Source: Mycobacterium sp. ITM-2016-00317 (GTDB taxonomy: Bacteria > Actinomycetota > Actinomycetes > Mycobacteriales > Mycobacteriaceae). Taken from it: a stretch of 64,000 nucleotides of DNA. The notes beneath the pieces are model-generated. The model searched no databases and had not been told where the DNA came from. It worked only from the letters and a program-made list of their open reading frames with translations. This document shows, in pieces, positions 1 to 64,000 of this stretch (position 1 is the first letter of the stretch; each line of letters starts with the position of its first letter). The DNA lies in the NCBI RefSeq assembly GCF_002968295.1, contig NZ_CP134399.1:4092001-4156000 (forward strand). Reading direction: 5' to 3'. The position numbers and the translations under genes were made by a program.

Positions 1-578
1 TGCATGGCGTCGGCCGCGGCGTAGCGGGCCAGGCCGGCATTGGCGTGCTCCTGGAAGAACTCGTGGTCCTCGTACGGCACGCCGAGCATGTCGCTGATCA
101 CCCGGGTCGGCACGGGAAGTGCGAGCTTGGCGACCATGTCGGCAGGCTGCGGGCCCGCCAGGATCTCGTCGATGCACTCGTCGGTGACCTGCTGGATCAC
201 CGGACGCAACGCCTCCACCCGGCGGAACGTGAACGGCTTGGACAGCATCCGGCGGAACCGGGTGTGTTCCTCGGCGTCGGAGGTGAAGACCGAGCGCGGC
301 CGCTTGTCCACGGTGGACAGCATGTGCTCGTTCCAGTGCGGGAAGCCCTCGATCCGGTCGTCGACGCTCACCCGGGAGTCGGCGAACAGGGTGCGTGCGG
401 CTTCGTGACCGGTGACGAGCCAGGGCGTGGTGCCGTTCCAGATCCGCACCCGCGACAGCGGTGTGGTCTCGGTCATCTCCAGCATCTGCCGCGGCGGCGC
501 GAACGGGCAGGCCGCGGCACGCTCCATCGGGTACTCGGGGATCGCGGACACCGCCTGCTCGGCGAGCGTGTCTGTCAT
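1..578 (-). CDS. Cytochrome P450, N-terminal part (cut by window edge)
   Basis: Only the first 192 codons lie in the window. The protein begins MTDTLAEQAVSAIPEYPMER and shows the N-terminal half of a soluble bacterial P450: a conserved HTRFRRMLSKPF segment (helix C, heme-propionate contact) and a following FTFRRVEALRP stretch. The helix I, ExxR and heme-cysteine motifs would lie outside. The start ATG overlaps the stop of the upstream ferredoxin by one base (TGATG), so the pair is translationally coupled and the ferredoxin is the probable electron donor. It is the last visible gene of the long minus-strand operon. Known for the family: monooxygenation with electrons from a small ferredoxin. 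The substrate is unknown; context suggests a cyclic hydrocarbon acid or steroid-like compound. Confidence 0.9.
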   Translation of the reverse strand, partial: MTDTLAEQAVSAIPEYPMERAAACPFAPPRQMLEMTETTPLSRVRIWNGTTPWLVTGHEAARTLFADSRVSVDDRIEGFPHWNEHMLSTVDKRPRSVFTSDAEEHTRFRRMLSKPFTFRRVEALRPVIQQVTDECIDEILAGPQPADMVAKLALPVPTRVISDMLGVPYEDHEFFQEHANAGLARYAAADAM

Positions 579-775
579 CAGTTCTCCTCGATGTCGATAG
601 CCAAAGCCGGGCATGCGGCGGCGGCTTTGCGGATGTCTTCTGCGTACTCGGGTCCGGGCTCGGGAATCAGCAACTCGACGACCCCGTCATCGTCGCGCTG
701 GTCGAAGACCGCGCCGGCGTTGAGCACGCACTGACCGGACGAGACGCACCTGTCCTGATCGACCGTGACCTTCAT
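578..775 (-). CDS. 3Fe-4S type ferredoxin, P450 partner
   Basis: A 65-residue ferredoxin with Cys10, Cys16 and Cys55-Pro56. The middle cluster position of the usual CxxCxxC motif is not cysteine (CVSSGQC), which is the pattern of single [3Fe-4S] ferredoxins that serve actinobacterial P450s. The rest is acidic, as expected for a carrier docking on a P450. It is placed directly before the P450 and overlaps it by one base; one base separates it from the upstream TetR gene. Role: electron transfer from a ferredoxin reductase, not seen in this window, to the P450. Confidence 0.92.
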   Translation of the reverse strand: MKVTVDQDRCVSSGQCVLNAGAVFDQRDDDGVVELLIPEPGPEYAEDIRKAAAACPALAIDIEEN

Positions 776-776
776 G

Positions 777-1487
777 TCAGGGCAGCTCCGTGACCGGGGC
801 GTGCCACAGGCCGATTATCGCGTCGATCAGCCCGGACGCCGCGGCCTGCCACGACGTCCGCGGCACGGGCGAACCCTGCGCCAGCAGCCGCTCCCGATCC
901 GCGCAGGTGTGCATCAACAGGTTGCGGCCCATGATGTTTCGCTCCACCCGCACGTCGACGGGCAGATCGGGCAGACACCCGTTGATCCCGTCGAGCACCC
1001 GCACCAGCGACGGTGAGGACAACGCGTCCTTGACGACCATGTTGTGGTAGGCGGGATCGGTCATCACCTGGGCGGCGAAGCGGGCATACCAGGTCGGATT
1101 GCCCAGCGCGGCCAGGTGATCGGTCAGCGGGCACACCAGCGCGGCCACCCAGTCGCGCATGTCGGTCGAGGGCCCGATCTCCGCGATCCGCCGCTCACGC
1201 AGTTCCTCGATCGGGCCGCGATGCTTGTGTTCGATGGCGCGCACCAGGTCGGCCTTGGTCCCGAAGTGGTAGCCGACCGCGGCGTTGTTGCCCTGTCCTG
1301 CAGCCTCACTCACCTGCCGGTTCGACACCGCGAAGACGCCGTGCTCGGCGTAGAGCCGCTCCGCCGCCTTCAGGATCGCCTCTTGGGTGCTGGTCGCGCG
1401 GTCGGCGCGCACAGTCCTCGCACTCGTCACCCCCACAGTGAACCCGGTCACACCCGCTAAGTCAAGCGACTGATTTAAAAGTTCCAT
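777..1487 (-). CDS. TetR family transcriptional regulator
   Basis: A 236-residue regulator. An N-terminal HTH (AILKAAERLYAEHG ... VSEAAGQGNNAAVGYHFGTK) is followed by a helical ligand domain. It is embedded in the catabolic operon: 6 bases after the SDR and one base before the ferredoxin. The ATG at 1487 is kept because of this spacing, but the first 19 codons are AT-rich and unlike coding sequence; a GTG at 1430 would give a more normal N-terminus and leave 1431-1487 (holding a TTGACT box on the minus strand) as a promoter. It is one candidate for the protein that reads the GAGAAT-N3-ATTCTC dyads, but no such dyad stands before this gene, so that link is inference. Confidence 0.9.
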   Translation of the reverse strand: MELLNQSLDLAGVTGFTVGVTSARTVRADRATSTQEAILKAAERLYAEHGVFAVSNRQVSEAAGQGNNAAVGYHFGTKADLVRAIEHKHRGPIEELRERRIAEIGPSTDMRDWVAALVCPLTDHLAALGNPTWYARFAAQVMTDPAYHNMVVKDALSSPSLVRVLDGINGCLPDLPVDVRVERNIMGRNLLMHTCADRERLLAQGSPVPRTSWQAAASGLIDAIIGLWHAPVTELP

Positions 1488-1493
1488 GCCCGC

Positions 1494-2312
1494 CTAGCCG
1501 GTCGTCGGCTTGCGCGCGATGACCTTGCCGGCGACCGTGCCGCCGTCCACGGGCAGCACCGTGCCGGTGACATACCTCGACCGGTCCGTCGCCAGGTACA
1601 GCGCCGCCTCGGCCACGTCGTCGGCGGTGCCCTCCCGCTTCAGCGGACGGTCGTCGCGCATCTGCTGCCGGATCCTGGCCTCGAAGCGCTCCAGCCGTTC
1701 CCGGTCCTCGTCGGTGGCCGACGACGCCAGGATCGGCGTCGGGATGTTGCCGGGGGCAAGGCAGTTGACGCGCACCTCGTAGTGGGCGAGTTCGATGGCC
1801 GCGCATTTGGTGAAGTGGATGATGGCCGCTTTGGACGCGCGGTAGGTCGAAACCCCGCCGCCTGCCTGGATGCCGCCGATCGACCCGAGGTTGATGATCG
1901 ATCCGCCGCCGTGCTCGGCCATGTGCCGGGCGGCATCGCGGGTGCCTGCCATCACGCCGAGGAGGTTGACGCGCATGACCCGGTCGAACTCCTCGAGGTC
2001 CTCGTGGAACAGGCCCTTGCGCAGCGGACTGGAGATGCCCGCGTTGTTCACCATGACGTCGAGCCCACCGAGGGTCTCGACCGTCGAGGCCACGAGGTCG
2101 GCGACCTGCGCCTGGTCCGCGACGTCGGTGTGGCGGTAGACGGTCTTGGCGCCTTGTGAGTTCAGCTCGGTGGCGAGGGATTCCCCGAGATCGTCGCGGA
2201 CGTCGGCGATGACGACCCCGGCGCCTTCGGCGGCGAAGCGCTCGGCGATGCCCCGGCCGATTCCCGACGCCCCGCCGGTGACGACGACGACCTTGCCGAC
2301 GAGTTCGTTCAT
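1494..2312 (-). CDS. SDR family NAD(P)-dependent oxidoreductase
   Basis: A 272-residue classical short-chain dehydrogenase: TGGASGIG cofactor loop at 12-19, NNAG at 89-92, catalytic Ser144, Tyr157 and Lys161 (YRASK), and a C-terminal PVDGG. The start ATG at 2312 overlaps the TGA of the upstream hydrolase (ATGA). Family role: oxidation of a secondary alcohol or reduction of a ketone on a ring or acyl-CoA. Several SDRs in this operon and its neighbours suggest successive hydroxyl/keto steps. The substrate cannot be read from sequence. Confidence 0.9.
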   Translation of the reverse strand: MNELVGKVVVVTGGASGIGRGIAERFAAEGAGVVIADVRDDLGESLATELNSQGAKTVYRHTDVADQAQVADLVASTVETLGGLDVMVNNAGISSPLRKGLFHEDLEEFDRVMRVNLLGVMAGTRDAARHMAEHGGGSIINLGSIGGIQAGGGVSTYRASKAAIIHFTKCAAIELAHYEVRVNCLAPGNIPTPILASSATDEDRERLERFEARIRQQMRDDRPLKREGTADDVAEAALYLATDRSRYVTGTVLPVDGGTVAGKVIARKPTTG

Positions 2313-3130
2313 GTCTGCTCCTCGAAGAAGTCCAGCAGCTGCTGGTTGACCGCGGCGGGTTGCTCGATCTGCGGGCAGTGGCCCGCGTCGTCGATCACCG
2401 CGGAGCGGCCGTGGGTGATCTGCCCGGCGATCTCGGCCGCCCACCCCGCGGGCAGTAGTTTGTCGCCGCGCCCCTCGAGCACCAGGGCCGGGACGGTGAT
2501 GCGGTCGTAGGCCCGCGCGCTGCTCGGGGTGGCAGGCGGTTCGAGGCCCGGCCGCCGGAAACGCGCTGCGGCCAGCGATTCCCAGGCCCCCGGTGCGATG
2601 CTCGATTCGTACCGGCACCGGACGTAGTCCTCGTCGGCCGGGTAGGCGGGGTCGGCGAACAGCGCTGCGACGATGCGGCGCATGCCCTCGAGCGTCGCGT
2701 CGTAGTCGTAGAGCGCGGTGACGTGCTCGTTGCGCTGGATCTCCCCGCCGCCGCAGATGGCGACGAGGCTGCGGACCGGCAGCACCGGCTTGTCGGAGGT
2801 GGCATCGACCAGGAGATTGATGGCGCCCATGGAGTTGCCGACGAAGTGCGCCGACTCCACGCCCATCACCTCGCAGAAGCGGGCGATGTGCCTGATCCGC
2901 ATCCCGCGGCCGTCGGTGAAGTCCACCACTTTGGCCGATTCGCCGAAGCCGAGCATGTCCGGGGCCAGCACCCGGTACCGCTGCGCGAGCGCACCGATCG
3001 TGTGTTCCCAGCCGATCCTGGCGTTGGCGCCGAACTCGCCGCCGTGCAGCAGCACCACCGGATCGCCCTGTCCGGCTTCCAGATAACCGGTGCGCAGGCC
3101 GTCGACCAGCACCGTGCGCTGATCGATCAC
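2309..3130 (-). CDS. Alpha/beta hydrolase, C-C or ester hydrolase
   Basis: A 273-residue alpha/beta hydrolase with a GTG start. Oxyanion HGG at 29-31, nucleophile elbow GNSMG with Ser100, and a C-terminal DDAGHCPQIEQP carrying the catalytic His. The fold and the MDML-GFGESAK region resemble the meta-cleavage product hydrolases (MhpC/BphD/HsaD group), so it may be a second ring-fission hydrolase, but an esterase or enol-lactone hydrolase is equally possible. It overlaps both neighbours by four bases, in the middle of the operon. Confidence 0.86.
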   Translation of the reverse strand: MIDQRTVLVDGLRTGYLEAGQGDPVVLLHGGEFGANARIGWEHTIGALAQRYRVLAPDMLGFGESAKVVDFTDGRGMRIRHIARFCEVMGVESAHFVGNSMGAINLLVDATSDKPVLPVRSLVAICGGGEIQRNEHVTALYDYDATLEGMRRIVAALFADPAYPADEDYVRCRYESSIAPGAWESLAAARFRRPGLEPPATPSSARAYDRITVPALVLEGRGDKLLPAGWAAEIAGQITHGRSAVIDDAGHCPQIEQPAAVNQQLLDFFEEQT

Positions 3131-3729
3131 ATTCTGTCCCTGTTGGTCTGCGCGAATGCCAGCACCTGGGTGGCCAGCAGGTCGAGCTGGTTGGCCACGG
3201 CCCGGCCCTGCTCGGTGTCGGCCAGCTCGCCGGACTCATCCCAGATCGGTTCGGCGGAGTTGATGGCCACGCCCAGCGGTGTCGGCCATGCCCGCAGCGC
3301 ATGGCCGATACCGCGGAGCTGGGTCAGGGTGCCGACGGCCGCCTGCCAGCCGTAGGCGCAGCTGATGCATCCCCACGGGGTGTTGTCGAGGTAGACGCGG
3401 GGATCCTCTCGCAGATCCTCGATGTAGTCGAGCGCGTTCTTCACCAGACCGGAGACGGCACCGTGGTATCCGGGCGAGCCGACGACCACGGCGTCGGCAT
3501 CGCGCAGGTTCTCGACCAGTTCCAGCGCGCGGGGCGTGCGCTCCAACTCGTGCGGCGCGTACATGGGCAAATCGAGGTCCTCGGCGCTGAACAACCGGGT
3601 GCGTCCGCCCTGCCGCTCCACCGATGCCAGGCAGTAGCGCAGTGCGCGCTCGGTCGACGAGTTCGCCCGCAGTGTCCCGCCGAGGCCGACGATGAACGGC
3701 CGGCCGGTGCCGGTCACTTCCCCGCTCAT
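3127..3729 (-). CDS. NADPH-dependent FMN reductase family protein
   Basis: A 200-residue flavodoxin-fold protein. GLGGTLRANSSTERAL at about 14-29 is the FMN-phosphate loop, and VVGSPGYHGAVSGLVKNALDYIEDL is the characteristic central motif of the NADPH-FMN reductase (SsuE/ChrR-like) family. ATG at 3729 overlaps the stop of the cyclase gene. Likely role: supply of reduced flavin, or quinone or nitro reduction. A reduced-FMN supplier would suit the LLM flavin oxidoreductase in the same operon; this pairing is inferred from position. Confidence 0.88.
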   Translation of the reverse strand: MSGEVTGTGRPFIVGLGGTLRANSSTERALRYCLASVERQGGRTRLFSAEDLDLPMYAPHELERTPRALELVENLRDADAVVVGSPGYHGAVSGLVKNALDYIEDLREDPRVYLDNTPWGCISCAYGWQAAVGTLTQLRGIGHALRAWPTPLGVAINSAEPIWDESGELADTEQGRAVANQLDLLATQVLAFAQTNRDRM

Positions 3730-4724
3730 TTGATCGCGATCGGGCTGACGGGTGCCCCGACCGCACCGACCACCTTCAACGGCGGTGCGACGAGCTGGAA
3801 TTCGTAGACGCCGTCGGCGGCGCAGTCGGCGGCCAGCGGCCCGAGGTCCCAGTACTCGCCGAGCATCAGACCCATGTCGCGAAGACACAGCATGTGCATC
3901 GGCAGGAAGGTGCCCTCTACGCCCTTACCGGGATCGGGATCCTCGACCATCAGGTTGTCGGCGGCCACCGCGGCCACCTCGTGACGGTGCAGCCACGACG
4001 CGCAGGTCCAGTGCAACCCCGAACCGGCCTCGCCGCCGTCTCCGGTGGCCAGGAAGCGCGTCCACCACCCGGTGTGCACGACGACGATGTCGCCGGAACG
4101 GATCTCGATGTTCTGCCGGGCCACGATCTCGTCGAGCTCGTCGGGCGTGATGGGTGTGCCGGGCTCGCAGAACGTGTCGGCGCCGCGATGGGCGACGACG
4201 TCGAGAAGCACACCGCGCGACGTGATCCCCTTGTGGTCGACCTTCTCGATCCCGAGGTGGAATGCGCCGAAGCTGGTCACCGAATCCGCGGGAAAACCGT
4301 TGTACAGCTTGTCCTCGTAGTACACGTGCGACATCGCGTCCCATTGGGTGGCCGCCTGCAGCGGCATCACGATGATGTCGTCGTTGAAGCGGAACGGGTT
4401 GTCGGCGAAGAAGGCGCTCATGTCCGCGGCCACCGCGTTGCGCAGCCACTGCGGGCCGTACTCGACCAGCGTGGAGGCGTCGCCGCCGTCCACGGTCATC
4501 ACGTGCACCGGGTTCTGCCGGAACTTGAAGGCGCCCTGCGGTCCGCCCGCGCTGAAGTCCCCGCCCAGCGAGATCACCTTGCCCTGCTTGACCAGCCCAG
4601 CCGCCTCGGCGACCTTCGCGGGGGTGATGAAGTTGAGCGTGCCGACCTCGTCGTCGTCGCCCCACCGTCCCCAGTTACGGACCTCGTCGGCCGTCCTGCG
4701 GAAATCCTTCATCGTGCCGGTCAT
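3726..4724 (-). CDS. Cyclase family protein (kynurenine formamidase-like)
   Basis: A 332-residue member of the PF04199 cyclase/arylformamidase family. The metal-site region WDAMSHVYYEDKLYNG and the segment GDIVVVHTGWW are typical. Members hydrolyse formamides or lactone-like bonds, and some are found in aromatic and cyclic-ketone degradation clusters. A second ATG four codons downstream (MKDFRRT) is an alternative start. Four-base overlap with the FMN reductase; one-base gap to the upstream SDR. Possible role here: opening a lactone or another intermediate made by oxygenation; the substrate is unknown. Confidence 0.88.
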   Translation of the reverse strand: MTGTMKDFRRTADEVRNWGRWGDDDEVGTLNFITPAKVAEAAGLVKQGKVISLGGDFSAGGPQGAFKFRQNPVHVMTVDGGDASTLVEYGPQWLRNAVAADMSAFFADNPFRFNDDIIVMPLQAATQWDAMSHVYYEDKLYNGFPADSVTSFGAFHLGIEKVDHKGITSRGVLLDVVAHRGADTFCEPGTPITPDELDEIVARQNIEIRSGDIVVVHTGWWTRFLATGDGGEAGSGLHWTCASWLHRHEVAAVAADNLMVEDPDPGKGVEGTFLPMHMLCLRDMGLMLGEYWDLGPLAADCAADGVYEFQLVAPPLKVVGAVGAPVSPIAIK

Positions 4725-4725
4725 C

Positions 4726-5562
4726 TCAACTCCCCTGTGCCACTTCGTTGTCGCGGATCTGTGTGGCGATCCGCCGAGCCAGGATGCCTCCGTCGGTCCA
4801 CACCACCTGCCCGGTCAGGTAGCCGGCCGCCGGGCTGCCGAGGAACACCAGCGTCGCGGCCTGTTCCTCGGGCGTGGAGACACGGCCCAGCGGTGCGGTG
4901 AACGAGTCGAGATACTGCTGCCCGTAGGCGGCACGCAACTGGTCCAGAATCGGGGTCTCGGTGACTCCCGGTGCGGTGCAATTGATCCTGATACCCCGGG
5001 CGCCGAGATCGGCGGTCCGGTCCATACCGTAGAGGATGATCGCCTCCTTGGACTGGCGGTACCCGCCGTCGGCCAGCGCGTCGGGATGGTCGGCGCACCA
5101 TTGCAGCCCTTCGGCCACCGACGCGGTGGCCAGCAGACCCGCGGTGGTGGCCGCGTTCTCCAGGTACCCCGACGCCGCGAGCGACGACACGTTGGTGATC
5201 GCCGCGCCCGCGGGCATCCGGTCCAGGAGCGCCTCGGTGAACTGGCGCATGCCGAGGAAGTTGATCCGCACCACCAGCAACGGGTCCCCGATGCCCGAGG
5301 ACACCCCGGCGACGTTGAACAGCGCGTCCACGTCGCCCGGCACGGCGGCGACGGCGGCCTCGACGGAATCGGGATCGGCGAGATCGACCGGGACGAAATC
5401 GACGAGGGCGGAACAATCTTGCGGTTCCCGTAGATCCAGGCCGGTCACCCGCGCGCCGAGCGATGCGAGCTGGTGCGCCGTCTGCGCGCCGATCCCGGAT
5501 GCGCATCCGGTGACCACGGCATGCCTGCCGTCGAAGCGCACCAGCTCATCCAATGCGCTCAC
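4726..5562 (-). CDS. SDR family oxidoreductase
   Basis: A 278-residue SDR with GTG start. TGCASGIG at 18-25, NVAG at 83-86, and the catalytic pair in GGYRQSKEA (Tyr168, Lys172). A long insertion before the catalytic Tyr (YLENAATTAGLLATASVAEG) is the pattern of the 3-alpha-hydroxysteroid/coniferyl-alcohol dehydrogenase subgroup, which acts on alcohols attached to rings. One-base gaps to both neighbours. Together with the KstD-like gene it hints at ring-ketone chemistry. Confidence 0.88.
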   Translation of the reverse strand: MSALDELVRFDGRHAVVTGCASGIGAQTAHQLASLGARVTGLDLREPQDCSALVDFVPVDLADPDSVEAAVAAVPGDVDALFNVAGVSSGIGDPLLVVRINFLGMRQFTEALLDRMPAGAAITNVSSLAASGYLENAATTAGLLATASVAEGLQWCADHPDALADGGYRQSKEAIILYGMDRTADLGARGIRINCTAPGVTETPILDQLRAAYGQQYLDSFTAPLGRVSTPEEQAATLVFLGSPAAGYLTGQVVWTDGGILARRIATQIRDNEVAQGS

Positions 5563-5563
5563 G

Positions 5564-6883
5564 TTAGCCCGAGGCCTCCTTGACGGCCTTCGCCTGCTTC
5601 TCCTGCTGCGCGGCCTTGACCCGCCCCTCGTTGATCTCGGCCATGGCCTCCGGGATCTCGCCGGCGGTGAAATTGCCGCCGCGGCCGGTCGGCAGCCCGC
5701 CGAACGCGTAGTCCTCGTCGAACAGCGGTGCGTCCCAATGCTGCCGGCGCGCCTCGACCTTCTCGATCACCGGCTCCAGGCGCCTGGCCTTGTCCTTGAC
5801 CGCCTTCTCGTCACGTTCGATGAACTCGGGCAGGATGTCTCGGCCCATGATCTCGATGGACTCCATCGTGCCCTCGTGGCTGCGCGGGTTGAGCAGCAGG
5901 ATGATCTCGTCGACCCCGCTGGCCTCATAGCCGCGCAGGAACTCCCGGACGGTGTCGGGCGAGCCGATCGCGCCGCGTCCGGGCCCGTAGGCCAGGGTGG
6001 GATCGTCCTTGACGGCCTTCTCGTACAGCTCCCACACCCCGGTGCGGCCGGGGGTGTGCATGCCGGTCAGGTAGTAGTGCATGATCCCGAACGAGAAGAA
6101 GCCGCCGCCGATGCCGAGCCTCTTGAGCGCCTCGTCGTCGGTCTTGGCCACCATCATCGACAGGTCGCCGCCGATCGCGAGCAGGTTCGGGTTGATGGCC
6201 GGGGTGATCGGCGTGCCCTTCTCCTCGAACTCCTGGTAGTAGCCGTCCACCCGCTCCTTGAGCGCCTCGGGCCCGGTGTAGGCGAAACTCAGTGCGCCGA
6301 TGGCCTTCTGGGCTGCCATCTGCACCGACGAGGGGCGGGTGCACGCCACCCACACGGGCGGGTGGGGCTGCTGCAGTGGTTTGGGGATCACGTTGCGGGC
6401 GGGCATCTCGACGTGCTCGCCCTTGAACCCGGTGAACGGCGCCTCGGTCATGCACCGGATCGAGACCTCGAGGGCCTCCTCCCACATGGTGCGCTTGTCG
6501 GCCGGGTCGATGTTGAACCCGCCGAGCTCGGCGACCGAGGACCCTTCACCGGTGCCGAACTCGACCCGGCCGTTGGACAGGTGGTCCAGCGTGGCGACGC
6601 GTTCGGCGATGCGCGCCGGATGGTTGATCGGCGGCGGCAGGTGCATGACACCGAACCCGAGCCGGATGTTCTTGGTGCGCTGGCTGGCCGCGGCCAGGAA
6701 CATCTCGGGCGCGGTCGAGTGGCAGTACTCCTCCAGGAAGTGGTGCTCGGTGAGCCACACGGTGGAGAAGCCGGCCTTGTCCGCGAGCTCCACCTCGTCG
6801 AGGCCGTGCTGGAACAGCTGGTGCTCGTCGTCGTCCGACCACGGCCGGGGCAAGGGGAATTCGTAGAACAGAGAGATCTTCAC
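5564..6883 (-). CDS. LLM class flavin-dependent oxidoreductase
   Basis: A 439-residue luciferase-like monooxygenase: N-terminal [22 protein letters not shown] at about 43-49, and the GRVEFGTGEGSS flavin-binding turn. It is about 90 residues longer than a typical LLM protein because of a charged C-terminal extension rich in Lys, Glu and Ala. The family includes FMNH2- and F420-dependent enzymes; sequence alone does not say which. A Baeyer-Villiger type or hydroxylating step is plausible. It overlaps the KstD-like gene by four bases and is followed after one base by an SDR. Confidence 0.9.
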   Translation of the reverse strand: MKISLFYEFPLPRPWSDDDEHQLFQHGLDEVELADKAGFSTVWLTEHHFLEEYCHSTAPEMFLAAASQRTKNIRLGFGVMHLPPPINHPARIAERVATLDHLSNGRVEFGTGEGSSVAELGGFNIDPADKRTMWEEALEVSIRCMTEAPFTGFKGEHVEMPARNVIPKPLQQPHPPVWVACTRPSSVQMAAQKAIGALSFAYTGPEALKERVDGYYQEFEEKGTPITPAINPNLLAIGGDLSMMVAKTDDEALKRLGIGGGFFSFGIMHYYLTGMHTPGRTGVWELYEKAVKDDPTLAYGPGRGAIGSPDTVREFLRGYEASGVDEIILLLNPRSHEGTMESIEIMGRDILPEFIERDEKAVKDKARRLEPVIEKVEARRQHWDAPLFDEDYAFGGLPTGRGGNFTAGEIPEAMAEINEGRVKAAQQEKQAKAVKEASG

Positions 6884-8682
6884 TGCTGCTTACCTCCTAG
6901 GAGATTCGGGGCTCTGGGTGGTTCGTGTTCGCTGGTGGTCGATTCCGCGATATGCCGGGCTGCGACGTAGCCGAATGTCATCGCGGGTCCGATCGTGGCG
7001 CCTGCGCCGGCGTAGCTGCGGCCCATCACCGCCGCCGACGCGTTGCCGACCGCGTACAGACCGTCGATCACCGAGTCGTCGGCGCGCAGCACCCGCGCGT
7101 GTTCGTCGGTGCGCAGCCCGCCGGAGGTGCCGAGGTCGCCGAGGATGATCTGGAAGGCGTAGTACGGCGGCTTGCCGAGCGGATGCAGGTTCGGGTTGGG
7201 CAGCGTCGGGTCGCCGTAGTAGTTGTCGTAGGCGCTGTCACCACGGTTGAAGTCGTCGTCGTGTCCTTGCGCGGCAAGGGTGTTGAACCGTTCCGCGGTC
7301 CGGCGCAGTCGATCGGCGGGCACCCCGATCTGCGTGGCGAGTTCCTCCCAGGTCGAGCCGGTCTTGACGATGCCGGACTCCAGCCATGCCGCAGGCACCT
7401 TCCGGCCCGTCGGGACGGGGGCGAACGGCACCTTCGGAATCGGCAGGTGCCCGGCGACCACATACCGGTGGAACGATCGGATGTCGGTGATCAGCCAGCA
7501 CGGGATGTGCGTGACGCCGGAGCGCTGGCCCTCGATCATCGCGTGCGCGAAGTCCATGTAGGGCGCGGCCTCGTTGATGAACCGTTCGCCCTGGCCGTTG
7601 ACGACGAACTGGGACGGCATCATGCGCTCGTTGAGCATGAACTGCAGCCGGCCGTCGGGCCAGCAGATCGCCGGGAACCACCAGGCCTCGTCGAGTAGTT
7701 CGGTGGCTGCGCCGACCTTCTCGCCGGCCCGGATCCCGTCCCCGGTGGCGGCCGGGTTGCCGAAGCTCCAGTCCTTGCCGGGACCGGCGAGTTCACCGAC
7801 CCGGTTCAGCTCGGGCAGGTGCTGCAGGCGCCACTGCATGTCGTGGTCGAACCCGCCGCTGGCCAGGATCACCCCGCGCCGGGCCTGCACCCGCAGGGTG
7901 CGTCCGTTCTTCTCGATCACCGCACCGATCACCCGCGCGTCGGGCCCGTCGGTGTCGGTGATCAGTTCGGTCATCGGCGCGTCGAGCCACAGCGGGATGT
8001 CCTGCTGCTTCATCGCCAGCCGCAGCCGCGCCGACAGCGACTGTCCGATGGCGGCCATCCGGTCCCCGAACACCCGCGCCCGGAACATCCGCCAGATCAG
8101 CTTCACCAGCACGGCTTTGCCCCGCCAGTTCTGCCGGACCTGGTAGAACAGCCGCAGATCTTTGGGGGCGAACCAGATTCCCTTGGGCGCCAGCGCGAGC
8201 GGGGTCAGCAGGTTCTGCTCCTCGTCGCCGAGCACCCGCAAATCGATCTCGGGGACGTTGATGGTGCTGCCCAGCGCCGAGCCGCCCGGAAGCTCCGGAT
8301 AGTAGTCGGCGTAGCCGGGCTTCCACACGAATTCCAGCCAGGGACTGGCCTTTTCCAGGAACTCCATCATCCGGGGCGCGGCGTCGACGTAGGCGCGCAG
8401 GCGCGCGTCGCTGACCAGGCCGCCGGTGATCTCCTTGAGGTAGGTGAACACCTCCTCGGGATCGGGGCGGTAGCCCTCCCGGCGTTGCGACGGCGCACCG
8501 GGCACCCAGATGCCGCCGCCCGACAGCGCGGTCGAGCCGCCGAATCGCGGCGACTTCTCCACCACCAGAGTGTCCAGACCCGCCGATCGGGCGGCCAACG
8601 CGGCGGTCATCCCGCCGCCTCCGGAGCCGATCACCAGCACGTCGGTGACGTGGTCGAAGCGCGGGCCCGCAGCAGAACTCAT
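6880..8682 (-). CDS. FAD-dependent 3-ketosteroid-dehydrogenase-like oxidoreductase
   Basis: A 600-residue flavoprotein of the KstD/fumarate reductase family. [17 protein letters not shown] near residue 20 binds [16 protein letters not shown] and the C-terminal [17 protein letters not shown] match the KstD catalytic tyrosine-glycine region. KstD enzymes insert a double bond next to a ring ketone, a step toward aromatisation. The ATG at 8682 is preferred to the one nine bases upstream because it overlaps the TGA of mhpB (ATGA). Context with mhpA/mhpB suggests that it desaturates a cyclohexanone-type ring before hydroxylation and cleavage. The true substrate may not be a steroid. Confidence 0.9.
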
Positions 8683-9629
8683 GACGTACACACCGCCGTT
8701 CGGATGGCGAAACCGGCGATGAGTTCCGGTGCGGCCCGGTAGAACCGGTTGCCGGTTTCGTAGTTGCCCTGCGCGGCCAGCGCCGCGAAGGCGGCCACCC
8801 AGGTTCGGACCTCGTGCGCGGAGTTGCCGGCCTGCGCGGCGATCCAGCTGTTGTCCCAGCCGTCCACCTCGGTCAGCCGTCCCGTGTCCAGAAGATCGAG
8901 GAATGCGGCGTCCCAGTCCGGGTTCAGCGGGGCGAGCGCGCCCCGGCCCGCGGCAAATTCGCGGGCGGCCTCGATCACCGCGGCCTGCCGCGCCTGTCGC
9001 TGCTCGGTGGTCATCGGCACGCCGTGCACGATGCGGTCCAGTGCGGCCGGCGGTGCGGTCGCCAGCGTGGGCACCGGCGGGTCGTGCGACAGCCCGCCGG
9101 ACCCGACGACCAGCACCCGCTTCCCGAGGCCTGCCAGATGCGTGCCGACCGCCGCACCGAGTGCCCGCACCCGGCGCATCGGGCCCAACGGGGTCGCCAC
9201 GGAGTTCACGAACACCGGGATCACCGGTTTGGCCGTGGCGTCGCCGAACAGGTTCTGCAGGGGTTGCACGGTGCCGTGGTCGACGTCCATCGCCGCGGAG
9301 ATCGCGACGTCGACGTCGGCGTCCAGCACGGCCCGGGCACAGTCGGTGGCCAGATCGGCGGGCACGTCCAACGGGCCGCGGTGGGTGCCGTAGTCACCGA
9401 CGCCGTCGGCCGCGGTGCCGATGCAGAAGGGCGGCATCGCACGGTAGAAGAACCCGTTGTAGTGGTCCGGAGAGAACGTGACGACCAGCTCGGGGTCGAA
9501 GTCGGCGACGAACTCCCGCGCGGCCCCGAGGGCACCCTCGATGTCGTCAAGCAGTGCCTGTGCCGGTCCCGGAAGGTTCAGCAGCGGACTGTGCGACATG
9601 CAGCACAGGGCTATCTGTGATCTGGCCAT
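8679..9629 (-). CDS. mhpB: MhpB-like extradiol ring-cleavage dioxygenase
   Basis: A 316-residue homologue of 3-carboxyethylcatechol 2,3-dioxygenase, close to the 314 residues of the E. coli enzyme. The LigB-superfamily residues are visible: His56 in PDHYNGF, His118 in DVDHG and His182 in [10 protein letters not shown]. It should cleave the catechol ring of a 2,3-dihydroxyphenylpropionate-like compound next to one hydroxyl, using non-heme Fe(II). The start at 9629 aligns with the E. coli N-terminus (CMSHSPL) and has a GGAGG ribosome site, although it lies 83 bases inside the end of mhpA. It overlaps the KstD-like gene by four bases. Confidence 0.93.
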
Positions 9630-11259
9630 GAGAATCGGATCCTCCTTCCTCGGTGAGGTGAAGCACGTCGAACAGGGCCGCGGTCACCTCGGGGGCGCGT
9701 TGCGCGATGCACGCGGCCGCGATGCAGCGGTCCGGACGCAGGAACAGCACGGAGTCGGTCGTGGCGTCGAACCACTTCTTCAGCGCTCCCCCGCGGTCAC
9801 CCACCACGACGACGTCGGCGTCGTCGTGGCCGGGCCAGTGCAGCTGGGTCGTCGGCCTGGCTTCGATGAACCGCGCCCCCAATGCCTTCCAGCGGCCGAA
9901 GGCGTCGTCGCCGAGCACGGCGCGCAGATTGTTGCTCCAGCACAGCACCGCGAAGCCGGGTCCGAGCACGTCGTCAAGCGGCACGTTCTGCGCATCGCGG
10001 GTGTCGACGCGTGGCTGGATGAACAACGTGCCGGTCGGCGAGTTCGGCGCCGGCCGCGCGTCGTGGTGGACCGCACCCTGCAGGTAGCGCGGCATCGGCT
10101 TGAACCGCATCTCCAGGATGTAGCGCTTCAGCGTGGGCACCACCGACGCAGCGTGAATCACCCTGTCCCGCAACGCCGCCACCCGGCGGTCGGTCGGCGA
10201 GATGACCCGGCCCACCATCGTGGACAGGTCGATCATCGCGCGTGCGTGCTTGCGGCGCTCCACGTCGTAGGTGTCGAGCAGCGCGTCGCCGGCCTGCCCG
10301 CGCACCACCGCGGCCAGCTTCCAGCCGAGGTTCGCCGCGTCCCGGATCCCGCTGTTGTAGCCCTGGCCCTGCCAGACCGGCATCAGGTGCGCGGCATCCC
10401 CGGCGAGCATCAGACGGCCCTTGCGGAACGACCCGGCGATGCGGGAGTGGTGGGTGTAGACCCGGTGGCGGATCATGTCGACCCGCTCGGGGTACGGGAC
10501 GCGCTGACCGAGCATCTGCCGGACGAACTCGGGATCGTCGGCCTGTTCGTCGGTTTCGTGCGGGTGGATCATGAACTCGAAACGCCGGATGCCGTGCGCG
10601 ATCGAGATCGACACGTACGGACGGGCCGGATCGGCGCCGACCTCGCTGTTGGGATGGCCGAGCGGGTCGTTGGCCACGTCGACCACCAACCAGCGCGTCG
10701 AGGACGTCGTCCCGTCGAAGGACACGCCCATCAGCCGCCGGGTCACGCTGCGGCCGCCGTCGCATCCCACCACGTAGCGAGCCCGCACCGGCTCGCGGTC
10801 ACCGTCGAAGCCGACGATGACGCTGTCGGCGGTCTCGCTGCAGGTCTGCATGCGATGACCGAAGCGGACCTCGACATGGTCGAACCGCGCCAGACCCCTG
10901 AACAGTTCGGCGTCGACCATGGGCTGGACGAAACCGTTGCGCTTGGGCCAGCCGAACCGTGCGTCCGGAGGCGCCATCTCGGCCAGCAGTTTCCGGTTCG
11001 CGTCGAAGAACCGCAGGATCTGGTTCGGCACGGTGTGCGGCAGCACCTGCTCGACCAGACCGATGGACTGGAAGGTGCGCAGCGCTTCGTCGTCGAGCCC
11101 GACGCCCCGCGGGTAGTCGATGAGGCTGTCGCGTTCGTCGACGACCAGTGTCCGGACATCGTGCAGGCCAAGGATGTTGGCCAGTGTCAGCCCGGACGGA
11201 CCTGCGCCGACGATGAGCACGTCGACGTCGGGTGCGTCGGCCACGGCCCGCGAGGTCAT
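9547..11259 (-). CDS. mhpA: MhpA-like FAD aromatic hydroxylase
   Basis: A 570-residue flavin hydroxylase of the 3-(3-hydroxyphenyl)propionate hydroxylase family (E. coli MhpA is 554). FAD motif [18 protein letters not shown] at 13-30, the DG motif in [13 protein letters not shown], and the GD motif in [20 protein letters not shown] sequence ([10 protein letters not shown]). It converts a phenol to a catechol with NAD(P)H and O2, providing the substrate for MhpB. Its last 27 codons run through the start of mhpB in another frame; conserved sequence seems to end near [11 protein letters not shown], so the tail is probably unconstrained. Start overlaps the mhpC-like gene by four bases. Confidence 0.92.
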
Positions 11260-12122
11260 GCCCGCCCCAGCAGGAAGTCCAGGTGCAGACGGTCGAAGGT
11301 CTTGGGGTCCTCGTACTGCGGCCAGTGCCCGCAGCCGGGCATCACCTCGAAGCGGGCGCCGGGGATCATCGACGCCATCCGCCGGCCCTCTTCGACGTCG
11401 GCGGTCGGGTCGTCACTGGTCCAGACCACCAGCGTGGGCGCCGCGATGGCGCCGTACTCCTTGGGGCCGAGCAGGTTTCGGGCCCTGATCACCGGATCCT
11501 GCAGCGCCATGATGTCGCGCATCGCGTCGACGAATCCCGGCTGCCGGTACACCCGCTGCCGACTGGCCACGATGTCGTCGTAGTCCTTGGTCTTGTCGGC
11601 CATCAGCCATTTGATCCGGGCCTGCACGGTCTCCCAGGTCGGGTTCTCCGCAGCGGCCATCGACAACGTGATGATGCGCTGCATCACCTCCGGATCGGCC
11701 TGCGAACCGCCCGCGGTGTTGAGCACCAGGTGGTCCACCTTCTCGGGCCTGTCGGCGGCGAACCGCGCGGCCACCCAACCGCCCAGCGATTCCCCGCTGA
11801 TGTGGGCCCGGGGCGCGTCGACGGCGTCCAGGAACGCGGCCAGATGGTCGACGTAGTGCGGTATTTCGAGTGGGTGGCCGGGCTTGTCGGTGTAGCCATG
11901 GCCGAGCATGTCGATCGACCAGGTCGAGAAGTGCTCGGCGTGTGCCTCCAGGTTGCGCACGTAGGCCTCGGCGTGACCGCCGGACCCGTGCAGGAACACC
12001 AGCGCGGGCTTGGCGGGGTCACCGGCGTGCAGGTAACGGGTACGGACGCCGCCTGCGTCGAGGTACCCCTGGGAGAACGGCACGCCCTGCAGGTCGCTCC
12101 ACACGCTCTCGTAGTCCGCCAC
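11256..12122 (-). CDS. mhpC: MhpC-like C-C bond hydrolase
   Basis: A 288-residue alpha/beta hydrolase with a GTG start and an AAGGAG site upstream. HGSGG at 45-49, nucleophile GESLG with Ser112, acid in WTSDDPT, and the catalytic His in [11 protein letters not shown]. It matches the 2-hydroxy-6-oxonona-2,4-dienedioate hydrolase family, which splits the ring-fission product of MhpB. As first gene of the operon it sits 51 bases from the perfect dyad at 12,173-12,187, opposite the divergent IclR gene. With mhpA and mhpB it gives a full hydroxylation, ring fission and hydrolysis module. Confidence 0.9.
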
Positions 12123-12172
12123 CCCGCACTCCTTCCGTGCCGCGCCGGCCGCGAGACGAGACCTTTGCCGGT

Positions 12173-12187
12173 GAGAATTGAATTCTC
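12173..12187. promoter_or_regulatory. Operator-like dyad GAGAATT-G-AATTCTC
   Basis: A perfect inverted repeat with 7-base arms and a 1-base centre, in the divergent region between the mhpC-like operon and the IclR gene. It resembles two other perfect dyads in the window (15,590 and 22,878), which have 6-base arms and a 3-base centre over the same 15-base length. Probably a repressor site for the catabolic operon; the protein is not identified. Confidence 0.7.
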
Positions 12188-12216
12188 GTAAACCGTAAGC
12201 ACTTTGCTCATTTATC

Positions 12217-12262
12217 GCACATACATGTGCACTATAGTTAGAGCATCACTCTCCCGGGAGAG
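12217..12262. promoter_or_regulatory. Two palindromes before the IclR gene
   Basis: GCACAT-AC-ATGTGC at 12,217-12,230 and the uninterrupted palindrome CTCTCCCGGGAGAG at 12,249-12,262. A TATAGT box at 12,233-12,238 between them is a fair -10. The second palindrome lies just before the ribosome site of the IclR gene and could be an autoregulatory operator or a 5' leader hairpin. Confidence 0.5.
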
Positions 12263-12282
12263 ATCTGTCAAGGAAGGCCCGC

Positions 12283-12990
12283 ATGAATCGACCGGACGGC
12301 GCTCAGGCGTCCGCGGGTGCGAGCGCGCCGGGTTCGCAGACCCTGGCCCGCGGACTGAACGCGCTCCAGTTGGTGGCGGCCGCCCCGACGGGGTTGACCG
12401 TCGCCGAGGTCGCCGACGAGATCGGTGTGCACCGGACGATCGCGTACCGGTTGCTCAGCACCCTTGCCCAGTTCCGGTTCGTCGCCAAGGGCGAAGACGG
12501 CAGGTACCGCTCGGCAGCTGCCCTTGCCGTGCTCGGTGCGTCGTTCGACAACAACGTCCGTCAGCTGTGCGTGCCGACCCTGCGCGCACTGGCCGACGAA
12601 CTCGGCACCACGGTCTCCCTGCTCGTCGCCGAGGGCGACCAGCAGGTCGCCGTCGCGGTGATGGTGCCGACCAATGTGTACTACCAGTTGTCCTTTCACG
12701 AGGGCAGCCGCTATCCGCTCGACCGTGGCGCCGCCGGGATCGCACTGCTGGCGAGAATGACGCCGCGCCCCGGTGAACGCGAACTGGTCCAGCAGACCCG
12801 TCAGCAGGGCTGGGTGATCACCCACGGGGAGATCGAGCCCAACACCTTTGGTCTGGCGGTCCCGGTGCGCCGCACCGCACCGTCGCCGCCCACCTGCATC
12901 AACCTGATCTCGCACCGCGAGGACGTGGTGCTCAACGGCCGCGACGCGGTGATCAAAGCAGCCGGCGACCTGTCGGCCGTCCTCAGCTGA
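12283..12990 (+). CDS. IclR family transcriptional regulator
   Basis: A 235-residue IclR protein. The winged HTH covers about residues 20-80 (LTVAEVADEIGVHRTIAYRLL), followed by the IclR effector domain (TLRALADELGTTVSLLVAEG ... HEGSRYPLDRGAAGIALLA). Ribosome site AAGGAAGG. It is divergent from the mhp operon and 28 bases before the second KstD-like gene, so it probably controls one or both, with an aromatic or alicyclic acid as effector, as is common for IclR proteins in catabolic clusters. Confidence 0.92.
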   Translation: MNRPDGAQASAGASAPGSQTLARGLNALQLVAAAPTGLTVAEVADEIGVHRTIAYRLLSTLAQFRFVAKGEDGRYRSAAALAVLGASFDNNVRQLCVPTLRALADELGTTVSLLVAEGDQQVAVAVMVPTNVYYQLSFHEGSRYPLDRGAAGIALLARMTPRPGERELVQQTRQQGWVITHGEIEPNTFGLAVPVRRTAPSPPTCINLISHREDVVLNGRDAVIKAAGDLSAVLS

Positions 12991-13018
12991 GCACAGCAAC
13001 CATCGGAAGGAGACAGCG

Positions 13019-14644
13019 ATGACCGAGTGGGACCATGAGGTCGACGTCGTGGTGCTGGGCAGCGGCGCCGCGGGCCTCACCGCAGCGCTGACCGCGGCCG
13101 TCAACGGGGCCACCGTCGAGGTCTACGAGAAAGCCGCGGCGCTCGGCGGAACCACCGCGGTCTCCGGCGGAATCGTGTGGATCCCGGCGCACGACCGGTC
13201 GGCCGACGGCGAGCTGACCGTCGAGGACGCGATGGCCTACCTGCGCGCCCAGTCGCTCGGGTACATGGACGACGAACTCGTCGAGACCTTCGTGCGGACC
13301 GGCGCGCCGATGCTCGACTTCGTGGAGTCCCACAGCGACCTCGTCTTCGAGGTCGCCGCCGGATTCCCCGACTACAAGCCCGAACTGCCCGGCGGCAAGC
13401 CCGGAGGCGGACGGTCGTTGAACGCCAAGCCTTTCGACCTGGCCCGGCTGGGCGAGTGGAGTGGCCGCATCACCTCGTTCCCACCCGATTTCAGCAATGT
13501 CGGCATCGACGCCGAAACCCGGGCACGCATCCACGCATCGGTCGACAGCGAGACCGGCGACTTCTGCGTCGCGGGCACCGCGCTGATCGCGGGACTGCTC
13601 CGCGGCCTGCTGGACCGCGGCGTCACACCGCACACCGACGCCCGCGCGGTCGAGCTCATCGCCGATCCGCTGGGCATCACCGGCGTCCGGATCGAGACCG
13701 GCGGCATCGAGAAGAAGCAGGACTTCCGGGTGCACGCCCGGCGCGGCGTCATCCTGGGCACCGGCGGCTTCGAGTGGGAACCGCGGCTGGTCGAGGCCTA
13801 CCTTCGCGGGCCGATGCGGGGCGCGGTCTCGCCGCCCAACAACACCGGCGACGGACTGCGGATGGCGATGGCGCACGGCGCCGACCTGGCCAACATGGGG
13901 GAAGCCTGGTGGGTGCCGATCGTGCAGATCCCGGGTGACAGCTTCGCCGGGCACCCGCGCAGCCGCAGCGTCCGACTGGAGCGCACCCGTCCGCGCAGCA
14001 TCATCGTCAACCGGGCCGGCAGACGGTTCGTCAACGAGGCCGGCGAGTACAACTCGATGGCCGGACCGTTCCACTTCCTCGACCCCAAGCTCGGCTATGC
14101 CAACGACCCGGCGTGGATCGTCTTCGACTCCATCCACCTCAAGCACTACGGGTTCCTCGGCGTCGATCCCGACGGTCCGGTCCCCGACTGGTTCTGCCAG
14201 TCCGCCGACTTCGAGGAACTCGGCGCGAAAACCGGTATCGACCCGGACGGGCTGGCCGCCACCCTGGCCGGGTGGAACGCGAACGTCGCCGATGAGCACG
14301 ATCCCGACTTCGGCCGTGGCGCAAGCGCTTACGACGGCTACTGGGGTGACACGTCGGCGCCCACCACGGCCGGCCAGACGCTGGGCCCGATCGACACCGC
14401 GCCGTACTACGCGGTCCCGGTCTCCGTCGGCGCGATGGGCACCAAAGGTGGGCCCCGCACCGACCGCGACGGACGCGTCCTGCACGTCACCGGCACCGCG
14501 ATCACGGGACTGTTCGCCGCGGGCAACGCGATGGCCGGGCCCACCGGCAAGGCGTACGGCGGGGCGGGCGGCACCCTCGGACCCGCGATGGTCTTCGGGT
14601 ATCGCGCCGGCTACACCGCGGCCACCGGCCAGTCGGTGCCCTGA
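13019..14644 (+). CDS. FAD-dependent oxidoreductase, KstD/fumarate reductase family
   Basis: A 541-residue flavoprotein with GSGAAGLTAALTAAVNG as FAD motif near residue 14, TTAVSGGIVWIPAH, and a C-terminal KAYGGAGGTLGPAMVFGYRAG corresponding to the KstD active-site region. It is a paralogue, clearly diverged, of the enzyme at 6880-8682, so the cluster carries two ring-dehydrogenase-type enzymes. The start has the strong ribosome site GGAAGGAG 8 bases upstream. It forms a pair with the IclR gene and converges on meaB with 15 bases between the stops. Confidence 0.9.
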   Translation: MTEWDHEVDVVVLGSGAAGLTAALTAAVNGATVEVYEKAAALGGTTAVSGGIVWIPAHDRSADGELTVEDAMAYLRAQSLGYMDDELVETFVRTGAPMLDFVESHSDLVFEVAAGFPDYKPELPGGKPGGGRSLNAKPFDLARLGEWSGRITSFPPDFSNVGIDAETRARIHASVDSETGDFCVAGTALIAGLLRGLLDRGVTPHTDARAVELIADPLGITGVRIETGGIEKKQDFRVHARRGVILGTGGFEWEPRLVEAYLRGPMRGAVSPPNNTGDGLRMAMAHGADLANMGEAWWVPIVQIPGDSFAGHPRSRSVRLERTRPRSIIVNRAGRRFVNEAGEYNSMAGPFHFLDPKLGYANDPAWIVFDSIHLKHYGFLGVDPDGPVPDWFCQSADFEELGAKTGIDPDGLAATLAGWNANVADEHDPDFGRGASAYDGYWGDTSAPTTAGQTLGPIDTAPYYAVPVSVGAMGTKGGPRTDRDGRVLHVTGTAITGLFAAGNAMAGPTGKAYGGAGGTLGPAMVFGYRAGYTAATGQSVP

Positions 14645-14659
14645 CCGGGATCGGGTGGC

Positions 14660-15535
14660 TCAGCCGACCGCGCGGGGCACGACCAGTCGCGCGGCGGCGG
14701 CGTAGGGGTCGGTGCGGCCGGTGGCCACCGCGTCGGCGAGCGCGTCGAGGTCCTCGTGCTGGCGGAGCAGCGTCTGCGCGAGCGAGAGGATCTGCGCGCG
14801 GGCCCGGGCCGCGCGCCGCCCGGGATTGTCGGTGCGGTGGTGGTTCTCGATCAGGTCGCGCAGCTCGTCGATTCCCTGACCCTGGGCGGCAACGAGTTTC
14901 AGGATCGGCACCTCGGTCTCGGCGCGCAGGTCCCGCACCGTCTGGTCGGCCCCGTCCCGGTCGGCCTTGTTCACCGCGACGATGTCGGCGACCTCCAGCA
15001 GCCCGGCCTTCGCGGCCTGGACAGCGTCCCCGGCCCCCGGATTCAGGACCACCACGGTCGGGTCGGCCACCGCGGCGATCTCGATCTCCGACTGCCCGAC
15101 TCCGACGGTCTCGAGGATGACGACGTCGTAGTGCAGCGCCGAGACCAGCCGGATCGCTGCGGGCACAGCCGCGGCCAGACCGCCGAGGTGCCCGCGGGCG
15201 GCCACCGAGCGGATCAGCACGTCGGGGTCGTTGATGTGCGCGGACATTCGGATGCGGTCACCCAGCAGCGCACCGCCGCTGTACGGCGACGACGGATCGA
15301 CGGCCAGCACCGCGACCCGCTTGCCGTCGGCCCGGTAGGCGCCGACGAGTGCGCCTGCCGTGGTGGACTTGCCCGCCCCGGGCGGTCCCGTGATGCCGAC
15401 GACGCGGGCCTGGTCGACGTCGCCGAGCGCGTCGAGCACCTCGTCGCGGCGGGGACTCTCCACAAAGCTGAGCAGTCGGCCGGTGGCGCGTGCCGAGCCG
15501 GCGCGGGCGGCGGCGATGAGATCGTCGATCGTCAC
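14660..15535 (-). CDS. meaB: MeaB-like methylmalonyl-CoA mutase-associated GTPase
   Basis: A 291-residue G3E-type P-loop GTPase: Walker A GPPGAGKST at 50-58, AVDPSSPYSGGALLGDRIRM (switch I region), ETVGVGQSE (switch II) and NKAD for guanine recognition. MeaB proteins guard and reload the B12 cofactor of acyl-CoA mutases. The GTG start at 15,535 has AAGGTG 8 bases before it. The split mutase it may serve lies about 10 kb away (25,395-27,382), which is unusual because the two are often adjacent; it could also serve a mutase elsewhere in the genome. Confidence 0.92.
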   Translation of the reverse strand: MTIDDLIAAARAGSARATGRLLSFVESPRRDEVLDALGDVDQARVVGITGPPGAGKSTTAGALVGAYRADGKRVAVLAVDPSSPYSGGALLGDRIRMSAHINDPDVLIRSVAARGHLGGLAAAVPAAIRLVSALHYDVVILETVGVGQSEIEIAAVADPTVVVLNPGAGDAVQAAKAGLLEVADIVAVNKADRDGADQTVRDLRAETEVPILKLVAAQGQGIDELRDLIENHHRTDNPGRRAARARAQILSLAQTLLRQHEDLDALADAVATGRTDPYAAAARLVVPRAVG

Positions 15536-15589
15536 GCACGACACCTTACGCAGGCGGTCTTCTGCCCCGCGAGGGACCATTCCGCAGAA

Positions 15590-15604
15590 GAGAATGTTAT
15601 TCTC
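15590..15604. promoter_or_regulatory. Operator-like dyad GAGAAT-GTT-ATTCTC
   Basis: Perfect 6-base inverted repeat with a 3-base centre, 36 bases before the SDR start at 15,641 and 54 bases from the divergent meaB start. Same motif as at 22,878. Confidence 0.7.
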
Positions 15605-15640
15605 CTTCGTTGAGAGCCCGCATTTCAAGGAGGACGACGC

Positions 15641-16405
15641 ATGGACATCGCAGGAACCTCGGCCCTGGTCGTCGGAGGCGCAGGTGGCCTCGGCGAGGCG
15701 ACGGTACGGCGACTGCACGACGCCGGCGCCAAGGTCGTCATCGCCGACCTCGCCGACGAGAAGGGCAAGCACCTGGAATCCGAGCTCGGTGTGCGTTACG
15801 TCCGCACCGACGCCACCTCGGAGGAGTCGGTGCTCGCCGCTATCGCCGAAGCGGAAGCACTTGGCCCCCTGCGCATCTCGGTGGATACCCACGGCGGCCC
15901 CGCCGGCGGCGGCCGGCTGGTCGGCAAGGATGGCTCCCCGCTGGGGATGGAGGCCTTCGAGACCACCATCAAGTTCTACCTGACCGCGGTGTTCAACATC
16001 ATGCGCCTGTCGGCGGCGGCGATCGCCAAGACCGATCCGCTCGAGGAGGGCGGCCGCGGCGTCATCGTCAACACCGCGTCGGTGGCCGGCTACGAGGGCC
16101 AGATCGGCCAGCTCCCCTACTCGGCGGCCAAGGGCGGCGTGATCGGCATGACGCTGGTCGCCGCACGGGACCTGTCGCCGTTGGGAATTCGCGTGGTCAC
16201 GATCGCCCCCGGAACGATCAACACCCCGGCTTACGGCAAGGCAGCCGATCAGCTTGAGCAGTACTGGGGTCCGCAGGTGCCGTTCCCCAAGCGCATGGGC
16301 CGATCCACCGAGTACGCGCAGCTGGCCCAGAGCATCATCGAGAACGACTACCTCAACGGCGAGGTCATCCGCCTGGACGGGGCCCTGCGGTTCCCGCCCA
16401 AGTGA
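15641..16405 (+). CDS. SDR family dehydrogenase, 3-hydroxyacyl-CoA type
   Basis: A 254-residue SDR. VVGGAGGLGEATVRRL at about 10-25 binds NAD; NTASVAGYEGQIGQLPYSAAKGG carries the catalytic Ser, Tyr and Lys. This sequence style (GYEGQIGQ-YSAAKGG, then IAPGTINTP) is that of the type II 3-hydroxyacyl-CoA dehydrogenases (HSD10 group), so a beta-oxidation step is likely. AAGGAGG precedes the ATG. The stop overlaps the next SDR start (GTGA). Confidence 0.9.
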   Translation: MDIAGTSALVVGGAGGLGEATVRRLHDAGAKVVIADLADEKGKHLESELGVRYVRTDATSEESVLAAIAEAEALGPLRISVDTHGGPAGGGRLVGKDGSPLGMEAFETTIKFYLTAVFNIMRLSAAAIAKTDPLEEGGRGVIVNTASVAGYEGQIGQLPYSAAKGGVIGMTLVAARDLSPLGIRVVTIAPGTINTPAYGKAADQLEQYWGPQVPFPKRMGRSTEYAQLAQSIIENDYLNGEVIRLDGALRFPPK

Positions 16406-17142
16406 CGCTCCAGGGCAAGGTCGCCTTCGTCGCCGGTGCCAGCCGCGGCATCGGCGCCACGGTGGCGACCGCACTGGCCCGCGCCGGAGCGTCGGTGGCC
16501 GTGGCCGCCCGCTCCGAACAGGAGGGGAAGCTGCCCGGCACCATCGGCTCTGTCGCGCAACGTATCTCCGCCCTCGGCGGGCGCGCACTGCCCGTGGTGT
16601 GCGATGTCACCGATGAGGAATCCGTCGACGCCGCGGTCGCCGCGACGGTGGCCGAGTTCGGCGGCATCGACATCCTCGTCGCCAACGCCGGGGTGCTGTG
16701 GCTCGGGCCGATCGAGTCCACGCCGCTGAAGCGCTGGCAACTGTGCCTCGACGTCAACACCACCGGCGTCTTCCTCGTCACCAAGGCGGTGATCCCGCAT
16801 GTCCGGGCCCGCGGCGGTGGCTCCCTGATCGCGGTGACCACCACCGGGGTCGCGATGACCGACCACGGCGCGAACGCGTACTGGGTGTCCAAGGCTGCCG
16901 CGGAGCGGCTGTATCTCGGCCTGGCCGCGGACCTGAAGCCCGACAACATCGCGGTGAACTGCCTGAGCCCGTCCCGGGTGGTGCTGACCGAGGGCTGGCA
17001 GGCCGGCGGCGCAGGTATGGAGATCCCGCCGGAGATGGTCGAGCCGCCCGAGGCGATGGCCGACGCCGCGGTTCTCCTCGCGGGTCAGGATGCCTCGGGC
17101 ATCACCGGCACCATCCAGCGCTCCGAGGAACTCACCCGCTAG
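16402..17142 (+). CDS. SDR family oxidoreductase
   Basis: A 246-residue SDR starting with GTG in a four-base overlap. GASRGIGATVATAL near residue 13, NAGV, and the catalytic YWVSK. The C-terminus lacks the usual VDGG and ends in GTIQRSEELTR, similar to HSDL-like SDRs that act on acyl-CoA or hydroxy acids. It is the last gene of the pair; downstream is the stem-loop and IS110 insertion. Confidence 0.88.
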   Translation: MTLQGKVAFVAGASRGIGATVATALARAGASVAVAARSEQEGKLPGTIGSVAQRISALGGRALPVVCDVTDEESVDAAVAATVAEFGGIDILVANAGVLWLGPIESTPLKRWQLCLDVNTTGVFLVTKAVIPHVRARGGGSLIAVTTTGVAMTDHGANAYWVSKAAAERLYLGLAADLKPDNIAVNCLSPSRVVLTEGWQAGGAGMEIPPEMVEPPEAMADAAVLLAGQDASGITGTIQRSEELTR

Positions 17143-17377
17143 ACCTGACGTACGACTGTGGACCCCTTCGGGCGCGAGCGTGCGTGTCTGCGGGCGACAC
17201 ACCGAAGATCATCCAAAGTTTGCGCACGCTCGATGCCGCCGACAGCCGAAGACCCGAGGGCCTTCACCGACGCAAGCCGGCGACCGTTCGCGCCCGGCAT
17301 GCGGTATGCGGCCGCCAGATGCCAGTCGCGAGCGTGCGCGAAATCAGCACAGAGCACGGCGATTTGCCCGCAGACAC
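17143..17377. other. Noncoding spacer left of the IS110 element
   Basis: No gene is seen here. It holds an intact stem-loop at 17,175-17,232 and the left arm and loop of a second, inverted copy that the IS element interrupts (arm 17,327-17,337). Open frames across it have no start signals and no family features. Function: probably transcription end of the SDR pair. Confidence 0.6.
17175..17232. terminator. Stem-loop between converging genes
   Basis: Perfect 10-base arms CGAGCGTGCG (17,175-17,184) and CGCACGCTCG (17,223-17,232), with an internal GTGTC/GACAC pair. There is no U-tract, as usual in mycobacteria. It may terminate the SDR operon, and it is the intact sister copy of the stem-loop split by the IS element. 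Confidence 0.5.
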
Positions 17378-17384
17378 TCAGTGT

Positions 17385-17600
17385 GAGGGTGGACGGTGCC
17401 GCTGTGCGGTGGTTGGGTCTTCTCACCTGGTGTCTGGCTCCTGCAGACACTGCCTTCGTGGCGTTCGTGCGTTGTGCCGACATTAGGTGGGAAGGACCGA
17501 CCGGCAAATGACCTGATAGGAGCGTGGCACCGCCCCCACTGAGATATGTCCTGCCGGCCAGGCCCGACCTTCACCCTCATCCCTCTGATGAAAGAAGGCA
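17385..17600 (+). ncRNA. Candidate IS110 bridge RNA
   Basis: The noncoding left end contains, in order, four short segments that match what a bridge RNA needs. GCAGACAC (17,443-17,450) equals the target's left flank (17,370-17,377). CGTGC (17,466-17,470) is complementary to the right flank GCACG (18,684-18,688). ATAGGAGC (17,516-17,523) equals the element's right terminus (18,673-18,680). CACTGA (17,537-17,542) is complementary to its left terminus TCAGTG (17,378-17,383). GTGTCTG/CAGACAC (17,430-17,450) can form a 7-bp hairpin. The target-loop-then-donor-loop order is that of the IS621 bridge RNA. RNA ends are not known. Confidence 0.6.
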
Positions 17601-17606
17601 CCGTCC

Positions 17607-18671
17607 ATGGTGGTCGTTGGAACCGATGTACACAAGCGCACTCACACCTTCGTCGCCGTTGATGCGGTCGGGCGCAAACTCGCTGAAAAGGTCGTACCTG
17701 CCACGACGGGCGGGCACCTCAAGGCGTTGGCGTGGGCGCGCCAAGAGTTCGGCAACGACCTGCTGTGGGGTATCGAGGACTGCCGCAATCTGTCGGCGCG
17801 TTTGGAACGTGATCTGCTTACCGCCGGTCAGTCGGTGGTACGGGTCGCCCCCAAACTCATGTCGCAGAGCCGCGCCTCGGCACGAACCCGCGGCAAGTCC
17901 GATCCGATCGATGCGTTGGCGGTCGCGCAGGCGGTGCTGCGGCATCCCGATCTGCCGATCGCCGCCCATGACGCGATCTCGCGTGAATTGAAGTTGTTGA
18001 CTGATCGCCGTGAAGACCTTGTCTGCCAGCGCACTTCGACGATCAACCGCCTTCGGCAGCGGGTTCATGAGCTCGATCCCGCTGCCGAACCCAAGCCTGC
18101 ATCGCTGCACCGCGCCAATCCCTGCGCCGTGTTGAGCGCGTGGTTGGACACTCAATCGGGAGTGCTGGCCGAGCTGGCCCGCGATGAGCTCGCCGACGTG
18201 ATGCGCCTGACCGAGGCCATCGACGCGTTGGCTGCCCGTATCGGTGAGCGCGTCCGCGAGGTAGCCCCATCCCTGCTGGCACTGCCTGGCTGCGGTGAGC
18301 TCACCGCGGCCAAAATCGTCGGCGAGACCGCGACCATCAGCCGGTTCCGCAGCGAGGCCGCGTACGCCCGCCACACCGGGACCGCCCCGATCCCGGTCTG
18401 GTCCGGAAACACCGCGGGCCGAGTCCGGCTCAACCGCTCAGGCAATCGTCAACTCAACGCCGCGCTGCATCGCATCGCCATCACACAGATCCGACTAACC
18501 GACAGTGCCGGACAGCGTTACTACCGCAACCGTCTCGCCGACGGCAAAGCCACCAAGGAAGCCCTGCGCTGCCTCAAACGCCACCTCGCCCGCACCGTCT
18601 ACCGCCGCCTACACGCTGACGAGCACCCCCGAGAAAGCCACCCCAAACGCGACACACCAGCCGCCGCTTGA
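17607..18671 (+). CDS. IS110 family transposase (DEDD recombinase)
   Basis: A 354-residue transposase. The N-terminal RuvC-like DEDD domain shows Asp7 (GTDVHK), Glu57 (WGIEDC), Asp99 and Asp102 (KSDPID). The C-terminal Transposase_20 domain holds LPGCGELTAAKIVGE and PVWSGNTAGRVRLNRSGN, where Ser266 is the likely catalytic serine. Length and intact motifs suggest a complete enzyme. The ATG has AAAGAAGG 8-10 bases upstream. It works with the left-end RNA for RNA-guided recombination if this element behaves like IS621. Confidence 0.95.
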   Translation: MVVVGTDVHKRTHTFVAVDAVGRKLAEKVVPATTGGHLKALAWARQEFGNDLLWGIEDCRNLSARLERDLLTAGQSVVRVAPKLMSQSRASARTRGKSDPIDALAVAQAVLRHPDLPIAAHDAISRELKLLTDRREDLVCQRTSTINRLRQRVHELDPAAEPKPASLHRANPCAVLSAWLDTQSGVLAELARDELADVMRLTEAIDALAARIGERVREVAPSLLALPGCGELTAAKIVGETATISRFRSEAAYARHTGTAPIPVWSGNTAGRVRLNRSGNRQLNAALHRIAITQIRLTDSAGQRYYRNRLADGKATKEALRCLKRHLARTVYRRLHADEHPRESHPKRDTPAAA

Positions 18672-18683
18672 CATAGGAGCAAT

Positions 18684-18694
18684 GCACGCTCGCG
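18684..18694. repeat. Right arm of the stem-loop split by IS110
   Basis: GCACGCTCGCG, perfect complement of the arm CGCGAGCGTGC at 17,327-17,337, which lies on the other side of the element. The two arms formed one hairpin before insertion. Confidence 0.75.
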
Positions 18695-18715
18695 AAGAGG
18701 ACCCCTCGTGCAGTC

Positions 18716-19480
18716 CTACTTCTTGGCGATCAGGCCGTCGACGATCTTGTTGAACTCGGTGGTGCCGAACGACACGTACTCGGCGAGGTTGGCGTAATCC
18801 AGCGACGCCATCACCGACTTCTCCAACTGGATGTTCATCAGCCGCTTGGTCGCCTCGACCGCCTGCTGCGGCAGCTCCATCATCTTCTTCGCGCACGCGA
18901 TCGCCTCGGCCACCGGATCGTCGACCACGTGGTTGGCCAGGCCCAGCTCGACGGCACGCTGGGCCTTGATCCGCACACCGGTCAGCGCGAACTCTTTGGC
19001 CTGCAGCAGGCTGATCTGCGAACCCCAGACCAGCGGGCCGCCGTCGGCCGCCACCAGGCCGATCGACACGTGCGGGTCGGCGAAGAACGCGTTCTCGGCG
19101 ATATAGACCACGTCGGACAGCGCCGCCAGGCTGCAGCCCAGCCCGACAGCCGGGCCGTTCACCGCGGCGATCACCGGGATCCGGCAACGCAGCATGCCGA
19201 TCACCAGGTCGCGGCCGTGCTTGATCGTCTTCTGGCGCAGCGCTTCGTCGTTGCGCAGCTCGTCGAGGTAGTTGAAGTCGCCGCCGGCCGAGAACGCCCG
19301 TCCCGCACCGGTGATGACGGCCGCGCGCGCGCCTGCGTCCTCGTTGAGCTCATCCCAGATCTTGGCCAGACCGACGTGCAGGTTGTCGTTGACCGCGTTG
19401 AGGTCGTCCGGCCGATTCAACGTGATGATGCGCAGCGCACCGTCGGCGCGGACGTCGATCTCTTCTGGCATTCCGTACAT
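18716..19480 (-). CDS. Crotonase (enoyl-CoA hydratase/isomerase) family protein
   Basis: A 254-residue crotonase. The oxyanion segments are present (GAGRAFSAGGDFNYL and AVNGPAVGLGCSLAALSDV). The two glutamates used by classical hydratases are not: by alignment from memory GGCELA reads GCSLA, and PEI reads PHV in FADPHVSIGL. It is therefore probably not a simple hydratase; crotonases with these changes act as isomerases, decarboxylases or C-C hydrolases. Last gene of a four-gene operon with two acyl-CoA dehydrogenases and a CoA ligase; gap of 9 bases to the upstream gene. Confidence 0.88.
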   Translation of the reverse strand: MYGMPEEIDVRADGALRIITLNRPDDLNAVNDNLHVGLAKIWDELNEDAGARAAVITGAGRAFSAGGDFNYLDELRNDEALRQKTIKHGRDLVIGMLRCRIPVIAAVNGPAVGLGCSLAALSDVVYIAENAFFADPHVSIGLVAADGGPLVWGSQISLLQAKEFALTGVRIKAQRAVELGLANHVVDDPVAEAIACAKKMMELPQQAVEATKRLMNIQLEKSVMASLDYANLAEYVSFGTTEFNKIVDGLIAKK

Positions 19481-19489
19481 CTTTAGCTC

Positions 19490-20572
19490 CTAAAGCCCGA
19501 GAATCCGCTGACCGATGATGTTCTTCTGGATCTGCGACGTACCGCCCATCACGCTCTGCGCCCGGCTGTACATGTAGGCGCCGAACAGTTCCTCGTCGGC
19601 GGTGCCGACGGTCTTGAGTGCGGCGTGGCCGACAGACTGCTCGGTCCACGTCATCAACAGCTTGTCCAGCGATCCCTGCGGACCGTGGGTGATGCCGTCC
19701 AACTGCTCGGAGAGCCGCCTGCGCACGTGCAGGCGCAGCATCTCGGTCTGCACCCACGCCCACAGCAGTTCCTCGTTCGGCGGCCCGTCGACGCGGGATG
19801 CCATCTGGCGCACCGTCTTCCCATACCGCGCCGAGAACCCGAGCGTCGACGGCTCGCGTTCGTGGCTGACCACCGTCATCGCCAGCTTCCAGCCCTCGCC
19901 GGGCGCGCCGACCATGTTCTCGGCCGGCACCCGCGCACCGTCGAAACTCACCTGGCCGAACTCCTTGGTCACGCCGCTGATCATCTTCAGCGGCCGCTGC
20001 TCGATGCCGGGCTGGTGCATGCTGACGATGAACGCCGAGATGCCCTTGTGCTTCGGCACGTCCTTGTCGGTGCGGGCCAGCACCAGGCACCAGTCGGCGA
20101 CGTCGGAGTAGCTGGTCCAGATCTTGTGGCCGTGGATGACGTAGTGGTCGCCGTCGCGCACGGCTGTCGTCGTCAGCGCTGCGAGGTCCGATCCCGCCCC
20201 GGGCTCGGAGAAGCCCTGGCACCAGCGCTCGGTGCCGTTGATCATGCCGGGCAGGAACCGCTGCCGGAGTTCCTCGCTGCCGTGATGGCTCAGCCCGACG
20301 ACCAGGTAGCCGAGGCTGGGCCGCGCCGGCGCCCCAGCCTTGGCGATCTCCTCGTCGACGATCACGTCGAACACGGCCGGCAGGTCTTGCCCGCCATAGG
20401 ATTTCGGCCATGAGGTGCCGAAGAACCCGGCCTCGAACAGTGCCTGATGCCATTCGCCGGCCTTGGCCCAGTACGCGTCGCCGGAGGTCGGGAACTTGCC
20501 CTTCTGCTCGGCCAGCCAGGCGCTCAGGCGCTCACGAAACGCGGCCTCGTCGGGGGAATCACGAAAGTCCAA
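19490..20572 (-). CDS. Acyl-CoA dehydrogenase
   Basis: A 360-residue acyl-CoA dehydrogenase. FSEPGAGSDLAALTT (flavin contact), IHGHKIWTSYS, and C-terminal RAQSVMGGTSQIQKNIIGQRILGL are typical of the family. In mycobacteria such proteins often form alpha2beta2 heteromers with a partner encoded next door; the partner here is probably the shorter gene at 20,559-21,374, whose end overlaps this start by 14 bases. The acyl chain is unknown. Confidence 0.92.
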   Translation of the reverse strand: MDFRDSPDEAAFRERLSAWLAEQKGKFPTSGDAYWAKAGEWHQALFEAGFFGTSWPKSYGGQDLPAVFDVIVDEEIAKAGAPARPSLGYLVVGLSHHGSEELRQRFLPGMINGTERWCQGFSEPGAGSDLAALTTTAVRDGDHYVIHGHKIWTSYSDVADWCLVLARTDKDVPKHKGISAFIVSMHQPGIEQRPLKMISGVTKEFGQVSFDGARVPAENMVGAPGEGWKLAMTVVSHEREPSTLGFSARYGKTVRQMASRVDGPPNEELLWAWVQTEMLRLHVRRRLSEQLDGITHGPQGSLDKLLMTWTEQSVGHAALKTVGTADEELFGAYMYSRAQSVMGGTSQIQKNIIGQRILGL

Positions 20573-21374
20573 TGGTCAGCTCCTCCAGCTTCGCAGGCCA
20601 GGCCTCGGTCGCGGCCAGCACTCGGCGCAGGTACACGTGCGCCAGGCATTCCCAGGTGTTGCCGATACCGCCGTGCACCTGGATCGACGTCTCGCACACC
20701 GTCATCGCCGCACGCGCGGTGTAGATCTTGGCCACCCGGGCGGCCTCGATCGCTTCCCGCACGGGCAGTTCGTCGACCGCCCACGCGGCGTGCCGTGCCA
20801 CGCTGACCGACCCCTCGATCAGCGCCAGGCTCTCGGCGAGCAGATGCGCGACGGCCTGGTAGGACCCGATCGTCGCGCCGTACTGCGCGCGCACCTTCGC
20901 GTACTCGGTGGCCAGCGCATGGGTGCCGCGCGCCGCGCCGAGGATGTCGGCGGTGGTCGCCGCCAGTGCGAGCGCGTACCAGCGGCCCGCGTCGTCATCG
21001 GTGAGCTCGGCCAGTTCGGCAGGCGATTCCACCACGCCGGCAAGACTTCTGGTCAGGTCGACGGTCGGCGGCACGGCATCGTCGACCGTCACCGCCCGGC
21101 CGAGCCTGACCTGCAGGTCGTCGGACAGCACCGGGCCGAGGTAGGGCACGTCGACCAGCCCCCGACCGAACTCCTCGGCCACGATCGCGATCTCGACGGC
21201 CGACGCGCCGTCGGAGCGCAGCGTGCGGAAACCGGTCGCGTCGACCGCCTTCTCCAGCCGCGTCAGGCGCGCCGAGTCGTCGAGGTCGGCGACCGAACCC
21301 GGCCCCAGGTCGCCCGCCACCTCCGCGGCGGCATCGCGCAGCTGTTGCTGCTCACCGGTCAGACGGACGTCCAT
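20559..21374 (-). CDS. Acyl-CoA dehydrogenase, short partner subunit
   Basis: A 271-residue protein, about 100 residues shorter than a canonical acyl-CoA dehydrogenase. The N-terminal helical domain and C-terminal GSYQAVAHLLAES ... TSIQVHGGIGNTWECLAHVYLRR are clear, but much of the middle beta-domain is missing. This is the pattern of the non-canonical subunit in heteromeric FadE pairs of steroid catabolism (ChsE type). The ATG at 21,374 has GAGGAAA 5 bases upstream and is preferred over longer frames. Confidence 0.88.
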   Translation of the reverse strand: MDVRLTGEQQQLRDAAAEVAGDLGPGSVADLDDSARLTRLEKAVDATGFRTLRSDGASAVEIAIVAEEFGRGLVDVPYLGPVLSDDLQVRLGRAVTVDDAVPPTVDLTRSLAGVVESPAELAELTDDDAGRWYALALAATTADILGAARGTHALATEYAKVRAQYGATIGSYQAVAHLLAESLALIEGSVSVARHAAWAVDELPVREAIEAARVAKIYTARAAMTVCETSIQVHGGIGNTWECLAHVYLRRVLAATEAWPAKLEELTIGLS

Positions 21375-21402
21375 CAATTTCCTCCACTCTTCGCGAGGGC
21401 GC

Positions 21403-22818
21403 TCATCGCAATCCACCGCTCTCTACGACAGCGCTCATCGCACGCTCCCGCAACACTCTTCTGAGCGCCTTGCCCGAAGGCAGGCGCGGGATCTCGTCGA
21501 CGACCACCACACGGCTCGGTCGCTTGTAGGAAGCGAGCCGGTCACCGACCAACGCGGCCAGTTCGGCGGTGTCCACCGGCCCGTGGGTGGTCACCGCGGC
21601 CACGATCGCCTCGCCGTCGGCGGTGGGGACACCGAACACCGCGCAGTCGTCGACGGCGGGGTGGCCGTGCAGGACAGCCTCGATCTCGGCTGGGGCCACC
21701 TGGAAGCCGCGGACCTTGATCATCTCCTTGGCGCGGTCGGTGATCCTCAGCCAGCCGTCGGCGTCGAGGGTCCCGACGTCGCCGGTGCGATACCAGTCGT
21801 CCGAAAACGCTTGGTGGGAAACGTCGTCGGGGAGGTAACCGGCCATCGCAGAACCCGACCGCACCTGGATCTCCCCCTCCGCGCCCGGACCCAGCGCCTC
21901 GCCGGAGTCGCGGGAGACGATCCGCACACTCACCCCGTCGACCGCCCGGCCGACGGTGTCCAGGCGTGGGTTGTGCAGGTCGTTGCACGAGATCACCGGA
22001 AGCTCGCTGGCGCCGTAGGCGGTCATCCATGACACCCCGGTGCGCTCTGTCACGGCCTCGGCCACGCTGGTGGTCACCGGGGTGGCACACCACATGATGT
22101 AGCGCAGCGACGAAAGATCGTGCTTCTCCAGGTCCGGGTGTGCGGACAAGGCCAGCGCGATCGGCGCGACCGCCATCTCGACGGTGATCCGGTCGGACTC
22201 GATGTGGCGCAGCATCGCGTCGATGTCGAAGCGCCGGTGCAACCGGATCCACGCGCCGGTGTCGAGAGCCATCACGATGTTGAGCAGCCCGAGAATGTGC
22301 GACGGCGGCGTCATCACCTGGAGCCGGTCCGAGGACGTGAGCCCCAGACCCGCCCGCCAGTGCCGCACCGCGACAGCCAGCGACGCGTGCGTGTGACGCA
22401 CCGCTTTGGGCATGCCGGTGGTACCCGAGCTGAAGACCAGCACGGCGTCGGCGGCGGAGTCGGGTTCTGCCGCCCGGCGATCACCGGCGGCGAGTGGCTC
22501 GTCGAGGGACAGCATCGGCATCGCGTCGGCGAGCACCGGGTGGTCGCCGACCGCGTACACCGGTCCGGTCAGCGACAGCGCATGGTCGACCTCGGCGCGC
22601 TTCCACGCGGGGCTGAGCAGCACCGCCGCCGCGCCGAGGCGCCAGATCGCGCGCAACGCCACCACGAACTCGGGACGGTTCGACGACATCAGCGCGACCC
22701 GCGATCCCGGGGTCACGCCGCGCCGCTGCAACTCGGTGGCCATCCCGGCGGCGAGTGCGTCGAGGTCGGCACGGGTGTACTGCCGGTCCTCGAAGGCGAG
22801 CGCCCAGGGCTCACTCAC
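21403..22818 (-). CDS. Acyl-CoA synthetase (AMP-forming, FadD-like)
   Basis: A 471-residue adenylate-forming ligase. P-loop VFSSGTTGMPKAV, YGASELP, YRTGDVGTLDADGWLRITDR and the C-terminal lysine in LPSGKALRR are all present. It is short at the N-terminus compared with about 510 for the family. The GTG at 22,818 follows GGAAGGGG by 8 bases and is preferred; longer frames run into the operator at 22,878. First gene of the operon (ligase, two dehydrogenases, crotonase), suiting activation and first oxidation of a carboxylic acid. Confidence 0.9.
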   Translation of the reverse strand: MSEPWALAFEDRQYTRADLDALAAGMATELQRRGVTPGSRVALMSSNRPEFVVALRAIWRLGAAAVLLSPAWKRAEVDHALSLTGPVYAVGDHPVLADAMPMLSLDEPLAAGDRRAAEPDSAADAVLVFSSGTTGMPKAVRHTHASLAVAVRHWRAGLGLTSSDRLQVMTPPSHILGLLNIVMALDTGAWIRLHRRFDIDAMLRHIESDRITVEMAVAPIALALSAHPDLEKHDLSSLRYIMWCATPVTTSVAEAVTERTGVSWMTAYGASELPVISCNDLHNPRLDTVGRAVDGVSVRIVSRDSGEALGPGAEGEIQVRSGSAMAGYLPDDVSHQAFSDDWYRTGDVGTLDADGWLRITDRAKEMIKVRGFQVAPAEIEAVLHGHPAVDDCAVFGVPTADGEAIVAAVTTHGPVDTAELAALVGDRLASYKRPSRVVVVDEIPRLPSGKALRRVLRERAMSAVVESGGLR

Positions 22819-22877
22819 GTCGCGCGCGCCCCTTCCGGTCAGGGATGATGGGTACGAGAAGGCATCCGCTTTTCGAT

Positions 22878-22892
22878 GAGAATAGTATTCTC
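22878..22892. promoter_or_regulatory. Operator-like dyad GAGAAT-AGT-ATTCTC
   Basis: Perfect 6-base inverted repeat with a 3-base centre in the divergent region between the acyl-CoA ligase (60 bases away) and the 2Fe-2S ferredoxin (36 bases away). One site could control both. Confidence 0.72.
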
Positions 22893-22927
22893 CTATTATC
22901 AGAATGACAATGTCGAAAGAGGGTTCA

Positions 22928-23248
22928 ATGACCGACCCGCAGACACCGGGCACCGGGTCCGCAGTGACAGCCACCGCCACCGTCACCGTGAAACTGGACG
23001 GCAGTACCGCCTCGGTGCCGCAACGACCCAACGAAACGCTGCTGGAGAGCGCCCGCCGCGCAGGCCTGGCGCCGCCGTTCTCCTGCGAGGCCGGCAACTG
23101 CGGAACGTGTATGGCACTGGTCACCGAGGGTCACGCCACCATGCGCGTCAACGACGCGCTCACCGAGGACGAGGTCGCCGAGGGCTACGTGCTGACGTGC
23201 CAGGCGGTTCCCGACACCCCCGCGGTGACGGTCAACTACGACGACTGA
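22928..23248 (+). CDS. 2Fe-2S plant-type ferredoxin
   Basis: A 106-residue protein with CEAGNCGTC (Cys-x4-Cys-x2-Cys) and a fourth Cys in VLTCQAVP, the ligands of a plant-type [2Fe-2S] ferredoxin. It looks like the isolated C-terminal domain of ring-hydroxylase reductases such as KshB, but the flavin and NADH domains are absent. The ATG at 22,928 is preferred for its GAGGG site. It may carry electrons to an oxygenase or a desaturase coded elsewhere. Its 3' end overlaps the convergent CoA-transferase gene by 13 bases. Confidence 0.88.
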   Translation: MTDPQTPGTGSAVTATATVTVKLDGSTASVPQRPNETLLESARRAGLAPPFSCEAGNCGTCMALVTEGHATMRVNDALTEDEVAEGYVLTCQAVPDTPAVTVNYDD

Positions 23249-24294
23249 GTCGCCACCCTGTGATGCTCGTCCAGCCGCGGAGCGGGCCGGTACTCCGGCT
23301 CGTACCCGGCGATGTGGATCGGACTGCCGACCAGACGGAACTCCCCCGCGGTGACCAGCGCCTGCGGCGTCGCAGCCAACGCCTCCGGCAGTGTGCGCAC
23401 CGCAGCCACCGGAATACCCAGCGGCTGCAGCCGGCGCTGCCAGTTCAGCGCGGAGTCGCCCCGCAACGCCGCCCCCACCAGCTCCAGCACCTCGTCACGG
23501 CGCGCGGCGCGTTCGGCCATCGTGGCGAACCCGTCGATCCCGGCCTCGGCGGCGAACGCCGCCCAGAACCCGTCGTGCGTGATGAACAGCGCGAGATAGC
23601 CGTCGGCCGTCGGAAACAGCTGCGCCGGAACGTAATACGAGTGGGCGCCATTGGGCAGGCGCTGCGGCACCACGCCGTCGTTGAGGAACGCCGCGGCCCG
23701 GTAGTTCAGCTGCGAGAGCATGACATCCTGCAGTGACACGTCGATCTGCCCGCCCCGGCCCGACACGATCTGCGCGAGCAGACCCAGCGCAGCGGTCAGG
23801 CCGGTGGAATTGTCCGCCGACGAGTAACCGGGCAGCGTCGGCGGGCCGTCGGGGTCTCCGGTCATCGCGGCCACCCCGGTCGCGGCCTGGATCACGTAGT
23901 CGAAGGCCGGATCGTCTCCCCCGTCCAGCCCGAACCCCGTCATCGCCACACAGACGATGCGCTCGTTGAACTGCTTGAGCGACTCATAGGTCAGGCCCAG
24001 GCGACGGATCGCCGACGGCTTCATGTTGACCAGCAGCGCATGCGAATCGGCCACCAGCTCGCCGAGTCGGCGGCGCCCCTGCTCAGAGCGCAGATCCAGC
24101 ATCATGCTCTGCTTGTTGCGGTTCAGGCTCGCGAAATAGCTGTCGCTGACCTGCCGGGAGATCTCGCCGCCGGGCGGCTCGATCTTGATCACCTCAGCGC
24201 CCAGATCCGCGAGCATCATCGTCGCGTAGGGCCCGGCCAGCATGACGCCGACCTCGATGATGCGGATCCCGGCCAGCGGACCGGCAGTGCTCAC
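23236..24294 (-). CDS. CaiB/BaiF family CoA-transferase
   Basis: A 352-residue class III CoA-transferase. GVMLAGPYATMMLADLGAEVIKIEPP is the CoA-binding signature; the catalytic Asp is probably in PAFDYVIQA. A GTG start at 24,294 with GAGGAA upstream is chosen over a TTG in the repeat region. Members move CoA between acids, or act as racemases (Mcr type) for 2-methyl-branched acyl-CoA. Beside a B12 mutase, a racemase role for a branched CoA ester is worth considering. Confidence 0.9.
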   Translation of the reverse strand: MSTAGPLAGIRIIEVGVMLAGPYATMMLADLGAEVIKIEPPGGEISRQVSDSYFASLNRNKQSMMLDLRSEQGRRRLGELVADSHALLVNMKPSAIRRLGLTYESLKQFNERIVCVAMTGFGLDGGDDPAFDYVIQAATGVAAMTGDPDGPPTLPGYSSADNSTGLTAALGLLAQIVSGRGGQIDVSLQDVMLSQLNYRAAAFLNDGVVPQRLPNGAHSYYVPAQLFPTADGYLALFITHDGFWAAFAAEAGIDGFATMAERAARRDEVLELVGAALRGDSALNWQRRLQPLGIPVAAVRTLPEALAATPQALVTAGEFRLVGSPIHIAGYEPEYRPAPRLDEHHRVATQSS

Positions 24295-24300
24295 CGGTTT

Positions 24301-24362
24301 CCTCGGCTCTTCGCGCAAGCGCTCATCGGGCTCCTCGGCTCTTCGCGCAAGCGCTCATCGCA
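24301..24362. repeat. 28-base direct repeat, two copies
   Basis: Copies at 24,301-24,328 and 24,333-24,360 are identical (core CTCTTCGCGCAAGCGCTCAT), period 32. Related GCGCTCATCGCA units occur at 21,399-21,410 and 21,431-21,442, and an inverted CGATGAGCGCTT at 39,919-39,930. The units cover the stop codons of the LLM gene (24,355) and the acyl-CoA ligase (21,403). Confidence 0.75.
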
Positions 24363-25309
24363 CAGCCTTGGCGAGCTCGCCGATCACCTCACGCGTCCGG
24401 TACTTCGACGCCACCAGCTCGTCCCGGGTCTCCCCGATAGGCAGCAGCCGCACCGAAAGGTCGGTGACACCGGCATCGGCGAATCTTTGGAATCGCCGCA
24501 GAATCTCGTCCATGTCACCGGCCGCGCAGAGATCGCCCACGTTGCGGGCGTCGCCGCGGTCGAGCAGCTTCTGGTAGTTCGGCGACGTCTCCGCCTCGGC
24601 CAGGATCCGGTTGGCCCGCTCCTTGGCCGCGTCGATCTCGGAGTTCGCGCACAGGCACACCGGGATGCCGGCCACGATGCGCGGCGCGGGGCGGCCCGCC
24701 TCCGCGGCAGCCTTGTTGATCTTCGGCGCGATGTGCTCGCCGATCGCCTTCTCGTCAGCCATCCACAGCACAGTACCGTCGGCCCGTTCCCCGGCGATCT
24801 GCAGCATGACCGGACCCAGCGCGGCGACCAGCACGGGAAGCGGCTGCTCGGCGCCGAGGACGGTCGGATTGTGCACGGTGAACGTGTCGTTCTCCACGTC
24901 GACGTCACCGGGTCCGGCCAGCGCGGCGTTGAGCACCTCGAGGTAGTCGCGGGTGTAGGCGGCCGGTTTGTCGTACGGCAGGCCCAGCATGTCGCGCACG
25001 ATCCAGTGATGCGACGGCCCGACGCCGAGGGCCCGGCCTGGCCGCCATCGCGTGCACCGAAAGCGCCTGGCGGGCAAGGGCCACGGGATGCTGTGCCTGC
25101 AGCGGCACCACGGCGGTGCCGAGCTCGATGCGGGAGGTGTGCGCCGCCATCAGCGCCACCATGGTGAGGCAGTCGAAATCATTCGGCACCTGCGGCATCC
25201 ACGCGGTGTCCAGGCCTGCCGACTCCGCCCATTCGATGTCGGACACCAGTTTGCCGACCTTGCGCGCCATGTCGCCGCGCTCGGCCCCGATCATCACTCC
25301 GAGCTTCAT
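24355..25309 (-). pseudogene. LLM class oxidoreductase, broken by one-base insertion
   Basis: Two overlapping frames together give one 317-residue F420/FMN LLM protein: MKLGVMIGAERGDMARKVG ... ARQALSVHAMAA in one frame, GPSHHWIVRDMLGLPYDK to the end in another. Removing the single T at 25,039 (plus strand) gives MAAGRALGVGPSH, the expected family turn, so the break is a one-base insertion. It may be a real mutation or a sequencing error. ATG at 25,309 with GGAGG upstream. The encoded enzyme would be a flavin- or F420-dependent oxidoreductase working with the CoA-transferase and mutase genes around it. Confidence 0.85.
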
Positions 25310-25326
25310 CGCTGTGCCTCCTGCCG

Positions 25327-25382
25327 CGAGAGTGCGCTGAGATCGAGAAACCAACCGAAAAGGCGCTCTGTGCGCACTCTCG
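25327..25382. terminator. Inverted repeat between LLM and mutase genes
   Basis: CGAGAGTGCGC (25,327-25,337) and GCGCACTCTCG (25,372-25,382), 11-base perfect arms around a 34-base loop. It separates the mutase pair from the downstream LLM gene and could act as an attenuator or terminator. Confidence 0.5.
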
Positions 25383-25394
25383 ACTCGCCGAGCT

Positions 25395-25793
25395 TCACTG
25401 CTGCACCTTCTCCGTCAGCGCCCGCACGTCGCGCACCAGATCCTCCAGCGAAGTGCCGGTCGGGAACACCGCGGCTGCGCCGGCGTCCAGCAGCTTCTGC
25501 ACGTCGCCCTGCGGGATGGTGCCGCCGACGACCACCGCGATGTCACCGGCGTCGGCCGCACGCAGCGCGTCGACGGTCCTGGCGGTCAGCGCGACATGGG
25601 CGCCGGACAGGATCGAAAGGCCCACCAGCGCAACGTCTTCCTGCAGCGCGATGGACACGATGTCCTCGATGCGCTGCCGGATGCCGGTGTAGATCACCTC
25701 GAAGCCGGCATCGCGCAGCGTGCGCGCGACGATCTTGGCCCCTCTGTCGTGGCCGTCCAGACCCGGCTTGGCCACCAGCACACGAGTGGACAT
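25395..25793 (-). CDS. B12-binding small subunit of acyl-CoA mutase
   Basis: A 132-residue cobalamin-binding domain. AKPGLDGHDRGAK supplies DxHxxG with the lower B12 ligand His; the second and third motifs are GLSILSGAH and VVVGGTIP. It equals the C-terminal domain of methylmalonyl-CoA mutase coded as a separate chain. The ATG overlaps the stop of the large subunit by one base (TGATG), so subunits are coupled. Confidence 0.93.
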   Translation of the reverse strand: MSTRVLVAKPGLDGHDRGAKIVARTLRDAGFEVIYTGIRQRIEDIVSIALQEDVALVGLSILSGAHVALTARTVDALRAADAGDIAVVVGGTIPQGDVQKLLDAGAAAVFPTGTSLEDLVRDVRALTEKVQQ

Positions 25794-27382
25794 CAGAACA
25801 CCACCGGCTGCTGGAACTCGCCCCACACCGACTTCAACGTCGACACCATCTCTCCCACCGTGCAATACGCGTTCGCGCAGTCGATCAGCTTGTGCATCAG
25901 GTTGTCGTCACCCTCGGCCGCCCGGGCCAGCGCCGTGAGCGACTCCTTGACCGCGACGTCGTCACGGTCGGCCTTGACCTTCGCGAGCCGCCGGAGCTGG
26001 GTGTCGCGGCCCTCGGCGTCCAACTCGTAAGTGGCCAGGTCCGGCGGCGGCTCGTCGACGACAAATCTGTTCACCCCGACCACGGGCCGCTCACCCGATT
26101 CCACCTCCTGGTGGATCTTGAACGCCTCGTCGGCGATCAGCCCCTGCAGATAGCCGTCCTCGATGCAGCGGACCATGCCGCCGTGGCTCTCGAGGTCGTG
26201 CATAATCTCGACGATCTTCTCCTCGGTGGCATCGGTGAGGGCCTCGACGAAGTACGAGCCGCCGAGCGGGTCGGCCACCTTCGTCACGCCGGTCTCGTAC
26301 GCCAGGATCTGCTGGGTGCGCAGCGCCAGGGTCGCCGATTCCTCGCTGGGCAGCGCGAAGGGCTCGTCCCACGCGGCGGTGAACATCGACTGCACCCCGC
26401 CGAGCACCGCGGCCATCGCCTCGTAGGCGACCCGGACCAGGTTGTTCTGCGCCTGCGGCGCGTACAGCGACGCACCGCCTGCCACGCACCCGAAACGGAA
26501 CATCGAGGCCTTGTCGGTGCTCGCGCCGTAGCGCTCCCGCACGATCGTCGCCCAGCGCCTGCGGCCGGCCCGGTACTTGGCGATCTCCTCGAAGAAGTCG
26601 CCGTGGGTGTAGAAGAAGAACGAGATCTGCGGGGCGAACTTGTCGATGGTCATCCGGCCGCGCTCGACGACGGTGTCGCAGTAGGTGACGCCGTCGGCGA
26701 GCGTGAACGCCATCTCCTGCACCGCGTTGGCGCCGGCGTCGCGGAAGTGCGCACCGGCCACCGAGATCGCGTTGAACCTCGGCACCTCGGCCGCGCAGAA
26801 CTCGATGGTGTCGGCGATCAGCCGCAGCGACGGTTCCGGAGGCCAGATCCAGGTGCCCCGCGACGCGTACTCCTTGAGGATGTCGTTCTGGATCGTGCCG
26901 GTGAGCTTCTCGCGCGGCACGCCCTTCTTCTCCGCCGCCGCGACATAGAACGCCAGCAGGATCGCCGCGGTGCCGTTGATCGTGAAGCTGGTGCTGATCT
27001 TGTCCAGCGGGATGCCGTCGAACAGGATCTCGGCGTCGGCGAGAGTGTCGACGGCCACGCCGACGCGTCCGACCTCCTCGCCGTACTCCTGGTCGTCGGA
27101 GTCGTAGCCGCACTGCGTCGGCAGATCCAGCGCGACCGACAGCCCGGTACCGCCCTGGTCCAGCAGATAGCGATAGCGGCGATTGGACTCTTCGGCCGTG
27201 CCGAAACCCGAGTACTGCCGGAAGGTCCACGTCTTGCCGCGGTACCCGGACGCGAAGTTTCCGCGGGTGAACGGGTACTGCCCCGGCGGCGGCGGATCGG
27301 CCGCGCTGTCACCGGGCCCGTAGACGGGGTCCAGCGGGATGCCAGAGGGGGTCTCAACCCTGGGGTCGACTTGCTCGCTCAT
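25793..27382 (-). CDS. Acyl-CoA mutase large subunit (methylmalonyl-CoA mutase type)
   Basis: A 529-residue TIM-barrel mutase domain. From memory of the family, the substrate-pocket pair is Tyr in FRQYSGFGTAEESN and Arg in KEYASRGTW. These match Tyr89/Arg207 of methylmalonyl-CoA mutase, not the Phe/Gln of isobutyryl-CoA mutase or the Ile of 2-hydroxyisobutyryl-CoA mutase. A substrate with a second carboxylate (methylmalonyl- or larger alkylmalonyl-CoA) is therefore expected. The split into two chains is like the IcmA/IcmB arrangement. ATG at 27,382; a GAGAAT half-dyad lies 22 bases upstream. Confidence 0.92.
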   Translation of the reverse strand: MSEQVDPRVETPSGIPLDPVYGPGDSAADPPPPGQYPFTRGNFASGYRGKTWTFRQYSGFGTAEESNRRYRYLLDQGGTGLSVALDLPTQCGYDSDDQEYGEEVGRVGVAVDTLADAEILFDGIPLDKISTSFTINGTAAILLAFYVAAAEKKGVPREKLTGTIQNDILKEYASRGTWIWPPEPSLRLIADTIEFCAAEVPRFNAISVAGAHFRDAGANAVQEMAFTLADGVTYCDTVVERGRMTIDKFAPQISFFFYTHGDFFEEIAKYRAGRRRWATIVRERYGASTDKASMFRFGCVAGGASLYAPQAQNNLVRVAYEAMAAVLGGVQSMFTAAWDEPFALPSEESATLALRTQQILAYETGVTKVADPLGGSYFVEALTDATEEKIVEIMHDLESHGGMVRCIEDGYLQGLIADEAFKIHQEVESGERPVVGVNRFVVDEPPPDLATYELDAEGRDTQLRRLAKVKADRDDVAVKESLTALARAAEGDDNLMHKLIDCANAYCTVGEMVSTLKSVWGEFQQPVVF

Positions 27383-27403
27383 CGCTGGATAACGTACTTG
27401 CAA

Positions 27404-27530
27404 AAAATGAGAATGCCAATACCGCCTGCCGGAAAGCCGCACGCAGCAGTATGTGCAAAGGTCGCAAACACCACCCCGAAACCCCGGAACACAGCGATTA
27501 TGGGATTCGCCTAAAATGAGAATGCCACTA
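27404..27530. promoter_or_regulatory. Repeated AAAATGAGAATGCCA boxes in divergent promoter
   Basis: The 18-base box at 27,404-27,421 and its copy at 27,513-27,530 differ at one base. Each contains GAGAAT followed by a decayed right arm of the dyad. One box lies 22 bases from the mutase start, the other 25 bases from the SDR start. They probably serve both divergent operons as weaker sites of the same regulator. Confidence 0.55.
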
Positions 27531-27554
27531 TCTGGCGCCGACGAGGAGGCCCTT

Positions 27555-28415
27555 TTGTCTGGAACGTCCCACGCCACCGGCGACGCATCGTTCGCCGACC
27601 GCACCGTCGTGGTCTCGGGCGGCAGCCGCGGCATCGGGCTGGCCATCGCGCTCGGCGCCGCCAGTCGCGGCGCCAACGTGGTGTTGCTGGCCAAGACCGC
27701 AGAACCGCACCCCCGGCTACCGGGCACCGTGCACACCGCGGTGGCCGAGGTGGAGGCCGCCGGCGGCAAGGGTGTGGCCGTGGTCGGCGACGTCCGCAAG
27801 GAGGAGGACGTGGCACGGGCCATCGAGACCGCGGTCGAACACTTCGGCGGGGTCGACATCGTCGTCAACAACGCCAGCGCCATCGCCACCGAACCGACCG
27901 AGGCGCTGTCGGCCAAGAAGTTCGACCTGATGATGGACATCAACGTCCGCGGCACGTTCCTGCTGACCAAGGCGGCACTGCCCCACCTGCGACAGTCCCG
28001 CACCGGAGCGCACGTGCTGACCCTTGCGCCGCCGATGAACATGAACCCGCACTGGCTGGGCGCCCACCCGTCCTACACGCTTTCCAAGTACGGCATGACC
28101 CTGCTGTCGCTGGGCTGGGCGAGCGAATACGGTGAAGCCGGAATCGGTTTCAGCTGCCTGTGGCCGGAGACCTACATCGCGACCTCAGCGGTGTCCAACC
28201 TCGCCGACGGAGAGGACCTCGTGAAATCCTCGCGTACCCCCGACATCATGGCCGACGCCGCCGTGCAGATCCTGTCGCGGCCACCGGCGGAGGTCAACGG
28301 GCAGTGCTACATCGACTCCTCGGTGCTGACCGAGGCCGGGGTCACCGACCTGTCCCGCTACGGCGGCGGGGACGACCCCATCCTCGACATCTTCGTCGAC
28401 GAGCGCATCTCATGA
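27555..28415 (+). CDS. SDR family oxidoreductase (HSDL2-like)
   Basis: A 286-residue SDR with TTG start at 27,555, preceded by GAGGAGG; an in-frame ATG at 27,522 lies inside the operator box and is less likely. VVVSGGSRGIGLAIALG, NNASAIATEP and YTLSKYG carry the cofactor and catalytic residues. The long loop after SGGSRGIG with AKTAEPHPRLPGTVHTA is the mark of the HSDL2-like group, of unknown substrate but linked to fatty acid metabolism. ATGA overlap with the following ligase. Confidence 0.88.
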   Translation: MSGTSHATGDASFADRTVVVSGGSRGIGLAIALGAASRGANVVLLAKTAEPHPRLPGTVHTAVAEVEAAGGKGVAVVGDVRKEEDVARAIETAVEHFGGVDIVVNNASAIATEPTEALSAKKFDLMMDINVRGTFLLTKAALPHLRQSRTGAHVLTLAPPMNMNPHWLGAHPSYTLSKYGMTLLSLGWASEYGEAGIGFSCLWPETYIATSAVSNLADGEDLVKSSRTPDIMADAAVQILSRPPAEVNGQCYIDSSVLTEAGVTDLSRYGGGDDPILDIFVDERIS

Positions 28416-29920
28416 GCATCTCGCTGCTGCTGGAGATGGCAGCCGACGCCGCCCCCGACCGGACCGCGCTGGTCGCCGGCGATCTGCGGCTCACCACAGC
28501 CGAATTGAGCTCGCTGGCCGACGGCGGCGCCGGCGTCATCGCGGCCTCCGGCGCCGGCCACGTGGCCTACGTCGGCACCGGCGGGGCGCTGCTGCCGCTG
28601 CTGCTGTTCGCCTCCGCCCGCGCGGCCATCCCGGTGACGCCGCTGAACTACCGGTTGTCGGCCGACGGGCTGCGGGCACTGCTCGACCGCCTGCCCGACC
28701 CCCTGGTGGTGGTCGACGACGAGTACCGCAACGCCGTCGGCGACGGCTATCGGACGGTGAGCTCTGCGGAGTTCCTCGCCTCGGCCCGCACGGCCGAGCC
28801 CGCGGCTGAGTTCGCCGACCCCGACGCGGTCGGCGTCGTGCTGTTCACCTCGGGGACCACGTCCAAGCCGAAGGCGGTCGAGCTCACCCACACCAACCTG
28901 ACGAGCTACATCATGGGCACGGTGGAATTCGCCGCCGCCGAACCCGACGACGCCGCACTGATCTGCGTGCCGCCGTACCACATCGCCGGTGTCAGCGCCG
29001 CGCTGTCGAATCTGTATGCGGGCCGGAAGATGGTGTACCTGACGCACTTCGACGCCGAGCGGTGGGTGCGCCTGGTCGCCGAGGAAGGTGTCACGTCCGC
29101 GACGGTGGTGCCGACGATGCTCGACCGCATCGTCGCGGTGCTGGAAGCGCAAGGTGTCACGCTGCCGACCCTGCGCACCCTGGCCTACGGCGGGTCGAAA
29201 GTGCCGCTGCCGCTGGTGCGCAAGGCGCTGTCGCTGCTACCCGAGGTCGGATTCGTCAACGCCTACGGCCTGACCGAGACCAGCTCGACCATCGCGGTGC
29301 TGACCCCCGACGACCACCGCGCCGCGCTGGCCGGCACCGACGAGGGCATCACCCGCCGGCTGGGGTCGGTCGGTCAGCCGGTGCCGGGCATCGAGGTGCA
29401 GATCCGCGCCGAGGACGGCACCGTGCTGGGACCCGGCGAGACCGGCGAACTGTTCGTCCGCGGCGAGCAGGTGTCGGGCAAGTACACCGACATCGGCTCG
29501 GTACTCGACGAGCAGGGCTGGTTCCCGACCAGAGACGTCGCGTCCGTGGACGAGGACGGGTACCTGTTCATCGGCGGCCGGTCCGACGACACGATCATCC
29601 GCGGCGGGGAGAACATCGCGCCCGCCGAGATCGAAGACGTGCTCGTCGAACACCCGCACGTCCGAGACTGTGCCGTGGTCGGCGCCGACGACCCCGAGTG
29701 GGGGCAGATCATCGTCGCGGTGGTGGTCGCCCAGCCCGGAGAGCAACCCGACGCCGAACAGTTGCGCAGCCACGTCCGTGCCCAGTTGCGCGGATCCCGC
29801 ACCCCCGACCGGGTGGTCTTCCGCGACGAACTGCCCACCAACGCGACCGGCAAGGTGCTGCGCCGTGAACTGGTCGACGAACTCAACCACCCATCGCCGG
29901 CACAGCCGGCCACGACATAA
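28412..29920 (+). CDS. Acyl-CoA synthetase (AMP-forming)
   Basis: A 502-residue ligase with P-loop LFTSGTTSKPKAV, YGLTETSS, FIGGRSDDTIIRGGENIAPAEIEDV and the catalytic lysine in PTNATGKVLRREL. Full length and all core motifs are intact. It is the second acyl-CoA ligase of the window, only distantly similar to the one at 21,403. It follows the SDR with a four-base overlap and precedes a small conserved gene by 11 bases. Confidence 0.92.
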   Translation: MSISLLLEMAADAAPDRTALVAGDLRLTTAELSSLADGGAGVIAASGAGHVAYVGTGGALLPLLLFASARAAIPVTPLNYRLSADGLRALLDRLPDPLVVVDDEYRNAVGDGYRTVSSAEFLASARTAEPAAEFADPDAVGVVLFTSGTTSKPKAVELTHTNLTSYIMGTVEFAAAEPDDAALICVPPYHIAGVSAALSNLYAGRKMVYLTHFDAERWVRLVAEEGVTSATVVPTMLDRIVAVLEAQGVTLPTLRTLAYGGSKVPLPLVRKALSLLPEVGFVNAYGLTETSSTIAVLTPDDHRAALAGTDEGITRRLGSVGQPVPGIEVQIRAEDGTVLGPGETGELFVRGEQVSGKYTDIGSVLDEQGWFPTRDVASVDEDGYLFIGGRSDDTIIRGGENIAPAEIEDVLVEHPHVRDCAVVGADDPEWGQIIVAVVVAQPGEQPDAEQLRSHVRAQLRGSRTPDRVVFRDELPTNATGKVLRRELVDELNHPSPAQPATT

Positions 29921-29931
29921 GGAGTCCCTGC

Positions 29932-30234
29932 ATGATCAAGAACGGCACCCGACTGCAGAGCCAGGTCTGCGACACCCAGGTGATCGTGGTCCGCAGCAGC
30001 GACAGCCTCGACGACCTGCGCGCCGGTGGAGCGGCGATGGTTCCTGTCGGCGACGCCGTCGACGGCAACCTCTCGCTCGACGACGGGCTGGCCGACGGCA
30101 ATCTGATGGGCAAACGCTACGTCGACGAATCCGGCGCCGAGGTGCTCGTCACCAAGGCCGGCAAGGGCACACTCAGCATCGGCTCTACCCCGTTGGCGCT
30201 CAAAGAGGCCAAGCCGCTGCCCGCCAGCGACTGA
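29932..30234 (+). CDS. Conserved hypothetical protein, 100 aa
   Basis: Starts MIKNGTRLQSQVCDTQ with AAGGAG upstream. It has no membrane segment or known catalytic motif; a single Cys (SQVCDT) and a GKRYVDESGAEVLVTKAGKG stretch stand out. I recall similar small proteins beside acyl-CoA ligases in actinobacteria, of unknown function. Position and codon use support a real gene in the SDR-ligase operon; a role with the ligase is a guess. Confidence 0.8.
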   Translation: MIKNGTRLQSQVCDTQVIVVRSSDSLDDLRAGGAAMVPVGDAVDGNLSLDDGLADGNLMGKRYVDESGAEVLVTKAGKGTLSIGSTPLALKEAKPLPASD

Positions 30235-30249
30235 TACCGTCGCCGGGTG
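30235..30249 (+). promoter_or_regulatory. Leaderless promoter of the adenylate cyclase gene
   Basis: TACCGT at 30,235-30,240, then 6 bases, then the GTG start at 30,247. A -10 box 6-8 bases before GTG is the mark of leaderless mycobacterial transcripts. Confidence 0.6.
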
Positions 30250-31713
30250 AGGCCACGCCGCCTACTCGGCAAATACGCCGCAGGACTGACGTCGGCCTAC
30301 CTGCTGACCGTCGGCGAAGTCGTCGCGATCGTCGTCGCGCTCGCCGGCCGTGACGTTCTCACCGCGGGCAACGTCATCACCCTGGCCGTCGTCAGCTCCG
30401 TCGGTACCGTCACCGTGGCGCTCGGCGCCGTGCTCATCGTCCGGCCGTCGCTGCGCTGGTCGACGTCCGGCCGCCACCCGACCCCCGCCGAGATCCGGTC
30501 GACGGCCCGGATCACCCGCCGCCAGGCCGTCATCACGCTCGCGCCGTGGCTGCTCACCGCCGCGATCCTGGTCCCGTTGAATCTGGACGCCCCGGCGCCG
30601 GTCTTCGTCGTGCTCACCACCGCGCTGGCGTTCGGCGCGATCGCCACCGTGAGCACCGGCTTCCTGTTTACCCTGCGCACGCTGCGGCCGCTGCGGGCCG
30701 CGGTGCCCGCCGACGCTGACCGTCCGGCGGCCCCCGGCGTGCGGGCCCGGCTGCTGATCATGTGGGTGGTCTGCACCGCGCTGCCCGGCTCGACGATCGC
30801 CGTGCTGCTGATCCTGCGGTCCCAGCACTGGCTGCTCGACGAGTCGTCGCCGATCGAGCTCGCGCTGCTGGTGCTGGCGCTGGTGGCCGTGGTGCTCGGC
30901 CTGCGCTCGATGCTGCTGGTGGCGATGTCGATCTCCGATCCGGTCGACCAGGTGGTCGACGCGATGGCCGACGTCGAGAAGGGCGAGATCGACCGCAGCA
31001 TCGAGGTTTACGAGTGGTCCGAGATCGGCCGGCTGCAAAGCGGTTTCAACCGGATGGTGGCGGGCCTGCGGGAGCGCGACAGGCTGCGCGACCTCTTCGG
31101 CCGCCACGTCGGTGAGGAGGTCGCCCGGCGGGCGGTCGAGCAGTCCACCGCACACAGTGACGCGGCGGCCGGCGACGAACGCGACATCGCGATCCTGTTC
31201 ATCGACCTGGTGGGCTCGACCCGGCTGGCGACCGAACGGGAGCCCCACGAGGTCGCAGGCATCCTCAACGAGTTCTTCCAGATCGTCGTCGCCGAGGTCG
31301 ACCGGCGGCACGGTCTGGTCAACAAGTTCCAGGGCGACGCCGCGCTGGCGGTGTTCGGCGCGCCGCTGCGCATCGACGACCCGGCCTCGGCAGCACTGTC
31401 CACCGCCCGCGCGCTGGGTGCGCACCTCCGCCGACTACCAGTGGATTTCGGCATCGGCGTGTCGGCCGGGCCGGTGTTCGCCGGCAACATCGGCGCCCAC
31501 AACCGCTACGAGTACACGGTGGTCGGCGACGCCGTCAACGAGGCCGCCCGGCTGGCCGACTGCGCCAAGGAGTTCGCCGGGCGAACCCTGTCGTCGGGTG
31601 CGGCGCTGGACCGGGCCGCCCCTGCCGAGCAGCGACTGTGGTCTCCCGAAGGCGAGGTCACGCTGCGCGGACGCTCCGACGCCACCGCGATCTCGACGCC
31701 GTTACGACGTTAG
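30247..31713 (+). CDS. Membrane adenylate cyclase, 6TM-HAMP-CHD type
   Basis: A 488-residue class III cyclase. Six hydrophobic segments fill about residues 1-240, followed by a HAMP linker (SDPVDQVVDAMADVEKGEID) and the catalytic domain from about 300. Metal aspartates lie in LFIDLVGSTRL and KFQGDAALAVFG; the substrate and transition-state residues in YTVVGDAVNEAARL. The same design occurs in M. tuberculosis Rv1318c to Rv1320c and Rv3645. It makes cAMP at the membrane; the signal is unknown. A CRP-type site (48,989) and a cAMP phosphodiesterase (55,559) are in the same window. Confidence 0.93.
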   Translation: MRPRRLLGKYAAGLTSAYLLTVGEVVAIVVALAGRDVLTAGNVITLAVVSSVGTVTVALGAVLIVRPSLRWSTSGRHPTPAEIRSTARITRRQAVITLAPWLLTAAILVPLNLDAPAPVFVVLTTALAFGAIATVSTGFLFTLRTLRPLRAAVPADADRPAAPGVRARLLIMWVVCTALPGSTIAVLLILRSQHWLLDESSPIELALLVLALVAVVLGLRSMLLVAMSISDPVDQVVDAMADVEKGEIDRSIEVYEWSEIGRLQSGFNRMVAGLRERDRLRDLFGRHVGEEVARRAVEQSTAHSDAAAGDERDIAILFIDLVGSTRLATEREPHEVAGILNEFFQIVVAEVDRRHGLVNKFQGDAALAVFGAPLRIDDPASAALSTARALGAHLRRLPVDFGIGVSAGPVFAGNIGAHNRYEYTVVGDAVNEAARLADCAKEFAGRTLSSGAALDRAAPAEQRLWSPEGEVTLRGRSDATAISTPLRR

Positions 31714-31742
31714 GCCGCGACCCCGAGCGGGAATGCACACGC

Positions 31743-32618
31743 ATGCGTTCTGCAGCGGCAGTACACACGACGCCCGTTGCTGCCGCGCGCGCCGCGATCC
31801 GGGCGGGCACCCACACCGGCCCCACCAGCGGCCTGGCCCCCGGGTACGCGCAGGCCAACCTGGTGGTGCTGCCCGAGGCGTACGCGGTGGATTTCCTGCG
31901 GTTCTGCGTGCGCAATCCGGTGCCCTGCCCCCTGCTGGAGGTGACCGACACCGGCTCACCGCGGCCCGCCGGCCTCGCCGCGGACGCCGACATCCGCACC
32001 GACCTCCCGCGCTACCGGGTGCTGCACAAAGGCATGTGCACCGACGAACCCACCGACATCACCCCGTACTGGCGGCCCGACCTGGTGGCGTTCCTGCTCG
32101 GGTGCTCGTTCACGTTCGAATGGGCCTTGGCCGCAGCGGGACTGCCGTTGAGGCATCAGGCGCAGGGGGTCAACGTCCCGATGTACGTCACCGACCGGCC
32201 GTGCCGGGCCGCCGGGCCGTTCGACGGACCGATGGTCGTCTCGATGCGGCCGCTACCCCGGCGCGACGTCGAGCGTGCGATCGAGGTCACCGCACGCTTC
32301 CCCGCGATGCACGGACGTCCCGTGCACATCGGCGATCCCGCCGCGCTCGGCATCGCCGACCTCACCGCACCGGACTTCGGCGACGCGGTGACCCTGGCCG
32401 ACGGCGACGTGCCGGTCTTCTGGGCGTGCGGTGTCACGCCACAGGTCGCGGCGCAGCGGGCGAGGATGCCGGTGGCCATCTTTCACGCGCCGGGACACAT
32501 GTTCATCACCGACCGGATGCACGGGCACTACGACAGTGCCGCGAGCGAAGACATCGATCAGCTCCAGGAGGACACCGGTGAACGTCGAGCAGAAGACCCG
32601 ACCCACCGCCAAGGGTGA
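31743..32618 (+). CDS. Putative hydro-lyase, DUF1445 family
   Basis: A 291-residue protein with the DUF1445 signatures [20 protein letters not shown] and ITDRMHG at the end. Related proteins are called putative hydro-lyases, and a mammalian relative is a D-glutamate cyclase. ATG at 31,743 is 30 bases after the cyclase stop. Its end overlaps the MFS transporter start by 41 bases, so the two are probably one transcript: uptake plus first conversion of a small carboxylate. Substrate unknown. Confidence 0.85.
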
Positions 32619-33894
32619 GGGCTCCGTCGCCCAGGCCGTCCGCGCCGCGGCCATCGGCAACGCCGTCGAATGGTTCGACTTCGCGATCTACGGGTTCTTG
32701 GCCACCTACATCGCGGCCAAGTTCTTCCCGCCCGGTGACGAGACAGCGGCGCTGCTGAGCACCTTCGCGATCTTCGCGGCCGCGTTCTTCATGCGACCGC
32801 TGGGCGGGTTCTTCTTCGGGCCGCTGGCCGACCGCATCGGCCGCCAGAAGGTGCTCGCGTTGGTGATCCTGCTGATGTCGGCGTCCACGCTGGCGATCGG
32901 CCTGATCCCGAGTTACGACTCGATCGGCGTGTTGGCCCCGATCCTGCTGCTGCTCATGCGGTGCCTGCAGGGCTTCTCCGCAGGGGGCGAGTACGGCAGC
33001 GGCGCCTGCTTTCTGGCCGAGTACGCCTCCGACAGGCACCGTGGCTTCGTGGTGTCGTTCCTGGTCTGGTCGGTTGTCGTCGGCTTCCTGCTCGGGTCGC
33101 TGACGGTCACCGCCCTGGAGACGTTGCTGTCGGAGTCGGCGATGGACAGCTACGGCTGGCGGATCCCGTTCCTGATCGCCGGCCTCCTGGGCGTGGTGGG
33201 CCTCTACATTCGGCTGCGCCTGAATGACACCCCAGAGTTCGAGGCGCTGCGCGAGGCCGGCGAGGTGTCGACCTCACCGCTGAAGGAGGCCGTCACCACG
33301 TCCTGGCGGCCGATCCTGCAGATCATCGGCCTGGTCGTCGTCCACAACGTCGGCTTCTATCTCGTGTACACGTTCCTGCCGAGCTATTTCACCGAGACGC
33401 TGGGCTTCACCAAGACCGACGCGTTTTTCTCGATCACCGTCGCGAGCCTGGTCGGTATCGTGCTCATCCCGCCACTGGGTGCATTGTCCGACCGGATCGG
33501 GCGCAAACCGCTTCTGCTGACCGGGTCGATCGCGTTCGCACTGTTCTCCTATCCGCTGTTCCTGCTGCTCAACACCGGATCGCTGCCTGCGGCGATCGCC
33601 GCCCACGCGGGCCTGGCCGCGATCGAATCGGTGTTCGTGTGCGCCTCCCTGGCCGCGGGCGCCGAACTGTTCGCCACCCGGGTGCGCTCCAGCGGCTACT
33701 CAATCGGATACAACGTGTCGGTGGCGGTGTTCGGCGGCACCGCCCCGTACGTCGCGACGTGGTTGGTGTCGCGGACCGGAAACGACCTCGCGCCGGCGTA
33801 CTACGTGATCGCCGCGGCCGTCATCACGTTCCTGACCGTGCTCACCATGCGGGAGACCGCGCGCAAGCCGCTGCGAAAACTGGTGTCGGACTGA
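32578..33894 (+). CDS. MFS transporter, metabolite:H+ symporter type
   Basis: A 438-residue, 12-segment transporter. [18 protein letters not shown] in the first helix and [18 protein letters not shown] in loop 2-3 are typical of the metabolite:H+ symporters (ShiA, KgtP, ProP group), which import organic acids. GTG at 32,578 with AGGAGG upstream; overlaps the DUF1445 gene by 41 bases. Likely to import the carboxylate handled by DUF1445, or a substrate of the catabolic genes. The stop is one base from the end of the convergent gene. Confidence 0.9.
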
Positions 33895-33895
33895 G

Positions 33896-34744
33896 TCACC
33901 CCGAGCCGACCAGCCGCATCAACACCACGGTGAAACGGCGGCGCCTGATCCGCCAGCCCGTGTCCGTGCGCGACAGCTCGTCGTCATAGAAGCCGACGGC
34001 GTTGACCCCGGATGCGTTGTCCGGTGCCATGATCAGCGCGTCGACATAGGCACGAGCGGTGGCGGTGTCGCCGTCCACGTCGACGGCCTGGTTGGTGATC
34101 CGGTGCAGTGTGTGACCGGCCATCTGGTGGGTGTCGGCCATGAACTGCACGACGGTGTCCGCTCCGACGAACGTGCCGATCTCCCCGTAGTCGAGCTCGC
34201 AGTCCTCGGTGAACACGGTGCGGAACAACGGCCAGTCGCGACTGTCGATGCCGGTGGCATACCGCACCAGCACGTCGCTGATCTGTGCGCGGTCCTCGTG
34301 GGCGGTCATAGGTTGTCCCCGTTGGCGTGCCGCGCGCTCGTAACGCAGCATCGTCACCTCGTGCTCCGGGTAGTCGCAGAACACCGGGCTGACCCGCATT
34401 CCGATCGTGACGTCCGCCGGTTCGACATTGACCAGCTCGGTGGAGAACCGGGGACCCTCGTCCCACTCGACGATCGCCAGCAACTGTGGTACCGCACCGG
34501 CGAAATGCGGGCCGACCGGCCGCCGCGCCACGGTGAACGAATACAGCGTGCCCATGCCCGAGATCTCCCGCCACTGCAGGTCGTCGGCCAGCGTGCGCGG
34601 TGCGCGCACCCGCGGATAGAACACGTAGGACTGTGCCGAGGGCGAGTACTGGATCACCACCCGGTGTTCGGCGAGGGCATCCCAGAACGGTGCCGTGGTC
34701 GGGGTTTTCACCGGCATCGGCCGTTCGAAGGTGGGCATGCTCAT
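33896..34744 (-). CDS. DUF35 OB-fold fused to a SnoaL/NTF2-like domain
   Basis: A 282-residue two-domain protein in one frame. Residues 1-145 are a DUF35 OB-fold (GTLYSFTVARRP ... PQLLAIVEWDEGPRFSTELVN), but the zinc-ribbon cysteines expected near YSPSAQSYVFYPRVRAP are replaced. Residues 150-282 (MTAHEDRAQISDVLVRYATG ... TGWRIRRRRFTVVL) are a SnoaL-like NTF2 domain. These are normally separate genes; no stop separates them. It lies 2 bases after a thiolase-like gene. DUF35 partners in steroid catabolism (ChsH2) activate the Ltp2 aldolase, so a similar complex is likely here. Confidence 0.85.
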   Translation of the reverse strand: MSMPTFERPMPVKTPTTAPFWDALAEHRVVIQYSPSAQSYVFYPRVRAPRTLADDLQWREISGMGTLYSFTVARRPVGPHFAGAVPQLLAIVEWDEGPRFSTELVNVEPADVTIGMRVSPVFCDYPEHEVTMLRYERAARQRGQPMTAHEDRAQISDVLVRYATGIDSRDWPLFRTVFTEDCELDYGEIGTFVGADTVVQFMADTHQMAGHTLHRITNQAVDVDGDTATARAYVDALIMAPDNASGVNAVGFYDDELSRTDTGWRIRRRRFTVVLMRLVGSG

Positions 34745-34746
34745 CG

Positions 34747-35955
34747 TCAGTCCCCTTCCAGCACGAGCGTGGTCTGTTCGGACAGAATGCCGCCGTTGCC
34801 GGACACGAACGCCCGGTCGCACGCAGCGACCTGGGCGTCGCCGGCCCGCCCCATGATCTGGCGGGCCGCATCGCAGACGTGATGCATGCCGCCCGCGTTC
34901 CCGGCCTGACCGTAACCGAGTTGCCCGCCCGCGGTGTTCAGCGGAAAGTCGCCGCGGAAGGTCAGATCATGCTCGGAGACGAACTCCATGCCCTTGCCCT
35001 TCTCGCAGAAACCGGCGTCCTCCAGGCTCAACAGCACGGTGATCGTGTAGCAGTCGTAGATCGACACCATGTCCATCTGTTGCCGACTCAGACCCGACAT
35101 CGCGAACGCGGTGTCGGCGGCCCGGATGATCGGTGTCTGCAGTAGGTCCTCGGCGTAGGTGGGGGTCTTGTAGGGCACCTGCTCGCCGAATCCCTTGATC
35201 CACACCGGACGGTTCCTGGCTCGCGCGGCCACGTCCGCACTCGCCACCACCACCGCGGCGCCGCCGAGACACGGCATCACGATCTCGAGCATGTGCAGCG
35301 GATCGGCGATCACCGGGCTGGCCAGCACGTCCTCGATGCTGAGCGGCTTGTCCTTCCAGATCGCCCCGTCGGTGTGGTTGGCGTTGACCCGCTGATCCAC
35401 CACGATCTTGGCCATCGCGCGCTCGTCGTAGCCGTACACCGACGCGTACCTCTGCGCCACCTGACCGTAGGGTCCATTCTGGCCGAGATTTCCGTAGGGG
35501 ATCTCGAATTCGGCCTGCGGAGAACCGAACTGGTTGCTCGACGCGCCGAAGAACATCGCGTCCACGAACGGCTTGGGTTTCTTCGCCGACGTCGGGGTCA
35601 GGTAGCGGGCCGGGATCGCGCACAGCACCACATCGCAGATGCCGAGTTCGATCGCCGCGGCCGCCCGCCACACCATGCCCACCGCACTGGCGCCGCCGAG
35701 GTCGACCATCTCAGCGAAGTTCGCACGCACACCGAGGTATTCGGCCACCGTGGACGGGACGAAGATCTCCGACTCGCTCACGTGGGTGGTGACCAGGCCG
35801 TCGACCGACTCACCGGACAGCCCGGCATCGTCGAGCGCCGCGGCGGCGAGCTCGGCCCACTGCTCCAGCATGAACGGCGCCGGAGTGGCCTGGTTGAGCC
35901 GCTCGGGCGGCAGTTCCACGAATCCGACGATCGCGGCGTCACCGCGCAGCCCCAT
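34747..35955 (-). CDS. Thiolase-like lipid-transfer protein (Ltp2-type)
   Basis: A 402-residue SCP2-thiolase-like protein (DAAIVGFVELPPERLNQATP, GGASAVGMVWRAAAAIE, and C-terminal NTAGGQLGYGQAGNAGGMHHV). The usual thiolase cysteine at the first active-site position is not apparent, and YDCYTITVLLSLEDAGF shows the tyrosines typical of the Ltp2 aldolase group. With the DUF35 protein next to it, retro-aldol cleavage of a side-chain or ring acyl-CoA is a better guess than thiolysis. ATG at 35,955 with AAAGGAG upstream. Confidence 0.87.
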   Translation of the reverse strand: MGLRGDAAIVGFVELPPERLNQATPAPFMLEQWAELAAAALDDAGLSGESVDGLVTTHVSESEIFVPSTVAEYLGVRANFAEMVDLGGASAVGMVWRAAAAIELGICDVVLCAIPARYLTPTSAKKPKPFVDAMFFGASSNQFGSPQAEFEIPYGNLGQNGPYGQVAQRYASVYGYDERAMAKIVVDQRVNANHTDGAIWKDKPLSIEDVLASPVIADPLHMLEIVMPCLGGAAVVVASADVAARARNRPVWIKGFGEQVPYKTPTYAEDLLQTPIIRAADTAFAMSGLSRQQMDMVSIYDCYTITVLLSLEDAGFCEKGKGMEFVSEHDLTFRGDFPLNTAGGQLGYGQAGNAGGMHHVCDAARQIMGRAGDAQVAACDRAFVSGNGGILSEQTTLVLEGD

Positions 35956-35972
35956 GGGCGTCTCCTTTACGT

Positions 35973-35987
35973 CGTTGTCCCACAACG
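35973..35987. promoter_or_regulatory. Small palindrome CGTTGT-CCC-ACAACG
   Basis: Perfect 6-base arms in the 33-base gap between the double acyl-CoA dehydrogenase stop and the thiolase-like gene. Could be a weak operator or RNA hairpin; no other copy was noticed. Confidence 0.3.
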
Positions 35988-35988
35988 C

Positions 35989-38211
35989 TTACGCGCGGGG
36001 CAGCCCGAGAATCATCTGGGCGATGATGTTGAGCTGAATCTCCTTGGTACCGCCACCGATCAGTTCGGCGGGCAGGTGGAAGTACGGTTCGACGACCGTC
36101 GGGTCGGAGTCCTCGACCAGCGCCGCGGGCGCGCTGAGCGCCAGCGTCGCGGCGAAGATGCGGCGCAGCATCACGTTCATCGCCACCTTGGCGATACTCG
36201 ACGCCGGGCCCGCGGCCTGCCCGTCGAGCAGACGCATGACCTCGCGCAGGGCCAGCACCTTGATGGCGTTGGCGTACGCGTCGGCCTCCCCGAGGGCGGC
36301 CAGCACCCGGGCCCGGTCCCGACGCTGCGCGGCGGCCAGGGCGCGCAGGATGCCGGCCCGGTCGAAGTTGACGTAGCCGCTGATGGCCACCCGCTCCTGC
36401 GCCATCGTCGCAATGGCCAGGTTCCACCCGTCGGTCGGCCCGCCGAGCAGCAGCTCGTCCGGCACGAACACGTCGGTCAGGAACACCTCGTTGAAGTGCG
36501 CCTCCCCGGTGGCCTGTCGGATCGGTTGCAGCTCGATACCTTCGGAGGTCATGTCGATGACGAAGTAGCCGAGGCCGCGGTGCTTGGCCGCGTCGGGATC
36601 GGTGCGCGCCAGCAGCGCCCCGTAGTCGGCGGTGTGCGCCGACGACGTCCAGATCTTGTGGCCGTTGATCCGCCAGCCGCCGTCGACCTTGGTCGCCCGG
36701 GTCGTCAGCGACGCCAGGTCCGAACCCGCACCGGGCTCGCTGAACAGCTGGCACCAGCCGAGTTCGCCGCGTTGGGTCGGCGGGATGAGTCGCTGCTGGA
36801 CGTGGTCGGGCGCCGAGCTGATCAGTGCGGGCAGGATCCACTCGGCGATGCCGAGCGACGGCCGGACCAGACCGGGCCGTCTGGCGAATTCCTCGTCGAG
36901 GATCAACAGCTGGCGTTGGGTGGCCTCCACTCCCCACGGCCTGGGCCAGTGCGGGGCGATCAGGCCGGCCTCGGCCAGCAGTGTCCGTTGCGGGCCGGTG
37001 GCGAGATTCTCGTAGTCGCCCTGGCGCCCCGGCTTGTCGTTGCGCAGGGCCTCCGCCTCATCCAGAGTCGTTGCCACGGCGCGCCGGAACTCGGCGTCCA
37101 GGTCCCCGAGCTTGACCGAGACGTCCCGGCTCTGCGTGCGGGTGAGCTCACCGAGTGCCTCGGCGTAATCGCCTGCCGGTCCGATCGACGCGGCCAGGCT
37201 GGTGGCCTTGCGCCAGTACAGGTGCAGGTCGTGTTCCCACGTGTAGCCGATGGCGCCGAACATGGTCAGGGTGTCGAGGACCAGGTCGGGGGCCGGCGAG
37301 ATCGCCATCAGTGCCGAACCCCAGGTGGCGATGCGGTGCTGCGCCAGGTCCTCGGAGGCCGACCGGACCGCGTCCCATGCCGCCGAGGTGGCCAGTTCGC
37401 TGTGCACCAGCAGCATCGCGGCCTGATGCTGCAGCGCCTGGAACGTCCCGATCGGACGGCCGAACTGCTCGCGGGTGCGCAGGTGGTCGGTGATCGCCCG
37501 CACGCACCAGCGCACGACACCGGCGGACGCACTGGCCGCCAGCGCGATCGCGACACAGCGGGCCCGCTCCTCGTCGACGCCGGTCAACACCTCGCCGTCG
37601 GCGCACCGGTATCCGTCGAGATGCACCACCGCGACGTCGACGGTCCGGTCGGTGCCCAGGCGGGTCTGGACCTCCACCCCCGGCCGCGACGGGTCGATCG
37701 CGAACCACACCAGGTCGTCGCCTGCGCGTGTGGCGGCGATGACCGTGCGGGCCGAGCGGGCGCCGAGGGCGGGGGCACAGGAACCGCTGACCTGCCAGCC
37801 GTCCGAGGTCCGGACAGCCTGGAACTCGTTGTCCCCGGGCAGGATCACCGCCGCGGGCGCGCCCTCGGCGAGTATGCCGAGCAGAGACTGCCGGGCCGCT
37901 GTGGGGTCGGCCAGCAGCGCGACCGCGCTCGCGGTCACCGTCGGCAGCACCGGACCCGGGATCAGCGCGAGTGCCGCGGCCTCGACCACGCATGCGGTGT
38001 CGGTCAGCGTGCCGCCCTGCCCACCCGTCTCCTCGGGCAGGTGCACGGCGTGGAAGCCGTTGGCGACGAACTGATCCCACCAGGGCGGAAGCTCTCCGGC
38101 GGCCAACGCGTCGAACGACCCACGGGTCTTGTCGATCGGCGCGTGCCGCGCGGCGAACCGGGTGACGGCGCTGCTCAGCTCTTCCTGCTCGGGGGTCAGG
38201 CCGATGCTCAT
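35989..38211 (-). CDS. Double acyl-CoA dehydrogenase (FadE34-like fusion)
   Basis: A 740-residue protein made of two acyl-CoA dehydrogenase units. Unit 1 (about 1-360) runs from GLTPEQEELSSAVTRFAA to FGAIGYTWEHDLHLYWRK. Unit 2 (about 375-740) has FSEPGAGSDLASLTT, INGHKIWTSSAH and the end GGGTKEIQLNIIAQMILGLP. The same fusion occurs in FadE34 of M. tuberculosis, which acts on a steroid side chain. It overlaps the epimerase gene by four bases (ATGA) and is followed by the aldolase-like gene. Confidence 0.92.
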   Translation of the reverse strand: MSIGLTPEQEELSSAVTRFAARHAPIDKTRGSFDALAAGELPPWWDQFVANGFHAVHLPEETGGQGGTLTDTACVVEAAALALIPGPVLPTVTASAVALLADPTAARQSLLGILAEGAPAAVILPGDNEFQAVRTSDGWQVSGSCAPALGARSARTVIAATRAGDDLVWFAIDPSRPGVEVQTRLGTDRTVDVAVVHLDGYRCADGEVLTGVDEERARCVAIALAASASAGVVRWCVRAITDHLRTREQFGRPIGTFQALQHQAAMLLVHSELATSAAWDAVRSASEDLAQHRIATWGSALMAISPAPDLVLDTLTMFGAIGYTWEHDLHLYWRKATSLAASIGPAGDYAEALGELTRTQSRDVSVKLGDLDAEFRRAVATTLDEAEALRNDKPGRQGDYENLATGPQRTLLAEAGLIAPHWPRPWGVEATQRQLLILDEEFARRPGLVRPSLGIAEWILPALISSAPDHVQQRLIPPTQRGELGWCQLFSEPGAGSDLASLTTRATKVDGGWRINGHKIWTSSAHTADYGALLARTDPDAAKHRGLGYFVIDMTSEGIELQPIRQATGEAHFNEVFLTDVFVPDELLLGGPTDGWNLAIATMAQERVAISGYVNFDRAGILRALAAAQRRDRARVLAALGEADAYANAIKVLALREVMRLLDGQAAGPASSIAKVAMNVMLRRIFAATLALSAPAALVEDSDPTVVEPYFHLPAELIGGGTKEIQLNIIAQMILGLPRA

Positions 38212-39221
38212 CTGGCTCCTTCGGCCGCGCGCTGTCGCCGGTCGCGGAAGAAGTGCGCGGCCGCCACGACCGCCTCAGCGATCGGCCGCGGCTGCCATCC
38301 GAGCTCCCGCACCGCCTTGGAATGGTCCATCGGCGACATGATGTGCATGAGCCGGATGTTCAGCGGCGTCAGCATGGTGTCCCTGCCCCGCAGCCGGGCC
38401 ACGGCCTCGCTCGCATACCCGGCCGCAGACATCAGGCCGATCGGCACGCCGAACTTCGGCGGCGCGACTCCGACGGCGGCGCAACCGATCTCGTGGAGCT
38501 CGCGGGTACTCATGAATCGCTCGCTGACGATGTAGCGCTGCCCCACCCGTCCGCGCTGCCCGGCCAGGATCAGCGCCCGCGCCGCGTCCTCGATGCCGAC
38601 CACCTCGGCCGCGTAGCCGTCGATGGAGAACGGCAGCTTGCCCCGCACCGCGGCGGCGAGCATCCCACCGTGCGGAGTCGGCAGGAAGTCACCGGGGCCA
38701 TAGGTGTTGGCCACGCACATCGCGACCGCAGGCAGATCCTTCTCGGCGCAGTACCGCAGCACCATCTCCTCGGCCTGCACCCGGGACCGGACATAGGCCC
38801 CACCCTGGTCTATCCAGTGGTGCGCGGTGCCCTCGTCGGCCAGACCGCCGTCGGCCAGACCGATCGTCGCTATCGAGCTGGTGAAGACGAAACGGTCAAG
38901 GCCGGCGTCTGCGGCCACGTCGAGGACGTTGCGCAGTCCGTCGACGTTGGTCCGCCACATGGGCCCGGGGTCGCGCAGCCAGGGACGGGCGTCGACGACG
39001 CAGTAGTAGACGACGTCGCAGCCGGACATCGCGATACGCAACGCCTCGGTGTCGAAGATGTCGCCGTAGTGGATCTCGACGGGGAGCCCGTCGATCCCGC
39101 GGGTCGAGCTGGTGGTGCGGATCATCACCCGCACGTCGTCTTCGCCGTCGGCGACCAACTGCCTGGTGACATGTGACCCGAGGAAGCCGCTGGCGCCGAT
39201 CACCAGCTTGGTACCCGCCAT
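38208..39221 (-). CDS. NAD-dependent epimerase/dehydratase family protein
   Basis: A 337-residue extended SDR (3-beta-HSD/epimerase style). [14 protein letters not shown] near residue 8 binds NAD. The catalytic YxxxK motif reads YVRSR, so the usual lysine is arginine. ATG at 39,221 follows GGGGCGG; longer frames enter the operator at 39,258. First gene of the four-gene minus operon (epimerase, double dehydrogenase, aldolase-like protein, DUF35 fusion). May oxidise a hydroxyl or act on a CoA-bound ring substrate; the Lys-to-Arg change makes activity uncertain. Confidence 0.87.
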
Positions 39222-39257
39222 TACCGCCCCACCCCGGCTCTCCTCCACAACCGTCAA

Positions 39258-39276
39258 ACGAGACGCAACGTCTCGT
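39258..39276. promoter_or_regulatory. TetR operator candidate ACGAGACG-CAA-CGTCTCGT
   Basis: Perfect 8-base arms with 3-base centre in the divergent region, 37 bases from the epimerase start and 56 bases from the TetR start. Probably bound by the adjacent TetR protein. Confidence 0.7.
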
Positions 39277-39331
39277 CTTGTGGCACACTACGGGCGATGC
39301 CCCACCGTGTAAAGCAGGCCGGACGCTGCTG

Positions 39332-39901
39332 ATGGCCGCCGAGACCGCGACGCCGCGCAGGCGCAGCGAGAAGTCCCGCGTGGCCATCATCGACGCCACC
39401 CGCCGACTGCTGATGGAGCGGGGCTTCGACAAGCTCACCATTGAGGCGGTCGCCGCCCGGGCAGGTGTCGGCAAGCAGACCATCTACCGCTGGTGGCCGA
39501 GCCGGCACGCGCTCGTCGCCGACGTCCTCCTCGAAGACGCCGACCGCATCCTGCGGCCCGTCGACCACACCGGCGACGTGGTCGCCGACGTGTCTGCGTG
39601 GGCGATCACCCTGGCGTCGGCGTTGACCACGCCGCGCGGCAACGCGATGCTGCGCATCCTGACCACCGCGGGCATGGAGAATCCGGACACCGCGGCCCGG
39701 CTGCGGACCGGCTTCAGCCTGCCGCTGCACGACTCGGTGCAGAACCGCTTGGCAGCCGCCGGCTTTCCCGTCGACGCTGCCCGGGACGCCGCCGACGCGA
39801 TCGTCGGCGGCATCGTCTACGCGATCCTCGGTGAGGGCCGTTCCTTCCCGCCCCACCGCGCCGAGTCGATCACCCGCACCGTGCTCGACACCCCGAGATG
39901 A
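39332..39901 (+). CDS. TetR family transcriptional regulator
   Basis: A 189-residue TetR protein: [43 protein letters not shown] forms the HTH (about 15-57), with the TIYRWW motif typical of the TetR_C_11/AcrR-like group. The start at 39,332 gives a normal N-terminus. It is divergent from the epimerase operon over a perfect 19-base palindrome, so it probably represses that operon and itself. Confidence 0.92.
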
Positions 39902-39956
39902 GCGGTCAACGCCGGCGACGATGAGCGCTTCGGCGGGAAACCCGGCACCGCCCGGC

Positions 39957-39986
39957 TACGGTGACCGCGTGAAAGGAAAGCCATGA
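39957..39986 (+). promoter_or_regulatory. Leaderless promoter and 5-codon upstream ORF of the sulfatase
   Basis: TACGGT (39,957-39,962), six bases, then GTG at 39,969 opening the mini-ORF V-K-G-K-P, whose TGA (39,984-39,986) overlaps the sulfatase ATG at 39,983. AAAGGAAAG inside the mini-ORF also serves as ribosome site. Confidence 0.5.
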
Positions 39987-41803
39987 GCGACGCAAGGCCC
40001 GACATCGTCATCATCATGACCGACGAGGAACGGGCGGCACCGCCCTACGAATCCGATGCGGTCCGCGCCTGGCGGCGCCGCACACTGGTCGGCAGGAACT
40101 GGTTCGACGACAACGGGGTCAGCTTCGCCCGCCACTACACCGGTTCACTCGCCTGTGTGCCGTCCCGGCCCACCCTGTTCACGGGCCAGTATCCCGACCT
40201 GCACGGCGTGACGCAGACCGACGGTCTGGGCAAGGCCTACGACGATTCCCGCCTGCGGTGGCTGCGCCCCGGCGAGGTGCCGACGCTGGGCAACTGGATG
40301 CGCGCCGCGGGCTACGACACCCACTACGACGGCAAGTGGCACATCTCCCACGCCGATCTGACCGACCCGGGCACCGGGCAGGCGCTGGCCACCAACGACG
40401 ACCGCGGGGTGGTCGACCATGCCGCCGTGCGCCGGTATCGCGACGCGGATGCCCTTGCCCGGTACGGCTTCTCGGGCTGGGTCGGACCGGAACCGCACGG
40501 CGCCAAGCTCTCCGACGCCGGGATACGGCGCGATCCGCTGATCGCCGACCGGGTGGTCGCGTGGCTCGACGACCGCTACGCACGCCGACGCGCCGGTGAC
40601 CCCGCCGCGATGCGCCCCTTCCTGCTGGTGGCGAGCTTCGTCAATCCGCACGACATCGTGCTGTTCCCGGCCTGGGCACGGCGTAACCCGTTGCCCGCAT
40701 CCCCGCTGGATCCTCCCCCGGTGCCGGCCGCACCGACCGCCGACGAGGATCTGTCCACCAAACCCGCTGCGCAGAGCGCGTTCCGCGACGCCTACTACTC
40801 CGCTTACGGCCCGGCGAGGTTCGTCGAACGGACCTACCGGCGCCACGCCCAGCGCTACCGCGACCTGTACTACCGGCTCCACGCCGAGGTGGACACGCCG
40901 ATCGACCGGGTTCGGCGCGCGGTCACCGAGGGCGGCACCGGCGCCGGACCCGACGACACCGTGCTGGTGCGCACCGCCGACCACGGCGACCTTCTCGGCG
41001 CCCACGGCGGCCTGCATCAGAAGTGGTTCAACCTCTACGACGAGGCCACCCGCGTCCCGTTCGTCATCGCCCGGGTCGGCAGCCGCCCCACCACGCCGCG
41101 CACCGTCACCGCGCCGACATCGCACGTCGACGTCGTGCCGACCGTCCTCGCGGCGGCCGGTGTCGACCTCGACGCGACCGCCGCCGCGCTGGCGCAGACG
41201 TTCTCCGAGGTACACCCGCTGCCCGGTCGGGATCTGATGCCGGTCGTCGACGGCGGCCACGCCGACGACGACCGTTCGGTGTATCTGATGACCCGCGACA
41301 ACGTGCTCGAAGGCGACACCGGCGCTTCAGGTCTGGCGCGCTCCCTGAAGTTGACCTCGAAAGTCCCCGCGCCGCTGCGCATCCGGATCCCGGCGCACAC
41401 CGGCGCCAACTTCGAGGGGCTGGTCACGCGGGTCGCGGCGGGCACGGCGGGCGGGCGCGGGCACATGTGGAAGCTGGTGCGCTCGTTCGACGATCCGGGC
41501 ACCTGGACCGAACCCGGCGTGCGGAACCTGGACTCCGACGGCATCGGCGGAGCCACCTACCGGACCGATCCGCTCGATGACCAGTGGGAGCTCTACGACC
41601 TCAGCGCCGATCCGACCGAAGCGCACAACAGGTGGACCGATCCGCAACTGCGGGAACTGCGCGCGCATCTGCGGACCCGCCTGAAACATGTGCGCGCCGA
41701 AGCCGTTCCGGAGCGCAACAGGCCGTGGCCGTACGTCCGCCGTCAGCCGCCGCAACCGGCACGGCGATCGCCGATGCGTGCGTTGCGGCGGCTGCTGGGC
41801 TGA
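39983..41803 (+). CDS. Sulfatase (formylglycine type)
   Basis: A 606-residue alkaline-phosphatase-superfamily sulfatase. The Cys to be converted to formylglycine is Cys58 in ACVPSRPTLFTGQYP (CxPSR). Metal and active-site regions include DIVIIMTDEE near the start, YDGKWHIS and TADHGDLLGAHGG. No signal peptide is seen, so it is cytosolic unless exported otherwise. It cleaves a sulfate ester, perhaps of an aryl or choline-like compound. Preceded by a tiny upstream ORF; its stop lies one base from the convergent amidohydrolase end. Confidence 0.93.
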   Translation: MSDARPDIVIIMTDEERAAPPYESDAVRAWRRRTLVGRNWFDDNGVSFARHYTGSLACVPSRPTLFTGQYPDLHGVTQTDGLGKAYDDSRLRWLRPGEVPTLGNWMRAAGYDTHYDGKWHISHADLTDPGTGQALATNDDRGVVDHAAVRRYRDADALARYGFSGWVGPEPHGAKLSDAGIRRDPLIADRVVAWLDDRYARRRAGDPAAMRPFLLVASFVNPHDIVLFPAWARRNPLPASPLDPPPVPAAPTADEDLSTKPAAQSAFRDAYYSAYGPARFVERTYRRHAQRYRDLYYRLHAEVDTPIDRVRRAVTEGGTGAGPDDTVLVRTADHGDLLGAHGGLHQKWFNLYDEATRVPFVIARVGSRPTTPRTVTAPTSHVDVVPTVLAAAGVDLDATAAALAQTFSEVHPLPGRDLMPVVDGGHADDDRSVYLMTRDNVLEGDTGASGLARSLKLTSKVPAPLRIRIPAHTGANFEGLVTRVAAGTAGGRGHMWKLVRSFDDPGTWTEPGVRNLDSDGIGGATYRTDPLDDQWELYDLSADPTEAHNRWTDPQLRELRAHLRTRLKHVRAEAVPERNRPWPYVRRQPPQPARRSPMRALRRLLG

Positions 41804-41804
41804 A

Positions 41805-43067
41805 TCACGCGCTGGCGAAACGCTTCTCGTCGTAGAGCCGGGCCCACTCGGCACGCGGCCGGATCGACACGTCCACGTCGGCGCCCTTGACGCGCAACGC
41901 GCCGACGGTGGCCTGGTCCTTGGGTGTCAGCTTGAACGGGTCCCAGCCGAAGAACCGGCAGGAATTCTCCCAGGTGATCTTGTTGATGTCGGAGTCCGAG
42001 GCGCCGGCGCCGAGCAGTTCGGCGTGCACCTTCTCCGGTGCGTCGGGCCAGAAGCAGTCCGAGTGCGGGTAGTCGCACTCCCAGGCGATGATGTCGATGC
42101 CGATCTCGTGCCGCAGCTTCAGCGAGGTCTTGTCGGTGACGTAGCAGGCCAGCGAATGCTCGCGGAACACGTCGCTGGGCAGCTTGTCACCGAAGTCGCG
42201 GCGCAGCCACTTCTGGTTCGTGTAGTGCCGGTCGCTGCGGTCCAGATAGAACGGGATCCAGCCGATGCCACCTTCGGAGAACGCGAACTTCAGGTCCGGG
42301 TAGTTGCGCATCGCCGGGCCCCACAACAGGTCCTGCGCGCACATCGCCGACACCTGGGTGGCCAGGATGATCAGATTGTCGATGGGGGCGTTCGGCGCCA
42401 TGCTGATCGCGCCGAAGCCCGTGCCGATGTGCAGGCACATCACCACGTTCTCCTCCGACAGAGTGCGGAACACCGGGCCCCAGTACTCGTCGTCGTGGTA
42501 ACTCGGAAGTCCTTCCAGGTGCGGCAGTTCCGGCATGGTCACCGCGCGGCACCCCTTGGCCGCGACACGGCGGATCTCGTCGCACATCGCCTCGGGATTC
42601 CACGTCGGCAGGATCGCGATCGGGATGAAACGGTCCGGGTAGGTGCCGGCCCACTCGTCGATGTGCCAGTCGTTGTAGGCCGACACCATCACCAGGGTGA
42701 TGTCCTCGCGGGTCATGTTGAGGTGCCGCGCGCTGAATCCGGTAAAGGTCGGGAAGCACATCGAGGCCAGGATGCCGTTGCGGTTCATGTCGCGCACCCG
42801 CTCGTGCACGTCGTACACCCCGGGACGCATCTCGGCGAAGCCTGCGGGGTCGCGACCCCACTCCTCGGCCGGCCACGACACCACGGCGTTCAGACCGCTG
42901 ACCCCCTGCGGCCTGCCCTGGTACATCCACTGATCGACGCCCTTTTCGTCGGTGACGACGATCGGCGCCTCGTCCCGGTACTTGGCGGGGACGTGGCGCA
43001 GGAACATGTCCGGCGGTTCCACCACGTGGTCGTCGATGCTCACCAGGATCAGGTCGTCTGTGTTCAT
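41805..43067 (-). CDS. Amidohydrolase family protein (ACMSD-like)
   Basis: A 420-residue amidohydrolase_2 protein. SIDDHVVEPPDMF near the N-terminus gives D-x-H in place of the usual H-x-H, MCLHIGTG and WECDYPHSDCFWPDAPE give the later metal residues. Relatives are decarboxylases or hydrolases of aromatic-acid pathways. ATG at 43,067; divergent from an AraC regulator starting 50 bases away, the probable controller. Substrate unknown. Confidence 0.9.
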   Translation of the reverse strand: MNTDDLILVSIDDHVVEPPDMFLRHVPAKYRDEAPIVVTDEKGVDQWMYQGRPQGVSGLNAVVSWPAEEWGRDPAGFAEMRPGVYDVHERVRDMNRNGILASMCFPTFTGFSARHLNMTREDITLVMVSAYNDWHIDEWAGTYPDRFIPIAILPTWNPEAMCDEIRRVAAKGCRAVTMPELPHLEGLPSYHDDEYWGPVFRTLSEENVVMCLHIGTGFGAISMAPNAPIDNLIILATQVSAMCAQDLLWGPAMRNYPDLKFAFSEGGIGWIPFYLDRSDRHYTNQKWLRRDFGDKLPSDVFREHSLACYVTDKTSLKLRHEIGIDIIAWECDYPHSDCFWPDAPEKVHAELLGAGASDSDINKITWENSCRFFGWDPFKLTPKDQATVGALRVKGADVDVSIRPRAEWARLYDEKRFASA

Positions 43068-43102
43068 GTCTCTCCTCGCGTCCGCCTGCTTCCCTCAAGT
43101 AG

Positions 43103-43119
43103 TACCGTCTGCATGCGTG
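43103..43119 (+). promoter_or_regulatory. Leaderless promoter of the AraC gene
   Basis: TACCGT at 43,103-43,108, eight bases before the GTG start at 43,117. Confidence 0.45.
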
Positions 43120-43956
43120 ACCGTCTCTGCATCTTCGGACAGACTCTTGTCCGCAGCGGCCGACCTCCCGCATCGCCGGGTAATCGACCTGCGCCGCGGC
43201 GGCCAAGCGCTCGGCGGCAGCTATCTGTACGAGGGCGACGCGCTGATCACCGGTTGGCATTCGCACGACGTGCACCAGATCGAGTACGCGCTGCACGGTG
43301 TCGTCGAGGTGGAGACCGACTCCGCGCACTACCTGCTGCCCCCGCAGCAGGCTGCGTGGATTCCAGCCGGACTCGAACATCAGGCGGTGATGAACCCCGA
43401 CGTCAAGACGGTGGCGGTGATGTTCGACCGCGCCCTGATCCCCGACGGCGGCGACCGCGCGCGGATCCTGGCAGTGTCGCCGTTGATCCGGGAGATGATG
43501 ATCTACGCGCTGCGCTGGCCGATCGAACGGCACGTCGGCGACGAGATCTCCGACGGCTTCTTCCGGACACTGGCGGTGCTGGTGTGCGAAGCGCTCGACC
43601 ACGAAGCGCCGCTGAGCCTGCCCACCTCGGATCACCCGATCGTCGCCGCGGCGATGGCCTACACCAAGAACCATCTCGACGCCGCGACGTGTGCCGACGT
43701 CAGCCGCGCCGTGTCGGTGTCCGAGCGCACTCTGCGTCGACTGTTCGCCGATTCGCTCGGAATATCTTGGCGCACTTACCTTCTACATGCCCGAATGCTG
43801 CGCGCGATGGCGCTGCTGGCCGGTCCGGCGCAGACGGTTCAGGAGACGGCGACCGCGGTCGGGTTCGACAGCGTCAGCTCGTTCACGCGCGCCTTCACCC
43901 AGTTCTGTGGTGAGACGCCGTCGGCTTACCGCAAGAGGGTCGCCGACGCGTCCTGA
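43117..43956 (+). CDS. AraC family transcriptional regulator
   Basis: A 279-residue regulator. An N-terminal cupin sensor (TGWHSHDVHQIEYALHGVVEVE ... PPQQAAWIPAGLEHQ) is followed by two HTH units at the C-terminus (VSERTLRRLFADSLGISWRTYL and ETATAVGFDSVSSFTRAFTQF). GTG start with no ribosome site, in a leaderless context. Divergent from the amidohydrolase, which it likely regulates with a small aromatic acid or similar effector. Stop three bases from the convergent TetR stop. Confidence 0.92.
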   Translation: MTVSASSDRLLSAAADLPHRRVIDLRRGGQALGGSYLYEGDALITGWHSHDVHQIEYALHGVVEVETDSAHYLLPPQQAAWIPAGLEHQAVMNPDVKTVAVMFDRALIPDGGDRARILAVSPLIREMMIYALRWPIERHVGDEISDGFFRTLAVLVCEALDHEAPLSLPTSDHPIVAAAMAYTKNHLDAATCADVSRAVSVSERTLRRLFADSLGISWRTYLLHARMLRAMALLAGPAQTVQETATAVGFDSVSSFTRAFTQFCGETPSAYRKRVADAS

Positions 43957-43959
43957 ACG

Positions 43960-44583
43960 TCAGTCGGACTCCGGACGGCGTAACAGCCCCTCCCGGAGCA
44001 GCATGTCCACCGCGGTCTGCCACCGCTGCAGCTGAGGTGGCGAGATGAGCGGCTCGGCCAGGTGCCGGTCCAGATGCGGCCGCAGACTGATGGCGCCGAG
44101 AGCCAGGACCATCGCGTTGATCGCGGCCCAGGTGACGTCGACGTCCGGGCGGAGCTCGCCACGCTCTTTGCGTCGCTGCCAGCGGGCCACGCCGACCGCG
44201 AACAATGTGTCGAAGATCTCGGCCCCGAGCGGACTGCCGTCGACCAGCGCGCGGCCTACGTAGGCAGCGACATCGGGCTCCTCGGTGAACAGGTTGCTGA
44301 CCCGATCGCCGATCTCGGCGACGGAGTCGACCGGTGGCTCGGAGAGTGGCCTGGACATCGTCGACGTGGTCAACTCCAACACGTACTCGTCGACGGCCTT
44401 GATCAGGCCGGCCTTGGTCACGAAGTGGTGCTGGACCAGTCCTAGGGACACCCCGGCCGCCGCCGCAACACCCCGCATCGTGGTTCCTGCGGCGCCGTTT
44501 GCGGCCAGGCTGCGCAGAGCGGCCGCTCGGATTCGCTCGATGTTGCGCGGTTCCGCTACGCCGGCCTCTTCCTCTGACACCAC
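43960..44583 (-). CDS. TetR family transcriptional regulator
   Basis: A 207-residue TetR protein: ERIRAAALRSLAANGAAGTTMRGVAAAAGVSLGLVQHHFVTK is the HTH. GTG at 44,583 is chosen because TACGGT lies 7 bases upstream (leaderless); longer frames would cross the promoter. It is divergent from whiB across the palindrome CAATAC-GGCG-GTATTG. Confidence 0.88.
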   Translation of the reverse strand: MVSEEEAGVAEPRNIERIRAAALRSLAANGAAGTTMRGVAAAAGVSLGLVQHHFVTKAGLIKAVDEYVLELTTSTMSRPLSEPPVDSVAEIGDRVSNLFTEEPDVAAYVGRALVDGSPLGAEIFDTLFAVGVARWQRRKERGELRPDVDVTWAAINAMVLALGAISLRPHLDRHLAEPLISPPQLQRWQTAVDMLLREGLLRRPESD

Positions 44584-44622
44584 AGTGTTCACCGTAGACA
44601 ACACCCGAACCAGCGAAGTCGA

Positions 44623-44638
44623 CAATACGGCGGTATTG
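44623..44638. promoter_or_regulatory. Operator candidate CAATAC-GGCG-GTATTG
   Basis: Perfect 6-base inverted repeat with 4-base centre between the TetR gene (40 bases) and the whiB gene (57 bases). Probable site of the TetR protein. Confidence 0.62.
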
Positions 44639-44694
44639 CTCCTACGGTACAAATGTATTTGCGTGTGTGAGCGCTACCAGAGGGGAAGGTGTCC

Positions 44695-44967
44695 GTGAAC
44701 TCGATACGCATCGACGAGGAAGCGTGGACCGCGCCCTGCACCCGCGACCCGGACCGGTGGATGGTCACCGCCGATGAAGGCGCCAAGTCGCTGTGCCGCT
44801 CCTGCCCGCGGCGCTGGCAGTGCGCACGGGATGCCTGCGTGACCCCGGGTGCTACGGGGTTGTGGGCCGGCATCGTGCTGCCCGAGGGTGGCCGCAACCG
44901 GCAGTTCGCGCTCAAGCAGCTGAGATCGCTGGCCGAACGCCACGGGTTCTCGGCCACCAGGCGTTGA
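44695..44967 (+). CDS. WhiB family iron-sulfur regulator
   Basis: A 90-residue Wbl protein. Four cysteines (one in APCTRDPDRW, then LCRSCPRRWQCARDAC) should bind a 4Fe-4S cluster, and GLWAGIVLPEGGRNRQ is the family G(V/I)WGG-like turn, here GLWAG. GTG at 44,695 has GGGGAAGG 4-8 bases upstream; another GTG two codons earlier is possible. Redox- or NO-sensing transcription factor that usually works with the main sigma factor. Target genes unknown. Confidence 0.9.
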   Translation: MNSIRIDEEAWTAPCTRDPDRWMVTADEGAKSLCRSCPRRWQCARDACVTPGATGLWAGIVLPEGGRNRQFALKQLRSLAERHGFSATRR

Positions 44968-44968
44968 C

Positions 44969-45841
44969 CTAGCTGCTCGGTATGGGGGCATTGGAGGGCT
45001 GCCCGGTCGAGGCGATGAAATCCTCCAACAGATCGACGACCTGGTTCGGCGTCTCGACGTGCGGGAAGTGACCGACCCCGCTGAGCACTTCCAGCCGGCA
45101 CCCGGGCCGGTGCCGGTCGAGCTCGTAGCCGTGCTCCACGGGGATGATGTGGTCCTGGTCGCCCCAGATCACCATCAGCGGCAGCTCTGCCGTCAAGTGC
45201 ATCCGGTTCAGCGCGCTCACCGCCTGGCCGCGGTAGTCCACCACGGACCTCAGCGTGCGCAGGAACGCCTGGCGGGTCTGCGGGTCCGACAGTGACGCGT
45301 AGGCGCTCCACATCTCCGACCCTCGGGGAGATTGGATGTTCGCCGCGGAGAACCACCCGCGCACCCTGTCACCCACTCGCACCACCGGCGTCGGCGCGAT
45401 GACCGGCAACAGCAGTTCGGCCCCCGGCGCCGACAACAGACGCAGCGTCCACCCAACGTCCTGGCCGAGACCGCCGCTGCTGATCAGCACCAGCCGCTTG
45501 CAGTAGTCGGGATGCTGATAGACGAACTGCATGGCCACGCCGCCGCCCAGCGACTGGCCGACGACGGTGACCGACGTGATGCCCAGTTCGTCGAGCAGGT
45601 CGCGAAGGCCGACGGCGAACGCGCCCAGTGAGTAGTCGCTTCGGGGCTTGGCAGACTCGCCGTGCCCCAACAGGTCGGGCGCGATCACCCGGTAGCGCTT
45701 CGACAGCTGCGGCAGCACCGCCCGCCACGTGTTCGAGCTTCCGGCCATCCCATGCAGCAGCAGCAAGGTTTCTTCGCCGTCACCGACGTCCCGATAGGCG
45801 ACGCGGTCGCCATGCAGGTCCACGTACTTCAGGTCGCTCAT
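44969..45841 (-). CDS. Alpha/beta hydrolase
   Basis: A 290-residue hydrolase: HGMAG at 30-34, PDLLGHGES, nucleophile GQSLGGG with Ser97, acid in WGDQDHIIP, and His in SGVGHFPHVETP. ATG at 45,841 follows a GGGGAC site. It stands alone between a convergent whiB and a divergent small membrane protein. An esterase or epoxide-hydrolase-like function is possible; no pathway link is visible. Confidence 0.9.
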   Translation of the reverse strand: MSDLKYVDLHGDRVAYRDVGDGEETLLLLHGMAGSSNTWRAVLPQLSKRYRVIAPDLLGHGESAKPRSDYSLGAFAVGLRDLLDELGITSVTVVGQSLGGGVAMQFVYQHPDYCKRLVLISSGGLGQDVGWTLRLLSAPGAELLLPVIAPTPVVRVGDRVRGWFSAANIQSPRGSEMWSAYASLSDPQTRQAFLRTLRSVVDYRGQAVSALNRMHLTAELPLMVIWGDQDHIIPVEHGYELDRHRPGCRLEVLSGVGHFPHVETPNQVVDLLEDFIASTGQPSNAPIPSS

Positions 45842-46030
45842 ATGTCGTCCCCATCCAACGGATATCTCCATGTTCCCCGAGATCGCCGGCAATACGCCGA
45901 TGGTGGCCATCCCAACCCGCGGCAGCCCGAGTGAGCGGCGTCACCGGTGGTCGGGCCGCCATCCGAGGTTTCACGTGCTGACGGCGGGGTAATTATCGGG
46001 CCAGTCAGCGTGAATCGAGAAGGAGACGGC

Positions 46031-46282
46031 ATGCCCGACCGGGCCAAAGGCACCCGCGGTACAGACGATCCGTTCAACGAGACCGTCGCCACGACCGGGC
46101 TGTTCCTGATCATCACCGCGATCATCTCGCTGGCGTTCGCACTGGCGAGTTGGGGTCTGGCGGAGACGCTGATGGCGATTTTCGCAGGCGCCATCGCGGT
46201 CATCAGCTTCACCGCCAGCATCCTGTGCTTCAAGAACCAGGCCGACGACGCCGCTCCGGCAGCCGCTGAAGTCACTGCCTGA
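46031..46282 (+). CDS. Small membrane protein, 83 aa
   Basis: Starts MPDRAKGTRGTDDPFNETVA with AAGGAG upstream. Two hydrophobic helices, TTGLFLIITAIISLAFALAS and LMAIFAGAIAVISFTASILC, are separated by a short turn, with a cytosolic Ala-rich tail. Function unknown. Good codon use and a strong ribosome site support a real gene. Confidence 0.8.
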   Translation: MPDRAKGTRGTDDPFNETVATTGLFLIITAIISLAFALASWGLAETLMAIFAGAIAVISFTASILCFKNQADDAAPAAAEVTA

Positions 46283-46418
46283 GTGATTCACGGGGTTTGT
46301 CGACAGCCGGAACCCGCAGCGGTGACGCATGACGTCCGGGTCTTGACCGACGCCGGGGCACCCGATGGCGGCGCGGCCCACGGCCTAATGTCTACGGCCC
46401 GGGCTCGGCCAATCCAAG

Positions 46419-46501
46419 TGCGCGAGGGGGGACTCGAACCCCCACGCCCATAGGGCAATGGAACCTAAATCCATCTCGTCTGCCAGTTCCGACACTCGCG
46501 C
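46419..46501 (-). tRNA. tRNA-Leu (anticodon TAG)
   Basis: Cloverleaf read on the minus strand: acceptor GCGCGAG pairs with CTCGCGC, T-loop GGTTCGAGTCC, and a class II variable arm GCCCTATGGGC. The anticodon stem ATGGA/TCCAT encloses TTTAGGT, giving anticodon TAG for CUA/CUN leucine codons. CCA is not encoded. The discriminator is A (46,419). Confidence 0.95.
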
Positions 46502-46593
46502 TAAGCTCGCCGATCTTAGCGCGACTTCTGCGCCATCCCCCTGTCGGACATCGTCGATACCCTCGCGACAAACACCGCAGGCCGGGGGTCGAT

Positions 46594-47358
46594 TTGAGGT
46601 CCAGAGAACAGTTCGAGGAAGTCTTGCGGCTGATCTCGACCGGCCTGAATGATTGCGAGATCGCCAGACAGACGGGTATTCCGCGGAAGACAGTCTGGCA
46701 GTGGCGGTGTGAACCAGGTGCTGGGCTTCGCGCTCGGGCAGGGTCGTCGGAGTGCGGTATCGAGCACAACTTTGCAGTTCTGCCTGCGAAACCCTATGCG
46801 TACCTTCTCGGCCTCTATCTGGGCGACGGCTGCGTCTCCCGTGGAGCGAGGACATTCACACTGCGCATCTCCTGCGACAAGCGATATCCGGCGATCATCC
46901 AGCGGTGTCGCGAAGCTATCGACGCGCTGTTTCCCGGTCAGCGCGCCGGCGTCTACGCCCGTAAGAGTGGTTGCGCTGACGTCTACCACTGCTCCAAACA
47001 TTGGCCGTGCCTGCTCCCCCAACACGGGCCCGGCCGCAAGCACCTTCGCAAGATCGCCCTCGAACAGTGGCAGCAGGAGATCGTCGACCGCGAGACCGAG
47101 GAATTCGTCACGGGGCTGATCCACAGCGACGGCTGCCGCGTGGTCGCCAACGACCGTGGCGTCCTCAGCGTCCGATACCACTTCAGCAACCGGTCCGAAG
47201 ACATCATCGGACTGTTCACCGCCGCGCTCGACCGGTTGGGCATCACGTGGCGGCGTTCCGACAGGTACACCGTGTCCATCTACCGCAAGGCTGCGACGTC
47301 CCGTATGGACGAGTTCATCGGCCCCAAGGACCGCCCGATACCGCTGCACTGCCCCTGA
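46594..47358 (+). CDS. HTH protein with LAGLIDADG homing-endonuclease-like core
   Basis: A 254-residue protein with TTG start. Residues 1-40 form a resolvase-like HTH (LISTGLNDCEIARQTGIPRKTVWQW). Two LAGLIDADG-like motifs follow: AYLLGLYLGDGC and EFVTGLIHSDGC, each ending in the acidic residue expected for DNA cleavage, about 120 residues apart as in single-chain endonucleases. It is free-standing, not inside an intron or intein, and divergent from tRNA-Leu. It may be a domesticated DNA-binding regulator or a homing enzyme. Confidence 0.82.
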   Translation: MRSREQFEEVLRLISTGLNDCEIARQTGIPRKTVWQWRCEPGAGLRARAGSSECGIEHNFAVLPAKPYAYLLGLYLGDGCVSRGARTFTLRISCDKRYPAIIQRCREAIDALFPGQRAGVYARKSGCADVYHCSKHWPCLLPQHGPGRKHLRKIALEQWQQEIVDRETEEFVTGLIHSDGCRVVANDRGVLSVRYHFSNRSEDIIGLFTAALDRLGITWRRSDRYTVSIYRKAATSRMDEFIGPKDRPIPLHCP

Positions 47359-47377
47359 TTCGGATCAGCGGCACAAC

Positions 47378-48868
47378 TCACTTGTGCGGGCGCGGCACGT
47401 CGATGTCGTATTGCGCGATCTTGCGATAGAGCGTGGCCCTGCCCATCCCGAGTTCGTGTGCGGCCTCGGCCATCGTGACGGAACCGGCAGCCAGCACGCG
47501 GATGATCTCCCCCCGCTCGAACGACTCGATGCGTGAGAGATGACGAGTGTCGCCCGCGAGCACTTCGGACGGTAGATGACCGACGTCGACGATGTCGGTG
47601 CGATTGACGGCATTGGTGACGACCTGCCTGAGTTGATCGGCGTTGCCGGGCCACCCGTAACCGGTCAACGCCCGTGCCGCAGCAGGGGTGAAAGTGACGT
47701 CGCGGCCGCGAGCCCGACGCGCCACGTGTGCCGCGAGCGCGACGATGTCGTCGGGGCGCTCACGCAGCGGCGGCACCTCGACGACCGTCTCGACCAGACG
47801 CGCCAACGCCGCCGGGATGTCGGTGAACCGCTCGGCCGTCACCGCGAACTGAATTCTGGCACCGAGGCCGGCGGCGCTGCGGAGCACGACTGCATGCAGC
47901 CGCTCAGCGGCCCACGCCGGCAACTGGTCGACGTCGCGCACGATCACCGCCGTGTGCGACTTGCCGAGTTCGGGGGTCCACAGCCCGAGCCAGGTCGAAA
48001 TGTCCTCGGGCTCAGGCACGCCCGCCGACAAGATCCGGTCGCGCGGATGGGCGTGCCGCGCCGCCTGACCGAGCAGAGTAGCCCGGCCCGCGCCCGGCTC
48101 ACCGATCGCGGCGACGATGCTGTCCACCGTCATCGCCTCCTCGGCACGCCGGACCGCCGCATTCCATGCCGCCGACAACGTGTGCACCGTGCCCGATCCC
48201 GGTTCGAGGTGCGGCATCTCCACCCGGAACACCTGGCCGCGCGGCGTCGGCCGGGTCCGCCGACCCGAACCCCGCGCCAGCATCAACGCGGCGGTGTTGC
48301 TGGCCGCCGAGCGGGCCAGCGCCAGCAGCAGCTCGCTCGACGAACGCGACCACGTGGTGAGGTTGACGCTGCCCTCCAGCCGGCCCGACGTGGGATCCAG
48401 CACCGGCACCGCGGCGCACGTGAAGAGGTTCAGGCTCAGCGCGTAGTGCTGGTCGGCCCGGACCAGCGTCGGCGCCCGGTCGGCCAGCGCCAGGCCGAGC
48501 CCGTTCGTGCCCACCTCACGCTCGGAATAGGCGAAGCCGGGCGCAAGGTGCACCGCGTCGAGGGCTGCCACCAGCGACCGGTCGCCGGACAGCCGGGACA
48601 GCACCACACCGTCGGCGTCGGTGAGCATCAGGCTGACCGGTTCGGCGGACAGCGTGCGGTGCAGATCGGCGAGCACCTCGTTGCCGCACTCGAAGAACAG
48701 CGAGCTGAGGTTCTCCGTGCCGGTGAACACCGGCTCGACGCCCTCCAGCGAGATCCCGTAATCCTCGCTGCGCTGCCATGACGCCAGCAGCCGCTCCGGC
48801 ACGGCCCCAGGCGGGGCGCCGCGCACGGGGTGGCGTATCTGGGCCCGTTCAGGCAGACCGTCGGGCAT
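47378..48868 (-). CDS. MimR-like GAF/AAA/Fis-HTH transcriptional activator
   Basis: A 496-residue regulator: N-terminal GAF-type sensor (about 60-220), a degenerate AAA domain (Walker A-like GEPGAGRATLL, GYGWPGN) and a C-terminal Fis-type HTH (MAEAAHELGMGRATLYRKI). The GAFTGA loop for sigma-54 is missing, as expected since actinobacteria lack sigma-54. The layout equals that of MimR/AcoR proteins, which activate the mim (propane/phenol) monooxygenase operon in mycobacteria. It is divergent from the 49,024-52,169 operon, its likely target. ATG at 48,868. Confidence 0.88.
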   Translation of the reverse strand: MPDGLPERAQIRHPVRGAPPGAVPERLLASWQRSEDYGISLEGVEPVFTGTENLSSLFFECGNEVLADLHRTLSAEPVSLMLTDADGVVLSRLSGDRSLVAALDAVHLAPGFAYSEREVGTNGLGLALADRAPTLVRADQHYALSLNLFTCAAVPVLDPTSGRLEGSVNLTTWSRSSSELLLALARSAASNTAALMLARGSGRRTRPTPRGQVFRVEMPHLEPGSGTVHTLSAAWNAAVRRAEEAMTVDSIVAAIGEPGAGRATLLGQAARHAHPRDRILSAGVPEPEDISTWLGLWTPELGKSHTAVIVRDVDQLPAWAAERLHAVVLRSAAGLGARIQFAVTAERFTDIPAALARLVETVVEVPPLRERPDDIVALAAHVARRARGRDVTFTPAAARALTGYGWPGNADQLRQVVTNAVNRTDIVDVGHLPSEVLAGDTRHLSRIESFERGEIIRVLAAGSVTMAEAAHELGMGRATLYRKIAQYDIDVPRPHK

Positions 48869-48923
48869 GTGATCCACGTTACAAACACTGGCAAGCCGAT
48901 GCGCCCCCTCGCAGCCCCGCCGG

Positions 48924-48940
48924 CGTCTCAGATTGAGACG
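48924..48940. promoter_or_regulatory. Inverted repeat CGTCTCA-GAT-TGAGACG
   Basis: Perfect 7-base arms with 3-base centre, 56 bases from the MimR-like start and 84 bases from the amidohydrolase start. Best candidate for the upstream activating site of the MimR-like protein. Confidence 0.6.
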
Positions 48941-48988
48941 GCGAACCCCTCGGAAGCGGTGGCCCGCGGCTCTAACCTCAGGCCAGGT

Positions 48989-49004
48989 TGTGACAGCCAT
49001 CACA
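48989..49004. promoter_or_regulatory. CRP-type site TGTGA-N6-TCACA
   Basis: TGTGA-CAGCCA-TCACA is a perfect match to the cAMP-CRP consensus, 19 bases before the amidohydrolase ATG and just downstream of a TAACCT box (48,973-48,978). Confidence 0.75.
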
Positions 49005-49023
49005 CAGCCCCCGAAGGAGACCG

Positions 49024-50061
49024 ATGTTCACCAAGGACGGCACCAGCTACTTCATCGTCGACGCCCACATCGCGCTGTGGGACGCGCGGCCCGAGAACCA
49101 GCGCAACATCCACGGCAAGCAGTTCATCGACTGCTTCTACGACTACCACCGCAACCTGTCGCCGGACTCGGAGGTCTGGAGCTACGAGGACTACCTGTAC
49201 CAGGGCGGCGAACGGCTGATGCACGACCTGTTCGACCTCGGCTACGTCGACCACGCGATCTTCCAGCCCGCCCACCTCGGCGAGTTCTACTACAAGGGAT
49301 TCGGACAGACCGCCGAAGCCTCCGAGCTGGCCAGGGCCCACCCGGACAAGCTGACCTACAACCACCACTTCGACCCGCGCAACGGCGAGGTCGGCCTCGA
49401 GCAGCTGCGGCTGGACGCGAAGAAGTACGACCTCAAGGGCGTGAAGCTCTACACCGCCGAGTGGCACGGCGAATCGCGCGGCTGGAAGCTCGACGACCCG
49501 TGGGCTTACCGCTACTTCGAGGCGTGCCGCGAACTCGGCATCCGCAACATCCACGTCCACAAGGGCCCGACGATCCGGCCGCTGGACCGCGACGCGTTCG
49601 ACGTCGCCGACGTCGACCACGTCGCGTCGGACTTCACCGACCTGAACTTCATCGTCGAGCACTGCGGGCTGCCCCGGCTGGAGGACTTCTGCTGGATCGC
49701 CACCCAGGAACCCAACGTCTATGCCGGTCTGGCCGTGGCGATCCCGTTCATCCACACCCGGCCCAAGTATTTCGCCCAGATCATGGGCGAGCTCCTCTAC
49801 TGGATCGGTGAGGACCGCATCTTCTTCTCGTCCGACTACGCGCTGTGGACCCCCAAGTGGCTCGTCGAGTCGTTCGTCGATTTCAACATCCCTGACGAAC
49901 TCGGCGAGTACCCGCAGATCACCACCGAGCAGAAGAAGAAGGTCCTGGGACTCAACGCGGCCAAGCTCTACGACATCCCGGTGCCGGCCGAACTCCAGCT
50001 GCCCGACGCCGACGAGCCGGCCGTAGGTCCCCGCGGCGCCGACGAGATGGCCAACGCGTGA
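49024..50061 (+). CDS. Amidohydrolase of propane-monooxygenase type clusters
   Basis: A 345-residue amidohydrolase_2 protein (YFIVDAHIALWDARPENQRN ... HVHKGPTIRPLDRD ... FFSSDYALWTPKW). In mycobacteria and rhodococci, proteins of this type are coded right after the binuclear-iron monooxygenase genes mimABCD/prmABCD; their exact function is unclear. GAAGGAG precedes the ATG. GTGA overlap with the next gene. The monooxygenase genes themselves are absent here. Confidence 0.9.
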   Translation: MFTKDGTSYFIVDAHIALWDARPENQRNIHGKQFIDCFYDYHRNLSPDSEVWSYEDYLYQGGERLMHDLFDLGYVDHAIFQPAHLGEFYYKGFGQTAEASELARAHPDKLTYNHHFDPRNGEVGLEQLRLDAKKYDLKGVKLYTAEWHGESRGWKLDDPWAYRYFEACRELGIRNIHVHKGPTIRPLDRDAFDVADVDHVASDFTDLNFIVEHCGLPRLEDFCWIATQEPNVYAGLAVAIPFIHTRPKYFAQIMGELLYWIGEDRIFFSSDYALWTPKWLVESFVDFNIPDELGEYPQITTEQKKKVLGLNAAKLYDIPVPAELQLPDADEPAVGPRGADEMANA

Positions 50062-50786
50062 GCCGCTCCGACGAGGCGTTCGCGGCCCTGGCCGCGGTCG
50101 TCGACCCGGAACTCGACGAGCCGGTCACCGACCTCGGGTTCGTCCGTTCGCTGCTGGTGTCCCCTTCGGGCGACGTCGAACTGCACCTGAGGTTGCCGAC
50201 GTCGTTCTGCTCACCCAACTTCGCCTACCTGATGGCCTCGGACGCCAAAGACGTTCTGGTGGCGTTGACGTGGGCCCGGCACGTGGTGGTCGAGCTCGAC
50301 GACCACCACGACTCGGCGATCATCAACGCGGGCCTGGCCGCCGACGCGGGCTACCGCGGCACGTTCGGCCACGAGGCCGAGGACTCGCTCGACGAGCTGC
50401 GCCAGACGTTCACACGCAAAGCGCACACCGCCGCGATGGAGCGATGTCTGACCGCACTGCTGCGCTCCGACCGAGCCCGGTCGGAGGAATCGCTGGGCAG
50501 GGTCACCCTCGGGGAGCTGCCCGACGACGAACTGACCGCGTCGCTGCTGCGTCGCCGCGAGGCGCTCGGTCTGTCCACGTGCGGCACCGAGGCCGTGCTC
50601 GTCGATCACCTGGGCCATCGGTACGACGACGTGCCGATGGCGATCCGCCGGGCCCGCTCGACCCGGATCTCGATCGACGGCAACGCCCACTTCTGCCGGG
50701 GGCTGCTGCGCACCCGGTACGCCGACGAGCCGGCGGCGTTCTTCCCCGCATCCGCCCTGCTGCCCGACCACCAAGGAGTCCACTGA
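50058..50786 (+). CDS. DUF59 (MIP18-like) metal-sulfur protein
   Basis: A 242-residue protein starting with GTG. Residues 1-85 form a DUF59 domain (VVDPELDEPVTDLGFVRSLLV ... LRLPTSFCSPNFAYLM), found in Fe-S assembly and in metal-centre maturation of multicomponent monooxygenases. The C-terminal 150 residues match nothing I can name. Same operon position as the conserved hypothetical gene after mimD-amidohydrolase. One base separates it from the dehydrogenase. Confidence 0.86.
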   Translation: MSRSDEAFAALAAVVDPELDEPVTDLGFVRSLLVSPSGDVELHLRLPTSFCSPNFAYLMASDAKDVLVALTWARHVVVELDDHHDSAIINAGLAADAGYRGTFGHEAEDSLDELRQTFTRKAHTAAMERCLTALLRSDRARSEESLGRVTLGELPDDELTASLLRRREALGLSTCGTEAVLVDHLGHRYDDVPMAIRRARSTRISIDGNAHFCRGLLRTRYADEPAAFFPASALLPDHQGVH

Positions 50787-50787
50787 C

Positions 50788-51828
50788 ATGTCCACCATGC
50801 GCGCTGTCCAGGTCGTCGGCTACCACCAGAACCTGGAGATGACCGAGCTGCCGATACCCACGCCGACCGGGCCGTTCGACGTGATCGTCAAGATCGGCGG
50901 CGCCGGGGTCTGCCGCACCGACCTGCACATCCTGGAGGGCCAGTGGGCCGAGAAGTCCCAGGTCCAACTGCCGTACACGATCGGCCACGAGAACGCGGGC
51001 TGGGTGTCGGCGGTCGGCTCCGCGGTGACCAACGTCGCCGAGGGCGACAAGGTCATCGTGCACCCGCTGATCACGTGCGGGTTGTGCCGTGCCTGCCGGT
51101 CCGGCGACGACGTCCACTGCGAGGCCAATCAGTTCCCCGGCATCGACACCAACGGTGGCTACGCCGAGTACCTGAAGACCTCGGCCCGCAGCGTGGTGCG
51201 GATCGACGACGCGCTGGAACCGTCCGACGTCGCCGCCCTCGCCGATGCCGGGCTGACGGCCTACCACGCGGCGGCCAAGGCGGCGAAGCGGCTGGGTCCG
51301 CGCGACCGGGTCGTCGTGATCGGTGCGGGCGGGCTGGGTCACATCGGCATCCAGGTGCTCAAGGCGCTGTCCCCGGCGGAACTGATCGTCGTCGACCGCA
51401 ATCCGGAGGCCCTCAAGCTCGCCGAGTCGATCGGCGCCGACCACGGGGTGACGGCCGACGGCGGGTCGAACGTCGTCGACCAGGTGCTCGAACTCACCGG
51501 CGGCAACGGCGCCGAAGTGGTCATCGACTTCGTCGGGGAAGGCGGCGCGACCGCCGAGGGTGTGGCCATGCTGCGGGGTGCCGGCGACTATCACGTGGTC
51601 GGCTACGGCGAGAACATCGACGTGCCGACCATCGACATCGTGTCCAGCGAGATCAATTTCATCGGCAACCTGGTCGGCTCCTACAACGACCTGTGCGACC
51701 TGATGGCGCTGGCCGGCCGCGGCAAGGTCCGCCTGCACACCCAGAAGTACCCGCTGGACGATTTCCAGTCCGCCATCACCGATCTCGACAACGGCAATGT
51801 CCGTGGCCGGGCCATCCTGATCCCGTAG
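50788..51828 (+). CDS. Zinc-dependent alcohol dehydrogenase
   Basis: A 346-residue medium-chain dehydrogenase. GAGVCRTDLHILEGQW gives catalytic Cys, GHENAGWV the His-Glu pair, CGLCRACRSGDDVHC the structural zinc lobe, and GAGGLGHIGIQVLKAL the NAD fold. Next to prm/mim operons, such an enzyme oxidises the alcohol produced by the monooxygenase. AAGGAG lies before the ATG; 8 bases to the next gene. Confidence 0.93.
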   Translation: MSTMRAVQVVGYHQNLEMTELPIPTPTGPFDVIVKIGGAGVCRTDLHILEGQWAEKSQVQLPYTIGHENAGWVSAVGSAVTNVAEGDKVIVHPLITCGLCRACRSGDDVHCEANQFPGIDTNGGYAEYLKTSARSVVRIDDALEPSDVAALADAGLTAYHAAAKAAKRLGPRDRVVVIGAGGLGHIGIQVLKALSPAELIVVDRNPEALKLAESIGADHGVTADGGSNVVDQVLELTGGNGAEVVIDFVGEGGATAEGVAMLRGAGDYHVVGYGENIDVPTIDIVSSEINFIGNLVGSYNDLCDLMALAGRGKVRLHTQKYPLDDFQSAITDLDNGNVRGRAILIP

Positions 51829-51836
51829 AAGGGCGT

Positions 51837-52169
51837 GTGATCTCCGTGATATTCATCGTCGTGAAATTCCGGCCCAAGCCCGAGTACGTCGAGAACTTCC
51901 CCGACCTGATGGCCGAGTTCACCGAAGCCACCCGTAACGAGCCGGGCAACATGTGGTTCGACTGGTCCCGCAGCCTCGAGGATCCGTCGGAATACGTTCT
52001 GGTCGAGGGGTTCCGCGACGGCGACGCAGGCAAGGAACACGTCACCGCCGAGCACTTCAAGAAGTTCGTCACCGACACCCCGGCGCTGCTGGCGTCCACC
52101 CCGCTGATCATCAGCCAGACCGTGGACGCGACCGGATGGTCGGAGATGGGCGAGATGAAGGTGGGTTAG
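51837..52169 (+). CDS. Antibiotic biosynthesis monooxygenase (ABM) domain protein
   Basis: A 110-residue ferredoxin-like alpha-beta protein (SVIFIVVKFRPKPEYVENF ... TRNEPGNMWFDWSRS ... YVLVEGFRDGDAGKEHV). ABM proteins are small dimeric, cofactor-free oxygenases or stress-linked quinol-acting proteins. GTG start with GAAGGGC upstream, 8 bases after the dehydrogenase, so it is the last gene of the operon. Confidence 0.87.
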   Translation: MISVIFIVVKFRPKPEYVENFPDLMAEFTEATRNEPGNMWFDWSRSLEDPSEYVLVEGFRDGDAGKEHVTAEHFKKFVTDTPALLASTPLIISQTVDATGWSEMGEMKVG

Positions 52170-52208
52170 CCCGACTCGTCACGATCGCGGCGCCGGACGG
52201 GGACACGG

Positions 52209-52223
52209 TACCGTTGAACGGTG
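52209..52223 (+). promoter_or_regulatory. Leaderless promoter of lprD
   Basis: TACCGT (52,209-52,214), six bases, GTG start at 52,221; no ribosome site. Confidence 0.6.
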
Positions 52224-52616
52224 TCCACTACACGGCGTAGGAGGCCGGCGCTCATCCTGTTGATGATCGCCGCCGCTGCCGGCTGCCTCGCGCTGGCGTG
52301 GTGGCAGTGGACCCGTTACGAGTCGACCTCGGGCAGTTTCCAGAACCTCGGCTATGCGTTGCAGTGGCCGCTGTTCGCCGGCTTCTGCGTGTACGCGTAC
52401 TTCAAGTTCGTCCGCTACGAAGAGGCTCCGCCCGAGCCGCATCCGAGCGACGCGGTCACCGAGATCCCCGCCGGCCTGCTGCCGGAACGGCCGAAGGCCG
52501 GAGGCGGGACCGATGCCGACGCCACGTTGCGGGAGTACAACGCCTACCTGGCCGAGTTGGCCGAAGCCGATGCCGAAGACCAGAAGACGCAGCAGACAAG
52601 AGGAACCGGTACGTGA
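52221..52616 (+). CDS. lprD: LprD-like membrane protein
   Basis: A 131-residue homologue of M. tuberculosis Rv1343c (LprD). It starts MSTTRRRRPALILLMIAA, has an N-terminal hydrophobic segment ending in AAGCLALAWWQW and a second one in YALQWPLFAGFCVYAYFKF, followed by an acidic tail with REYNAYLAEL. The cysteine at the end of the first helix led to the lipoprotein name; two membrane helices are the simpler reading. Function unknown. GTGA overlap with the DUF3817 gene. Confidence 0.9.
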   Translation: MSTTRRRRPALILLMIAAAAGCLALAWWQWTRYESTSGSFQNLGYALQWPLFAGFCVYAYFKFVRYEEAPPEPHPSDAVTEIPAGLLPERPKAGGGTDADATLREYNAYLAELAEADAEDQKTQQTRGTGT

Positions 52617-52957
52617 GCGCACCCGAATCCCCCACCCCCATCGTTCCCGTCGAGGCAGTCCGCAAGGCACTGACCGGATACCGCGTCCTGGCCTGGGCCA
52701 CCGGGCTCTGGCTGATCGCCCTCTGCTACGAGATGGTGATGAAGTACGCGTTCCACGACGACTCCCTCGGCTGGATAGCGGTCGTGCACGGCTGGGTGTA
52801 CTTCGTCTATCTGCTCTTCACCGCGAACCTCGCGGTGAAGGTGCGCTGGCCGATCGCCAAGACCGTCGGCATCCTGCTGGCCGGCACCGTCCCGCTGGTC
52901 GGCATCATCGTCGAGCACTTCCAGACCCAGAACATCAAGACGCAGTTCGGCATCTGA
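52613..52957 (+). CDS. DUF3817 integral membrane protein
   Basis: A 114-residue protein matching Rv1342c. Three hydrophobic segments (VLAWATGLWLIALCYEMVM, WIAVVHGWVYFVYLLFTANL, TVGILLAGTVPLVGIIVEHF) are typical of DUF3817. GTG start overlaps the lprD stop by four bases. Function unknown, conserved with lprD beside rdgB in mycobacteria. Confidence 0.9.
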   Translation: MSAPESPTPIVPVEAVRKALTGYRVLAWATGLWLIALCYEMVMKYAFHDDSLGWIAVVHGWVYFVYLLFTANLAVKVRWPIAKTVGILLAGTVPLVGIIVEHFQTQNIKTQFGI

Positions 52958-52984
52958 GCCGGCTTTGCCGGACGCACCGCTGGT

Positions 52985-53000
52985 TACACTCGGTGCGGTG
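52985..53000 (+). promoter_or_regulatory. Leaderless promoter of the acyltransferase gene
   Basis: TACACT (52,985-52,990), seven bases, GTG start at 52,998. Confidence 0.5.
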
Positions 53001-54260
53001 TCAGCCAGCCCCGGCGTGCGCTGCGGCGCCCCGGCGGTCCCGCACCGGCACGCGTCGCTCCGAGATCCCGCCCTCACCGGTCTGCGGGCAGTCGCGGCGT
53101 TGCTGGTCGTCAGCACGCATGCCGCATTCGCGACCGGCTACCTGGCCCACGGCTATCTCGGCGCGATGTACGCACGCCTGGAGATCGGCGTCGCGATCTT
53201 CTTCGTGCTGTCCGGTTTCCTGCTGTTCCGTCCGTGGGTGCAGGCCGCCGCCGACGGCAGGCGGTCCCCTTCGGTGGGGCGCTACGGCCGCAAGCGCCTG
53301 CGCCGCATCGTGCCCGCCTACGTCGTCACCGTCGTTGCGGTCTTCGAGATCTACACCGTCTTCACCCCCGGCGCCAATCCCGGGCAGACCTGGCACGGGC
53401 TGCTGCGCCATCTGACCTTCACGCACATCTACACCGACGACTACGTGGTGACCCTGCTGCACACCGGCCTGTCGCAGATGTGGAGCCTGGCCGTCGAGGT
53501 GTCGTTCTACCTCGCGCTGCCGGCACTGGCGTTCCTGGTGCTGCGGGTGCTCGGCCGCGGGCAGTGGCAACCGGCGCGGGCCCTGACCGGTATCGCGGTC
53601 CTGGCCGCGGTGAGCCCGCTCTGGCTGGCCGTGGTGATCGGCACCGACCTGCTGCCGAACTCCGCGGGCATGTGGCTGCCCGCGCACCTGGCGTGGTTCG
53701 CCGGCGGAATGGCCCTCGCGGTGCTGGAACGGGTCGGTGCCCGCTGCGCCGCGATCGTCGCGGTGCCGGCGGCCGTCGTGCTCTACCTGGTGGTGTCGAC
53801 TCCGCTCGGCGGCACGCTGTGGGGCCCCGATCCGGCCTGGACACCGGTGGTCAGGTCACTGCTGTACGCGGCGATCGCGACGCTGGCCGTGGCACCGGTG
53901 GCGTTGGGGTGCCGGGATTCGTACGCGCGGGTGCTGGGCAGCAGGCCGATGGTGTGGCTCGGCGAGATCTCCTACGAGATCTTCCTGGTGCACGTCGCGG
54001 TGATGGCGCTGACGATGCACCTGGTGCTCGACTGGTCGCTGTTCACCGGTTCGATGCCCGTGCTGATCGCCGCGACGCTGGCGCTGACCGTCCCGGTGGC
54101 GTGGATGTTGAACCGGGTGACCCGTCCTCAGACCAGGCTGCGCAGCGACGGCAGCAGCGCGGCCAGCGCGCGGCCCCTGTGCGACGACGCGTCCTTCTCC
54201 GCCGGACTCAGCTCGGCGGCGGTCCTGTCCGAACCGGCGGGCAGGAACACCGGGTCGTAA
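52998..54260 (+). CDS. Acyltransferase 3 family membrane protein
   Basis: A 420-residue, roughly ten-helix acyltransferase (OafA/YrhL type). LTGLRAVAALLVVSTHAAF carries the RxxA and His of the family, EIGVAIFFVLSGFLLFRPW and LWSLAVEVSFYLALP-type sequence (MWSLAVEVSFYLALP) follow. It probably adds an acyl group to a cell-envelope sugar or lipid. The conserved part ends near MLNRVTRP; the last 40 codons run antisense through the end of rdgB. Confidence 0.88.
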   Translation: MSASPGVRCGAPAVPHRHASLRDPALTGLRAVAALLVVSTHAAFATGYLAHGYLGAMYARLEIGVAIFFVLSGFLLFRPWVQAAADGRRSPSVGRYGRKRLRRIVPAYVVTVVAVFEIYTVFTPGANPGQTWHGLLRHLTFTHIYTDDYVVTLLHTGLSQMWSLAVEVSFYLALPALAFLVLRVLGRGQWQPARALTGIAVLAAVSPLWLAVVIGTDLLPNSAGMWLPAHLAWFAGGMALAVLERVGARCAAIVAVPAAVVLYLVVSTPLGGTLWGPDPAWTPVVRSLLYAAIATLAVAPVALGCRDSYARVLGSRPMVWLGEISYEIFLVHVAVMALTMHLVLDWSLFTGSMPVLIAATLALTVPVAWMLNRVTRPQTRLRSDGSSAASARPLCDDASFSAGLSSAAVLSEPAGRNTGS

Positions 54261-54736
54261 CCGAATCCGCCGTCGCCGCGGGGCGCACGCACGATGCTGC
54301 CCGGCCACTCCCCCCGGACCACCACCGCGTCGCCGTCGCCGGGACCGAACACCACTGCGCACGCCGACACGAACGCCGCACCACGCCGGTCGTCGGGCAC
54401 GTCGGCGAGCTGGCCGAGCAGCAGCGCGGTGTTCGCGGGATCGTCGCCGTGCCGCCCCGCCCAGCGGGCGCTGAGCACACCCGGCATGCCGTTGAGGGCG
54501 TCGACCTCCAGACCGGAATCGTCGGCGACGGCGGGGATGCCGGTCGCGGTGAAGGCGTCGCGGGCCTTGGCCAACGCGTTCTCCTCGAACGTCGCCCCGG
54601 TCTCGGGCGCCTCGTCGAACGGCGGGACGTCGTCGAGGGACAGCAGGGTCAGTTCGGACACGCCCGCGGCGTCGAGCACGCGGCGCAACTCGGCCAGTTT
54701 CTTGCGGTTGCGGCTGGCCACCAGCAGACGCGACAT
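54128..54736 (-). CDS. rdgB: RdgB/HAM1 non-canonical purine NTP pyrophosphatase
   Basis: A 202-residue protein, matching Rv1341. MSRLLVASRNRKKLAEL starts with the (S/T)xN(x)nK substrate loop; ATFEENALAKARDAF, ADDSGLEVDALNG-type and SHRGRALAAL motifs are present. It removes dITP/XTP from the nucleotide pool. ATG at 54,736, five bases after the rph stop. Last gene of the conserved minus-strand run. Confidence 0.95.
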   Translation of the reverse strand: MSRLLVASRNRKKLAELRRVLDAAGVSELTLLSLDDVPPFDEAPETGATFEENALAKARDAFTATGIPAVADDSGLEVDALNGMPGVLSARWAGRHGDDPANTALLLGQLADVPDDRRGAAFVSACAVVFGPGDGDAVVVRGEWPGSIVRAPRGDGGFGYDPVFLPAGSDRTAAELSPAEKDASSHRGRALAALLPSLRSLV

Positions 54737-54741
54737 CGCGG

Positions 54742-55524
54742 TCAGCTCCCGAAGGCCTTCTTCGCGGGCTCGGTCGACGCCGGCAGCTGACCCGGGTAGG
54801 GCAGCGCCAACGCCGCGCGCTGCACCTCGAAGAGCTGGTCGATGGCGACCATCGCGACGTCGAGCATCTTGTCCAGGGTGGACCGCGGGAACGTCGCGCC
54901 CTCGCCGGTGCCCTGGATCTCCACGAGCGTGCCGGTGTCGGTGGCGACGACGTTCATGTCCACCTCGGCGCGCGAATCCTCGGTGTAGGGCAGGTCCACG
55001 CGGATGCGGCCGTCCACCACACCGACGCTCACGGCGGCGATCGCGCACGACAGCGGACGCGGATCGGAGAGCTTGCCTGCCGCGGCCAGATAGGTGACGG
55101 CGTCAGAGAGCGCCACGTAGGCGCCGGTGATGGCCGCCGTGCGGGTACCACCGTCGGCCTGCAGCACGTCGCAGTCGATCGCGATGGTGTTCTCCCCCAG
55201 CGCGGCCAGGTCGATGCAGGCGCGCAGGGATCGGCCGACCAGCCGGCTGATCTCCTGGGTGCGGCCGCCGACCCGTCCCTTGACCGACTCGCGGCCGGAC
55301 CGCTCATGGGTGGCGGCGGGCAGCATCGCGTACTCGGCGGTCAGCCAGCCCTGCCCGGATCCCTTGCGCCACCGGGGCACGCCCTCGGTGACGCTGGCGG
55401 TGCACATCACCCTCGTCTGCCCGAACTCCACCAGTACCGAACCGGCGGGATGAGTGGTGAAACCGCGCGTGATGGTGACCGGGCGCAGTTCGTCGTCGAG
55501 GCGGCCGTCTTCTCGTCTGGACAC
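54742..55524 (-). CDS. rph: Ribonuclease PH
   Basis: A 260-residue RNase PH (Rv1340), with GTG start. [16 protein letters not shown], the RNA-binding [17 protein letters not shown] and phosphate-site [15 protein letters not shown], and [15 protein letters not shown] are typical. 3' processing of tRNA with phosphate. 34 bases separate it from the phosphodiesterase gene. Confidence 0.96.
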
Positions 55525-55558
55525 GGGCCAACCCTAGCTGGTCAGCCCGGGCGGCCTC

Positions 55559-56332
55559 TCAGGAGCGCGTGACCTCGAAGGTCTCGTTGCAGACCACCGC
55601 GTGCACGGGGCCGTCGAACTCCGCCTTCGCCTCGCTGATCACGTCCTCGCGGGACGTCCACGGCGGGATGTGGGTCAGCAGCAGCGCGCCCACACCGGCA
55701 CGGGCGGCCGCCCGGCCGGCCTCGGCACCGGACAGGTGCAGGCGCGGCGGCCGGTCCGGCGAATCCGTCCACGACGCCTCGCACAGGAACACGTCGGCGT
55801 CGCGGGCCAGCTCGATGAGCGCATCGCAGTAGCCGGTGTCGCCGCTGTAGACCAGGGTCGCCCCGGACGGGTCGGTGAACCGCATCCCGTAGGACTCGGT
55901 CGGGTGGCACACCAGACGCGGCAGTACCGTCAGCGCGCCCATCTGGACAGGCTGGTTGTCCACCCAGTGCCGGATCTCGAAGATGTCGGTGAAGTCGTCG
56001 ATCTCGCCGCCCTCCGGCGAGGACGCCGAACCGAGGCGGGCCCACGTGTTGGCGGGCCCGTAGACGAACCCTCGCTCCTGCGCCGGCGTCGGGTGGTACC
56101 GCCGCCAGACGAACAGTCCGGGCAAATCCAGACAGTGGTCGGCGTGCAGATGGGACAGCAACACATGGACGGAGTTCGGGTCCGCGTGACGCTGCAGTGC
56201 GCCGAGGACACCGCCACCGAAATCCAGCACCAGCGGCGGGGTGTCGGGCGCGGTGACGAGATATCCCGACGCGGGCGAATCAGGACCGACCACACTGCCG
56301 GAGCAACCGAGTACGGTGATTCGCACGCCCAC
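55559..56332 (-). CDS. MBL-fold cyclic nucleotide phosphodiesterase (Rv1339-like)
   Basis: A 257-residue metallo-beta-lactamase-fold protein, GTG start. SHLHADHC places His61, His63, Asp65 and His66 at the metal site; YSGDTGYC and LLLTHIPPW supply the remaining ligands. Rv1339 is described as an atypical class II cAMP phosphodiesterase that affects antibiotic tolerance. Synteny (between murI and rph) supports orthology. 58 bases from murI. Confidence 0.92.
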   Translation of the reverse strand: MGVRITVLGCSGSVVGPDSPASGYLVTAPDTPPLVLDFGGGVLGALQRHADPNSVHVLLSHLHADHCLDLPGLFVWRRYHPTPAQERGFVYGPANTWARLGSASSPEGGEIDDFTDIFEIRHWVDNQPVQMGALTVLPRLVCHPTESYGMRFTDPSGATLVYSGDTGYCDALIELARDADVFLCEASWTDSPDRPPRLHLSGAEAGRAAARAGVGALLLTHIPPWTSREDVISEAKAEFDGPVHAVVCNETFEVTRS

Positions 56333-56390
56333 TAGCTTGCCATGCCCGGCATCGCCATGACGAAAACATCGCCGCTTTCGGCGAGGAAGG

Positions 56391-57220
56391 TCATGTCCGA
56401 GAACCGGCGTGACGCTGAACAGGCCGGACCCCGTCGAGTGTGGGCCCGAGGAACCGCGCGGCCAGCGCGGTGAACGCCGCCGGGTCCCCGGTGGCCTCGA
56501 ACTGCCGGCGCGGCGCCGCGGCCGGATCCGCCGGATGCGGTCTCAGCAACTGCTGCTCGGTCAGCACGCGCAGCAGATCCTTGGCGGTCTCCTCGGCGCT
56601 GGACACCAGCGTCACGTGGTCGCCCATCGCCAACTGGATCAGGCCCGACAGCATCGGATAGTGGGTGCACCCGAGCACCAGCGTGTCGACCTCGGCCCGC
56701 TGCAGCGGCTCCAGGTAGCCCTCGGCCAGGCCGAGCACCTGACGTCCGCTGGTGACGCCGCGTTCGACGAAGTCGACGAAGCGCGGGCACGCCACGCCGA
56801 ACACCTCGATGTCGCGGGCCGCGGCGAACGTGTCCTGGTAGGCGCCCGACGCGATCGTCGCCGCGGTGCCGATGACGCCGATGCGGCCGTTGCGGGTGGT
56901 GGCCACGGCGCGGCGCACGGCAGGCAGGATCACCTCGACCACCGGGATCGGGGCGTACCGCTCCCGCGCGTCCCGCAGGCACGCCGACGACGCCGAGTTG
57001 CACGCGATCACCAGCGCCTTGACGCCGCGGCCTGCCAGGTCGTCGCCGATCGCCAGCGCGTGCGCACGGATCTGCGGGATGGTCAGCGGGCCGTAGGGCC
57101 CGTTGCCGGTGTCGCCGATGTAGATGATGTCCTCGTCGGGCAGCTGGTCGATCACCGCGCGTGCCACGGTCAGCCCGCCCACCCCGGAGTCGAAGATGCC
57201 GATCGGCGCCTGCTGGTCGC

Positions 57221-57224
<4 letters not shown>
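56391..57224 (-). CDS. murI: Glutamate racemase
   Basis: A 277-residue racemase (Rv1338). [16 protein letters not shown], the two catalytic cysteines Cys75 (VIACNSAS) and Cys186 (VLGCTHYP), and [11 protein letters not shown] are all present. It provides D-glutamate for peptidoglycan. ATG at 57,224 overlaps the rhomboid stop by four bases. Confidence 0.96.
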
Positions 57225-59153
<1,929 letters not shown>

Positions 59154-59176
59154 GGGAGTGACTCCTTCGGTTGTCT

Positions 59177-59590
59177 TCAGTACTGCTCGACGATGGTGAC
59201 GGGCTCTTCGGTGACGACGCCGTCCACGATGCGGTAGCTCCGCAGCTCGTGTTCGTCGGGGTCGCGGGTGGACACCAGGACGTAGTGGGCGTCGGGTTCC
59301 GCCGCGATCGCGACGTCCGTGCGGCTCGGGTAGGCCTCGGTGCCGGTGTGCGAGTGGTAGATGACGACGGGCACCTCGTCGGCCTCGTCCATCGCCTTCC
59401 ACACCTTGAGCTGCTCCATGGAGTCGAACCGGTAGAACGTCGGCGAGCGCTCCGCGTTGACCATCGCGATGAACCGCTCGGGGCGATCGGAGCCCTCGGG
59501 GCCGGCGATGACGCCGCAGGCCTCGTCGGGATGATCGGCGCGGGCATGGCTGACCATGGCCTCGACCAGGTCAGCACGGATCGTCAACAC
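59177..59590 (-). CDS. mec: Mec (JAMM) peptidase for CysO-cysteine
   Basis: A 137-residue JAB1/MPN metalloprotease (Rv1334). HSHTGTEAYPSRTDVAIA carries the HxH-x7-S-x2-D zinc motif and DEACGVIAG the catalytic Glu. It releases cysteine from the CysO C-terminus. GTG start; gap of 23 bases to cysO. Its presence completes the mec-cysO-cysM cysteine pathway. Confidence 0.95.
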   Translation of the reverse strand: MLTIRADLVEAMVSHARADHPDEACGVIAGPEGSDRPERFIAMVNAERSPTFYRFDSMEQLKVWKAMDEADEVPVVIYHSHTGTEAYPSRTDVAIAAEPDAHYVLVSTRDPDEHELRSYRIVDGVVTEEPVTIVEQY

Positions 59591-59602
59591 TGCACAGTCC
59601 TC

Positions 59603-60625
59603 TCACTCGAACGCTCCCGGCAACATCCCACGGTATGTCGGTATTCCGGCGACCGGGGCGGCGGCCAGCACCGCGACCAGCACGGCGCGCGCCAGCACCT
59701 CGGCCGCCGCGGCGCCGACGGCGGTCACCAGCGGCAGCTCCGGGGTCATCGAGGCCGGCGTCGTCGGGTCCGGGTTGACCTCCACCGCGCCGGTGGCCAG
59801 CGCGAACACGGTGTCGCCGTCCAGCGGGGTGTGGCAGGGGTTGATGGTGCGGGCCAGTCCGTCCTGGGCCGCGACCGCCACCCGCCGGCATGCCGCCTTG
59901 CTCAGCGCCGCGTCGGTGGCCACCACCGCGATGGTGGTGTTGAGCGGGCTGAGTTCGCCGTGCCGGTCGGTGTAGGCCGCGAGTTGGTCCGCGGGCGGGG
60001 CGACGAGCCCGAACTGTTCGGCATGGGACGCGAGCCAGGGCAAACCGGTGGCCGGGTCGACGACGTCGCCCGCGGAGTTCACCACCACGAGCGCGCCGAC
60101 CGTGACGCCGGAATCGAGCAGCACCGAGGCCGTGCCGACACCGCCCTTGAGGACGCCGGCACGTGCCCCGACCCCCGCCCCGACGGTGCCGATCGCCGCG
60201 TCGGCGCCGGCCGCGGCGGCCGCGCGGTAGCCGAAGTCGGCATCGGGCCGGCACTGCCAGCCGCCGACCGGGAGGTCGAAGATCACCGCCGAGGGCACGA
60301 TCGGGACCACACCGCCGTCCAGCGCGACCCCGCGGTTGCGCTCCTCCAACCAGGTCATCACTCCGTCGGCGGCTGCCAGCCCGAACGCGCTGCCGCCGGT
60401 CAGCACGACCGCGTCGATGTGGCGCACGGAGTTGCTCGGGTCGAGCAGGTCGGTCTCCCGGGTGCCGGGGGCGCCGCCCCGCCCGTCGACCGCGCCGGTG
60501 GTTCCCGGCGGCGTCAGCACGACGGTGGTTCCGGTCGCCCAGCCCGACCCCAGCTGCGCGTCGTCGTCGAGCCGGTGATGGTGGCCGACCAGAATGCCGC
60601 CGACGTCGGTGATCGATCCGCTCAC
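59603..60625 (-). CDS. P1 family peptidase (DmpA-like)
   Basis: A 340-residue N-terminal nucleophile hydrolase matching Rv1333. ITDVGGILVGHH at the start, VVLTGGSAFGLAAADGVM, and LNTTIAVVATDAALSK, where the self-cleavage site would lie before Thr/Ser of SPLNTT. Family enzymes are aminopeptidases or beta-peptidyl hydrolases. GTGA overlap with the DUF2017 gene. Confidence 0.92.
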   Translation of the reverse strand: MSGSITDVGGILVGHHHRLDDDAQLGSGWATGTTVVLTPPGTTGAVDGRGGAPGTRETDLLDPSNSVRHIDAVVLTGGSAFGLAAADGVMTWLEERNRGVALDGGVVPIVPSAVIFDLPVGGWQCRPDADFGYRAAAAAGADAAIGTVGAGVGARAGVLKGGVGTASVLLDSGVTVGALVVVNSAGDVVDPATGLPWLASHAEQFGLVAPPADQLAAYTDRHGELSPLNTTIAVVATDAALSKAACRRVAVAAQDGLARTINPCHTPLDGDTVFALATGAVEVNPDPTTPASMTPELPLVTAVGAAAAEVLARAVLVAVLAAAPVAGIPTYRGMLPGAFE

Positions 60626-61206
60626 CGCGACTGGTCCATCAGGCAGATCACCAGGTATTCCTGCATCACCGTGAGCCACTGGTAGACGTCGAGATGCCCG
60701 GCCATCGGGTGGTCGCCGGGCAGCCGGTCGGGAATGTCGGAACCCACCCCGAGCATGGTGCCGAGCGCCAGCCGGACGTCGTTGACGGACGACGCCCAGG
60801 CGTGCGCGTCGTCCTCGGACAACTCGAACTTGCCGCCCGCCGCCGGGACCGTGTCCAGCAGGCGTTGCGCCGCTTCACGTTTGGCGTCGATGATGGCGGG
60901 CTCGTGCAGGCTGCGCAGCGCGCTGTTCAGACTCTCCGCCGGACCGGACCCGGCCGGATGCTCGGTGGCCAGCCGGTAGAAGTCCGGGAGCAGTCGCTTC
61001 AACGTATCGTCTTGCGGCGGAACGGAGTTGCCGGTGCGCATGCCGGTGATCTCGGCGAGTTCGTCCACCGGGCCGGAGCTCTCCCGGGCGTCGAGCATGC
61101 CCAGCAGCGAGGTGACCAGGCTGCTCAGCAACTCTGATTCGTGGGCGGCCAGTGCCGACCGAAACCGCGGGCCGTCGGCGCCCTCGACCCGTTTCCATTT
61201 ACGCAC
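60622..61206 (-). CDS. DUF2017 family protein
   Basis: A 194-residue helical protein matching Rv1332. GTG start MRKWKRVEGADGPRFRSALA; charged, no membrane segments. Always beside clpS in actinobacteria, so a link to N-end-rule proteolysis has been guessed; no enzyme motif is visible. Seven bases after clpS. Confidence 0.9.
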   Translation of the reverse strand: MRKWKRVEGADGPRFRSALAAHESELLSSLVTSLLGMLDARESSGPVDELAEITGMRTGNSVPPQDDTLKRLLPDFYRLATEHPAGSGPAESLNSALRSLHEPAIIDAKREAAQRLLDTVPAAGGKFELSEDDAHAWASSVNDVRLALGTMLGVGSDIPDRLPGDHPMAGHLDVYQWLTVMQEYLVICLMDQSR

Positions 61207-61213
61207 AGTGTTT

Positions 61214-61527
61214 TCAGCGGTCCTGTTGCAGTGTCGCCCACAGCCCTGCGGCGTGGAGCCTGGTCACGTCGGCCTCCATGGACTCCCGGCTGCCCGCGGA
61301 CACCACGGCCTTGCCCTCGTTGTGCACCTGCAGCATCAACTTGGTGGCGTGCGGTTCGCTGTAGCCGAAGAGTTTCTGGAAGACGTAGGTCACGTAGGTC
61401 ATCAGGTTCACCGGGTCGTCCCAGACGATGGTCACCCACGGCGTGTCGGTCGCTTCGGCCGTTTCCGGGTCCAAGCGCACGTCACGGTCTTCGCGGGTGC
61501 CCGGTCGGGCCTGGGCGGCGTCACCAT
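61214..61527 (-). CDS. clpS: ClpS adaptor, with probable one-base deletion near the start
   Basis: The core [19 protein letters not shown] ... [14 protein letters not shown] to ATLQQDR is ClpS (Rv1331), which hands N-degron substrates to ClpC/ClpP. The natural start, ATG at 61,527 with TATTCT 6 bases upstream, is in another frame ([13 protein letters not shown]). One missing base beside 61,489 would join it to [14 protein letters not shown] and give a normal 104-residue protein. As written, translation would need a start such as GTG inside the variable N-terminus. Deletion or sequencing error. Confidence 0.85.
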
Positions 61528-61539
61528 GCGGCCAGAATA
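61525..61539 (-). promoter_or_regulatory. Leaderless promoter of clpS
   Basis: On the minus strand TATTCT (61,539-61,534), six bases, ATG at 61,527. Confidence 0.5.
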
Positions 61540-61567
61540 CCGGGGTCCCGGACGCGCCCGGAACCGA

Positions 61568-61582
61568 TACGGTGACCGTGTG
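61568..61582 (+). promoter_or_regulatory. Leaderless promoter of pncB
   Basis: TACGGT (61,568-61,573), six bases, GTG start at 61,580. The -10 boxes of pncB and clpS are less than 30 bases apart, back to back. Confidence 0.6.
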
Positions 61583-62926
61583 CCCCTGTCGCCCCCGGAC
61601 CTGTCGGACATGTCTGTGGCGTTGCTCACCGACAAGTACGAACTGACCATGCTCGCCGCCGCGCTGCGCGACGGCACGGCGGCCCGGCGCAGCACGTTCG
61701 AGGTCTTCGCGCGCCGCCTCCCCGGCGGCAGGCGCTACGGCGTCACCGCAGGCACGGCCCGGTTCGTCGAGGCGCTGGCGCAATTCCGCTTCGACTCCGA
61801 CGCGCTGGCCCTCCTTCAGGACTTCCTCGACGACGCCACGCTGGGCTTTCTGGCCGACTACCGCTTCACCGGTGACGTGGACGGCTACGCCGAGGGCGAG
61901 CTGTACTTCCCCGGCTCACCGGTGCTGTCGGTGCACGGCACCTTCGGCGAATGCGTGATCCTGGAGACGCTGGCGCTGTCGATCTTCAACCACGACGCCG
62001 CGGTGGCCTCGGCAGCGGCGCGGATGGTCAGCGCCGCGGCCGGACGCCCGCTGATCGAGATGGGTTCGCGCCGCACCCACGAACAGGCTGCGGTCGCCGC
62101 GGCACGGGCGGCATACCTGGCCGGTTTCACCGGCACGTCCAACCTCGCCGCCGCGCGGCGCCACGGCGTGCCCGCGCTGGGCACCAGCGCCCACGCGTTC
62201 ACGCTGCTGCACACCACCGCGGACGGCACCCCCGGCGACTGGGAGAAGGCCGCGTTCCGGGCCCAGGTCGACGCGTTGGGCGTCGGCACCACCCTGCTCG
62301 TCGACACCTACGACATCACCGCGGGCGTCGCCAACGCGGTCGAGGTCGCGGGCACCGGACTGGGTGCGGTGCGCATCGACTCCGGCGATCTGGGGGTGCT
62401 GGCCCGTCAGGTCCGGGAACAGTTGGACCGGCTCGGGGCCACGGAGACCCGCATCGTGGTGTCTGGCGACCTCGACGAGTTCGCGATCGCGGCGTTGCGC
62501 GCCGAACCGGTGGACTTCTACGGCGTCGGCACCTCGGTGGTCACCGGGTCGGGCGCCCCCACCGCGGGCATGGTCTACAAGCTGGTCGAGGTGGACGGCA
62601 TCGCGGTGGAGAAGCGCAGTAGCCACAAGGGATCTCACGGCGGCCACAAGCAGGCGTGCAGACTCGCCAAGCGTTCCGGCACCATCGTCGAAGAGGTGGT
62701 CCATCCCGCGGGCAGCCCACCGCCGGTGCCGGAGGACCTGAACCACCGCGAGCTGACCATCCCGCTGGTGCGCCACGGCGAACCCGTCGCCGATCTCGGG
62801 CTCGACCGCGCGCGGACCCTCGTCGCCGAGGGGCTGCACAGCCTGCCGTGGGACGGCCTGAGCCTGTCCAACGGCGATCCCGCGATCCCGACCCGCATGA
62901 TCGCGCCCGTGCGCGGTCCGAGGTAG
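61580..62926 (+). CDS. pncB: Nicotinate phosphoribosyltransferase
   Basis: A 448-residue enzyme, the same length as Rv1330c (PncB1). [63 protein letters not shown] and [22 protein letters not shown] are the family signatures. It converts nicotinate and PRPP to nicotinate mononucleotide for NAD salvage. dinG follows after six bases. Confidence 0.95.
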
Positions 62927-62932
62927 ACGCCT

Positions 62933-64000
62933 GTGGAGGTCACCGACCTGTTGGCCACGGCGGTCGCCGGGCTGGGCGGCGCCACCCGCGAGGGGCAGAT
63001 CGCGATGGCCGAGGCCGTCGCGCGCGCATTCGACACCGGGGAGCATCTCGCCGTCCAGGCCGGCACAGGCACCGGGAAATCACTGGCCTACCTGGTGCCC
63101 GCGATCGCGCACGCGCTCTCGGAGAACCGGCCGGTGGTGGTCTCCACCGCCACCATCGCGCTGCAACGGCAACTGGTCGATCGCGACCTGCCGCGGCTGG
63201 CGGACTCGCTGGCCGGGGCGTTGCCCCGCCGCCCCTCCTTCGCCTTGCTGAAGGGTCGCGGAAACTATCTGTGCCTGAACAAGATCCACAACGGCTCCGC
63301 GGCAGGCGTACCCGACGACCTGCCGCAGGAGGAACTGTTCTCGCCGGTGCCGAGCAGCGCGCTGGGCCGCGACGTCGCGCGGCTCACCGAATGGTCGGAG
63401 ACGACCACCACCGGCGACCGTGACGATCTCAAACCCGGTGTGCCGGACCGGTCTTGGGCGCAGGTCAGTGTGTCGGCGCGCGAGTGCATCGGGATGTCGC
63501 GCTGCCCGTTCGGCACCGAGTGCTTCGCCGAACGCGCGCGTGGCCTGGCCGGCGAGGCCGACGTCGTGGTCACCAACCACGCGCTGCTGGCCATCGACGC
63601 CATCGGCGATGCCAACGTGCTGCCCGAGCACGAGTTGCTGGTGGTCGACGAGGCACACGAGCTGGTCGACCGGGTCACCGCGGTGGCGACCGCGGAGCTG
63701 TCGGCGACGTCGCTGGGCATCGCGCACCGGCGCGCCGCACGCGTGATCGCCCCCGACCTCGCCGAGCGGCTGGAGGCGGCGTCGGCGACGTTCTCGTCGG
63801 CGATCTTCGAGGCCCAGCCCGGCCGCCTGGACGTGCTCGGCGAGGAACTGGGCATCTGCCTGACGGCACTGCGCGACGCCGCGCACGCGGCCCGCACTGC
63901 GGTGGACACCGCCCCCAACGACCCGAAGACGACTGCGGCGCGGGCGGAGGCGGCCACCGCGCTCTCCGATGTCTGCGACACCGCCGCCCGCATCCTGGAC
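62933..64000 (+). CDS. dinG: DinG-family ATP-dependent helicase, N-terminal part
   Basis: 356 codons of an XPD/DinG-type superfamily 2 helicase, cut by the window end. Q-motif region REGQIAMAEAV, Walker A QAGTGTGKS, four iron-sulfur cysteines (NYLC, then RECIGMSRCPFGTEC), TNHALL and the DEAH box VVDEAHEL. Matches Rv1329c. GTG at 62,933; probably co-transcribed with pncB. Unwinds DNA with 5' overhangs and R-loops. Confidence 0.95.
   Translation, partial: MEVTDLLATAVAGLGGATREGQIAMAEAVARAFDTGEHLAVQAGTGTGKSLAYLVPAIAHALSENRPVVVSTATIALQRQLVDRDLPRLADSLAGALPRRPSFALLKGRGNYLCLNKIHNGSAAGVPDDLPQEELFSPVPSSALGRDVARLTEWSETTTTGDRDDLKPGVPDRSWAQVSVSARECIGMSRCPFGTECFAERARGLAGEADVVVTNHALLAIDAIGDANVLPEHELLVVDEAHELVDRVTAVATAELSATSLGIAHRRAARVIAPDLAERLEAASATFSSAIFEAQPGRLDVLGEELGICLTALRDAAHAARTAVDTAPNDPKTTAARAEAATALSDVCDTAARILD

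Follow-up and report, generated by a model that had tools for sequence, protein, structure and literature searches.

The window, i.e., the whole 64,000-nucleotide stretch of Mycobacterium sp. ITM-2016-00317 DNA analysed here, contains an intact IS110-group insertion sequence at 17378–18683. The initial annotation had recognised an IS110 element and carried it to 18688; the element stood, while its right limit did not, the true end being 18683 (GGAGCAAT) and 18684–18692 (GCACGCTCG) being target. By our reading, the flanking frames appear to specify a short-chain dehydrogenase-like protein (ending at 17142, + strand) and an enoyl-CoA hydratase-like protein (ending at 18716, − strand). The element, its ends and its target comprise:

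17378..18683, + strand: IS110-group insertion sequence, 1306 bp, exact ends TCAGTG...GGAGCAAT; two genomic copies with the same ends and three orthologous empty sites
17607..18671, + strand: DEDD recombinase/transposase, 354 amino acids (PF01548 and PF02371 above cut-off; NF033542), related by sequence to the solved structures of ISCro4 and IS621 (PDB)
18668..18683, + strand: right end, TTGACATAGGAGCAAT, with TTGACA (−35-like) and the left-donor sequence; the final AT is donor positions 8–9
17385..17390, + strand: GAGGGT, weak −10-like place of a putative circle-junction promoter, 17 bases past TTGACA in the joined ends
17370..17377, + strand: left target, GCAGACAC, from the flank, the second copy and the empty sites
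18684..18692, + strand: right target, GCACGCTCG, from the flank, the second copy and the empty sites
17327..17377, + strand: left part of the split hairpin-like repeat, the right part being 18684–18695 (limits by eye)
17175..17191, − strand: a second copy of the target repeat, uninterrupted and a short way upstream, from the repeat-pattern search

A search of the 6.06-Mb host genome, a single contig, revealed two copies of the element, about 99% identical and alike at their ends. Aligned with their flanks, these agree at 1317 of 1327 positions; the remaining ten are five substitutions and five gap positions. The reading frame is open in both, and the two elements occupy different copies of the target repeat, with the same orientation relative to it. 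There are 229 noncoding bases to the left of the gene and 12 bases after its stop codon; a long noncoding end upstream of the gene and a short right end place the element in the IS110 rather than the IS1111 group. The product possesses a DEDD (RuvC) domain and a Transposase_20 domain with the catalytic serine, as in the IS110 family, and scores 192 bits against a cut-off of 140 with NF033542 (IS110 family RNA-guided transposase). Residues D7, E57, D99, D102 and S266 lie, by our reading, in motifs that appear to match those of the IS621 catalytic residues D11, E60, D102, D105 and S241 (named in PMC11208158).

The noncoding left end carries a predicted bridge RNA with the following parts:

17378..17561, + strand: left end with the predicted bridge RNA (covariance model, 162 bits, this sequence being among those that built the model)
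17397..17411, + strand: 5' stem-loop, helix 1 of the consensus fold
17424..17489, + strand: target-binding loop (outer stem, LTG side, inner stem, RTG side), helices 3 and 4
17443..17451, + strand: left-target guide (LTG), GCAGACAC plus T, an exact match that co-varies with the left flank
17466..17472, + strand: right-target guide (RTG), CGTGCGT, of which five bases face the right target and two face positions 9–8
17473..17474, + strand: handshake bases TG, complementary to donor positions 7–6 (A, C) and not to the target
17502..17550, + strand: donor-binding loop (approximate limits), helices 5 and 6
17516..17523, + strand: left-donor guide (LDG), ATAGGAGC, an exact match, backed by the ends of relatives
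17537..17543, + strand: right-donor guide (RDG), CACTGA plus a G facing position 9, an exact match, backed by the termini of relatives

The four guide matches reported in the initial annotation (LTG at 17443, RTG at 17466, LDG at 17516 and RDG at 17537) were all confirmed, and their order and strands fit at every place those of the IS621 bridge RNA, which carries LTG, RTG, LDG and RDG in this order and strand sense (PMC11208160). The match lengths of 5–8 bases given there hold for two of the guides; the other two are longer, the RTG pairing over seven bases, not five, with ACGCACG of the uninterrupted target, and the RDG having a seventh base. This base, G (17543), faces position 9, which is C in the target and T in the donor (a G-U pair); the two RTG bases for positions 9–8 face C and A in the target and T and A in the donor, again with a G-U. 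The T that follows 17443–17450 is the same as the first base of the element. A hairpin competing for the LTG had also been pointed out; its arms, GTGTCTG...CAGACAC, are indeed present, but in relatives the 5' half is constant while the guide changes.

The matches were compared with chance by shuffling the left end, its first 40 bases excepted, 3000 times with dinucleotides kept; guide order was not required, the target was taken with AC and the right donor with the preceding C. The longest exact matches observed for LTG, RTG, LDG and RDG were 8, 7, 8 and 7 bases, lengths reached singly in 52, 151, 12 and 223 of the 3000 shuffles and jointly in none.

Relatives were drawn from 198 genomes of the genus, 87 of which gave a match and had two candidates apiece scored, and from the best 80 of 115 relatives in a contig search, with 20 further stretches. 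A recombinase match was present at 131 loci. Of these, 28 were dropped; in the 103 kept, the left end could be read and 12 or more bases of left flank were available, and 88 of the 103 are non-redundant. The target-loop segment was cut out by anchors in 80 of the 103, giving 70 non-redundant loci (50 of type B, 11 of type A, 5 of type C and four without a right end). Type assignment followed chiefly the final four bases of the right end (A, CAAT or AAAT; B, AAAC; C, CTAT) and not the target. The remaining 23 loci (distant rows, Williamsia and L030) were read with other anchors and are absent from the LTG test. Shuffle counts are not to be taken as probabilities, because the sequences are related; a small number of genomes, chiefly M. 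triplex, supplies many of the rows, and the guide anchors were set by hand.

In these aligned copies the target guides co-vary with the target flanks, as the initial annotation had anticipated for a true bridge RNA, rather than sitting beside targets that do not match them. At the best of five offsets and over all 65 guide/target pairs, the LTG agreed with its own target at 8.17 of 10 bases, against 5.30 with shuffled partners (0/5000 as high). In the same test, type A gave 9.0 against 7.06 (0/5000) and type B 7.94 against 5.92 (0/5000; best fit at offsets 1 and 2), with a weaker result for type C, 8.8 against 7.92 (78/5000). Without an offset, the type-A LTG averaged 9.1 of 10 against the ten bases that precede the cut (11 rows: five at 10, three at 9, two at 8 and one at 7). 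For example, the element described here has CTGCAGACAC for the target CCGCAGACAC; that of M. senegalense, cutting the same repeat four bases further right, has AGACACGCAC for AGACACGCAC, and that of M. novocastrense has AGACCCGCAC for AGACCCGCAC. The type-A RTGs CGTGC, CGCGC and CGAGC face GCACG, GCGCG and GCTCG, respectively, at 5/5 each, and L008 matches at 3/5. Over the 49 distinct RTG pairs of all types, 3.82 of 5 bases were complementary against 2.18 when shuffled (0/10000); type B gave 3.96 against 3.48 (3/5000), type A alone, with four pairs, a weak 4.5 against 2.94 (209/5000), and type C has one guide only and is uninformative.

Three parts make up the RNAalifold consensus of 44 left ends: a 5' stem-loop, a target loop on a long stem, and a donor loop; target and donor loop each contain an inner stem. 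Over 41 distinct sequences 99.0% of 1621 cells are paired, compared with 33–48% when partners are slid. Within-column shuffles still paired 98.3%, because many columns hardly vary, and none of 500 was as high as the observed value. Cells changed on both sides numbered 10 against 2.0 in shuffles (0/500), and pairs changed on both sides only 3 of 40 against 1.5, a number reached in 54 of 500 shuffles. The covariance model was run on 23 of the 27 loci L086–L112 (L096, L100, L103 and L110 being left out) and on L129–L132. It matched 17 of the 23 distant left ends, none of which had been used in building it, at E<=0.001; matches in L107, L098, L109, L086, L102 and L093 were weaker. L129 and L132 gave partial matches below 0.001, that in L132 on the minus strand of its stretch, and L130 and L131 gave no match below 0.001. 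Within its own genome the model found, at E<=0.001, the two element copies and nothing else, and Rfam 15 gave no match at the gathering score in the left end. The two-loop fold for which the initial annotation had proposed a covariance model is therefore conserved in related copies: a 5' stem-loop and two internal-loop hairpins are kept, with few pairs changed on both sides. Folding of the single sequence (z −2.77; 2 of 200 shuffles as stable) yielded a different shape with the LTG paired; the consensus fold was preferred, since among relatives the stems persist but the guide varies.

The donor guides change together with the element ends, the RDG in five states and the LDG in a few. Right donor and RDG pentamers were read in 112 rows: TCAGT/ACTGA in 92, TGAGT/ACTCA in six, TTAGT/ACTAA in two, and TTTAT/ATAAA and TAAAT/ATTTA in one each, all at 5/5. 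In total 102 of the 112 rows match at 5/5, two (one of them L062) at 4/5, and eight at 0–2 of 5; we think the last represent a missed anchor, several of their tails showing ACTGA, and L112 shows ATTGA facing TCAAT. The LDG was read by an anchor on a partly fixed motif, and the donor-guide figures carry no shuffle. L086 has the LDG ATAGAAGC with the end ATAGAAGC, L093 has ATAGCAGC (one mismatch), and L088 and L094 have ACAGGAGC with the end ACAGGAGC; the LDG of L112 has an extra base, and elsewhere this guide hardly varies.

The handshake was read in 104 of the 119 rows with a right end (row counts include redundant ones), by comparing the tail of the target loop with donor positions 9 to 6. 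The combinations GTTT-AAAC (59 rows), GATG-CATC (16) and GTTG-CAAC (6) are complementary at 4/4, and GTTG-CAAT and GTAG-CTAT (five rows each) at three positions plus one G-U; weaker ones are ATTC-CAAT at 3/4, ATAT-CAAT at 2 and GTTT-CTAT at 1. The anchor misreads three ATTC rows, which read 4/4 with the earlier anchor. For the 16 distinct combinations the mean was 2.62 against 2.06 when shuffled (8/10000), the bases facing donor positions 6–7 being complementary to them. This count replaced an earlier, poorly anchored one (339/10000 shuffles as high) that misread type-D and Williamsia rows. The handshake rule described for IS621 (PMC11208158) holds here and extends over the core. In the window element, the tail GTTG forms three Watson-Crick pairs and one G-U with the donor CAAT; the guide tail is complementary to the right junction of the product, where the RTG and the two handshake bases form eight Watson-Crick pairs and one G-U with CAAT-GCACG.

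The target is a dispersed, hairpin-like repeat of about 60 bases. The genome has 14 exact occurrences of its 17-base pattern, or 36 if one mismatch is allowed (control, 7), and GCAGACACGCACG occurs uninterrupted 10 times (control, 1). Thirteen of the 14 exact copies were compared; their resemblance spans about 60 bases, and the arms lie near CGAGCGTGCG and CGCACGCTCG; their predicted folds, made without a shuffle control, vary. Similar 60-base stretches exist in other genomes of the genus, among the matches listed, and a search of the PMC literature for ten letters of the repeat together with mycobacteria found no paper. In three genomes (L145, L155 and L160) the repeat stands uninterrupted beside the same enoyl-CoA hydratase-like gene, and these empty sites show a specific target without duplication.

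The difference between the flanking core dinucleotides (AC/AT), listed in the initial annotation as a limit, proved real. The three orthologous empty sites read AC at positions 8–9 and the right end of the element reads AT; therefore the left junction is that of the target and the right junction that of the donor. An origin of the right-junction AT in the target was ruled out by the AC of the empty sites and by the open base of the repeat pattern, which is C in all 14 exact copies and in 20 of the 22 that have one mismatch, the other two having G and T. Opposite position 9 the guide of this element has a G, which is able to pair with C or T. Among 83 non-redundant insertions with both ends the core dinucleotide is shared in four and differs in 79. 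The present element, with AC against AT, lacks a core of the IS621 type, in which target and donor have the same dinucleotide. Differing junction dinucleotides are what inheritance of the top strand would give.

Very probably, then, this IS110-group insertion sequence is one built for movement through recombination guided by a bridge RNA, an explanation that rests on complementarity, co-variation, fold and empty sites. The suggestion of a mycobacterial RNA-guided recombinase with a hairpin target thereby gained support from the co-variation, the conserved fold and the copies of the repeat. The left end would encode a bridge RNA of 5' stem-loop, target-binding loop and donor-binding loop, whose LDG and RDG would base-pair with the ends of the element as joined in its circular form. 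The recombinase would join target and donor with the top strand crossing after position 9, so that the left junction would keep the AC of the target and the right junction the AT of the donor. Transcription from the circle junction, protein binding, catalysis and mobility are steps that we infer.

Compatible with this account of how the element was built to work is the improbable alternative that it is a bridge-RNA element by descent that no longer moves, its guides and fold being recent relics. In its favour, there are only two copies in the genome, but they are as similar as described above, both of their reading frames are open with the catalytic motifs kept, and each occupies a different copy of the repeat that the guides match. 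Slightly less probable still is that the RNA picks the target alone, as in the seekRNA view, the protein recognising the ends and the donor guides being incidental; a 58-nt RNA of ISEc21 with target-matching regions is enough for transposition (PMC11187229), yet in distant relatives the RDG changes with the left terminus in its five 5/5 states, and the target-loop tail follows donor positions 6–9. That the four matches arose by chance in a GC-rich, hairpin-prone left end is scarcely credible: single seven-base matches do occur in shuffles and the LTG is paired in the minimum-energy fold of the single sequence, but no shuffle reached all four together, and the guides co-vary with their targets in relatives.

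As a bridge-RNA element it resembles IS621 of E. coli in its predicted left-end RNA, which has two internal loops besides a 5' stem-loop, in guide order and strands (PMC11208160, PMC11208158), in the top-strand cut after position 9, in handshake bases that face donor positions 6–7, and in targeting a palindromic repeat that is dispersed (REP in the case of IS621). It differs in that IS621 prefers a CT core in both partners, as against AC in the target and AT in the donor here, although positions 6–7 of IS621 also differ between partners (PMC11208158). The IS621 recombinase has 328 residues compared with 354, the best sequence match being 3.6e-10 over the C-terminal part. ISEc21 and ISMch6 (seekRNA, PMC11187229), compared by description, share the upstream noncoding region, a bottom-strand match before a top-strand match, the lack of target duplication and the natural redirection of a relative; the transposases of their cluster (345–385 amino acids) are in the size class of the window recombinase. 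Their target lies inside IS3-family transposase genes (PMC11187229), whereas here it is a hairpin-like repeat between genes.

The surprise of this analysis is a set of sister elements at apparently leaderless gene starts. Type-B insertions fall two bases before ATG or GTG, which occupies bases 3–5 of the right flank in 50 of 50 non-redundant cases, with no TTG. In 48 of the 50 left flanks (25, 20 and 3) TANNNT lies 4–6 bases before the cut, L120 and L047 being the exceptions; further upstream in the same flanks it occurs at 6 of 4207 places. Neither feature is present in types A (0/11) and C (0/5). The downstream frame is open for at least 60 codons in 46 of 50. The right end of these sisters sets AGGAG six bases before the start codon, and a leaderless gene may consequently become leadered. 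Mycobacterial leaderless translation starts at ATG and GTG, not at CTG or TTG (PMC4633059), and TANNNT beside a frame is the −10 box of leaderless genes in Deinococcus (PMC12340547); it would appear that type B aims at leaderless gene starts. PMC articles on IS110 insertion sequences and leaderless genes, judged from titles and the beginnings of abstracts, contained nothing on such targeting.

The RNA scaffold of these sisters is nearly the same as that of the window element. IS900 inserts next to start codons. Nothing on the target of IS900 was found in the PMC literature searched, the passages of PMC7823733 included. IS900 and other mycobacterial IS110 elements are like the present one in family, in host and in lying mostly outside genes (PMC8141618).

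The gene struck by L045 was matched in 51 of 78 genomes, and 30 orthologous starts were read, 21 with TANNNT at a 6–8-base spacer and nine without; a first reading covering 7 of the 30 loci (four with TANNNT) was replaced by this one. L045 and L021 are type-B insertions in two genomes at the start of seemingly the same gene (MCRLFGLHAG...). The left end of L042 has no target-binding loop, keeps the donor loop and still precedes a start codon; it may be an assembly error, coming as it does from a low-coverage metagenome contig. Most of the distant relatives L099–L112 lie at a similar target, TTCTTCGCG^GCGGAGCTCGACCG; by our reading this type-D target, or one like it, would be the orfA/orfB junction of IS3-family elements.

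In a tree of 80 recombinases, type A (with L008 and unlabelled relatives) forms one group of 10 rows (100/99), and type B occurs in several places, with a Streptosporangiaceae row among the deepest. On this tree start-codon targeting would look older than the hairpin target, but the rooting is at the midpoint and type B needs at least six label changes, partly because of unlabelled rows. Three relatives from Chloroflexota and Dormibacterota look alike, and the lineage is otherwise Actinomycetota.

We lean, with some reserve, towards a joint reading in which the window element belongs to a re-aimed branch of an old IS110 lineage. The ancestral bridge RNA may have been programmed against a functional signal and not one sequence, the LTG reading the −10 box (TANNNT) and the RTG the ATG or GTG of leaderless genes, with flexible spacing (4–6 bases from box to cut), no need for a common core dinucleotide, and a right end that places AGGAG six bases before the start codon; the type-A branch would have been re-programmed from such an ancestor onto the hairpin-like repeat found across the genome, with two registers that are offset by four bases.

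The relatives form a natural series in which one little-changed RNA scaffold carries guides for different targets, gene starts among them. Guide changes are matched at target, donor and handshake positions, which makes the guide-reading rule testable far from IS621, and insertions without a shared core bear on the programmability of such recombinases. The series also suggests that guide RNAs can be aimed at promoter and start-codon signals.

Elsewhere in the window, positions 40154–40198 (minus strand), in a frame read as sulfatase-like, matched the Rfam entry for Ms_AS-5, a small RNA of mycobacteria, at a borderline score (46.5 bits, cut-off 46).
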